Below, in pieces: positions 1 through 31,909 of a DNA stretch of 31,909 nucleotides. The DNA lies in IMG/VR virus record IMGVR_UViG_3300045974_000145, positions 1 through 31,909 of that record, one strand, 5' to 3'. Within the stretch, counting starts at the first letter, position 1. Each line of letters starts with the position of its first letter. Origin of the DNA: a virus. Made by a program: the position numbers and the translations under genes. The notes under the pieces were generated by a model. That model had not been told where the DNA came from and did no database searches. It saw nothing but the letters and a program-made list of their open reading frames with translations.

Positions 1-2558
1 TCTCTAAATTCCTTTAACGCCTTATCCATGGCCCAAGCTCGAAGTTTTTCTTGGCTAAGGTTTGCTTTGTTTGCTGGAATATCAAACTTTAGAACGTTTA
101 CTTGAGGTGGAATTGGCGTTCTAGATTGAAGCTGAGTAGTTACATCTATAGCCTCTTGCTTCAGTGTTCCCTTTTGATAAAGGGCCTCGCCTGAGGTCTG
201 AAGGAACGGCTCGCTTTTTTGGAAATCAGCGTCATAACCACTGTTCTTATAAAGATCAGACACAATCTGCGCGTGACGCGGAGTAACGTCTTTTCCCGCC
301 AGGACGTTTTCGATTGCTTTAAGTGTTTCATCTTTTGTGAAGCCCTTATCCCTGAAGTACTCGGGGAATGAAGATGTTGAAGGAATGAGTTTCCCGTCAT
401 TGGTTAAGGCTTGCTGATCCGCGGGAATGAACCCTCCCGAGGTATGCTCGCCATGGGAGATCTCATCTTTGATTCTTAGGATAACGTCTTTCTTGTAGGG
501 GATTGCCTGTATGTTTGCAGCTTGCTTTTCATTGTAAATTTTTGGAACATTATTTTCATGCCATTGCTCTGGTGTCATTTGTTGCAATGGTCCAGTGATT
601 AGGGCAAGGGAACCCCAAAGTTTCGAGGTAGTATCGACTTGCTGTTTCCATTGCTTTTGAGTGAAACTCTCAGGTCTTGCTTTGATTGCTTTTGCTCGGT
701 AATCGTTTTCAATCTGTTCTCGAATTGGAGCGAGCTCTTTATCTTTGGCGACCGCTTCGTCTGCCTGCTTTTGGACGTCTTCGAATCCTTTTTGTCTTTG
801 CGCTTCATTTGCTTTGTGCTCATTTACGGATAGTTTGGCAGGATCAAATTTAATGTCATTGGCAAGCCCGTTGTAATGCTCGGTTCCCACAACCTTAGAG
901 GTCCAAACGGATAGGGGAATCTTTATGTCAAGGCCCGTTGACTTTGCCTCAGCAAACTGCTTTTCAATGCCAAGCTCTTTAACCGCTGCGTTTGAGTCAA
1001 TGCCCTTTGATTGGAAGTAGGTCTCTGCCGCCTCGGGTGAGATGTAAATGTTTTCAACCGGAGTGCCCTTAGTGATCTCTGCGACCATGCCCTTGAATTT
1101 CTCAGGGAGTCTTTCTCTCAGTTTTGATTGGCCTGCCTTTTCACCTAGGGCCTCATAGACTTGTTTGGCCTGGTTTGATTGCTGAATCTGCCGGGCCGAA
1201 ATGGCTACATGAGCCCCGCCGCCAGCCACACCCATTAACATCACAGATTGAGCGGTGGGGGATAGAACGCCCGTTGCATCCCCTAAGATTTTGCCAACCG
1301 TCTTAGTTTCAAACTCGCCGCCCGAGAGAGATTTAGCGACCTCTCCAAAACCCCCAGTCCCAACCTCTTGAACGTATTCAGTGGGAAGCTCTGAAACCTG
1401 GGCTAGGATCATTCCCTTAGCCGCTTGCTTAACTGCTTTTCCAAGCGTTAGACCCTCAAAAAGCTTAGGGTTTGAGATGATATAGGACCCAAGTTTTTCA
1501 GCGCCAGGGATGCCAGTCTTCTTTAAAACCTTCATGGCCCCGCCTACTGCAAGAGATCCTGCACCTTTTGCAAGTGGAGCTCCGGCCTTAGCCAGGATAA
1601 AATCACTCCCAGTCTCAAGAGCGGCGTTAATCATCCCGACCGTATGGGCTGCATCGGCTGCAATGCCCTGATCAATTGGATTGCCTGCCTTATCTTTGAG
1701 TGCAGAGTATTCTTTAAAAGCGCCGCCGCCTTCCATTTGATAGGCCTGTGCTGCCAAGCCGCTCAAGCTCCCCCAGAATAGACCCTTCTTTGCGCCGGCA
1801 AGCGCACCGGGTGCCGCTCCGACTCCGCCTGCCAGAGATCCAATTGCGGCGCCCGCTACTGCTCCGATAGCCGTTCCCGCCGCACCAGTAGGTCCGGCAG
1901 GACCCATCATTTCATCCCAATTCTCGCCTGCGCCAACCCTGAGGATTGCTCGAGACATATTCGGGATTTGTTGTGCCGCCTGATAGAGGGGATGAAAGTG
2001 GGCGTTACCGCTTGCGTCTTTCTCTCTCGCCTCGATTGCCTCGTATGGTTTTAATTCCTCTTCTAGCTTAGCGAGTTCGGACGTATACTTTGTGGAAGCC
2101 TTGCGGGTCCTGCGACTCTCACTCAATCGAGCGGACCATAGTTCTGCATCTCGCCCCCGTAGGTTTCCGGTAACGATTCCCGAGGATGCTTGTTTGATGT
2201 ACTTTTCAAATGCTCCCATGTTGTCGAAATCATCTTTGGCAACGGGAATGACTTCGGGATTCTTTAATAGGTATTGTGTTGATCCGGGATTCTTTTTCTC
2301 AAAGTCATCCCAGTATTGAGATGAGGGGGCGTTTGCAACCTTCTCAGCCATGGGTAGGTTCTTATCAATCATGGCAGGCGTCTGATTGAGTCTCTGCGAA
2401 TAGTCTATGACCTTTGCAGCGTGAACAGGGTCAACCTCAAGAGTCTGCCGGTAGGCCTTTTCAAGTTCACTCACCCGATCAGGGAATATGCTTGGGTCTA
2501 TTGCACCCGTCTTTTCGTTTGGCTGATCAGGAAATAAAGAGGTATCAATCTCGATCAT
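1..2558 (-). CDS. Large polyvalent ejection/internal virion protein, C-terminus beyond left edge
   Basis: An open frame runs without a stop from an ATG at 2558 to the left edge, giving at least 852 residues. The ATG overlaps the TGA of the upstream gene (ATGA). About residues 190-225 are Gly/Ala-rich and could cross or insert into a membrane. A later stretch with the pattern 'KGTPVENIYISPEAAETYF', then 'GLDIKIPLSVW' and 'LSVNEHKANE', resembles the recurring segments of large phage polyvalent proteins. As the last and largest gene after the nozzle, gp13-, gp14- and gp15-like genes, it occupies the place of T7 gp16 (internal core/ejection). I infer injection into the host with the DNA. Enzymatic domains may lie in the missing C-terminus. 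Confidence 0.8.
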   Translation of the reverse strand, partial: MIEIDTSLFPDQPNEKTGAIDPSIFPDRVSELEKAYRQTLEVDPVHAAKVIDYSQRLNQTPAMIDKNLPMAEKVANAPSSQYWDDFEKKNPGSTQYLLKNPEVIPVAKDDFDNMGAFEKYIKQASSGIVTGNLRGRDAELWSARLSESRRTRKASTKYTSELAKLEEELKPYEAIEAREKDASGNAHFHPLYQAAQQIPNMSRAILRVGAGENWDEMMGPAGPTGAAGTAIGAVAGAAIGSLAGGVGAAPGALAGAKKGLFWGSLSGLAAQAYQMEGGGAFKEYSALKDKAGNPIDQGIAADAAHTVGMINAALETGSDFILAKAGAPLAKGAGSLAVGGAMKVLKKTGIPGAEKLGSYIISNPKLFEGLTLGKAVKQAAKGMILAQVSELPTEYVQEVGTGGFGEVAKSLSGGEFETKTVGKILGDATGVLSPTAQSVMLMGVAGGGAHVAISARQIQQSNQAKQVYEALGEKAGQSKLRERLPEKFKGMVAEITKGTPVENIYISPEAAETYFQSKGIDSNAAVKELGIEKQFAEAKSTGLDIKIPLSVWTSKVVGTEHYNGLANDIKFDPAKLSVNEHKANEAQRQKGFEDVQKQADEAVAKDKELAPIREQIENDYRAKAIKARPESFTQKQWKQQVDTTSKLWGSLALITGPLQQMTPEQWHENNVPKIYNEKQAANIQAIPYKKDVILRIKDEISHGEHTSGGFIPADQQALTNDGKLIPSTSSFPEYFRDKGFTKDETLKAIENVLAGKDVTPRHAQIVSDLYKNSGYDADFQKSEPFLQTSGEALYQKGTLKQEAIDVTTQLQSRTPIPPQVNVLKFDIPANKANLSQEKLRAWAMDKALKEFR

Positions 2559-4360
2559 TTAGACCCCGTCTTTGTTGCGTATGTTTCAAGATATTTCTTA
2601 ATGTTGGCAGTGGTAGCAGGGAGTCCTGACGCCTTGAGTTCTTTAATGGCTTGGTTTACTTTACCGCCAGGCTTTAAAGAGTCAGCGCCGAAATCATTTA
2701 TGTAGGTATTGACGTCTTCAATTCCAAAGGACCCCTTTGATCTCTGAGATGCTTGCCCAATTGCCTGAACGGTATCGCGTCCGAAGTCATTCTCAAGAGT
2801 TCCCCATGCGGCATTCTTTGCGTCACGTTTGGCTAGTTCAACCTGATAGTTTTCCTTACCGCCAAAGAGTCCGAAGAACCATTTGGTTGAAGGGTCCTTC
2901 TCTCTAAGGTCGATAGCCTTCTTATAAAGTTCTTCACCGGAGATGCCTGGGTTTTCCTTCTCGAGTTCTTTAACTGTGTAGAGGTATTTTGCACGGTCAA
3001 CAGGCTCTTTGTAGATTTCTTTCGCATCGATCTCAATCCTATCCCAGGTTTGTTTAAGATTTCCCTCGCCCTTATAGGCAAGCTTAGAGAGTTCCATGAA
3101 GTCTGATCCGGTCACTCTCCCCTTTGTATAGGCCTGATACATCTCAGGAGCACCGGCCTGACCATTTCTTACCGCGGTCCATAGGGCCATATAGGTAACA
3201 GGATCGGTCTTTCCTTCGGCTTGAGCGTAGAGTTTTTTAATGATTTCTTCTTTTTGACCGACGTCCCAAGCTCCTTGGCCAAACTTCTGCGCTTGGGGAA
3301 GGGCCTGAGAAAGGGTGACTCCCTTTTTCTTTCCGTCATAAATTGTGTTCATGAAAGAGTAGTCAACGGCGTTGTCTCTTGCTTTCTTAATCTGATTTTG
3401 TTCGCCTGCTTGGGCTTGAATGTAGCTTTTAAACTTTTCTTTTCTCTCGGTTGGGATGCTCATTTGATCTACAAACGTGTTCATCTTACCCAGATCTGAT
3501 GTACCATCCGGCAGCCTATAGTTCTTAACTTGACCCCAAACTCCATTTTGCTCATCCCAAATTTCTTTACCCTTAATTGTCTCATCGAGTTTGGCTGCTT
3601 CGGTTGGAGCTATGAACTTCTTTGTTGCCTCGAGAATGGTCCTGGCTTGCTGAGGACTCTTTTCTAAAATCGCATTGACTGAGTTCTTAATCATTTCAGA
3701 AGTCACGGCTTGAACTCCGAACGTTATTGTTTTCTCATCCTTTCCGCCCTTTCTCAGTGCGTTGGCAAGAGACCCTGCCGTAGTTTCCATTCTAGAAATC
3801 AGCGCGTTTGGATCTGATATTCCTGCGGCAGCAAGAACTTGGGTTTTTGTGTTTGAATCAATTGTTTGGTTATAGGCGTCATCAAGCTGAGATGCCTCAT
3901 GCTTTGATACCTCATCACGGAAAGTCAGTCTCTGATTCTCCATGAGCACTCCGAGCTTTGCTTTGACTCTTTCCGGGGCTATCTCGAGGTATTTCTGTTC
4001 AAGTCCTTTGACCTTTGCCTCATATTCTTCAAAGGTTCCCTGGGCGTTGCTGAGTTTACGATACATGATACCAGAAGGATTTTTGTTCTTATCAAGATCC
4101 TTAGACCATAAAAGATTTTGATGCTCCTCGGTGAATTTCTGAGTCAGGTTTTGCGTCTCGGCCTCATCATTGCGCTCTTGCATTTGTATGCCGTATGCGG
4201 CTAGTTTCTCGCCAATACCCGAAACGGCTGCGCCAATCTTCTCGCCAGCCCGAGAGATGTTTTCTCCGTATGCTCCTTCAACCGGAGCTAATGGCCTAAT
4301 AGATTGAGGCATCACTGGATTAACTTTAACTTGCTGCTCATATACTGGGATTTTAGGCAT
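2555..4360 (-). CDS. Internal virion / DNA-ejection protein (gp15-like position)
   Basis: 601 residues, strongly charged and predicted mostly helical, with long Lys/Glu/Gln-rich heptad-like stretches and no signal peptide. The N-terminus (about residues 1-60) is Pro/Ala/Gly-rich, followed by 'AAYGIQMQERNDEAETQNL', which looks like a coiled-coil start. It lies between the gp14-like gene and the giant ejection protein and is coupled to the latter by an ATGA overlap. Size and position match the medium-sized core/ejection protein of T7- and epsilon15-like podophages. The function is inferred mainly from gene order and helical composition, as I see no catalytic motif. Confidence 0.72.
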   Translation of the reverse strand: MPKIPVYEQQVKVNPVMPQSIRPLAPVEGAYGENISRAGEKIGAAVSGIGEKLAAYGIQMQERNDEAETQNLTQKFTEEHQNLLWSKDLDKNKNPSGIMYRKLSNAQGTFEEYEAKVKGLEQKYLEIAPERVKAKLGVLMENQRLTFRDEVSKHEASQLDDAYNQTIDSNTKTQVLAAAGISDPNALISRMETTAGSLANALRKGGKDEKTITFGVQAVTSEMIKNSVNAILEKSPQQARTILEATKKFIAPTEAAKLDETIKGKEIWDEQNGVWGQVKNYRLPDGTSDLGKMNTFVDQMSIPTERKEKFKSYIQAQAGEQNQIKKARDNAVDYSFMNTIYDGKKKGVTLSQALPQAQKFGQGAWDVGQKEEIIKKLYAQAEGKTDPVTYMALWTAVRNGQAGAPEMYQAYTKGRVTGSDFMELSKLAYKGEGNLKQTWDRIEIDAKEIYKEPVDRAKYLYTVKELEKENPGISGEELYKKAIDLREKDPSTKWFFGLFGGKENYQVELAKRDAKNAAWGTLENDFGRDTVQAIGQASQRSKGSFGIEDVNTYINDFGADSLKPGGKVNQAIKELKASGLPATTANIKKYLETYATKTGSK

Positions 4361-4372
4361 TATTTTTTACCC

Positions 4373-4924
4373 CTATTTTTTCCAAAAGTTGGCTGCGCCC
4401 ATTCCTACTGATCCCGCCCCACCGAGTAGGGAAGCAAACCCGCCCATTCTACCGGCGGTTTCTGCGTTATATCCTGCAGTCCTTTGTTGTTTGGCTCGCT
4501 CTCTTAGCTGCCATTCCTCGATCTGGGCCTGATTATTTGATTCCCATGTGCGCATATCTGCGTTGTATCTAATGGCTGCCTCATCCATTGCGGCCTTATT
4601 GGCTGTATCTTTTGCAATGTCTTGCGCAGTGACTGAACTTCCGGTGATTCCGTTAGCAGCCATTCCTGCTTTTTGAGCGCCCTCAAATCTTGCTACTTGA
4701 TCCTTAAGGTCTTTCGTTTCTCTTGCTCCCTGGTCTTGAGAGATGCTGGCTGCACGTTGGCCTTGCTCGAGAGCTAGGGCTGCGCTTTTCTCATCGTTAG
4801 CAGCCATGTCTTCATACATTCGGCGCTGAGCTTCTCCGCCCTCTTTTTGCCCCATGTAACTCATAATTCCGCCGCCGGCTGCCATCCCTAGCCCAACCGT
4901 TGCCAGTGTTACTGGTTCGCACAT
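4373..4924 (-). CDS. T7 gp14-like internal virion protein
   Basis: 183 residues. The N-terminus 'MCEPVTLATVGLGMAAGGG' (Met-Cys followed by a short hydrophobic Gly/Ala segment) is typical of gp14-type podophage proteins. It is followed by an Ala/Gln/Glu-rich helical body (about residues 35-150) and a Gly-rich hydrophobic end 'GGFASLLGGAGSVGMGAANF'. In T7, gp14 leaves the capsid first and inserts in the outer membrane as part of the ejection channel. A good Shine-Dalgarno, AGGAGG, precedes the ATG by 4 bases and lies inside the upstream gene, which overlaps by 16 bases. Confidence 0.8.
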   Translation of the reverse strand: MCEPVTLATVGLGMAAGGGIMSYMGQKEGGEAQRRMYEDMAANDEKSAALALEQGQRAASISQDQGARETKDLKDQVARFEGAQKAGMAANGITGSSVTAQDIAKDTANKAAMDEAAIRYNADMRTWESNNQAQIEEWQLRERAKQQRTAGYNAETAGRMGGFASLLGGAGSVGMGAANFWKK

Positions 4925-5406
4925 AGATCCTCCTTATCAATCACAAACATTTGAAAGGGTTTTTGTTCCACTCCAAAGGGCCTCTCATCATAGAAGAATG
5001 CGCCTAACCACTTTAACCACTCAATTGAGCGAACGTGTCTTGCGTCTACAAAATTAAAAACCGCATCGTATGATTCGAGTAGAAACCCAAGTGCTTTGAG
5101 CGAAGCCTTTGCAAAAGCAATCTTAGATGAGTCGATCTTATCCGACCCAAGTAGCCATCCCGATCCAATGCGAGGGCCCACTACTGAGGGACTCACTCCA
5201 AACATGGCAATCACTTCACCGGATAACTCAACTGTGAAGCAATGAGATGCACTCACGTAGCCAGCAAGTAGGGCTTGCTCACCAGTATGCCCATGGGATG
5301 CTTTAACCTCATCAAGGTCAAGCTGCCTGAGCTTAGGAGAAAGATCACAAATGTCTTGTAACCTTGCGGGCCTTATCCTAAAATTCCCCTTCTCGTACGT
5401 AAACAT
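4909..5406 (-). CDS. T7 gp13-like (GNAT-fold) virion assembly protein
   Basis: 165 residues with an acetyltransferase-like pattern: 'FRIRPARLQDICDLSPKLRQ' at the start, a central strand pair around 'HCFTVELSGEVIAMFGVSP', and a C-terminal segment on position in a chain of substitutions ('RSIEWLKWLGAFF') that matches GNAT motif B. Phage T7 gp13 and its relatives share this fold but are thought to act in virion assembly rather than as acetyltransferases. The gene starts at the last base of the nozzle gene's stop region and overlaps the gp14-like gene, as expected for this module. The phage gp13 reading is preferred over a metabolic acetyltransferase because of gene order. Confidence 0.75.
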   Translation of the reverse strand: MFTYEKGNFRIRPARLQDICDLSPKLRQLDLDEVKASHGHTGEQALLAGYVSASHCFTVELSGEVIAMFGVSPSVVGPRIGSGWLLGSDKIDSSKIAFAKASLKALGFLLESYDAVFNFVDARHVRSIEWLKWLGAFFYDERPFGVEQKPFQMFVIDKEDLCANQ

Positions 5407-8063
5407 CAGCCCCCCACCGTCACGGTCGGCATGACTGCTAGAATTGTCACTGGCAGGGGATCAACCTGACGAAAGAACACCCGACCGCCTGCATCGTAGC
5501 TCGAGGTGAGTGTTTCCTTTTGGTCTCCGGTGAATAAGTCAATGGCGCTTCCCAGTGGTTCGCCCGTTCTTTGTACAATCTCAGTAAGGTTATTCTCATC
5601 GGGGCCAACATATCCGCCCCGGGAGTTTAGAAATCTCATGGTGACTTCACTCACTTTCATGAGCCGCCCTTGCATGGTTCCGTCCTGAGTATTGACCTCG
5701 ATGTTTAATGTCTCGAGATCCGCGGTGTAGGGAAGTCCTACGTGTATGGTCCCAAAGGTTCCCGATGTGCTAATATCAATCTGTCCACCCGATACAACTT
5801 GAGAGGGTATGACGTTACCGTCTGCTAATATTGAAACAGTCTTTCCTTCTAAGTGGGTGAGCCCCCCCAGAATGGACGCGCATAGTCTCGAGTATCCGCT
5901 CACTGAAAACGTTGGCATTGCACTTGAGTCAACGGCCTCATCGCCTGGGTAAGTCCTAATCTCAAAAGTGTCCGTACTTGCATCGGCAACAATGTATTTC
6001 TGCCCATTGAGATCTGTCGGACCCACAATGTCAGATAGAATGACCACGTCGTCATTCTGAAGACCGTGGCCCGTTATAGTTAACTCCGTTGTCTCGCTCT
6101 GGCTGATTCCCTCGATGGCCTTAGGTTCATCATAGATCAATCCGCAATCTAAGAAATGCTGATCCCTAGGCTCGGTTGAGGCCATACGGTGAACAAAACG
6201 TTCAATAATTCTATTCCCGCCTCGATTCACAACGGCCCAGAGCTCATTAAACCCGTCACCCGGAATGGAACAAACACTTTCAAATAGCCCGTCTGTCTCG
6301 TGCCACGTCCAAGCTAAAACCTCATGCTCCCTAACGTAAGTGAGCGAGAGTAACTTCCCATCAGAGCGAACACACCAGACAATGGAGTCAGGCTCTTGCT
6401 GATAGCACATATCAGTAATCTCATACCCCTCAAATAAATGATTGGAGAGGATTGATAAATCCATTCCTGCAAATCCATTTGATGAGAAATCATAGCCAAG
6501 GTCTCTCAATACCGATCCCATGGGCTGGACGTAGACCGCTCTATTCCCAATCACTACAGGGTCAACGGAGTTAGATCCGCGGTATCCCTCAACCTTAGTT
6601 TCAACGGAGGTTGGGGAGAACACACCAGATGACCCAGGACCCACCGACCACTCGGTTGAGGAGGTGAGTGCCAGAATCTCAGCGAGCCCAACCATGGATT
6701 TAATCCCGTTCATCTTTCGAGAGGGGAGATTGATTGTGACCCCGTCTGATTCGACAAGGGGTGAGGACCTAGCGAAGCTTGTATAAATCCCGGTCTCACT
6801 AGCCCAAATAGTTTGAGGTTCGGTTCGAGACCCTGCGAAGATGAGTCTGTCTTGATAGAAGATTACTGAGGAGGGAAACCCGTTCTCGCCAGACCATGAT
6901 CCTTCAGCCCAATCGGGTGTTGCTGTGTTTGCTCCGATCTCTTTTAAAACGGTGCAATTCATTATCCTAACGGTTGATCGAGTATCGCACCTAACAATGC
7001 CCTCTTGTGTGAAGGGATCGGTTGTGAGGTTAATATGAACAGGTCCAGTCGTATATGAGGTGACATTAACTCGAATTAAACAATACTCGGGCTCATCCCC
7101 AAAGGTATTTAAATTCATTGCTGCGGCGCCAGCGCCAGACGAAAACGCCCGTAGCTCCTTCCAGGTTGTTCCACTATCTAGTGATGTTTCTAACTTAAGA
7201 GCCCCCTGCCACGTTCCCGTAGTAGTTATGCGCCATGTCTTTCCACACTTAATTGATGACGTTGCTCCGGTTGCAGATAGGTCTGCTATAATACTCTGCC
7301 CTGGGATATCGTGAGAGAGGAGAAACAGTCCAGGCCCCCAAGTCATCTCATCAGTAAAGAAATCAATATTAGACGTCAGTGTAATTGACGCGTTCTTAGC
7401 AGTTCCGCTCGCAGTAAGTTTATGCGTTTCGGTCGTATTCATTAGCATGAAGGGGCCTTCGGTCGCCTCATACCTGTCAAGAGTCCAAAGGTCGTGATCG
7501 AATCTGGTTAACTGTCTGGGTAGGTAATCGGGATGAACCACATAGAGAATATCTGCGCTTTGGGTAAATTTTAGTTCCCAAATCTCTGATGCTAGATATG
7601 AACTTGAAATGGTGTAAATCCCGTCAGCCTCTTCAATCCAAGATAACGGCGCCTGGTCGGGAGGCGTTGCAAGAGTTCCATAAAACTGGGCTCGATACCA
7701 TGACCCATTATAAGTGACGATATCATCAAACTCATAAGCCCCTGCAGCACTCCAAGCAGGACTAGTCGGCATGGCAATGGGAGCTCCATTCATATAAAAT
7801 CGAATGTACTTCTCACCGAACTCTAGCACATAGGATTGCTCGGTTGAGAACTCAAAGGGAACAAGTCTTGATTGTAGGCTTGGGTCTCTTGAAGACGCTA
7901 CAAACAATGAACCCGCTCTATTGCTCGCCCCACCGTGAGGGTGAATGATAAAATTCTTAGCCTTCTTTAAACCCGTTGCATACTTCTGAAGATCCACTCG
8001 GGAGTATAGTGCGGGGCTGAACTCTCCTCCCGAAAAAGTTGGCTGAATTTGATGAACAGGCAT
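5406..8063 (-). CDS. Tail nozzle / tail tubular protein B-like
   Basis: 885 residues. The N-terminus carries the hallmark of the T7 gp12-like nozzle family: 'QPTFSGGEFSPALYSRVDL', then 'GLKKAKNFIIHPHGGASNR' with the conserved N-x-G-G/R-x-G region around residues 36-55. The body is beta-rich, and 'YQDRLIFAGS' and the following 'PQTIWASETG' are also characteristic. The protein should form the distal tail tube through which DNA leaves. The length is a little above T7 gp12 (about 800). A GAGGT sequence lies 5 bases before the ATG. Only 3 bases separate it from the gp11-like adaptor gene. Confidence 0.88.
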   Translation of the reverse strand: MPVHQIQPTFSGGEFSPALYSRVDLQKYATGLKKAKNFIIHPHGGASNRAGSLFVASSRDPSLQSRLVPFEFSTEQSYVLEFGEKYIRFYMNGAPIAMPTSPAWSAAGAYEFDDIVTYNGSWYRAQFYGTLATPPDQAPLSWIEEADGIYTISSSYLASEIWELKFTQSADILYVVHPDYLPRQLTRFDHDLWTLDRYEATEGPFMLMNTTETHKLTASGTAKNASITLTSNIDFFTDEMTWGPGLFLLSHDIPGQSIIADLSATGATSSIKCGKTWRITTTGTWQGALKLETSLDSGTTWKELRAFSSGAGAAAMNLNTFGDEPEYCLIRVNVTSYTTGPVHINLTTDPFTQEGIVRCDTRSTVRIMNCTVLKEIGANTATPDWAEGSWSGENGFPSSVIFYQDRLIFAGSRTEPQTIWASETGIYTSFARSSPLVESDGVTINLPSRKMNGIKSMVGLAEILALTSSTEWSVGPGSSGVFSPTSVETKVEGYRGSNSVDPVVIGNRAVYVQPMGSVLRDLGYDFSSNGFAGMDLSILSNHLFEGYEITDMCYQQEPDSIVWCVRSDGKLLSLTYVREHEVLAWTWHETDGLFESVCSIPGDGFNELWAVVNRGGNRIIERFVHRMASTEPRDQHFLDCGLIYDEPKAIEGISQSETTELTITGHGLQNDDVVILSDIVGPTDLNGQKYIVADASTDTFEIRTYPGDEAVDSSAMPTFSVSGYSRLCASILGGLTHLEGKTVSILADGNVIPSQVVSGGQIDISTSGTFGTIHVGLPYTADLETLNIEVNTQDGTMQGRLMKVSEVTMRFLNSRGGYVGPDENNLTEIVQRTGEPLGSAIDLFTGDQKETLTSSYDAGGRVFFRQVDPLPVTILAVMPTVTVGG

Positions 8064-8066
8064 CGA

Positions 8067-8663
8067 CTACCTCGCGTTAATATAAGATGACGTTCTAACC
8101 GGGGCCACATACCCCTCAGACGCATTCACTCGTCTTGCATCAGAGATCAGCGAGTTGAACGTGTTCAGCATTGTGAGTCCTAATTCTTTATTACCCGTGA
8201 GCGGTTGTGCGAGTACTGCCGCCAGCTTGTACGAAAAGCTCTCAATAAACGCCGTATCATATAAAGTGGGGTCAACTTCCTGTTTAGTGTACTCGACATA
8301 TGCGGGTGAAACATTTGATGCTAGTGCCTTTACATTTGTTGTGGGTGTTAATACTTCTTTGAACTCGCAGGCCGTTGGGTTTGTCGAGCCGGTGTCATCA
8401 AATAGTTTTCTAATGAATAGAGCTCGGCTCGGATAGGCATAGAGGTATGTCCAACCCGGAACGCTTTCACCTGAGATCTCAGCAAGGGCCTCAATCTTTG
8501 TGGCGAAATTCCAGAATGCCGCCCTGAGTACTGCGTCTCTACATATCTCGTAAACCAATGAAGCGCGTCTTGCCGGCTCGCTTGACTCAGTCATAGAGGT
8601 AATTGCTTTTACCCCGATATGACTTAGGCCCATGTTTACAATTTCAACCTGGGAGATTGCCAT
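8067..8663 (-). CDS. Tail adaptor (tail tubular protein A / gp11-like)
   Basis: 198 residues. 'MAISQVEIVNMGLSHIGVK' followed by 'ARRASLVYEICRDAVLRAA' and 'FWNFATKIEALAE' is the typical pattern of podophage gp11-like adaptors: a small helical protein that sits between the portal ring and the nozzle. The aromatic-Pro stretch 'GWTYLYAYPSRALFIRKLF' is also shared by this family. The gene lies directly upstream of the nozzle gene, as in T7 and epsilon15-type phages. No competing interpretation seems likely. Confidence 0.85.
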   Translation of the reverse strand: MAISQVEIVNMGLSHIGVKAITSMTESSEPARRASLVYEICRDAVLRAAFWNFATKIEALAEISGESVPGWTYLYAYPSRALFIRKLFDDTGSTNPTACEFKEVLTPTTNVKALASNVSPAYVEYTKQEVDPTLYDTAFIESFSYKLAAVLAQPLTGNKELGLTMLNTFNSLISDARRVNASEGYVAPVRTSSYINAR

Positions 8664-8717
8664 AAATGAACCCCAAAGACGTGGGGGGATGAGCCTTGCG
8701 ACCCATCCCCCGTGTCC

Positions 8718-8906
8718 CTACTTTTTCTGTTTCGGTTTTTCTTTCTGTGCGACTTCCGCTTTAGCGGGTAACTCTGCGCTAACCTCTTCAGCCATAGGCT
8801 TGAAATGAGGAGGAGGAGTCTCTTTGTCACTCAGTTCGATAACAGTACCTTTTTCCCAGTACTGCCCTTTAAAACCGTAACAGGTAGTTTCAACTATGTA
8901 CTTCAT
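8718..8906 (-). CDS. Small hypothetical protein between cement and adaptor genes
   Basis: 62 residues. The N-terminal half 'MKYIVETTCYGFKGQYWEKG' followed by 'TVIELSDKETPPPHFKPM' looks like a small beta fold. The C-terminal half is a Lys/Glu/Ala tail ending in 'KEKPKQKK'. The start lies two bases after the stop of the cement gene. A small protein at this position is common in this kind of capsid operon, but I do not recognise its role; a head-tail joining or capsid-associated role is only inferred from position. The 54-base gap before the adaptor gene shows nothing clear. Confidence 0.65.
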   Translation of the reverse strand: MKYIVETTCYGFKGQYWEKGTVIELSDKETPPPHFKPMAEEVSAELPAKAEVAQKEKPKQKK

Positions 8907-8908
8907 TC

Positions 8909-9301
8909 TCAGACCTTAACGTCCTTAACTAAGAATGCGTCGAACTTGCCAGCGGTGAGCGGGCCGGTTGCAACGGTGTAGTACACTCGGATGTAGCGTT
9001 TCATTCCATAAGGAAGGGTCACTTTCACTGGCTCAGAGTTGAGCGTGAGAGCGGCTTTTCCAATGGCGCCAGAGTCAAAAGCAACAACCTTGGCAGTGGC
9101 AAAACCACTGTCAGAGTCCGTCTCAACCTGGAAGTTAACGGTTGCAGAGCCCGAGGCAGTCGCCGCTTCACGAACCTGAACAACCAGTTTCAATGGTTCA
9201 TAAGCATCGCCGGCCGCACCCTGGTCAATGTAATCAGTCGAAGCCGCGGAAGCCGTTACAGCCTGCGCAGCGCTTACTTGAAGATTCTTATCGATAATCA
9301 T
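8909..9301 (-). CDS. Capsid cement/decoration protein (Bbp16 / gp10-like)
   Basis: 130 residues, Ala/Val/Thr-rich and beta-type. The opening 'MIIDKNLQVSAAQAVTASAA', then 'STDYIDQGAAG' and 'PLKLVVQVREAATASGSAT', and the end 'YYTVATGPLTAGKFDAFLVK' fit the BPP-1 Bbp16-type cement proteins that clamp the coat shell (gp10 in epsilon15). Location directly after the major coat gene supports this. An AGGAGA ribosome site lies 7 bases before the ATG. It should be present in several hundred copies on the outside of the head. Confidence 0.78.
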   Translation of the reverse strand: MIIDKNLQVSAAQAVTASAASTDYIDQGAAGDAYEPLKLVVQVREAATASGSATVNFQVETDSDSGFATAKVVAFDSGAIGKAALTLNSEPVKVTLPYGMKRYIRVYYTVATGPLTAGKFDAFLVKDVKV

Positions 9302-9329
9302 TTTAATTTCTCCTTTATTTTAAATTCAA

Positions 9330-10328
9330 TTAGCTGAGGGTTGCTTCAGTGCTGAGGATTGCGTCCACTCGGCGAACCGGGACTTCCGAGAAGGAAACCA
9401 CGTGTTTGCCGGCAACCATATCCATAGTAAGAGTTGAAGCCGCGGTCTTGTTTGCAATCTGGCGTCGCAGATAGGACCGAATGGTTCTATTGCAATAGAA
9501 AGCAAACTTAGCTCCGCTTAAGCTTGGCACGAGTTCAAGGGCTTGACCCATGAGGTCGATAAGATCGGCGCCGCTTGAGGCGTCTTTCTTAAGGGCCGCA
9601 ACGTCAACGTTGGCAATACGTACAACATATCTCCAATCGCGAACGCTCAAACCGATGTCCCATTTATAATGCGAGCGATAGCCCTGGAAGCGGCCGCCGG
9701 CTGCATCTAAAAGAGTTTGTTCGCCGAGGTCCTGATGCTGAAAGCCAGCCTTTGAACCCTTGGGCACAATTCCGTGAGCCGTGGTATCGCCCCAACCAAC
9801 CAACCAAATGGAGGTGTTGGTCGATCCGCTGCCGCCGCCCTTAATAACGTTAGAGCTAGAGAGCAAAGGATCAGTGCCGGAAACGGTGAAACGAGGAGCA
9901 AGACCCATGAAACGCTCTGGGTTTACAGCCGTGTCACCATAGATCAAGCTCTGAGCCATAGACTCATTCATTCCAGCCAAGAAAGCCTTGTCTTCAGACA
10001 TGCGGAACTCAGCGGTGTTCCCGTTGAGGTCGGCAAGGCTCTTATCCACTTCGGCGTATGCTTCGAGCATCCCGCAAGTGTCAGTGATCTGAGCGGTCAC
10101 GCTCTTTGTGGGCACAACGCCGTAGTTCAGCTTTCTCCATGTTGCGGAGGGTAAGCCAGTACGCACCGTTGTCTTATGTCCAGTGGGAAGGTTTCCTTCC
10201 ACAAACAACATGTCATCCAAGATTTCGTTTTGCTGAGAAAGTACTTCTACGATTTTGTCTACTTTGCCATTCGCATCAACGCGTTTCGCAAAGTCTTGCA
10301 GTGTAACTGCGGTTCCAATTGCTCCCAT
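9330..10328 (-). CDS. Major capsid protein (epsilon15 gp7-like)
   Basis: 332 residues, close to epsilon15 gp7 (about 335). The N-terminal third has the family pattern: 'VDKIVEVLSQQNEILDDM' (about 23-40), then 'VRTGLPSATWRKLNYGV' (about 55-71) and 'QITDTCGMLEAYAEVDKSL' (about 80-98). HK97-fold coat proteins of this gp7/Bbp17 group have no cleaved delta domain and use a separate scaffold, which agrees with the scaffold-like gene just upstream. An AAGGAG sequence 8 bases before the ATG is a strong ribosome site, as expected for an abundant protein. Confidence 0.88.
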   Translation of the reverse strand: MGAIGTAVTLQDFAKRVDANGKVDKIVEVLSQQNEILDDMLFVEGNLPTGHKTTVRTGLPSATWRKLNYGVVPTKSVTAQITDTCGMLEAYAEVDKSLADLNGNTAEFRMSEDKAFLAGMNESMAQSLIYGDTAVNPERFMGLAPRFTVSGTDPLLSSSNVIKGGGSGSTNTSIWLVGWGDTTAHGIVPKGSKAGFQHQDLGEQTLLDAAGGRFQGYRSHYKWDIGLSVRDWRYVVRIANVDVAALKKDASSGADLIDLMGQALELVPSLSGAKFAFYCNRTIRSYLRRQIANKTAASTLTMDMVAGKHVVSFSEVPVRRVDAILSTEATLS

Positions 10329-10344
10329 TTTAGTATCTCCTTAA

Positions 10345-11034
10345 TTAGTTATGGTTTGGGTATAAGGTCTTGGCCAAGCTCTCTCGAGTGCCAGGATGCC
10401 CTTTACCGTCGAACGTTTTGTTATCCTGTTCAAATTGCTTCCCAACCTCGACCAAAAATTGAGCCATCATTGGATGATCCCCAAGCTTGGAGTCATTCAA
10501 AAATTCTCTGAATTCTGGTTTTGCAAACTTATTAAGTAATACTCCGGCAGGTCGCAGAGCCTCTTCATAGTTAGTCGCACCGAACTGTTTTAAGGTTTCG
10601 GTTTTCCAACCTTCAACTACTTTAGAGAACTCAGCTTGACTTGCTTTTGCGGCGTCATTCACATACTGGGTTTGCAGGTCCACTAACTTCTGAGCCTTCT
10701 CTTGGGAAAGGTTGAGCTCCTTGGCGATTTGAGTAAATTTCTCATTCACCACGGGGTCAATGACCATACCCTCGGGAAGTTTGAAGTCAGCATATTTTTC
10801 AGGTGCCGCGTCTACTGCTTGTGCGGCATCCGTGGGTTTGATGCTTGCGGCATCCTTAACCCCATCGGCTTTCACTTCAGGGGTTGAGGACACTGCCTGA
10901 TCTTTCCCATCACTGGGAGAGACCACTTTTTCAGATGTCTGCAACGGGGGTTGTAGACCTCCTAGAAGACTGTTTGATTCTGGTGCGGGTGCCTGGGCTG
11001 GCACGCCTGCGGAAGGTTTAATTTCTGCAATCAT
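10345..11034 (-). CDS. Scaffolding-like protein
   Basis: 229 residues. The first ~75 residues are disordered and Pro/Ala/Ser-rich; the next part 'YADFKLPEGMVIDP' and 'QIAKELNLSQEKAQKLVDL' is a pattern I know from podophage scaffold-type proteins placed before the coat gene. The rest is helical and charged, and the C-terminal 'AKTLYPNHN' is preceded by a basic/polar tail. No protease motif (Ser/His/Asp triad) is visible, so I prefer scaffold to protease. It overlaps the upstream Bbp19-like gene by 4 bases (ATGA). Confidence 0.72.
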   Translation of the reverse strand: MIAEIKPSAGVPAQAPAPESNSLLGGLQPPLQTSEKVVSPSDGKDQAVSSTPEVKADGVKDAASIKPTDAAQAVDAAPEKYADFKLPEGMVIDPVVNEKFTQIAKELNLSQEKAQKLVDLQTQYVNDAAKASQAEFSKVVEGWKTETLKQFGATNYEEALRPAGVLLNKFAKPEFREFLNDSKLGDHPMMAQFLVEVGKQFEQDNKTFDGKGHPGTRESLAKTLYPNHN

Positions 11035-11360
11035 TGGATGACCTCTTTGTTAAATAATTGGCCATCCTTGGCGTATTGATTCTCTTTTGCTAATTCATAG
11101 GTGAAAAAAGGTTTCGCCTCTTCAATCTGAGCCTTGATATAAAGAGACGAAAGCCGCATACCCTCGGCAACGCCGCGGGAATAATCATCAAGTCCGTTAT
11201 TGGCGTGGTCCGGTTTACCGTGAGCCATTAGCTTCCACACGAAGCGTCGACCCTCAGCAAAGGATAGGACCTTGCGAATGTCGTTAAGCTCTTTCTCACG
11301 CTTCACGCGTTGCTTTTCTTTAAGCGCGTCTGCGTCTTCTGAGGAGTAGACATCACTCAT
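11031..11360 (-). CDS. Bbp19-like phage protein
   Basis: 109 residues. The core 'IRKVLSFAEGRRFVWKLMA' (about 28-46) followed by a Gly-Arg turn and 'GVAEGMRLSSLYIKAQI' (about 63-79) fits the small Bbp19-like domain found between portal and scaffold genes in BPP-1/epsilon15-like phages. The precise role is not known to me; capsid assembly is inferred from position. It is coupled on both sides by 4-base ATGA overlaps with the portal and scaffold genes. Confidence 0.68.
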   Translation of the reverse strand: MSDVYSSEDADALKEKQRVKREKELNDIRKVLSFAEGRRFVWKLMAHGKPDHANNGLDDYSRGVAEGMRLSSLYIKAQIEEAKPFFTYELAKENQYAKDGQLFNKEVIQ

Positions 11361-13030
11361 TCAGTGACTCCGGTGGGTCCGCCAGTGATTCCATTAAGTA
11401 CTGCGTCCAGGGCTGAGTTGTTTCCAATCTGAGTCTCACTCATGACCTTAGCGCCCTGAACCATTTGGCCCATGTTTTGGGCCATGGCCTGCGCCTCGGC
11501 TGCCTTTTGTCTCTGCGCTGCAATCTCTTCAACTGCGGCTTTAGATCTAATGATTCTTGGGGGGACGCCTAGCATCTCACCGTATTCAATGGCTGCCTCG
11601 ACTGCATCAAGGGTGTCCCGTGCTTCGGGATATACTGCCGAGAGGTTTCCAACAAATGCGACGTGTTGTTCAATTGCAGTGGTGCCCACCATTTTCTGCG
11701 CTTGAGCGAGCATTGAAATGTAATCAACCTTGATATCCATTCCCGAGAGCTCTTTAGGAGGGGGAGGAATAAGGCCTGCTTGCAGCATGATGTTGAACGT
11801 TCTGTCAATGATTGGGTCTAATAGTTCACTCTCCAAGCGCTCGAGCACTGGGCCAAGCATGAGGAGTTTCTCTTCATGACGCTCGACCACTTCACGCGCA
11901 GTCATTTGTCTGCGGTCTGATTGAGCGAGCATCAGAAAGAGATCGGAGTAGAATGTTTTATGAATCGCGTCCTGAGTGGAACGGATTGACATCTCAAGGG
12001 CGTTTAAGTCTGGATTGATTTGATAGGCAGGCCTCACGCCAGCGTTTGGAGTTGTTGCGCTCGAGTAGGTGATACCGCCTGGAAGGGTATTGACTTCTCC
12101 CTCGACTGAACCGTCTTTCTGCATGGGAGGATCGACAAGCTTATCAAGTGCGATGAGCTTATCTTTCTGCATCTTTTGAAGCATCTTAGAATCGCCAATG
12201 CCATCCCAACCCGGACCCTTGCCATAGGTGTCGGCTGAAGTTGTAACGTCCCAACGTGGTGCTAGAACTGGGAAGTCTTCAAACCCACCCTCACGAAGGC
12301 ATTCCTCGGCGTTTGAGCCATCCTCCCAGTAGAGGGATTTAAAAGGCATGTTGAGGCGATCTTTTTTATTAGCGTCACGCTTTTCATTGGGAACAATGAG
12401 GTGATTGATCTTAAACCATTTGTCTCGCTCACCGTTTTCATACATGACCCGAGCGCCCGATGAAACCCGGTCAATGCCGAAGTCCTTAACCATTTGGCCC
12501 ACAGTCATGTAGTACTGGCGACCGAATGTGTTGACTCTACAATCTGGGCCTGAACCTAAGAAGTACTCTCCAATGGTGAATGCGCGACCGCGGAGAACGT
12601 CATAGAAGTCATCTAAGATAATTGAAGCGGACGTCCCGAACACTCCGATCTCTTCATACATGGAGTGTAGAACGCCATAGATATTTGATTTGGAGTAGAC
12701 CGAGAGCATTCTTTGTTGAGCAATATCGAGCCAGAGTTTAACCGGATCAAACGTCATCAGATCAGAATCCGCAAGGCCTAGCTTAAACCAAGGGCGAGAG
12801 GGTGAGGTGAGGCCTGAGGTCATCCCTGCGGCTAGAATCCTTGCGGCACGACCTGGCGTATTGTCGAGCACAATTTTAGTGTCGATTGCTCTGCCCTGGT
12901 TTGGGATATCCCCATCAAAGAATCCTCGAGTGGGACGGATATACTTCGAGAGATCTTTCCAAGCGGGAGTCCAGCTATTGGACTCTGCTTTGATGGATTT
13001 AAATCTTTGTTCAAAAGGCTTGCGATCCAT
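11357..13030 (-). CDS. Portal protein (T7-like head-tail connector family)
   Basis: 557 residues, the usual length of podophage portals (epsilon15 gp4 about 556). 'GMTSGLTSPSRPWF' at residues 69-82 is the signature of this family, followed by 'VKLWLDIAQQRMLSVYSKSN' and, near the C-terminus, 'MTAREVVERHEEKL' and 'LEPIIDRTF'-like helices ('LLDPIIDRTFNIML'). Twelve copies form the ring through which DNA is packaged and released. The gene starts one base before the stop of the upstream Gly/Ala-rich gene region and overlaps the Bbp19-like gene. Confidence 0.92.
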   Translation of the reverse strand: MDRKPFEQRFKSIKAESNSWTPAWKDLSKYIRPTRGFFDGDIPNQGRAIDTKIVLDNTPGRAARILAAGMTSGLTSPSRPWFKLGLADSDLMTFDPVKLWLDIAQQRMLSVYSKSNIYGVLHSMYEEIGVFGTSASIILDDFYDVLRGRAFTIGEYFLGSGPDCRVNTFGRQYYMTVGQMVKDFGIDRVSSGARVMYENGERDKWFKINHLIVPNEKRDANKKDRLNMPFKSLYWEDGSNAEECLREGGFEDFPVLAPRWDVTTSADTYGKGPGWDGIGDSKMLQKMQKDKLIALDKLVDPPMQKDGSVEGEVNTLPGGITYSSATTPNAGVRPAYQINPDLNALEMSIRSTQDAIHKTFYSDLFLMLAQSDRRQMTAREVVERHEEKLLMLGPVLERLESELLDPIIDRTFNIMLQAGLIPPPPKELSGMDIKVDYISMLAQAQKMVGTTAIEQHVAFVGNLSAVYPEARDTLDAVEAAIEYGEMLGVPPRIIRSKAAVEEIAAQRQKAAEAQAMAQNMGQMVQGAKVMSETQIGNNSALDAVLNGITGGPTGVTE

Positions 13031-13471
13031 TTACACGCCCAACTTTGTTTTAGCGCCTGATGCGCCGGCGGTCATGGTGGGAGCGGCTTGAGTGAGAGCG
13101 GAATCAGTCACGCCTTGGGAGGATGTTTTGATTGTGGACATCACGCCTTGGCGTAGGGCTGCAAGTTTTCGTCTTCGCATTGCTGAGGTCTCAGTGGCGC
13201 CCGTGAAAGTCGGAGAAGGTCCATAACCAGGAGCGGCTGATGCGGCAGTATTCTGAGGGGCCTTTGGGTCATCTCCTACGGCATCGCCAACCAGTCCTCC
13301 GATGGCACCCCCGGCCGCTTTCGCAGCTTTTCCAGGTAATCGGACGGCATCTCCAATCGGATCGAGTCCCACCCAATCAAATGGTTTTGCAACTAAGTCA
13401 AATGGTGCGGCTAGTGCTCCGCTAACAGTGCCTGCGACTTCACCTATTGCATTGCCAACCGTTTGCCCCAT
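13031..13471 (-). CDS. Gly/Ala-rich protein between terminase and portal
   Basis: 146 residues. The first ~70 are Gly/Ala-rich with short hydrophobic stretches ('AIGEVAGTVSGALAAPFDL'); the second half carries 'RRRKLAALRQGVMSTIKTSS' followed by 'QGVTD', a motif shared by small proteins next to the portal or terminase in many podophages. In T7-like phages, small proteins at such positions act in head-tail or adsorption functions, but I cannot assign one here. The ORF abuts the portal gene with no gap. Confidence 0.62.
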   Translation of the reverse strand: MGQTVGNAIGEVAGTVSGALAAPFDLVAKPFDWVGLDPIGDAVRLPGKAAKAAGGAIGGLVGDAVGDDPKAPQNTAASAAPGYGPSPTFTGATETSAMRRRKLAALRQGVMSTIKTSSQGVTDSALTQAAPTMTAGASGAKTKLGV

Positions 13472-13518
13472 AAATGATCCCCTCGCTTTATAAGTAAAAC
13501 CTAACAGTGTTAATACTT

Positions 13519-14964
13519 CTATGCAAGTGGATCGTAATCTTTACGGGAAAACTGAAGAGGTTTATTGGAACCCTTCTTTTGAACAGGGAACGCGAAAGTC
13601 AGGCACAGAGCGTCTGCGCGGTTAGGGGAGCTCATCCCACGCTTGCGCATGTCCTCCTTTGCCTCGAGTTGTATCTTACCGTTAAGCTTAACAATGTACT
13701 CAGGTCCCGTTAACTCCTCAGCCAGGATTGGGTCATCGGGAATCATCCCACCCTCAGCCATCCATTTCTTCATTTGGCCCCACATCTGGGCGCGCTTATT
13801 GAGGTATCCCGGATCATTACTCTCTGCAGCAAAAGGAACTATCTGCCAGTGCCGTCCCATTTGCCGGCCGGCAGAGACCACGCCGGTTCCATAGCCCATA
13901 TCAACAAACACGGCGTCCGCTTTGTATTCGTCCTCATATTGAGCCACGTAGCCCGCGAGCGTGAAATCATCCTGAATCTTTCGGTAGGTCGCAAGCTGCT
14001 TCGAGACTAGTCCCTGCCTCATATAGATTACGCACTCATCATCCCCATAGATTGCAGGGTCAACCCCAATCACAACGGGAGCGAACGCATAGGCACTCTC
14101 ATGGAGGACCTTCTTTCTCGCGTCATTCACAATGCTCGAGGGAATGAACTGTCTGTCTGAAGTATTTGGGAACTCTCCCTTAACCCTAACCCTGACAAAG
14201 TCAGAGTCATCCCCGTAGTCAGTAATCCATTTTTGAAGCTGATCTTTATTAGTCATCCGGGCAGTACGGGAATCAACCTGCCTAGTTAGCCATCGGTGCT
14301 TCAACCTTCCAAAGCATTCTCTGAATCGCCCGGTGTTACGAGTGGGGTTGCCAAACGCTAGCCATAGGATCTCGGTATCCTTATCGGTGAGAGCTCCCTC
14401 AGATACTTCCCAAATCTTATCTGCAATGGCTGAGGCCTCATCGAATACGAGAAGAATGCGCTTGCCCTGGTTATGCAATCCTGCAAACGCTTCAGTGTTT
14501 GAGTCACTCCATGGGATTGCATCGATGCGCCAGGTCTTCTCATGCGCTGGCTCTGCCGAGTATATGGCTGTAGCCGTAAGCTTGAACATGTGCTTCCCAA
14601 TGAAGCGCTGAAACCAACGCGATACCTCGGGCCAAGTCTTAGTGCGAAGCTGGGTCTCGGTGTTAGCGGTGACTACACCCTTAGTGTCTGCCTGAGTTGA
14701 GATGGCCCATAGAATGATCCATGAGACCATTGCACTTTTACCAACCCCGTGACCCGAGGCAATTGCCGCCTGGATAACTTCATTCGCAGTCATGAGCCCA
14801 TCTCTTAATTGTTTTAAGAGATCCGCCTGCCAGTCATCCGGGCCCGGGAATCCTTTAAGTTCGCCCTCTCCCCATGGAAATGAGAATAGAACAAACTCAT
14901 AAGGGTCTTTTGATAGGGAGTCTAATTGCTCTATAAGGTCTTGCTCGAGCTCATCCTTTTGCAT
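13519..14964 (-). CDS. terL: Terminase large subunit
   Basis: 481 residues from the ATG at 14964; an in-frame TTG at 15021 and ATG at 14988 would lengthen it but lie deeper in the small-subunit gene. Walker A GHGVGKS at 71-77, Walker B LLVFDE at 171-176, a coupling segment 'AFGNPTRNTGRF' at 203-214, and nuclease acidic residues D302 (GVDPAIYGDD), D355 (FVDMG) and D451 (PNRADAL). It packages DNA into the prohead using ATP and cuts it. It overlaps the small subunit by 14 bases. Its closest relatives are likely the headful-type or epsilon15-like terminases, but the packaging mode cannot be decided from the sequence alone. Confidence 0.93.
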   Translation of the reverse strand: MQKDELEQDLIEQLDSLSKDPYEFVLFSFPWGEGELKGFPGPDDWQADLLKQLRDGLMTANEVIQAAIASGHGVGKSAMVSWIILWAISTQADTKGVVTANTETQLRTKTWPEVSRWFQRFIGKHMFKLTATAIYSAEPAHEKTWRIDAIPWSDSNTEAFAGLHNQGKRILLVFDEASAIADKIWEVSEGALTDKDTEILWLAFGNPTRNTGRFRECFGRLKHRWLTRQVDSRTARMTNKDQLQKWITDYGDDSDFVRVRVKGEFPNTSDRQFIPSSIVNDARKKVLHESAYAFAPVVIGVDPAIYGDDECVIYMRQGLVSKQLATYRKIQDDFTLAGYVAQYEDEYKADAVFVDMGYGTGVVSAGRQMGRHWQIVPFAAESNDPGYLNKRAQMWGQMKKWMAEGGMIPDDPILAEELTGPEYIVKLNGKIQLEAKEDMRKRGMSSPNRADALCLTFAFPVQKKGSNKPLQFSRKDYDPLA

Positions 14965-15436
14965 TGGCACGACGGGCCTTAGCGGCATTGAGCCGATCAG
15001 CAAAGGATTGATCGAAGCCAACTTCGACTCTATCGGTGAAGAGTTTAAGATACCGCCCTAGTAATTCGTGCGATTTATTGGCGCCCGCGGCATCAAACTC
15101 CCAGACTCCCAGTCCGGTATCTGGGTCGGTCTTCTGAACCATGCTCTTTGATTCGTGATCAAATTCCATTACCGGGTTTCGCTGCATACATCTTTCAGCG
15201 ATTTCCTTGAGGCCCCTAATAACGTATTCAGCGGTCACCATAGACCGCTCCTCAAGTTTCTCAACTTTCTTATCAACGGCGGCCCGCACCATAACTTTTG
15301 ATAACAGTCTGGAGGCCTGCTCCTGCGCTGTATCTGCAGAGTATCCGGCACGAATTGCTGCCTGAGTTCCATTTCGGTCTTTGAGGTATTCGGCTATGAA
15401 AAGCTTTTGTTGATCAGTGAGTTTGCGTTCAGCCAT
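14951..15436 (-). CDS. terS: Terminase small subunit
   Basis: 161 residues from the ATG at 15436. 'LTDQQKLFIAEYLKDRNGTQ' followed by 'AAIRAGYSADTAQEQASRLL' is the N-terminal HTH of the Terminase_2 family, and a helical C-terminal part ends in 'AKARRANAKG'. It recognises phage DNA for packaging. Longer reading to 15496 is possible but gives a non-family N-terminus; the Met at 15436 fits the alignment of the HTH. The only Shine-Dalgarno candidate, AAGG, lies 9 bases upstream inside one arm of an inverted repeat. Confidence 0.88.
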   Translation of the reverse strand: MAERKLTDQQKLFIAEYLKDRNGTQAAIRAGYSADTAQEQASRLLSKVMVRAAVDKKVEKLEERSMVTAEYVIRGLKEIAERCMQRNPVMEFDHESKSMVQKTDPDTGLGVWEFDAAGANKSHELLGRYLKLFTDRVEVGFDQSFADRLNAAKARRANAKG

Positions 15437-15438
15437 AT

Positions 15439-15477
15439 CTGTTAACCTTATCGCACATTCTGAGATAATGTTAACAG
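15439..15477 (-). promoter_or_regulatory. 14-bp-armed inverted repeat at terS start (operator or RNA hairpin)
   Basis: Arms at 15439-15452 and 15464-15477 pair in 13 of 14 positions around an 11-base loop. On the late mRNA the arm nearest the gene contains the AAGG that is the only Shine-Dalgarno candidate for terS, so folding would hide it. The arms begin with CTGTTAAC, and GTTAACA also occurs four times in the attP arms. As DNA the site overlaps the -10 of the candidate late promoter, so an operator is the alternative reading. Confidence 0.65.
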
Positions 15478-15496
15478 TTAGGATTTGTAAAGGCAA
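15468..15496 (-). promoter_or_regulatory. Candidate late promoter
   Basis: On the minus strand TTGCCT (15491-15496), a 17-base spacer and TAACAT (15468-15473) resemble a sigma70 promoter with 4 of 6 matches in each box. The expected start would fall within the inverted repeat before terS. Both boxes are imperfect, which would suit a late promoter that needs an activator. Confidence 0.4.
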
Positions 15497-15518
15497 ATGA
15501 TTTAGCGCATGGCGTCTA

Positions 15519-15554
15519 TTTTATGCATAAGCATACGACCCATATTGCATAAAA
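15519..15554. repeat. 9-bp perfect inverted repeat between terS and exported-protein gene
   Basis: TTTTATGCA at 15519-15527 and TGCATAAAA at 15546-15554 are perfect inverted arms around 18 bases. A second small dyad, TATGC-ATAA-GCATA, overlaps the left arm. It lies downstream of the exported-protein gene (which ends at 15569) and upstream of the late operon, so it could be a regulator site for the late genes or part of a weak terminator for the upstream gene. Confidence 0.5.
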
Positions 15555-15568
15555 GGTTTTAAGTTAGG

Positions 15569-15826
15569 CTATCTTGTTCTGTTTCCATAGGGATTGCCGT
15601 AGCTATTATTGGACCCACCTTGCTCGGTCCCGCTGCGGCCGGTGTATGGATTCGTGTTTCCCTGGGTGCTGTAGTTATTGTCTCGGGTTGAATCAGGGGC
15701 GCTCCTATGATGGGGCTCAACGTAGGTCCCGTTTGAACGGGTATACCCCCTGACATAGACGTCCTCCGCAAAGGCATTCATTGAAGACACGAGGACCGCG
15801 AATAAAACGATATAGACAGCTTTCAT
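15569..15826 (-). CDS. Small exported protein, probable lysogenic-conversion (moron) gene
   Basis: 85 residues with an evident signal peptide ('MKAVYIVLFAVLVSSMNAFA', cleavage after AFA at residue 20), so the mature protein is about 65 residues. The mature part carries 'VRGYTRSNGTYVEPHHRS' and 'NPYTGRSGT', a motif I know from small periplasmic or surface proteins in many bacteria and phages. It is Asn/Gly/Ser/Tyr-rich with no Cys. It sits next to another exported gene in the lysogeny region, separate from the structural operon. Role unknown; altering the host envelope is an inference. GGAG precedes the ATG. Confidence 0.75.
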   Translation of the reverse strand: MKAVYIVLFAVLVSSMNAFAEDVYVRGYTRSNGTYVEPHHRSAPDSTRDNNYSTQGNTNPYTGRSGTEQGGSNNSYGNPYGNRTR

Positions 15827-15841
15827 ATTTCTCCTATTAGT

Positions 15842-16252
15842 TCATTGTTTCGTCATTAAGACATAAGATCCAGAGCAATCCTTGCTAACCTCGAGGTCAG
15901 ATCCGACTGACCTAAAACACCAGAAAGAAACCGAATGAGAGGATTGATCCGTTGCCCTTATGCGCCCGTCAGGATGGGACTCGGTTGAATAGTTTAGTGT
16001 ATAGACGATTGAGATGTAGGTGTCCCACCCGTTAAAAGTCGTATTCTGATAGGAGTAAACAGTCTCGAGGTCTGACTTGATCTCGATCTTTTCCCACTGA
16101 ACACCGACCGATGTCCCGTAATAGACCGCATAGGTATTTCCAATTAAGGCGGTTAGGGGTGAGACTGCGGCCGTTGACGCTGTTATGGGGTCCGGTGCTT
16201 TCCCGCATCCTAAAGAGACTAACATAAGTAAGGCAATTATTCCTGACTTCAT
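15842..16252 (-). CDS. Probable exported lipoprotein, moron-type
   Basis: 136 residues. The N-terminus 'MKSGIIALLMLVSLGCGKAP' has a positively charged start, a hydrophobic core and a Cys at residue 16. The box is V12-S13-L14-G15-C16, with Ser rather than Leu at -3, so lipid attachment is plausible but not certain. The rest is beta-rich with Tyr/Thr/Ser repeats and a Cys pair (residues about 113 and 126) that could form a disulphide. No family recognised. The ATG lies 6 bases after a -10 box, so the transcript is probably leaderless and no Shine-Dalgarno is present. Confidence 0.72.
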   Translation of the reverse strand: MKSGIIALLMLVSLGCGKAPDPITASTAAVSPLTALIGNTYAVYYGTSVGVQWEKIEIKSDLETVYSYQNTTFNGWDTYISIVYTLNYSTESHPDGRIRATDQSSHSVSFWCFRSVGSDLEVSKDCSGSYVLMTKQ

Positions 16253-16287
16253 AGATCAAGTATTACCCTAAGTAGAGTAATTTGCAA
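16253..16287 (-). promoter_or_regulatory. Promoter of the lipoprotein gene (twin of the Cro promoter)
   Basis: On the minus strand TTGCAA (16282-16287), 17-base spacer, AATACT (16259-16264), then 6 bases and the ATG. It shares CTTGCAAATT, TCTACTTA and ATACTTG in the same order with the promoter at 17202-17237, with one 1-base gap. Confidence 0.7.
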
Positions 16288-16328
16288 GCCCTAAATTTCC
16301 CTACTAGGGGCGTGGGGTTGAGAGGGAA

Positions 16329-16520
16329 CTAATCCTTAATGAGGTCGCGGATTCGAAGACCGAGTGCTCTAGACCATACGGCTAGGGTGGAGAGCTTTGG
16401 GTCATAGCCAGGTCTGAAATATCTGAATACGCTGTAATACTCAACCCCCAGTTTTTTTGCGAATTGGCGCTTAGAAATGCCCTTTTTTTTGAGAATAGCC
16501 GAAAGTATCAGTTTCACCAT
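16329..16520 (-). CDS. Small Cro/XRE-type HTH regulator
   Basis: 63 residues. 'LKKKGISKRQFAKKLGVEYY' plus 'SVFRYFRPGYDPKLSTLAVW' forms a Cro/C1-type HTH over about residues 10-50, leaving no room for another domain. An AGGA immediately precedes the ATG; the GTG at the second codon would give a more usual spacing. A TTGACT-17-GATAAT promoter lies about 84 bases upstream and its -35 sits in a palindrome. With the CI-like and Cro-like genes it gives this short region three HTH regulators, so it may control lysis-lysogeny timing or the moron genes beyond it. Confidence 0.75.
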   Translation of the reverse strand: MVKLILSAILKKKGISKRQFAKKLGVEYYSVFRYFRPGYDPKLSTLAVWSRALGLRIRDLIKD

Positions 16521-16558
16521 TCCTGATAGTGTACAAAACTCTATTCAAATCTGGCAGC

Positions 16559-16574
16559 CTGCAAATTTTTGCAG
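16559..16574. promoter_or_regulatory. 16-bp palindrome upstream of the small HTH gene
   Basis: CTGCAAATTTTTGCAG consists of perfect 7-base arms around two bases, a size and symmetry typical of a dimeric HTH operator. It lies in the leader between the -10 box (16604-16609) and the start codon (16520), so it could be an operator or a hairpin in the leader. Confidence 0.55.
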
Positions 16575-16603
16575 TGGGTTTCCAAATCCTTGGCAAACCA
16601 TTA

Positions 16604-16644
16604 ATTATCTCACCCTTGACGCACATAGTCAAACTGGGTAGGCT
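16604..16644. promoter_or_regulatory. Divergent promoters sharing a TTGAC palindrome
   Basis: Minus strand: TTGACT (16627-16632), 17 bases, GATAAT (16604-16609), a good sigma70 promoter for the HTH gene. Plus strand: TTGACG (16616-16621), 17 bases, TAGGCT (16639-16644), which is weak at -10. The two -35 boxes are the halves of TTGAC-N7-GTCAA (16616-16632), so one bound protein would block both. Confidence 0.58.
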
Positions 16645-16711
16645 GTAACTATCGGGGGTACGTTAGATGAAACACGAGCAATACAGGCAGAAGCTTGATC
16701 GGGAAATTAGA

Positions 16712-17176
16712 TCACTTATAAACCGGACCTTGTTTCTTAGGCGGAAGCTCGCCCGACTCAAGCCCACCCGGATCAAGTTCGGGGGCGTAGTCAAGCGCAA
16801 GATAAACAACCTCAAGGTATTTGCTGGAATGGGTGGGGTTTTTTTTGAGCGCCTTCACGAACTCACACACCGCTTTGATTTCTTCCTTTGATAAGGAGGG
16901 GAGTACGGTAATCGTCTGAAGGAGTTCTGCGTTTAAATCCTGGTCGTCTTTCCTTTTAAGGGATTCAACGTTTTCAGGTTTAAGGAGTTCCCACGCTGTA
17001 GTTCCCAGTCCCTCAGCCAGCTTATCTATAAGGTCTAAGGATGGGACTGTTTTACCCGTGACATATCTCTCTAGTGAGCCCCTGGGTATGCCTTTCTTAA
17101 CGAGTTCGGCCCTGCCGCCTCGCCGGCTTGCGATCTCCGCAAACTTTTTTAATAGCACTTCCCTAGAGTTAGCCAT
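16712..17176 (-). CDS. CI-type repressor without protease domain
   Basis: 154 residues. An XRE-type HTH occupies about residues 8-60: 'LLKKFAEIASRRGGRAELVK', 'KGIPRGSLERYVTGKTVPSL' and 'DLIDKLAEGLGTTAWELLKP'. The rest is helical and polar ('LSKEEIKAVCEFVKALKKN'), with no S24 Ser/Lys protease residues, so induction would not follow LexA-type self-cleavage. It is divergent from the Cro-like gene across 61 bases with operator-like dyads, the classic switch layout. Its own promoter boxes are unclear; TATAGG lies 5 bases before the ATG, so its transcript may also be nearly leaderless. Confidence 0.82.
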   Translation of the reverse strand: MANSREVLLKKFAEIASRRGGRAELVKKGIPRGSLERYVTGKTVPSLDLIDKLAEGLGTTAWELLKPENVESLKRKDDQDLNAELLQTITVLPSLSKEEIKAVCEFVKALKKNPTHSSKYLEVVYLALDYAPELDPGGLESGELPPKKQGPVYK

Positions 17177-17178
17177 AT

Positions 17179-17237
17179 AGTCCTATACAGTCACATTTCA
17201 CTTGCAAATTGTATCTACTTAAGTCTATACTTGGGAC
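17179..17237. promoter_or_regulatory. Switch operator region and Cro promoter
   Basis: Plus-strand promoter TTGCAA (17202-17207), 18-base spacer, TATACT (17226-17231), then 6 bases and the ATG at 17238. A 20-bp dyad GTATCTACTT / AAGTCTATAC (17211-17230, arms matching in 8 of 10) covers the spacer and -10. A related half-site AGTCCTATAC lies at 17179-17188, just before the repressor start. These are good candidates for repressor and Cro binding. Confidence 0.7.
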
Positions 17238-17441
17238 ATGAACGACGGCAAAGAGTACAAAGCTTGGATGCTGAAAGAGGGAATCAAGGAGGTTGATGTT
17301 GCCCACTACACCCGCCTATCGGTCAAAACCATTCATTGGTTTTTGATCGGCAAGCCGGTTGGAGAAGCAACAAAAGCTAACTTGCTCCACTTCTATCAGT
17401 CATGGCCCACCCTGCGGGCAAGAGACCGCCTGGTGGGTTGA
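17238..17441 (+). CDS. Cro-like HTH protein
   Basis: 67 residues. 'KEYKAWMLKEGIKEVDVAHY' then 'TRLSVKTIHWFLIGKPVGEA' gives a compact helix-turn-helix without any other domain. As the first gene of the rightward early operon, divergent from the CI-type repressor, it fits the Cro role: binding the operators between the genes and preventing lysogenic control. The start codon coincides with the predicted first base of the mRNA (leaderless); GGGA lies only one base before the ATG and cannot serve as a normal Shine-Dalgarno. Confidence 0.75.
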   Translation: MNDGKEYKAWMLKEGIKEVDVAHYTRLSVKTIHWFLIGKPVGEATKANLLHFYQSWPTLRARDRLVG

Positions 17442-17504
17442 GTTTATCACTAAGTCTTTAATTTGAAAAGTGCTTTGGTTCATACGGGATATAGGAGATG
17501 TACG

Positions 17505-17801
17505 GTGTGTAAGGTATACGAACTCATTAAGGAATCTTCAAGATCAATTGTTCGACTAAACTTGGACGCAGATACTGCACAAGACCTGACTGAACTCCTA
17601 ACTAAGGCCCGATCCCGAAACCTAGAAGACATTCAAGACCTAATCTTTCAGCAAGCTACCGGCGCCATCTCTGACGTTGAGGCCGGCTACCGCCTGCGCT
17701 GCCTTATTGAGATTGAGGATGGGCGCTTGCTCCGAAATCGCGCTTCCGAAACCCGGGAGGTTGGAACTTTCGAACGCAAGAATCTTAGAGAGGAAGGGTA
17801 A
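17505..17801 (+). CDS. Early-operon hypothetical protein
   Basis: 98 residues from a GTG at 17505, chosen because AGGAGA lies 6 bases upstream; a longer reading from TTG at 17463 lacks a comparable site. Predicted helical and charged ('DADTAQDLTELLTKARSRNL', 'EDIQDLIFQQATGAISDVEA'), no membrane segment, one Cys in the first residues. Not recognised. Its place right after the Cro-like gene suggests an early regulatory or host-takeover role, which is only inference. Confidence 0.6.
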   Translation: MCKVYELIKESSRSIVRLNLDADTAQDLTELLTKARSRNLEDIQDLIFQQATGAISDVEAGYRLRCLIEIEDGRLLRNRASETREVGTFERKNLREEG

Positions 17802-17805
17802 CACT

Positions 17806-18027
17806 ATGCCTTATTCAGTAAAGCCTGAAACACTAGATGCCTATTTAAGAGTGGTCTTTCACCTGAGGTCCCATTTCTACAGGGGGAGAGCGGCCCTTCT
17901 CGCTGAACTGGATAAAAGGCGCAAAGAGCTTCACGACGAACTACTCGCCCAAGCTGGCGTGAACCGAGAGAACTTCGAATTTATTTGTTGGATCAATGAT
18001 CTCCTCGATGCTCAGGAGGCGGCGTGA
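17806..18027 (+). CDS. Early-operon hypothetical protein
   Basis: 73 residues from ATG 17806, preceded by a GGAAGGG ribosome site. Helical and charged: 'MPYSVKPETLDAYLRVVFHL', 'RGRAALLAELDKRRKELHDE' and 'FEFICWINDLLDAQEAA'. A longer frame upstream (from 17677) overlaps the previous gene and is not supported by a ribosome site. No family recognised. Overlaps the next gene by 4 bases (GTGA). Confidence 0.62.
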   Translation: MPYSVKPETLDAYLRVVFHLRSHFYRGRAALLAELDKRRKELHDELLAQAGVNRENFEFICWINDLLDAQEAA

Positions 18028-18221
18028 CAACTAAAAAATTAAAAAATGGTGCAATCGTTTTAAAAGAACGCGGTCGATTTGTTCTCTGCAAAACCGACTC
18101 ATTCCAGCCGTATGTTACGTGGGAGATTAATAAAGATGGCGCAACATTTACGGGCCATTACTTTGAAACACGAGAAGACGCTGAAGATGATTTCAGAACA
18201 CGAATAGGACGGGATGAATGA
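18024..18221 (+). CDS. Early-operon hypothetical protein
   Basis: 65 residues starting at a GTG that overlaps the previous stop (GTGA). A small alternating beta pattern ('GAIVLKERGRFVLCKTD', 'YVTWEINKDGATFTGHYFET') followed by an acidic helix ('REDAEDDFRTRIG'). No recognised family. It overlaps the start of the first membrane micro-protein by 4 bases, so translation is probably coupled. Confidence 0.58.
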   Translation: MTTKKLKNGAIVLKERGRFVLCKTDSFQPYVTWEINKDGATFTGHYFETREDAEDDFRTRIGRDE

Positions 18222-18289
18222 CCGACCTTATCCTAACCGCCACCGGCATTTTAATTCTATTAGTCGTAATTCTACGGAGACTCGCATGA
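18218..18289 (+). CDS. 23-residue membrane micro-protein
   Basis: A complete frame of 23 residues reads 'MTDLILTATGILILLVVILR' and ends R-L-A. It is one hydrophobic segment of about 17 residues with a positive C-terminal end, as in single-span membrane peptides. The ATG overlaps the previous stop and its own stop overlaps the next ATG, so it sits in a run of coupled genes rather than being a random frame. Function unknown; comparable phage peptides act on host membrane proteins or lysis, but nothing here proves that. Confidence 0.5.
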   Translation: MTDLILTATGILILLVVILRRLA

Positions 18290-18372
18290 CAACCATTGAA
18301 TCATTTTTCATCTCGATAGCCGCCGCCCTCACCATGTCGGTCCTTTCAATCATAATTGGAATTTGGACGTGA
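18286..18372 (+). CDS. 28-residue membrane micro-protein
   Basis: A complete frame of 28 residues: 'MTTIESFFISIAAALTMSVL' continues into 'SIIIGIWT'. Nearly all of it is hydrophobic, a single membrane span. It overlaps the 23-residue gene before it (ATGA) and the GTG of the gene after it. Two micro-proteins in a row with the same architecture support coding. Function unknown. Confidence 0.48.
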   Translation: MTTIESFFISIAAALTMSVLSIIIGIWT

Positions 18373-18629
18373 GTAAACACATGCGAAGGCCTTGGGGATT
18401 TAGCTTTAATGACGTAGCGGTCGACGAAAAGACTGATAACCCCGGGGTTTTACTTGCGATCAACTGCGTAAAGCGCCGCATACATGGGGAGGACGTCCCA
18501 CCCATGACAATTACAACCAAGACAAACCCCGAAACCAAAGAACAAAAAGAATGTCGCTTAACCCGAGAAGATGCGGACGCCGATTTCGCAAGGATGCACG
18601 CCGCGTATGAAAGGAACTCAGAGCGATGA
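18369..18629 (+). CDS. Early-operon hypothetical protein
   Basis: 86 residues from a GTG at 18369 that overlaps the preceding TGA. Mixed composition: 'WGFSFNDVAVDEKTDNPG', 'LLAINCVKRRIHGEDVPPM' and an acidic tail 'TREDADADFARMHAAYER'. No family recognised and no signal or membrane segment. The acidic 'DADADF' helix resembles the end of the 65-residue protein at 18024-18221 ('REDAEDDF'), so they may share a short domain. Overlaps the following small frame by 4 bases. Confidence 0.55.
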   Translation: MSKHMRRPWGFSFNDVAVDEKTDNPGVLLAINCVKRRIHGEDVPPMTITTKTNPETKEQKECRLTREDADADFARMHAAYERNSER

Positions 18630-18757
18630 GTATCTTAAACAAGTTTCTTCTAAGAATAGAAGGAAACAGAGAGAACCTCGAGGCGAGTATAACAGTTAGT
18701 GGGGCTCGCCTTGAGGTCTCTCGCGGACTTAGAAGTTATCCGAACAAAAGGAGTTAA
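18626..18757 (+). CDS. 43-residue possible small protein upstream of the ERF gene
   Basis: The frame reads 'MSILNKFLLRIEGNRENLEA' and continues basic and polar to 'SYPNKRS'. It begins with an ATGA overlap with the preceding gene, in keeping with the other genes here, and ends 2 bases before the ERF start codon. Its middle is occupied by a long RNA-type stem-loop, so it may instead be a structured leader. Its codons also carry the ERF ribosome site (AAAAGGAG before 18760). Confidence 0.4.
   Translation: MSILNKFLLRIEGNRENLEASITVSGARLEVSRGLRSYPNKRS
18669..18722 (+). promoter_or_regulatory. Long stem-loop just before the ERF gene
   Basis: Arms at 18669-18687 and 18705-18722 pair through about 17 base pairs with one bulged and one mismatched base, around a 17-base loop. 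The sequence ends about 38 bases before the ERF start. There is no T-run, so it is not an intrinsic terminator; a control element for ERF translation or a processing site is possible. Confidence 0.5.
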
Positions 18758-18759
18758 TT

Positions 18760-19485
18760 ATGAAAGAGCTAGCTATTGCTTTATCCAAGGCCCAGGCTGA
18801 ATTCACTAACCCTGAACTCGACTGCCAAAATAAACACCTAAATTACTGGTATGCGTCACTCGGTGCAACAATCGCAGCAATTAGGCCCGCCCTTAATAAG
18901 CACGGATTATTTTTAACTCAAACCGTTTCCGATAAAAACATAATCACTAAGATCATCCATACTTCTGGGGAAACGCTCGAAGGAATAACGCCGCTCTTTA
19001 TTGATAAGCTGACAATGCAGGGTCTTGGGTCTGCCATGACCTATGCTCGCCGATATGGAATTAGCGCGCTACTGGGTATTGTCGCTGACAGTGATGACGA
19101 TGGATTAGCTGCAAACAGAAATTCTGATAACGACAATAATTCTAATCAGAAAAAAGTTGTCTTCACCTCTATGGGCGCATCTCCAACTAGTAAACCAAAG
19201 CAAACACTCGGCATTCACCCGGAACAACCCACGAAAGGTGACGGAATGCCCCCCCAGGATGGAACTTATAGAATCAACTTTGGCAAGTGGAAGGGGACTA
19301 AGGTTTCCGATCACCACAAAGACGAGCTCATTAGTTATGTCGAATATATTGAATCTTCGTCGGCGCGAGACAATAAAGACGTTTCGCCAAACGGAAAGAC
19401 CTTCATTGCTGAGGTCACGAAGTATCTTGCCAGTCTTGAAAACGCGCCGTTCAATGACGACGCAAATGGGGATGATAAACTTTAA
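18760..19485 (+). CDS. erf: ERF-family single-strand annealing protein with extra C-terminal domain
   Basis: 241 residues. ERF core at about 1-125: 'KELAIALSKAQAEFTNPELD', 'LNYWYASLGATIAAIRPALN', 'MQGLGSAMTYARRYGISALL' and 'GIVADSDDDG'. A polar Asn/Asp linker follows, then a C-terminal part (about 170-235) with 'YRINFGKWKGTKVSDHHKDE', which recalls the small C-terminal domain of exonuclease-X-like proteins. ERF anneals single strands for recombination and genome circularisation. AAAAGGAG lies 8 bases upstream of the ATG. Confidence 0.85.
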   Translation: MKELAIALSKAQAEFTNPELDCQNKHLNYWYASLGATIAAIRPALNKHGLFLTQTVSDKNIITKIIHTSGETLEGITPLFIDKLTMQGLGSAMTYARRYGISALLGIVADSDDDGLAANRNSDNDNNSNQKKVVFTSMGASPTSKPKQTLGIHPEQPTKGDGMPPQDGTYRINFGKWKGTKVSDHHKDELISYVEYIESSSARDNKDVSPNGKTFIAEVTKYLASLENAPFNDDANGDDKL

Positions 19486-19510
19486 ACACTACAACGGGGG
19501 AGATGTAGAG

Positions 19511-19714
19511 ATGACTAAGAGACACTACTTAACTGTTAAGGAAGCTGCAGACTTATTAAGAGTAAGTACTTCCGCTATTTATACATGGTGCGGACGCAAG
19601 GATATGAGGTTTCCAAAGCGTTACCATGGGCGCAGGCTTGTTTTTGTGGAAGCGGAATTACTAGCCTGGTCAACATGGTATAATGAACTTGAAGCAAACC
19701 TAGCGACGGGTTAG
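19511..19714 (+). CDS. Excisionase-like HTH protein
   Basis: 67 residues from ATG 19511. 'YLTVKEAADLLRVSTSAIYT' then 'WCGRKDMRFPKRYHGRRLVF' is the MerR/AlpA-type HTH_17 pattern of many phage Xis proteins, and 'VEAELLAWS' is the usual end. It lies 10 bases upstream of the integrase gene, favouring excisionase; AlpA-like regulators look alike, so a regulatory role cannot be excluded. A long frame upstream in the same register (from 19157) overlaps ERF and is not coding. Confidence 0.75.
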   Translation: MTKRHYLTVKEAADLLRVSTSAIYTWCGRKDMRFPKRYHGRRLVFVEAELLAWSTWYNELEANLATG

Positions 19715-19724
19715 GTAATAGCCA

Positions 19725-20828
19725 ATGGCAATTCAAAGGCGAGCGACAAAAGAGGGATTCTCTTATGTCGTGCTATTACGGGATGGGGATGGGCACTGGT
19801 ATCCTACTAAGACCTTTAAAATAAAAGGTGAGGCGCGGGATTACGAGAATGAACTACACCTCTTAAATAAAAAGGGCGGCAAGGCTCGCACTCTTTCTTG
19901 GCGCGATAGAACGTTTGATGACTACTGGCTTGAGTGGGGCAAGCTTTGCCGGGCCAAAGTGTCCGAGGGTTGGAAGATCTCTCAAAACCAAATGTATCGG
20001 GACCACGTTAAACCAAAGCTTGGAAACAAAAAACTAGTTGAGGTTTCAAAGAAGGACATACTTGCCAACATTTTGTACTGCGCAGAGAAGGGCCTTGGGC
20101 CGCAAATGCAGCGTCATGTTTTCAGTATGCTACATAAAATGTTTGCCGACGCTATTGAAGTCTTCGAATATCTCGAGAGCTCTCCGGTTAGACTCAACAT
20201 GAAGCCCGAGGTCCCAAAGGTTTTAAGGAATTTCTTAAAGCCGGATGACGCCTATAAGTTTTTGGATAAGGTAGCGGGAGACCCCATCGGTCCCGCAATA
20301 TGGATTATGGCCTATTGCGGTTTGAGAATAGGGGAGATGCAAGCGCTGCAATGGTGGAATATCGACCTCAAATCAGGCACCCTGACAGTGACTCAACAAT
20401 GGAAAAGTAAGGTTAAGAAGTTCGGCCCCACTAAGAACGGTAAACCGATCCGCATACCCATGCCCGCGCCCCTGGTTGATTACCTCGAGGGCAAGAGGCC
20501 CCTGAACGTAAACCCCACTGCCTGGGTTGTTCCCTCGGTTGAGGATAAAGAATTAATGCTAGCCTATGATACTTTTGAAGACGCGCTCAAGCGCCTATGC
20601 AAAACGCATGGGGTGATTGAACTCTCGCCGCACGAGCTCCGGCATACCTGCACCGAGCTATGGGTTGAGCAAGGATCTTCAATTGAGGACCTACGCAGAA
20701 TCCTGAATCACTCGAGCGATTCTTCAACTAAGGGATACATGCACGAGACAGAAGAGAAATCTACCCGCGCCGCCAGGGCATGGGGTAAGGCTAGACACCT
20801 CCGCCTAGTGAAAAAGGATGAGGCATGA
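19725..20828 (+). CDS. int: Tyrosine integrase
   Basis: 367 residues. The N-terminal ~60 residues form the arm-binding part; 'WRDRTFDDYWLEWGKLCRAK' begins the core-binding domain; the catalytic domain runs from about 170. Catalytic residues: R201 in 'AYCGLRIGEMQ', a Lys in the TKNGK turn (237-240), H303-x-x-R306 in 'SPHELRHTC', H329 in 'ILNHSS' and Y338 in 'KGYMHE'. It recombines attP with the host tRNA gene; attP lies about 630 bases downstream. GTG/ATG alternatives do not matter; the ATG overlaps nothing and lies 10 bases after the Xis gene. Confidence 0.93.
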   Translation: MAIQRRATKEGFSYVVLLRDGDGHWYPTKTFKIKGEARDYENELHLLNKKGGKARTLSWRDRTFDDYWLEWGKLCRAKVSEGWKISQNQMYRDHVKPKLGNKKLVEVSKKDILANILYCAEKGLGPQMQRHVFSMLHKMFADAIEVFEYLESSPVRLNMKPEVPKVLRNFLKPDDAYKFLDKVAGDPIGPAIWIMAYCGLRIGEMQALQWWNIDLKSGTLTVTQQWKSKVKKFGPTKNGKPIRIPMPAPLVDYLEGKRPLNVNPTAWVVPSVEDKELMLAYDTFEDALKRLCKTHGVIELSPHELRHTCTELWVEQGSSIEDLRRILNHSSDSSTKGYMHETEEKSTRAARAWGKARHLRLVKKDEA

Positions 20829-21307
20829 AAAAGAAAACCAAAATAAAAGGTGAAAGTTATTACAAAAAAAGAAAAAGGTTAGCCTTGGATCTCTGCAAAT
20901 TAAAGGAGTCCGAGGTTAAAGACGCGGCCGAGTGTGTTTCAACTATAATGGGGAGAAAGCTCGCCGGTCTTCTTTTAAAGGGAATGCACATAGTTATCAA
21001 TCTTCATGATAAAGATACACTCGACAATAGAAAGGATTCTAAGCGCTGGCGACCGAATGATTGCTATGGAGTTTTCATAAAATTTACAATAACAAAGGAA
21101 AATCTATCTCGTGTTGTGGATATTTTAATTCCCCTGTTCGGATCTATCGAAGTCGAAAACTACTCAAACTTAGACGCGCCTGAAATATACTACATTAAGG
21201 TTAGCTCAAGCCTTCGATCTCTTAAACTTGACGTCCCAATGTGGAAAAAAGAATGGGCTAAAACACCCGAAGGGGCCAAAAGTCTCCCGCAAAATAAGAG
21301 CCCTTAA
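20825..21307 (+). CDS. Unknown basic protein linked to the integrase
   Basis: 160 residues starting with an ATGA overlap at the integrase stop. The N-terminus is very basic ('MKKKTKIKGESYYKKRKRLA'), and the body contains 'GLLLKGMHIVINLHDKDTLD' and 'WRPNDCYGVFIKFTIT'. No family recognised. Its coupling to the integrase and its basic N-terminus suggest DNA binding or help in integration; it could also be a cargo gene at the attachment-site end of the operon. It is the last gene before attP. Confidence 0.65.
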   Translation: MKKKTKIKGESYYKKRKRLALDLCKLKESEVKDAAECVSTIMGRKLAGLLLKGMHIVINLHDKDTLDNRKDSKRWRPNDCYGVFIKFTITKENLSRVVDILIPLFGSIEVENYSNLDAPEIYYIKVSSSLRSLKLDVPMWKKEWAKTPEGAKSLPQNKSP

Positions 21308-21366
21308 CTTGCGGTAAAATCCCCTGGCATAGTCGCGTTATAGCGAACCCGTATACCCCCCCCTAG

Positions 21367-21403
21367 AAATGGTACTGTGTTTCTTAAAGTGAGTACCATT
21401 TTT
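21367..21403 (+). terminator. Terminator-like hairpin after the early/integrase operon
   Basis: AAATGGTACT (21367-21376) and AGTACCATTT (21392-21401) are perfect 10-base arms around a 15-base loop, with further T residues after the right arm. It lies 60 bases after the last gene of the early operon. Low GC in the stem and a long loop make it a moderate terminator; the stem could also be a protein-binding dyad near attP. Confidence 0.5.
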
Positions 21404-21459
21404 GCGGCCGGCAATGTGGTAGCCTGGTCCGTTTTGGGGCCCCTCGAGATTCGTTTTTG

Positions 21460-21806
21460 AGTTAACATAAAAGTTAACATGTCAGATAAGAACAACTGCA
21501 AACAACTGCAATTCAGTGTAATCGTGAAGATTCGATTAAGAGAAAACAGGGCCCCCACTTTGGGGTGAGTTCTGGATTTTATTGGATTATTTGTTTTTCT
21601 GAAGTGGTGCGGAGAGTGGGACTTGAACCCACACACCTTTCGGCATACGCCCCTCAAGCGTATGGGTGAAAGTATGAAGTCAATAATATCAATAACTTAA
21701 CTTTCGAAAAACACCCGAAGTTAACATAAAGTTAACATGCGTGTCTTTTTTTTGAAATTAACGCGCCCGTTTAAGAACAACTGCAACGTGGTGTGAACAA
21801 CTGCAA
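21460..21806. other. attP: Phage attachment site attP with core and two arms
   Basis: The core (21605-21663) corresponds to the anticodon-to-CCA part of a tRNA-Leu. Left arm: AGTTAACAT at 21460-21468 and 21472-21480, then AACAACTGCA twice in tandem at 21491-21510. Right arm: AGTTAACAT at 21719-21727 and 21730-21738, then AACAACTGCAA at 21776-21786 and 21796-21806. All copies of each family have the same orientation. This is what integrase arm-type sites look like, and both arms joined in phage DNA mean the genome is not integrated. The 645-base gene-free region 21308-21952 is explained mostly by this site. Confidence 0.82.
21605..21663 (-). other. attP core: 3' part of tRNA-Leu(GAG)
   Basis: Read on the minus strand: anticodon stem GCGTA (21658-21662), loop TTGAGGG with anticodon GAG (21653-21655), closing stem TACGC complement (21646-21650), a long variable arm of class II type, T arm GTGGG/CCCAC with loop TTCAAGT (21616-21632), acceptor 3' strand TCTCCGC (21609-21615), discriminator A and CCA (21605-21607). 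No D arm or 5' acceptor strand is present, so it is not a working gene. It restores the 3' end of the host tRNA gene after integration. Confidence 0.85.
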
Positions 21807-21895
21807 CGTAATGTAATTTGAACTCACTTTTTTTCACGAAAATTTCTCACTGAAATAATCCTGAACTCCTCAAAGCACATCTCCATATTGTGCAA

Positions 21896-21923
21896 GCCCG
21901 GATGTCTTCGCCGACATCCGGGC
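21896..21923. repeat. GC-rich hairpin before the replication operon
   Basis: GCCCGGATGTC (21896-21906) and GACATCCGGGC (21913-21923) are perfect 11-base arms around TTCGCC. No T-run follows on either strand, so it is not a usual terminator. It lies about 30 bases before the initiator start codon and would lie in the mRNA leader or be a DNA site near attP. Confidence 0.55.
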
Positions 21924-21952
21924 CCCGTTGGAGATCATGCGCGGGGGGGTTC

Positions 21953-22789
21953 ATGGCGAAGCGACTAAGAGATTCTAATTTGGTTAGTAAGACGTTCTAC
22001 CGTCGACTAGGGTCCGAAGGCCGCGACCTTTGGAATTACATTCACGACTCATGCGACCACGCTGGATTTATGGAAGTCGATCTTGATCGAATTGAGTTCG
22101 ATCTGGGTAGGTTTGTCGACCGAGAGGAAATCGACAGAGTTCTAGCAAACAAGGGAATTTGGTTATCACCATTAAAACTATTCCTCCCGGCGTTTGTTCG
22201 GTTCCAATATTTAAAGCATCCGACCGATGAACTCAGTGAAAAGTCTTCTATGCACCGAACCGTTATCAAAGCCCTTGTTAAACAAGGGATTGATCCAAAA
22301 ACTCTCTACCCTACAGGCACCCTACCCGTAGGGTACCCCCAGGGTACAGGCACCCTAGTGAGAAAGGAAATAGAGAAAGAGAATGAGAAAGAGAATGAGA
22401 AAGGAAACAGAGAAAGGAAAAAGGAAGAACCAATTTTTGAAGAAATAGAAACTTCCAAAATTCAGCCGATGACCCGACCCGAAGTTGATCTATGTTTGGA
22501 GGAGTGGAAAAACACACTCACACATTTTGAAATAAACCGCCCAATTAACCAAAGAGATGAAATTGAGATTGCTAGGGCCGTTCAGCAATACGGCTCAGAC
22601 TGGGTAAAACTGGCACTACAAGGCGCAAGGAAGCAAGTTAAGGGTAAGACCTATGACCCGAAGAACTTTGTCTCCTTGAGGCTTTATTTGCACAAAGACA
22701 AAATCGAAAGATTAGTCAACATCGGCGCCGGCAAAGAATCAATCGAGGGATATGATTGGTCTAAGATTTTCGGGGGGGATGCAGCATGA
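21953..22789 (+). CDS. Replication initiator / replisome organiser-like protein
   Basis: 278 residues from ATG 21953. The N-terminus 'SKTFYRRLGSEGRDLWNYIH' followed by 'DSCDHAGFMEVDLDRIEFDL' fits the winged-helix part of lambda-O/DnaD-like phage initiators. The centre (about 115-160) is low-complexity: repeated Pro/Gly/Thr then Glu/Lys/Asn ('EKENEKENEKGNRERKKEEP'), and the C-terminal part ('DPKNFVSLRLYLHKDKIERL') resembles the DnaD-type tail that recruits the helicase loader. The low-complexity DNA may hold the origin. A G-rich ribosome site precedes the start. It is coupled to the loader-like gene by ATGA. Confidence 0.72.
   Translation: MAKRLRDSNLVSKTFYRRLGSEGRDLWNYIHDSCDHAGFMEVDLDRIEFDLGRFVDREEIDRVLANKGIWLSPLKLFLPAFVRFQYLKHPTDELSEKSSMHRTVIKALVKQGIDPKTLYPTGTLPVGYPQGTGTLVRKEIEKENEKENEKGNRERKKEEPIFEEIETSKIQPMTRPEVDLCLEEWKNTLTHFEINRPINQRDEIEIARAVQQYGSDWVKLALQGARKQVKGKTYDPKNFVSLRLYLHKDKIERLVNIGAGKESIEGYDWSKIFGGDAA
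22272..22430 (+). other. ori: Possible replication origin inside the initiator gene
   Basis: In order: a 17-bp perfect palindrome, CCCTTGTT-A-AACAAGGG (22272-22288); two copies of TACAGGCACCCTA 33 bases apart (22312-22324, 22345-22357) enclosing CCCTAC-CC-GTAGGG and GGGTACCC dyads; then about 70 bases almost purely purine on the plus strand (22358-22430). Lambda has its iterons and purine-rich strand inside gene O in the same arrangement. Only two direct repeats are present, so this is suggestive rather than proven. Confidence 0.5.
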
Positions 22790-23223
22790 CATCCCAAGAA
22801 TTTCAAATCGAGATGGGGCGACTGGTGTCTACCTTCGGAAAGCAACATTACCCAGAGGAGCGCGTCAAACTTATCTGGCGAGAGGTAGGCAACCTAACCG
22901 GAAATGCTTTTGCCAACATGGTTGAGGGTCTAATCTCCGAGTGCAGACAGGCGCCCCTTATCCCGGAGATCCGCGAAAAGGCAGCCAAGGTTAGAGAACG
23001 GGCATGGTCGGAGCAAAAGAAAACCGCCGATGTTATTTCGATAAACAAAAATCTATGCGCCCACTGCGGAGGGGCCGGCTCGTTTCCTGCCAGGAATAAG
23101 GCGGACAGGTCGGCGTTTGCTTTTAAGTGCAATTGTTCGTTTGGGAAAAACGACATGAGGCCTTTCCCGGTATGGGGTCCACAATGGGAAGCCGATTTCA
23201 CCTCTAACGGAGAGTTTCTATGA
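22786..23223 (+). CDS. Zn-finger protein, likely helicase-loader-type replication protein
   Basis: 145 residues, ATG overlapping the initiator stop. Residues 25-70 ('ERVKLIWREVGNLTGNAFAN', 'LISECRQAPLIPEIREKAAK') match the helical part seen in small phage proteins next to initiators. The C-terminal part has C91-x2-C94 and C115-x-C117, a likely zinc site. Position after the initiator suggests that it loads or recruits the host helicase (lambda P role). There is no Walker motif, so it is not a DnaC-type ATPase. Overlaps the next gene by 4 bases. Confidence 0.6.
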   Translation: MTSQEFQIEMGRLVSTFGKQHYPEERVKLIWREVGNLTGNAFANMVEGLISECRQAPLIPEIREKAAKVRERAWSEQKKTADVISINKNLCAHCGGAGSFPARNKADRSAFAFKCNCSFGKNDMRPFPVWGPQWEADFTSNGEFL

Positions 23224-24110
23224 TCGAGCCAAAGGAAAGAAAAAGAAAAGCACCAATTTTTAACGTGCCATTAGTTTGTAAACTATGCGGTAAAGAAACA
23301 TACCGAAAATCTCCAGTGCAAAAATATTGTGAACCCTGTTCTGAGGTAAAGGATTTTGAACGTAAGTCTAAATGGGCAAAAGAACATCCAAAAAAATGGG
23401 GTCAAAAAGATCTTATCCTTCAAAAAAAGAAGACCATTGAGGAAAGGGCGCGACTTGAGAACAGGGGAACGCAGGTCGCCCAAAGAGTAAGAAGGGGAAT
23501 GAGTTGGCCCGCTACTTTAGACGAAGACTTTAAAAACATGGTTCGAGTCTCAGTCCCTTTTTCGTGGTCCTTTTCTAAAAACGCCATATTTTCTATGAAT
23601 ACAAATAGCGGTCATGTCTTTCTCAGGAAAAAAGCCAGGGGAGTTAGGGATGCGTTAACTATGGCAATAAAGGCCGCGCTTTCCAGCGAGCAACCATTCT
23701 ATCGAGGTAAGGTATGGTTAGATATACTTGTTCAAAAACCAAACAATAGAGGCGACGCTGTCAATTTAATCGACTCGATTTGTGATGCCGTAAAGGTAGC
23801 CATTGGTATTGACGATAGGTATTTCTCAATTAGAGTTTTGGACTGGGAAATAGTTAAAGAAAATCATCGCCTATTTGTCGGTATTTCTCAAAGCATCGAA
23901 GAACACCACGCTGTATGCGCTTATTGCGGTCGGTTAGTTCCCGAAACGCACCTGTCTGCCCACAAGAGGACATGTAAGACCTGTAGACATCAAGGGGAGT
24001 TCGATAGGTTTATGTTTACTAATGACGAAAAAGAAACAGAAGAGGGCCAAATAAACCTATTTGGAATCAGGCCAAAGTCAGACGACCCAAAGGGAGATAT
24101 GGACGCATGA
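23220..24110 (+). CDS. RusA-like Holliday junction resolvase with zinc fingers at both ends
   Basis: 296 residues. N-terminal zinc site C20-x2-C23 ... C37-x2-C40; a RusA core at about 104-225 with 'VWLDILVQKPNNRGDAVNLI' and 'DSICDAVKVAIGIDDRYFSI', where D168, D179, D185 and D198/D199 fit the acidic active-site pattern; and a C-terminal zinc site C233-x2-C236 with H244/H248 and C252-x2-C255. RusA proteins usually have about 120 residues, so the double fusion is unusual. It would resolve recombination or replication intermediates before packaging. Overlaps both neighbours by 4 bases. Confidence 0.8.
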   Translation: MIEPKERKRKAPIFNVPLVCKLCGKETYRKSPVQKYCEPCSEVKDFERKSKWAKEHPKKWGQKDLILQKKKTIEERARLENRGTQVAQRVRRGMSWPATLDEDFKNMVRVSVPFSWSFSKNAIFSMNTNSGHVFLRKKARGVRDALTMAIKAALSSEQPFYRGKVWLDILVQKPNNRGDAVNLIDSICDAVKVAIGIDDRYFSIRVLDWEIVKENHRLFVGISQSIEEHHAVCAYCGRLVPETHLSAHKRTCKTCRHQGEFDRFMFTNDEKETEEGQINLFGIRPKSDDPKGDMDA

Positions 24111-24343
24111 AAGTCTTAAGCACACTCCCCCATGATCAATGGCCAGGCCTAATGATCAGGTACCGATTCCCATACGGCGTGAATGACCATAACCGATTCT
24201 TGGATGGGGTTGTTCTATCTCGCAGGGGTGACTTTGCCCGCGTGAAGGTGATCTCTAGCAATGGGCGACTACTCACAAAGGCAGACGAAGTGCGGGATAA
24301 GACTCTTCACTCTAACCGCTGCGAAGTGATTGAGGACCTATGA
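24107..24343 (+). CDS. Small hypothetical protein
   Basis: 78 residues, start overlapping the resolvase stop (ATGA), ribosome site AGGGAG upstream. Beta-rich with a repeated strand pattern: 'WPGLMIRYRFPYGVNDHNRF', 'VVLSRRGDFARVKVISSN'. No recognised family. Overlaps the next gene by 4 bases. It opens the run of small genes that fills the end of the operon; most such phage genes modify host functions or are dispensable, which is only inference. Confidence 0.62.
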   Translation: MKVLSTLPHDQWPGLMIRYRFPYGVNDHNRFLDGVVLSRRGDFARVKVISSNGRLLTKADEVRDKTLHSNRCEVIEDL

Positions 24344-24549
24344 TTCTCTTCGCGCTATCGATGGCAATTTTATTTCTCGTAGCCAGCTTGTACGAGTCAC
24401 GGGTTTACAAGCGTGAGCAAGATTATTGGCACAAAGGCGACCGAACCTTAAACGAGAAACGCGAACGCGCAATTGGAGATAAAGATGCAAAGACTAGATT
24501 GGCTGATGAGTTCGATAGTTATGGTAATCCTTTCGATCATAATAGGTAG
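24340..24549 (+). CDS. Small protein with N-terminal membrane segment
   Basis: 69 residues. 'MILFALSMAILFLVASLYES' is a membrane span or uncleaved signal, followed by a charged cytoplasmic-type tail ('YKREQDYWHKGDRTLNEKRE'). No cleavage motif is obvious, so a single-span membrane protein with its tail in the cytoplasm is most likely. Not recognised; membrane proteins in early phage operons sometimes act in superinfection exclusion, but no evidence points there specifically. Confidence 0.6.
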   Translation: MILFALSMAILFLVASLYESRVYKREQDYWHKGDRTLNEKRERAIGDKDAKTRLADEFDSYGNPFDHNR

Positions 24550-24552
24550 GTT

Positions 24553-24807
24553 ATGAAACCGCTTATGCTGCCCGATGATTTAGTAAGGGACATGTTGAAA
24601 CACGCAGACGAGCATTGGCCTAACCAACGTAAGCCGTTCTATGATGGTGTTGAGTGGGTATTTGCCAGACTACAGCCACGCATTAATGATGGGTTGATTA
24701 ACGCTGTGAACGAGGTCCTGGCGCAGTACAACCTGGACAACCTGTGTGTAACGAACCCGAACCACCCGATAATCAAGCTGCGAGATGCGGCGAGGAGAGC
24801 AGGATGA
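24553..24807 (+). CDS. Small hypothetical protein
   Basis: 84 residues. 'LPDDLVRDMLKHADEHWPNQ' and 'GVEWVFARLQPRINDGLINA' give an all-helical protein without Cys-rich or membrane parts. The end 'IIKLRDAARRAG' overlaps the start of the next gene. No family recognised. The three bases before its ATG and the preceding stop leave only a short gap, so it remains in the operon. Confidence 0.6.
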   Translation: MKPLMLPDDLVRDMLKHADEHWPNQRKPFYDGVEWVFARLQPRINDGLINAVNEVLAQYNLDNLCVTNPNHPIIKLRDAARRAG

Positions 24808-25187
24808 GAGAGTACTGTGAACACGACATAACCAAGGGGACATGCATTGATTGTTACAAGGTGCTGGAGCGCAAGCTTGATGAAACTGTTACTACGCTTA
24901 AAGTATTCAAATATGAGTACGACAAACTTACCTCGCAAGCTGTCGAGCGAGACAGGGTAAAAATAGGCACGAGAGAAACCGAACTCGAAATTGCAGTAAT
25001 GGCTATGGAGGAGAAGATCGCGGAACTCACCCGGCAGAATGAGATGATGAAAGAACTTCTAATTAACCTAGACCAATGGAGCGCGGATAAAATCAGTATA
25101 GTTCCGAGTATGGCGTTGAGACAGTATGCAAAACAAGCTCGCCAAATATTAGAAGCCCTAGCCGCTCTGGAAAAGGATGGCACATGA
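24804..25187 (+). CDS. Coiled-coil protein with N-terminal CxH...CxxC
   Basis: 127 residues from ATG 24804, which overlaps the preceding stop; a longer frame from 24744 lies in that gene. The first residues carry C5-x-H7 ... C14-x2-C17, a possible small zinc site. The rest is a strong coiled coil: 'KVLERKLDETVTTLKVFKYE' and 'EIAVMAMEEKIAELTRQNEM'. No family recognised. Coiled-coil proteins in this part of phage operons are common and usually unassigned. Confidence 0.6.
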   Translation: MREYCEHDITKGTCIDCYKVLERKLDETVTTLKVFKYEYDKLTSQAVERDRVKIGTRETELEIAVMAMEEKIAELTRQNEMMKELLINLDQWSADKISIVPSMALRQYAKQARQILEALAALEKDGT

Positions 25188-25396
25188 AGGTGTTTAACGA
25201 ATCAGAAGCCGGGATTGAATACTGGCGTGATCTTGCGAAGATGCAGCAGCAATATATTAAGTCACTAGAGGCGGACCTCACCCTGGCAATCGAGGCTCTT
25301 GAGTCCTTATTAAATAATCACTTCAAAAATTATAACGGCGAGGATGTTATTAAAGCCCGTGAGTGCTTGGCAAAGATCAAGGGAGAGAAGAAATGA
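25184..25396 (+). CDS. Small helical hypothetical protein
   Basis: 70 residues, ATG overlapping the previous stop (ATGA). Helical and amphipathic: 'WRDLAKMQQQYIKSLEADLT' then 'LAIEALESLLNNHFKNYNGE' and a basic tail. It resembles the coiled-coil style of the gene before it and could be its partner, but this is inference. No recognised family. Confidence 0.58.
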   Translation: MKVFNESEAGIEYWRDLAKMQQQYIKSLEADLTLAIEALESLLNNHFKNYNGEDVIKARECLAKIKGEKK

Positions 25397-25560
25397 AGCC
25401 GCATACAAAGACATACAATTTCCCAAAGAAAAGAAAGCCAAAGAAGCGGCCAAAGGCACCATGCCACATATCGTTTCTATGGTGGGTATTGGGGTTGTCT
25501 ATCGGTATAGCAACAACGCTTATAATCTCTCACCACTACTACTTTCTTGTGAGGTGTTGA
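25393..25560 (+). CDS. Small basic protein with one membrane span
   Basis: 55 residues from ATG 25393, which overlaps the preceding stop; the frame also continues upstream without a better start. A very basic N-terminus ('KTYNFPKKRKPKKRPKAP') is followed by 'ISFLWWVLGLSIGIATTLII', one membrane span with the positive end inside. Role unknown; its topology resembles small holin- or anti-holin-like peptides, but it is far from the lysis genes. Confidence 0.55.
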   Translation: MKPHTKTYNFPKKRKPKKRPKAPCHISFLWWVLGLSIGIATTLIISHHYYFLVRC

Positions 25561-25561
25561 G

Positions 25562-25744
25562 ATGAGTAAGTCTATGTCCCTACGTTTTGACCCCGACGAA
25601 AACCTATGGGTCCTGCAACTCCCTGGAGAATGGTTTGGATACACAGGAGCTTCTGAGTGTGCATACATTACTCCCAAACAATTAGAAGAGTTAACCGAGC
25701 TTCTTAGGGGTTACATTATTAAAAATCTGGAGTTGATGAGATGA
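25562..25744 (+). CDS. Small hypothetical protein
   Basis: 60 residues, starting one base after the previous stop. 'MSLRFDPDENLWVLQLPGEW' followed by 'YITPKQLEELTELLRGYIIK' suggests two strands and a helix. No family recognised. The stop overlaps the ATG of the 39-residue gene that follows. Confidence 0.58.
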   Translation: MSKSMSLRFDPDENLWVLQLPGEWFGYTGASECAYITPKQLEELTELLRGYIIKNLELMR

Positions 25745-25860
25745 AGCCGAAGATAATTGTAGAGAATGGTATGCTTAAAAAGCAGTTCTTCAGGCCGGAC
25801 TTCGTTGCGACGTATGAGGTGAAGAGGGTTGTTAAGAAGAAGAGGGGTAAAAAGAAATGA
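25741..25860 (+). CDS. 39-residue basic small protein
   Basis: A complete frame of 39 residues with ATGA overlaps at both ends. The first part is neutral ('MKPKIIVENGMLKKQFFRPD') and the end is strongly basic ('VKRVVKKKRGKKK'), suggesting nucleic-acid binding. Short but supported by the coupled starts and stops. No family recognised. Confidence 0.5.
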   Translation: MKPKIIVENGMLKKQFFRPDFVATYEVKRVVKKKRGKKK

Positions 25861-26069
25861 ATATTAGATTGCCTGAGTTACCAATGTTTCAGTCTATGGA
25901 AATCCCAACCCTAACACCAAGGGCGTACTTCGCACTGGTTGCGATGCAATCTCTGATTATTAAAATGGAGAGCCGCATGATCTACACCGAGATTGCAAAA
26001 GGAGCAGTTGAGATGGCTGATGCACTGACTGCTGAGCTTGAAAAGGAAAATGAAGATGAATCTAGTTGA
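25857..26069 (+). CDS. Small hypothetical protein
   Basis: 70 residues, ATG overlapping the previous stop. 'TLTPRAYFALVAMQSLIIKM' followed by 'AKGAVEMADALTAELEKENE' gives an amphipathic helix bundle with an acidic end; no true membrane span. No recognised family. Overlaps the next gene by 14 bases. Confidence 0.57.
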   Translation: MNIRLPELPMFQSMEIPTLTPRAYFALVAMQSLIIKMESRMIYTEIAKGAVEMADALTAELEKENEDESS

Positions 26070-26244
26070 GGCGTTTAAGTCTGGCCGTCCATTTCGAAGG
26101 ATTGAACACGCAAAATCGAACGGTGTTGATTATTGGGTTGATCCAACTAACGAAAACTGGGAAAGGGGTATCGCACTCAGTTGGGAAGAGGTTGGAGCGG
26201 AAGATTGGGAAATAAAAGATGAGCAAAACAAAGAAGGGCAGTAA
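26056..26244 (+). CDS. Small protein, possibly related to DUF2829/Tad2
   Basis: 62 residues from ATG 26056, chosen because AAGGA lies 8 bases before it, whereas for the ATG at 26050 it would be too close. The pattern 'MNLVEAFKSGRPFRRIEHAK' at the start and 'ALSWEEVGAEDWEIKDE' at the end resembles phage proteins with an opening 'EAL..G..(V/I)RR' and a closing 'DWE(I/V)', including the DUF2829 family to which the Thoeris inhibitor Tad2 belongs. The match is only in short segments and the protein is shorter than Tad2, so this is a hint. Confidence 0.5.
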   Translation: MNLVEAFKSGRPFRRIEHAKSNGVDYWVDPTNENWERGIALSWEEVGAEDWEIKDEQNKEGQ

Positions 26245-26512
26245 AGGCCCAGGATATGACTATTGGAGTAGAAGGCCGGGCAATACAGGCAGCTCCGGTT
26301 TCGGCAAGACCGTAAAGAAAATAACCCATGCCAAAGAGAGAATGAAGTCCAAGCAATCCCTACTCAAAGAACCCAGCGAGCCTGAGTACGACCCGAGAGA
26401 GTACGTCCCTGAGGATGCGGACTTAACCCCGGCGGCCATCCTCGATGCTAGAATGAATATGGGCGATAATGTTAAGATTGAAGATAAACATAAGAAAACC
26501 AATAAGTTATGA
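26219..26512 (+). CDS. Small basic phage protein ('GPGYDYWSRRPG' type)
   Basis: 97 residues. 'KGSKGPGYDYWSRRPGNTGS' followed by 'GKTVKKITHAKERMKSK' is a pattern I know from small basic phage proteins of unknown function; the C-terminal half is acidic ('PREYVPEDADLTPAAILDAR'). The ATG lies inside the previous gene (26-base overlap). Basic N-terminus suggests nucleic-acid contact. It is the last gene of the replication operon before a promoter and hairpins. Confidence 0.62.
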   Translation: MSKTKKGSKGPGYDYWSRRPGNTGSSGFGKTVKKITHAKERMKSKQSLLKEPSEPEYDPREYVPEDADLTPAAILDARMNMGDNVKIEDKHKKTNKL

Positions 26513-26549
26513 CTATCAGTTTTTCATGTTGCAGAGCCGATAAGAAGAG

Positions 26550-26638
26550 TATAATTGGTTTACTAAGTTTGAATCCCCGCGCTGTCGAAAGACTCAGCGG
26601 GAACTGGGGAGGTCGAAAGATCTCCCCTTACTATTTTT
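26550..26638 (+). ncRNA. Candidate small RNA or structured leader (promoter, two GAAA hairpins, T-run)
   Basis: A perfect -10, TATAAT (26550-26555), without a good -35, would start RNA near 26562. Two hairpins follow, each capped by GAAA: an imperfect one at 26576-26601 and a stronger one at 26606-26627 with 9 pairs including a G-U. The latter is followed by TTACTATTTTT. The unit would give an RNA of about 77 bases. It can equally be the leader or attenuator of the NYN gene, whose ribosome site AGGA lies right after the T-run. Confidence 0.5.
26606..26638 (+). terminator. Intrinsic terminator candidate of the replication operon
   Basis: Arms GGGGAGGTC (26606-26614) and GATCTCCCC (26619-26627) around GAAA, followed by a U-rich tail ending in five T (26634-26638). 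The tail starts with TTACTA, so the T-run is a few bases away from the stem, which may reduce strength. Confidence 0.6.
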
Positions 26639-26647
26639 AGGACTCCA

Positions 26648-27241
26648 ATGGCACAGGTAGTTGTTTATATTGATGGGCAAAATTTCTTCCATGGTCTTGA
26701 GTCTTGGGGTCTAGACGGCAAGAGCTTCAACTTTAAAAGTTATGCTACTTCAATAACCGAAGGAAAAACCCTGGTTGCCATAAAATATTATGGTGCCAAA
26801 TATCCGAAGCGGCTAAGCCTTAGAAAACATAACGCCGATGATGCCTTTTTTAAATCCCTCGAAAGAATGGGCGTTACGGTTGTCGAGGGTAAGTTCAAAA
26901 TAGATGACTCAACTGGGAGGCCCATAGCTAGAGAAAAAGGCGTTGATGTTAGACTGGCAACGGATTTGATATTTGATGCCGTTTTCGGAACCTATGACCA
27001 TGCCTATGTTCTTTCGTCGGACACTGATCTAGTTCCTGCTATTGAGCAGACAAAAAAACAATTTAAGGAAAAGAAGATTTTTAATTTTAGCTTTCAGCGG
27101 CTTCAAGAGTTCATTCGGTCGTGTGATTCCTGTTTATTAATTTATCCGGATAGGGCTAAAAAGTTTATAGACCCAGCCGCCTTTCAGCCTACCCATCAAA
27201 CCATAAGCGACCTTAGATCTAGGTTTAATAATTCGCGTTAG
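26648..27241 (+). CDS. NYN-domain (LabA/PIN-like) ribonuclease
   Basis: 197 residues. 'VVYIDGQNFFHGLE' (D9, N12), then 'KGVDVRLATDLIFDA' (D100, D106) and 'VLSSDTDLVPAIEQ' (D125, D127) form the acidic centre of the NYN/PIN-like nucleases, single-domain type. Such enzymes cut RNA. It starts after a terminator-like hairpin with AGGA 5 bases before the ATG, so it may be separately controlled. Possible roles are RNA turnover during infection or defence-related cargo; the sequence does not tell which. Confidence 0.82.
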   Translation: MAQVVVYIDGQNFFHGLESWGLDGKSFNFKSYATSITEGKTLVAIKYYGAKYPKRLSLRKHNADDAFFKSLERMGVTVVEGKFKIDDSTGRPIAREKGVDVRLATDLIFDAVFGTYDHAYVLSSDTDLVPAIEQTKKQFKEKKIFNFSFQRLQEFIRSCDSCLLIYPDRAKKFIDPAAFQPTHQTISDLRSRFNNSR

Positions 27242-27242
27242 T

Positions 27243-27271
27243 TTGACACGCCCTTCAATCTCCCCTATCCT
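27243..27271 (+). promoter_or_regulatory. Promoter before the zinc-ribbon gene
   Basis: TTGACA (27243-27248, consensus), 17-base spacer, TATCCT (27266-27271), then 6 bases and a GTG at 27278. This spacing matches the Cro and lipoprotein promoters and would place the RNA start on the start codon. It begins two bases after the NYN stop codon. Confidence 0.55.
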
Positions 27272-27277
27272 AGAGGG

Positions 27278-27448
27278 GTGTTAACCTGTCCCGCGTGCTA
27301 CCACTTACTAGCCGAGGACTGCGCAGCCTTTGAAGTTAACGAGGCCGGGACTATCATTCTCTGCGAACACTGCGGAGAGACACACGAAGTAAAACCCCAC
27401 CTAAATGTTGCAGAGGAACTCAAGGAGAAGGCTTTAGAAACTGCGTGA
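27278..27448 (+). CDS. 56-residue zinc-ribbon protein
   Basis: A frame from GTG 27278 reads 'VLTCPACYHLLAEDCAAFEV' and then 'ILCEHCGETHEVKPHLNVAE' and ends in a short helix. Cys-x2-Cys at 4-7 and 29-32 with a loop of 21 residues form a typical zinc ribbon. It is in the same frame as the NYN gene, one TAG codon and 12 codons downstream, so read-through could give a longer protein. It overlaps the convergent gene by 29 bases. Not recognised beyond the ribbon. Confidence 0.6.
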   Translation: MLTCPACYHLLAEDCAAFEVNEAGTIILCEHCGETHEVKPHLNVAEELKEKALETA

Positions 27449-28085
27449 ACTCATGGTCCTGTTTGTAATAGCGCAGGAATAGCTCGTACAGCCAATTGAC
27501 CCCATAAAGAGAAACCATGTTGACCCGCCATTGGGTCACACCCCAGACGCCCTCGGTGAACGGTAACGCCAGCCAAAGAAGCTGTCTACCTGAAGTCTCC
27601 CCAATAGGATCTCCGATATACCACTTTTCATCTACCTTCACGGGACCGTAAAAATTCCACCAAAAGCCTAAGCCCAGTCGCTTCTTATCAAGCCATGACA
27701 GGTCGCTCCCCTTACAAGCCTTTACAAGCGGATTGAACCAAACGAAGCGAGAGAAGTGATGACACAACTGACGCCAGTCCCCCCAGCACCACCAGTGATC
27801 TGATCCGTAAGCATAGATGCACTTAGCCGCGAAGGGAGATACACACGCCGCCGCCCAATGGTCATCATGGGCAGAGAACACCCCAGGCTCATTTAAACGC
27901 CTGAAATATGCCCCGGATTCAATTGTTCTAGGCCCTAGTACCTTATCCTCAAACCACTGAAGATCTTTCATCCCAAGCCGTACTGCGACCGCGCTAAACA
28001 AGATTGTATTGTCTGAGGAGTCTTGAGGGGGATTCTTAATCAGCCCAACACCGCCATCGTTAGGCTCTTGGAACTCTTCAATCAT
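27420..28085 (-). CDS. Unknown Trp-rich protein at the end of the lysis region
   Basis: 221 residues from the ATG at 28085, with GGAGGG 4 bases upstream; a start at 28142 with GAAAGGA close by would add 19 residues. Very aromatic: 'GSDHWWCWGDWRQLCHHFSR', 'GLGFWWNFYGPVKVDEKWYI' and 'NWLYELFLRYYKQDHEFTQF', with 'SSDNTILFSAVAV' near the start and 'FSAHDDHWAAACVS'. No signal peptide. Soluble, and of a type I think occurs near lysins in other phages, but the function is unknown to me. Convergent with the zinc-ribbon gene. Confidence 0.65.
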   Translation of the reverse strand: MIEEFQEPNDGGVGLIKNPPQDSSDNTILFSAVAVRLGMKDLQWFEDKVLGPRTIESGAYFRRLNEPGVFSAHDDHWAAACVSPFAAKCIYAYGSDHWWCWGDWRQLCHHFSRFVWFNPLVKACKGSDLSWLDKKRLGLGFWWNFYGPVKVDEKWYIGDPIGETSGRQLLWLALPFTEGVWGVTQWRVNMVSLYGVNWLYELFLRYYKQDHEFTQFLKPSP

Positions 28086-28158
28086 AGACCCTCCGGGCCA
28101 AACAGGGTGCCCAGCCCGGAGAGACAGAACGTGGGCTTGCATGAATCCTTTCGGTCAC

Positions 28159-28734
28159 TCACGGCGTAGTCTTGAACCTTTCAAAGTCTATTACTGGGAA
28201 AGTATCTGGCCAGTCCAGAGAAGTGTCTTCACCGAGTCGTGCGTCTATCTCTCGCCACACAGCCCCAATCCCTTCACCTGCGCACAAGGCAATCACATCG
28301 TCGATGGATAGACCGAGCGACAACTCAATGTGACAAGCGTCATGGAACTTGAAGTCCCCACCCCAAGTTATGTTGGCTTGTTTTGCGTACATCCCAAACA
28401 AATCCCAAACATGATCCGCATCTAGGTGTCTTACGAGATAAGGGTCCATTCCCTGGAAGCAAGTATCAACCGCGATCCCATACGCATGAAACGACCTGAT
28501 GGGAGATGCGTTTGTAACAGGCAATCCGAAGGGATGCTTCTGGCACGGCTTAATCTTACACGGGCACGGCTCGCCCATCGATGTTCGGCCCTTGGAATAG
28601 ATCTCAGCCTGAGTGTCAACCGATCTAAACCCCCAAGTAATGCGCATATCCAAGCCCGTTGCGAACTTCATTCGTCTGAATATCTCAGTTGTACATCTCA
28701 TGAGCTTCGGGTGAACGGGTTGAATGGTTCTCAT
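28159..28734 (-). CDS. Endolysin: M15-type (VanY/L-Ala-D-Glu) peptidase
   Basis: 191 residues from ATG 28734, which overlaps the previous stop (ATGA); an ATG at 28773 would lie 40 bases inside the upstream gene. 'ITWGFRSVDTQAEIYSKGRT' (32-51) and S81-x-H83-x2-G-x-A-x-D90 ('SFHAYGIAVD') plus D132-x2-H135 ('HDACHIEL') give the zinc ligands H83, D90 and H135. It cuts peptide cross-links of peptidoglycan. A Cys-rich insert ('EPCPCKIKPCQK', 55-66) between the first two motifs is unusual. No signal peptide, so it needs the holin. Confidence 0.87.
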   Translation of the reverse strand: MRTIQPVHPKLMRCTTEIFRRMKFATGLDMRITWGFRSVDTQAEIYSKGRTSMGEPCPCKIKPCQKHPFGLPVTNASPIRSFHAYGIAVDTCFQGMDPYLVRHLDADHVWDLFGMYAKQANITWGGDFKFHDACHIELSLGLSIDDVIALCAGEGIGAVWREIDARLGEDTSLDWPDTFPVIDFERFKTTP

Positions 28735-29015
28735 TGTGGCGCTTTCTTGCAGTAGTTCATCAGGGGTTTCCATTCCTCTTCAAGTTTGTAGCAAACAAAC
28801 TGGCCAGAGACTGGGGAGTAAGGTTTCCCCTGAGCATCCTTGCAAAGCCACTGGCCTCCCTGATCCACAAGGCAAGCGCCGATAAGAGGTGCAGTACTGG
28901 GTGCCGTTGCGCATCCCTGCATATTGGCCATCGATGAGAAGAGTACGAAGAGAGTGACTAGAACTATCGCCCAGAACGCAATCTTATCCCAGATGCTTGG
29001 GTCCATACGGCTCAT
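28731..29015 (-). CDS. Small membrane/lipoprotein of the lysis cassette (spanin-like?)
   Basis: 94 residues with 'IAFWAIVLVTLFVLFSSMAN' as a hydrophobic span and M-Q-G-C34-A right after it, which could be a lipobox with a Gln at -2. The remainder has four more Cys and 'PLIGACLVDQGGQWLCKD', 'PVSGQFVCYKLEEEWKP'. In Gram-negative phages a small lipoprotein or membrane protein next to the endolysin often acts as spanin, but no Pro-rich Rz1 pattern or coiled coil is clear. Overlaps neighbours by 4 bases. Confidence 0.6.
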   Translation of the reverse strand: MSRMDPSIWDKIAFWAIVLVTLFVLFSSMANMQGCATAPSTAPLIGACLVDQGGQWLCKDAQGKPYSPVSGQFVCYKLEEEWKPLMNYCKKAPQ

Positions 29016-29206
29016 AACTCACGCCCCACCTTAATCACCGCGTCAAGTGCGGCAGACTTCTCTTCTGGGGTAACTGCAACCTTAGCCTGTTCAGTGGCTG
29101 AGTCAACCTTTGCGGCTGATTGTTTCATGAAGAGAATAGCAAGCTGCTTCTTTATCTCCCAGAAGAGGTCTACTAGTTTGTTTAGAAGCTCGACGACTGC
29201 ACTCAT
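29012..29206 (-). CDS. Small helical lysis-cassette protein
   Basis: 64 residues. 'ELLNKLVDLFWEIKKQLAIL' is an amphipathic helix and the rest ('VDSATEQAKVAVTPEEKSAA') is a charged helix. No membrane span strong enough for a holin. It is coupled by 4-base overlaps to the TM protein before and the lipoprotein after, so it probably belongs to the lysis module. Function not recognised. Confidence 0.55.
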   Translation of the reverse strand: MSAVVELLNKLVDLFWEIKKQLAILFMKQSAAKVDSATEQAKVAVTPEEKSAALDAVIKVGREL

Positions 29207-29421
29207 TTTTTCGATACTGCCTTGATCTTATCAACCCACGTTTGAAATGCGTCAGCATAGGTCTGAAGCCATCCCTCTGGTTGTGGCCCAGGAATGAGAA
29301 CAAAAACCTGAACGAGTAAGCGTAAAAACACAACGATTGAAAACAAAATAGCCCCGAAAGCAGCTAGAACATTTGCCCAATTCGCAATACACCAGTTAAT
29401 CAATCCCATGATATTTTCCAT
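29203..29421 (-). CDS. Holin candidate (one or two spans)
   Basis: 72 residues. 'VLAAFGAILFSIVVFLRLLV' continuing into 'QVFVLIP' gives a clear membrane span of about 25 residues; the N-terminal 'MGLINWCIANWAN' is moderately hydrophobic and the C-terminus is polar and basic ('TWVDKIKAVSKK'). An in-frame ATG at 29409 is an alternative start. First gene of the lysis cassette upstream of the endolysin, with AGGAGG before the ATG. The holin assignment rests on topology and position only. Confidence 0.6.
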   Translation of the reverse strand: MENIMGLINWCIANWANVLAAFGAILFSIVVFLRLLVQVFVLIPGPQPEGWLQTYADAFQTWVDKIKAVSKK

Positions 29422-29429
29422 ACATCCTC

Positions 29430-30224
29430 CTATGATTTATTTATTGTTACACTCGACCGACTAGATCCCGTCATGCTTGCCGTGACCCTGTCCTTAGAAT
29501 CATTTGTATCCCTGAACACAACCGTTGCAGTTCCACTGCCCAGGTCTGTTATTGTTGTCTTTCCCGCGGCAACGGAAGTTAGAATGTTGATTGCTTGTTG
29601 AAGCGTCATTCCACTCTCAACCGTTGAACCCATAACAGCTAATGCCAAGCTCTCGGGGGATAGATCTGTGTAGGGTTGAATATTAGCTCCCATTGAACCC
29701 TTAGCTCTAAGATCTGCACTAGACGAAACGCTTGAGGAAATAGCTGCTACTGCGTCTATGATTGCGCCTAGCATCGCCTGGGTAACACCCCCACTTGCAG
29801 AGAGACTTGCCGCTGCATCAAGCTTTCCTTGAATAATGGGATCAGACGCAAACGCCATTGAGGTTGCAATCGTACAAACCGCGCTTGTCACTAGGGCAAG
29901 ATTAGCTTGAATGAAGTTAAGAGATGCATCAAGACTAGCGTCCCCGTTTAACCCACCCGCTAGGTTAGCCACACTCACGTTAACTGACGAATCAATCTCG
30001 TTTCGACTGGCAAGGGCGTTACCCTTCTGAGCTAGAACCCAAGCATAAGGAGCGCGATAGCCCGAAGGCACACCGTTATTCTGATCTACACGCGCCTCAC
30101 TACACCACATGTTTTTTACAGCACCGCCACGCCCGAAGTTAGGACGCGCTTGAGCAAGAGTTAACCCAGAGAGAAATCTCCCTGGGCTTTTCAGAAACAC
30201 ATTGTAGTTACCGTGAAGCGCCAT
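29430..30224 (-). CDS. Virion-type protein with beta-rich C-terminal domain
   Basis: 264 residues. The N-terminus 'MALHGNYNVFLKSPGRFLSG' followed by 'LTLAQARPNFGRGGAVKNMW' is a pattern I have seen in phage tail proteins; the middle (about 85-180) is Ala/Ser/Leu-rich and helical; the end 'TATVVFRDTNDSKDRVTASM' with 'GSSRSSVTINKS' is a beta motif common at the C-termini of phage structural proteins. It lies between the paralogous virion proteins and the lysis genes. I infer a tail or capsid-surface role. Confidence 0.6.
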   Translation of the reverse strand: MALHGNYNVFLKSPGRFLSGLTLAQARPNFGRGGAVKNMWCSEARVDQNNGVPSGYRAPYAWVLAQKGNALASRNEIDSSVNVSVANLAGGLNGDASLDASLNFIQANLALVTSAVCTIATSMAFASDPIIQGKLDAAASLSASGGVTQAMLGAIIDAVAAISSSVSSSADLRAKGSMGANIQPYTDLSPESLALAVMGSTVESGMTLQQAINILTSVAAGKTTITDLGSGTATVVFRDTNDSKDRVTASMTGSSRSSVTINKS

Positions 30225-30230
30225 ATATTT

Positions 30231-31127
30231 CTATCCCCACGCAATATCAAGATGTCCAAAGAAAGCGCTATTAGTCGGGGTTAAAGCGCCCGAATAGAGT
30301 AGCCATTGAAGATTTGCTCCGTCCACAATCTGAGGCATACTAGGAAGTTGATTCACAAGATCCCTCTCGCTTGCAACGCCCTGTGTAGTAATCGGGAGTG
30401 TAAGAAGGGGTCTACAAAGACCTACCGCAAACTCACCTGATGCATAAGACACAGATAAGTTGATTTGATCAATCTTTTGAATCCCAGAGTCACCCGCTGC
30501 CAAAGGCATGAATGGCCCATACTTTCCTGCGCCCGTTCCTGAATAAAGAATGAGTCCGTTAGCTGCGCCAGACTTACAAGATGGCAATACGGCTGGAGTA
30601 GTTTTAGAGCCAGCACCCGCTTGATTCGTGTAAGTGATTTGCAAGTTGGGTGCGGCTGCGCCCATTGCCGTTGCGTTTGTGTTCCACGCAAAGGCTTGAA
30701 CCCCTGCACCGTTTGTATATCGAGGGAGTGTGACCGTGTTATTGGTTGCTTGGTTTCCCGTGGTAGTCACTGAGGTAACTCGGTAAAACCCCAAGAGGTC
30801 TACAAGCATTGCAATACAGGGTGCCGTTGTAATTGACGCGGAAAAGAGTGATGCGTTTAAAATGTGCTTAGTATCCGCGCTGACGTTACCGCCGTGCTGA
30901 ATACCCGCCGCTCCGGCTGTAGACTCACTCGTAGCCTGGAAAGCAAGATTGGTCCCTACGTTGTAAATTGTATCAGCCGAGGGATTACCGCCGCCTCTTG
31001 CTAAACAGTGCCATTCTCCTAGAGCGGCTGCAGTAGTAGGAAGGAAATTTTTATTCCAGTCAATTCGTTTGAATTTTCCATTCACAGTCATTTCATTATA
31101 TAAATCATCTAAACTTGAGAACCCCAT
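30231..31127 (-). CDS. Virion-type protein, paralogue of the right-edge gene
   Basis: 298 residues, beta-rich with many Ala, Thr, Asn and Gly. It aligns with the next protein in several segments: 'VTLPRYTNGAGVQAFA', 'YTNQAGAGSKTTPAV' and 'GPFMPLAAGDSGIQKI' against 'VTLPRCTDGKGVQIMA', 'YTNQDGVAGRITKTV' and 'GPFLALQNGDTGVRSI', and both end in W-G. It adds an N-terminal region of about 35 residues before the shared part. ATG three bases from the stop of the upstream paralogue. Probable tail or capsid structural protein; a receptor-binding role is only a guess. Confidence 0.68.
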   Translation of the reverse strand: MGFSSLDDLYNEMTVNGKFKRIDWNKNFLPTTAAALGEWHCLARGGGNPSADTIYNVGTNLAFQATSESTAGAAGIQHGGNVSADTKHILNASLFSASITTAPCIAMLVDLLGFYRVTSVTTTGNQATNNTVTLPRYTNGAGVQAFAWNTNATAMGAAAPNLQITYTNQAGAGSKTTPAVLPSCKSGAANGLILYSGTGAGKYGPFMPLAAGDSGIQKIDQINLSVSYASGEFAVGLCRPLLTLPITTQGVASERDLVNQLPSMPQIVDGANLQWLLYSGALTPTNSAFFGHLDIAWG

Positions 31128-31128
31128 T

Positions 31129-31909
31129 TTACCCCCAGATAAAAGTCATATCGCCATGAATGGCGGTTGCGTTAAGCGCACCGTTAGGTAACGCGATAAA
31201 GTTTAAAAAGGCATCGTCTTCAAAGTTCGCCAGCCCCGCTTTGTGAGTGAGGTGACAAAGCTCAACCGGCGCGTCTATTCCAATGATGCACGTTTGAATC
31301 AAAGGCTTAACCAGAACCAAGGTGAACAACCCAACATCAGGCCCAAGCATTGTCACACTCTCAATGGATCTAACCCCAGTGTCACCGTTTTGAAGAGCAA
31401 GGAATGGCCCTGCAGATAGGTCATTGTTTGGTTGAGATGTAACTATGTTTCCAATTGCGGTTGCTGTATTTTGAATTACTGTTTTAGTAATGCGCCCTGC
31501 AACACCGTCCTGATTCGTGTAGTTCACAAAGAAGGATTGCCCACCTGTTCGAGAGGCCACACTGACAGCCATGATCTGAACACCCTTGCCATCCGTACAC
31601 CTTGGGAGTGTTACCGAGTTAGTTAGGAATTGCTCATCCGTGGTTCCCTCGTCAACAAACGGGTAGTACATGAGGTAGTCCAATAGAATCATTGTCATGG
31701 GTAACGCAGTAGCTGCAGTAGCTAACTGCATATTCATGGCAACATATTTACGTTTCGGACTTTGTGCCGACCCGTGGAATATCCCACCGTCCGTTGATTG
31801 CCTCATTGCAACACTCACCATTGGGCTTGCTGCATAGTACTGAGGAACTGGATTGCCAGGACTCATGGATAGGTCAAACCAAATGCCTTGAGTAGTCACT
31901 TGTGTGGGG
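31129..31909 (-). CDS. Virion-type protein, start beyond right edge
   Basis: At least 259 residues; the frame is open to the right edge. The first possible start inside the window is a GTG at 31899 without a Shine-Dalgarno. The paralogue downstream has about 35 more residues before the shared part, so I infer that the real start lies outside. Beta-rich, with 'VTLPRCTDGKGVQIMAVSVA', 'FFVNYTNQDGVAGRITKTVI' and the ending 'AIHGDMTFIWG'. The two genes are a tandem duplication that has diverged strongly. Likely virion protein, role unknown. Confidence 0.65.
   Translation of the reverse strand, partial: PTQVTTQGIWFDLSMSPGNPVPQYYAASPMVSVAMRQSTDGGIFHGSAQSPKRKYVAMNMQLATAATALPMTMILLDYLMYYPFVDEGTTDEQFLTNSVTLPRCTDGKGVQIMAVSVASRTGGQSFFVNYTNQDGVAGRITKTVIQNTATAIGNIVTSQPNNDLSAGPFLALQNGDTGVRSIESVTMLGPDVGLFTLVLVKPLIQTCIIGIDAPVELCHLTHKAGLANFEDDAFLNFIALPNGALNATAIHGDMTFIWG

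Follow-up and report, generated by a model that had tools for sequence, protein, structure and literature searches.

The gene for a probable surface lipoprotein in a temperate phage is preceded by a promoter closely resembling that of the Cro-like gene of the same phage, and the explanation we prefer is that both may be lytic promoters that one immunity regulator controls, most likely the probable prophage repressor CI154, the secreted proteins then being made together with Cro at the onset of lytic growth. We hold this reading with evenly balanced confidence. Its interest lies in tying a probable surface lipoprotein to the lysis–lysogeny switch, which would predict the time at which the protein is synthesised and its possible role.

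Phage type and immunity block

The stretch analysed (the window) is a virus record of 31,909 bases, probably a fragment. Its portal is 44% identical to those of SPN1S and epsilon15, and because genes for an integrase and an Erf recombinase are also present, the phage is classed from its sequence as a temperate epsilon15-like podovirus; it differs from the known members of this group (Uetakevirus) in that a search of the phage collection recovered neither its immunity proteins nor its lipoprotein. Elusimicrobia portal matches of 43–50% identity were rejected as host evidence, the window contains no tRNA that might offer a route to the host, and an Rfam scan gave no match.

Leftward on the minus strand, the block runs from CI154 (17176–16712) through HTH63 (16520–16329) and the probable lipoprotein gene (16252–15842) to a gene for an 85-residue exported protein (15826–15569), beyond which lie the terminase and other virion genes. 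Rightward, on the plus strand, Cro67 (17238–17441) is followed by early genes. The twin promoters point outward and bracket the CI154 and HTH63 repressor genes. CI154 resembles HTH_3 just below the Pfam cut-off, matched no peptidase domain and has no relatives in IMG/VR or GTDB. HTH63 is a Cro/CI-type regulator of 63 residues, with counterparts in two other phages at 62–63% identity. Cro67 is named Cro-like by its position, its small size and a low-confidence, all-helical five-helix model that is too poor for use; it has no match in Pfam (the HTH_3/Cro family included), PHROG or PDB, Foldseek returned none, and no relatives were found in IMG/VR. On the plus strand a reading frame of 74 residues (16667–16891) opens with its ATG at position 16667 and runs antisense over the 3' end of CI154; it may be due to chance.

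The predicted lipoprotein has 136 residues and a signal peptide ending in LVSLG before the cysteine. Its lipobox (SLGC, residues 13–16) agrees with the looser PROSITE-type pattern. The strict motif [LVI][ASTVI][GAS]C (as in PMC11893012) is not matched, and the protein is therefore labelled only a probable lipoprotein. No relatives appeared in IMG/VR or, up to an E value of 5, in the phage collection, nor any Pfam or PHROG family, and a single-sequence fold was beta-rich but too poor for use (pLDDT 44). The 85-residue exported protein (PHROG 29674) has its own AGGAG, and its gene, 15 bp after that of the lipoprotein, is probably in one operon with it. Farther left, directly before the ATG of the small terminase, a 20-base inverted repeat (85%; 15436–15480) yields an RNA stem that includes the AAGG Shine-Dalgarno sequence (z −2.3), and could be a translational control, operator or packaging-site element.

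Twin promoters and predicted leaderless starts

The predicted lipoprotein promoter (16253–16288, minus strand), identified from the sequence, by alignment to its twin and by a scan for leaderless distance, comprises a −35 TTGCAA (16282–16287), a spacer of 17 bases, a −10 AATACT (16259–16264) and six bases to the ATG; the region reads CTTGCAAATT-ACTCTACTTAGGGTAATACTTGATCT and then ATG at 16252. The Cro-like promoter (17201–17237, plus strand), identified from the sequence, by a consensus scan (9/12) and by the same leaderless-distance scan, comprises TTGCAA (17202–17207), a spacer of 18 bases, TATACT (17226–17231) and again six bases, reading CTTGCAAATTGTATCTACTTAAGTCTATACTTGGGAC and then ATG at 17238. 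A sequence-only reading of this DNA had described CTTGCAAATT, TCTACTTA and ATACTTG in one order with a one-base indel, at an equal distance of six bases from −10 to ATG, and this description is borne out at both start regions. With AATACT against TATACT, the lipoprotein −10 is the weaker as judged by its letters. Both CTTGCAAATT and TCTACTTA occur exactly twice in the window, each time at the twins; ATACTTG is commoner, with five sites. The exact twin pattern was sought in IMG/VR and found nowhere. Two further elements lie close by: an inverted repeat, AGTAGaGtAATTT...AAATTtCcCTACT (16271–16305), upstream of and over the lipoprotein −35 and without a counterpart at the Cro-like promoter, and CCTGCAAATTTTTGCAG (16558–16574), a third copy of CTTGCAAATT with one mismatch that lies upstream of HTH63 and holds a 16-bp palindrome.

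Neither gene is preceded by a Shine-Dalgarno sequence, while most other genes in the window carry recognisable ones. With a −10 that ends six bases before the ATG, transcription is expected to begin at the ATG itself, and this distance together with the missing Shine-Dalgarno makes leaderless mRNAs probable for both genes. Among 45 starts in the window, a sigma-70-like promoter at leaderless distance and without a Shine-Dalgarno sequence was found at three only, namely the lipoprotein, Cro-like and HTH63 genes, all within the immunity block (hypergeometric 0.00028). The same layout is seen in relatives, at the cro of phage L093 and at both CI and HTH63 of phage L096, and in lambda cI is leaderless as well. 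Two recognised marks of leaderless genes are a TANNNT-type (TA-like) −10 some 12 bp ahead of the start codon and a missing Shine-Dalgarno sequence (PMC3160421). The Cro-like TATACT at six bases and the HTH63 TACACT at seven, neither with a Shine-Dalgarno sequence, both fit this type, whereas the lipoprotein AATACT departs from it at the first T. The six-base distance as a sign of leaderless transcription, like the recurrent slot for secreted proteins described below, goes beyond what the earlier reading had contained.

Likeness beyond chance and possible host promoter preference

The local alignment of the twins (score 18) was the best among 990 pairs of gene-start regions, and no shuffle out of 20,000 that preserved dinucleotides reached this score for the twin pair alone; anchored at the start codon, the two match in 26 of 39 bases, a value that 400 shuffles of the full set of 990 pairs never reached, the largest being 25. 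One could nevertheless suppose that the likeness is mainly that of two good host-type promoters sharing one leaderless layout, the sigma factor favouring TTGCAA and a −10 six bases before the ATG, with the remainder a coincidence and no common regulator. When the whole set of start regions was shuffled, the same score did appear in one of 60 cases, and the cro of L093, a phage otherwise different, is preceded by TTGCAA-17-TATATT-7-ATG, that of L096 by TTGCGG. The sequence TTGCAAAT is also found at the −35 of the L093 cro, so part of the likeness may reflect host promoter preference. The spacer is harder to explain in this way, since TCTACTTA lies where sigma factors hardly read (P ~0.0005 for the shared 8-mer alone), and a dyad is present in both spacers (P ~0.0001 by shuffling). 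Furthermore, of the 20 TTGCAA places in the window, only one beyond the twins (2338, minus strand) is followed by a correctly spaced −10-like ATACT. With the −35 and −10 hexamers held fixed, shuffling still gave P ~0.0013, and on this value and that of the spacer 8-mer the twins are judged to go beyond a pair of ordinary promoters, if not by an overwhelming margin. We consider this explanation by host preference unlikely; it is nonetheless, with the accessory-gene reading discussed below, one of the two main rivals to shared regulation.

Candidate operators and possible shared repression

The whole window holds 18 gapless 20-bp dyads in which 8 or more of the 10 positions pair, and of these the immunity region (16200–17300) contains only two, one per twin promoter, both lying over TCTACTTA. 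These candidate operators, ATTACCCTAAGTAGAGTAAT (16262–16281) and GTATCTACTTAAGTCTATAC (17211–17230), pair at 8 of 10 positions each and cover spacer and −10 of the lipoprotein and Cro-like promoters, respectively. They would suit a dimeric repressor, and a common operator at both sites is a candidate only: relative to the shared TCTACTTA the dyad centres are 2 bp apart, and the half-sites differ (ATTACYCTAM vs GTATMKACTT). An alternative candidate that stays in register is the direct repeat TACTTA-N6-TACTTG with 12-bp spacing, whose only two occurrences in the window are at the twins (16257–16274, minus strand, and 17216–17233, plus strand). A search for tandem operators found one dyad per promoter and no repeated set, either at the promoters or in the cro–CI interval.

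Candidate regulators of the twins are the three proteins CI154, HTH63 and Cro67. The suggestion in the earlier reading that the lipoprotein answers to the same repressor as the lytic switch, or was equipped with a copied promoter, is supported only in part, unlike its description of the motifs: the likeness beyond chance with hexamers fixed, the sole two dyads of the region and the lambda-like outward layout speak for it, while the register of the dyads and the presence of TTGCAAAT at the cro of the unrelated L093 speak against. Given the 2-bp shift in dyad register, and with host preference a possible source of the TTGCAA part, we grade shared repression as plausible and not higher. In the gap between CI154 and HTH63 there is, in addition, a promoter-like TTGACT-17-GATAAT (10/12; 16604–16632, minus strand) that overlaps TTGAC-N7-GTCAA, so HTH63 may have a further promoter and an operator here.

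Under the preferred reading of shared control, the block would form a lambda-like immunity switch, in which the leftward CI154 and HTH63 genes lie between two outward lytic promoters. The PR-like one would serve the Cro-like gene and, to its right, the early genes; the PL-like one would serve the genes for the lipoprotein and the exported peptide on the left, from where transcription may run on into terminase and further late genes. In the prophage one immunity regulator, most likely CI154, would sit on both spacers and shut both promoters, and upon the flip to lytic growth the secreted proteins would appear together with Cro. In lambda, outward PL and PR likewise bracket the repressor block, accessory genes may lie between the repressor and PL, the operators are triple 17-bp sites and PL leads to the N antiterminator. 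The window differs in that no triple 17-bp operators were recognised, the left promoter is followed by genes for secreted proteins and, after them, terminase, and a second small HTH regulator lies between the promoters. A parallel to the control of a second promoter is the immB region of N15 and PY54. In N15 the repressor binds not only operators located between cB and cro but also two OL sites at another gene's promoter outside the cI–cro interval, and in PY54 both cI and cro are leaderless (PMC4488713); OL of N15, however, controls repA and not a secreted protein, and the proteins of these phages have no detectable relation to those of the window.

As to function, the lipoprotein of phage T5 (Llp) is an early product of infection that blocks its receptor (PMC9586334), and lipoproteins of the mEp-immI phages serve superinfection exclusion (PMC11893012). 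The window protein, probably a small phage lipoprotein as T5 Llp and the Cor/Lpp exclusion proteins are, has no sequence match to them, and its gene lies beside a repressor whereas that of T5 lies by tail or receptor-binding genes and those of mEp phages within a structural gene cluster. By this analogy, surface modification against superinfection would be a reasonable function, and with less assurance we envisage that the protein would act as T5 Llp does, changing the cell surface early in infection.

Relatives, the secreted-protein slot and remaining alternatives

The two HTH63 relatives in IMG/VR phages, in L093 (63% identity) and L096 (62%), share the gene order cro | CI, HTH63, secreted protein, with an integrase near the block in both. 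Their secreted proteins are unrelated between phages, L093 encoding an outer-membrane-barrel-like protein (Pfam OMP_b-brl, just under the cut-off) and L096 a short probable lipoprotein. L093, the relative checked for a related portal, has none, and its CI shows no significant similarity to CI154. Since secreted proteins also adjoin the regulators in these phages and in a block of phage L091, the slot appears from gene order to be recurrent and its cargo exchangeable. The L091 block (2327–5291) is another immunity-like one rich in secreted proteins, where two small HTH genes are interspersed with genes for exported proteins, one barrel-like, one a lipoprotein and one related to the 85-residue protein. 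L092, where a long protein has an exp85-like C-terminus, was set aside with no matching block. No twin promoter was found before the secreted-protein genes of L093 and L096, that of L093 being preceded by an SD-like GAGG, so that the twin wiring has so far been seen only in the window phage. Relatives sharing TerL or portal included none with immunity-region homologs, and no homologous locus fit for phylogenetic footprinting was found.

This recurrent slot bears on the second main rival, by which the lipoprotein gene would be a moron, an accessory gene of lysogeny, occupying a lambda rexAB-type slot; the prophage would express it either through a promoter of its own or through transcripts reading on from CI and HTH63. 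The lipoprotein gene is downstream of the repressor genes and codirectional with them, as are the secreted-protein genes right after HTH63 in L093 and L096, a search of 14900–19000 revealed nothing terminator-like on the minus strand, and in lambdoid prophages morons are known to occupy the interval from repressor to N (PMC7067206). On the other hand, the gene has a predicted promoter of its own that resembles the lytic cro promoter and not that of CI, although transcription in both states could still hold, and we regard the accessory-gene reading as rather improbable. Duplication of a promoter cassette in evolution to equip an acquired gene, the copies no longer under one regulator, is very doubtful, for the some 33 bp of similarity with one indel, and slot proteins as unrelated between phages as acquired genes would be, are offset by a similarity that ends at the functional promoter limits without the flanking match a copied segment might leave, and by alternating conserved and diverged bases that fit selection at least as well.

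Returning to shared lytic control, a wider and distinctly tentative proposal, unlikely in full, is a family of temperate phages with a leaderless immunity cassette (cro | CI, HTH63) and an exchangeable slot for secreted proteins, which in the window phage the PL-like twin promoter, a match of that before cro, would couple to the lytic switch, with the cell surface remodelled at lytic commitment. HTH63 is in any case a recurrent regulator with an adjoining cargo slot, and thus a place to seek surface-modifying phage genes. Its own control may be visible in L096, where a CTATCATAATTGATAG palindrome and two more TGATAGG copies stand directly before HTH63 (4949–5001), likely an autoregulatory operator; in the window, CTATCAGGA stands directly before the HTH63 ATG.
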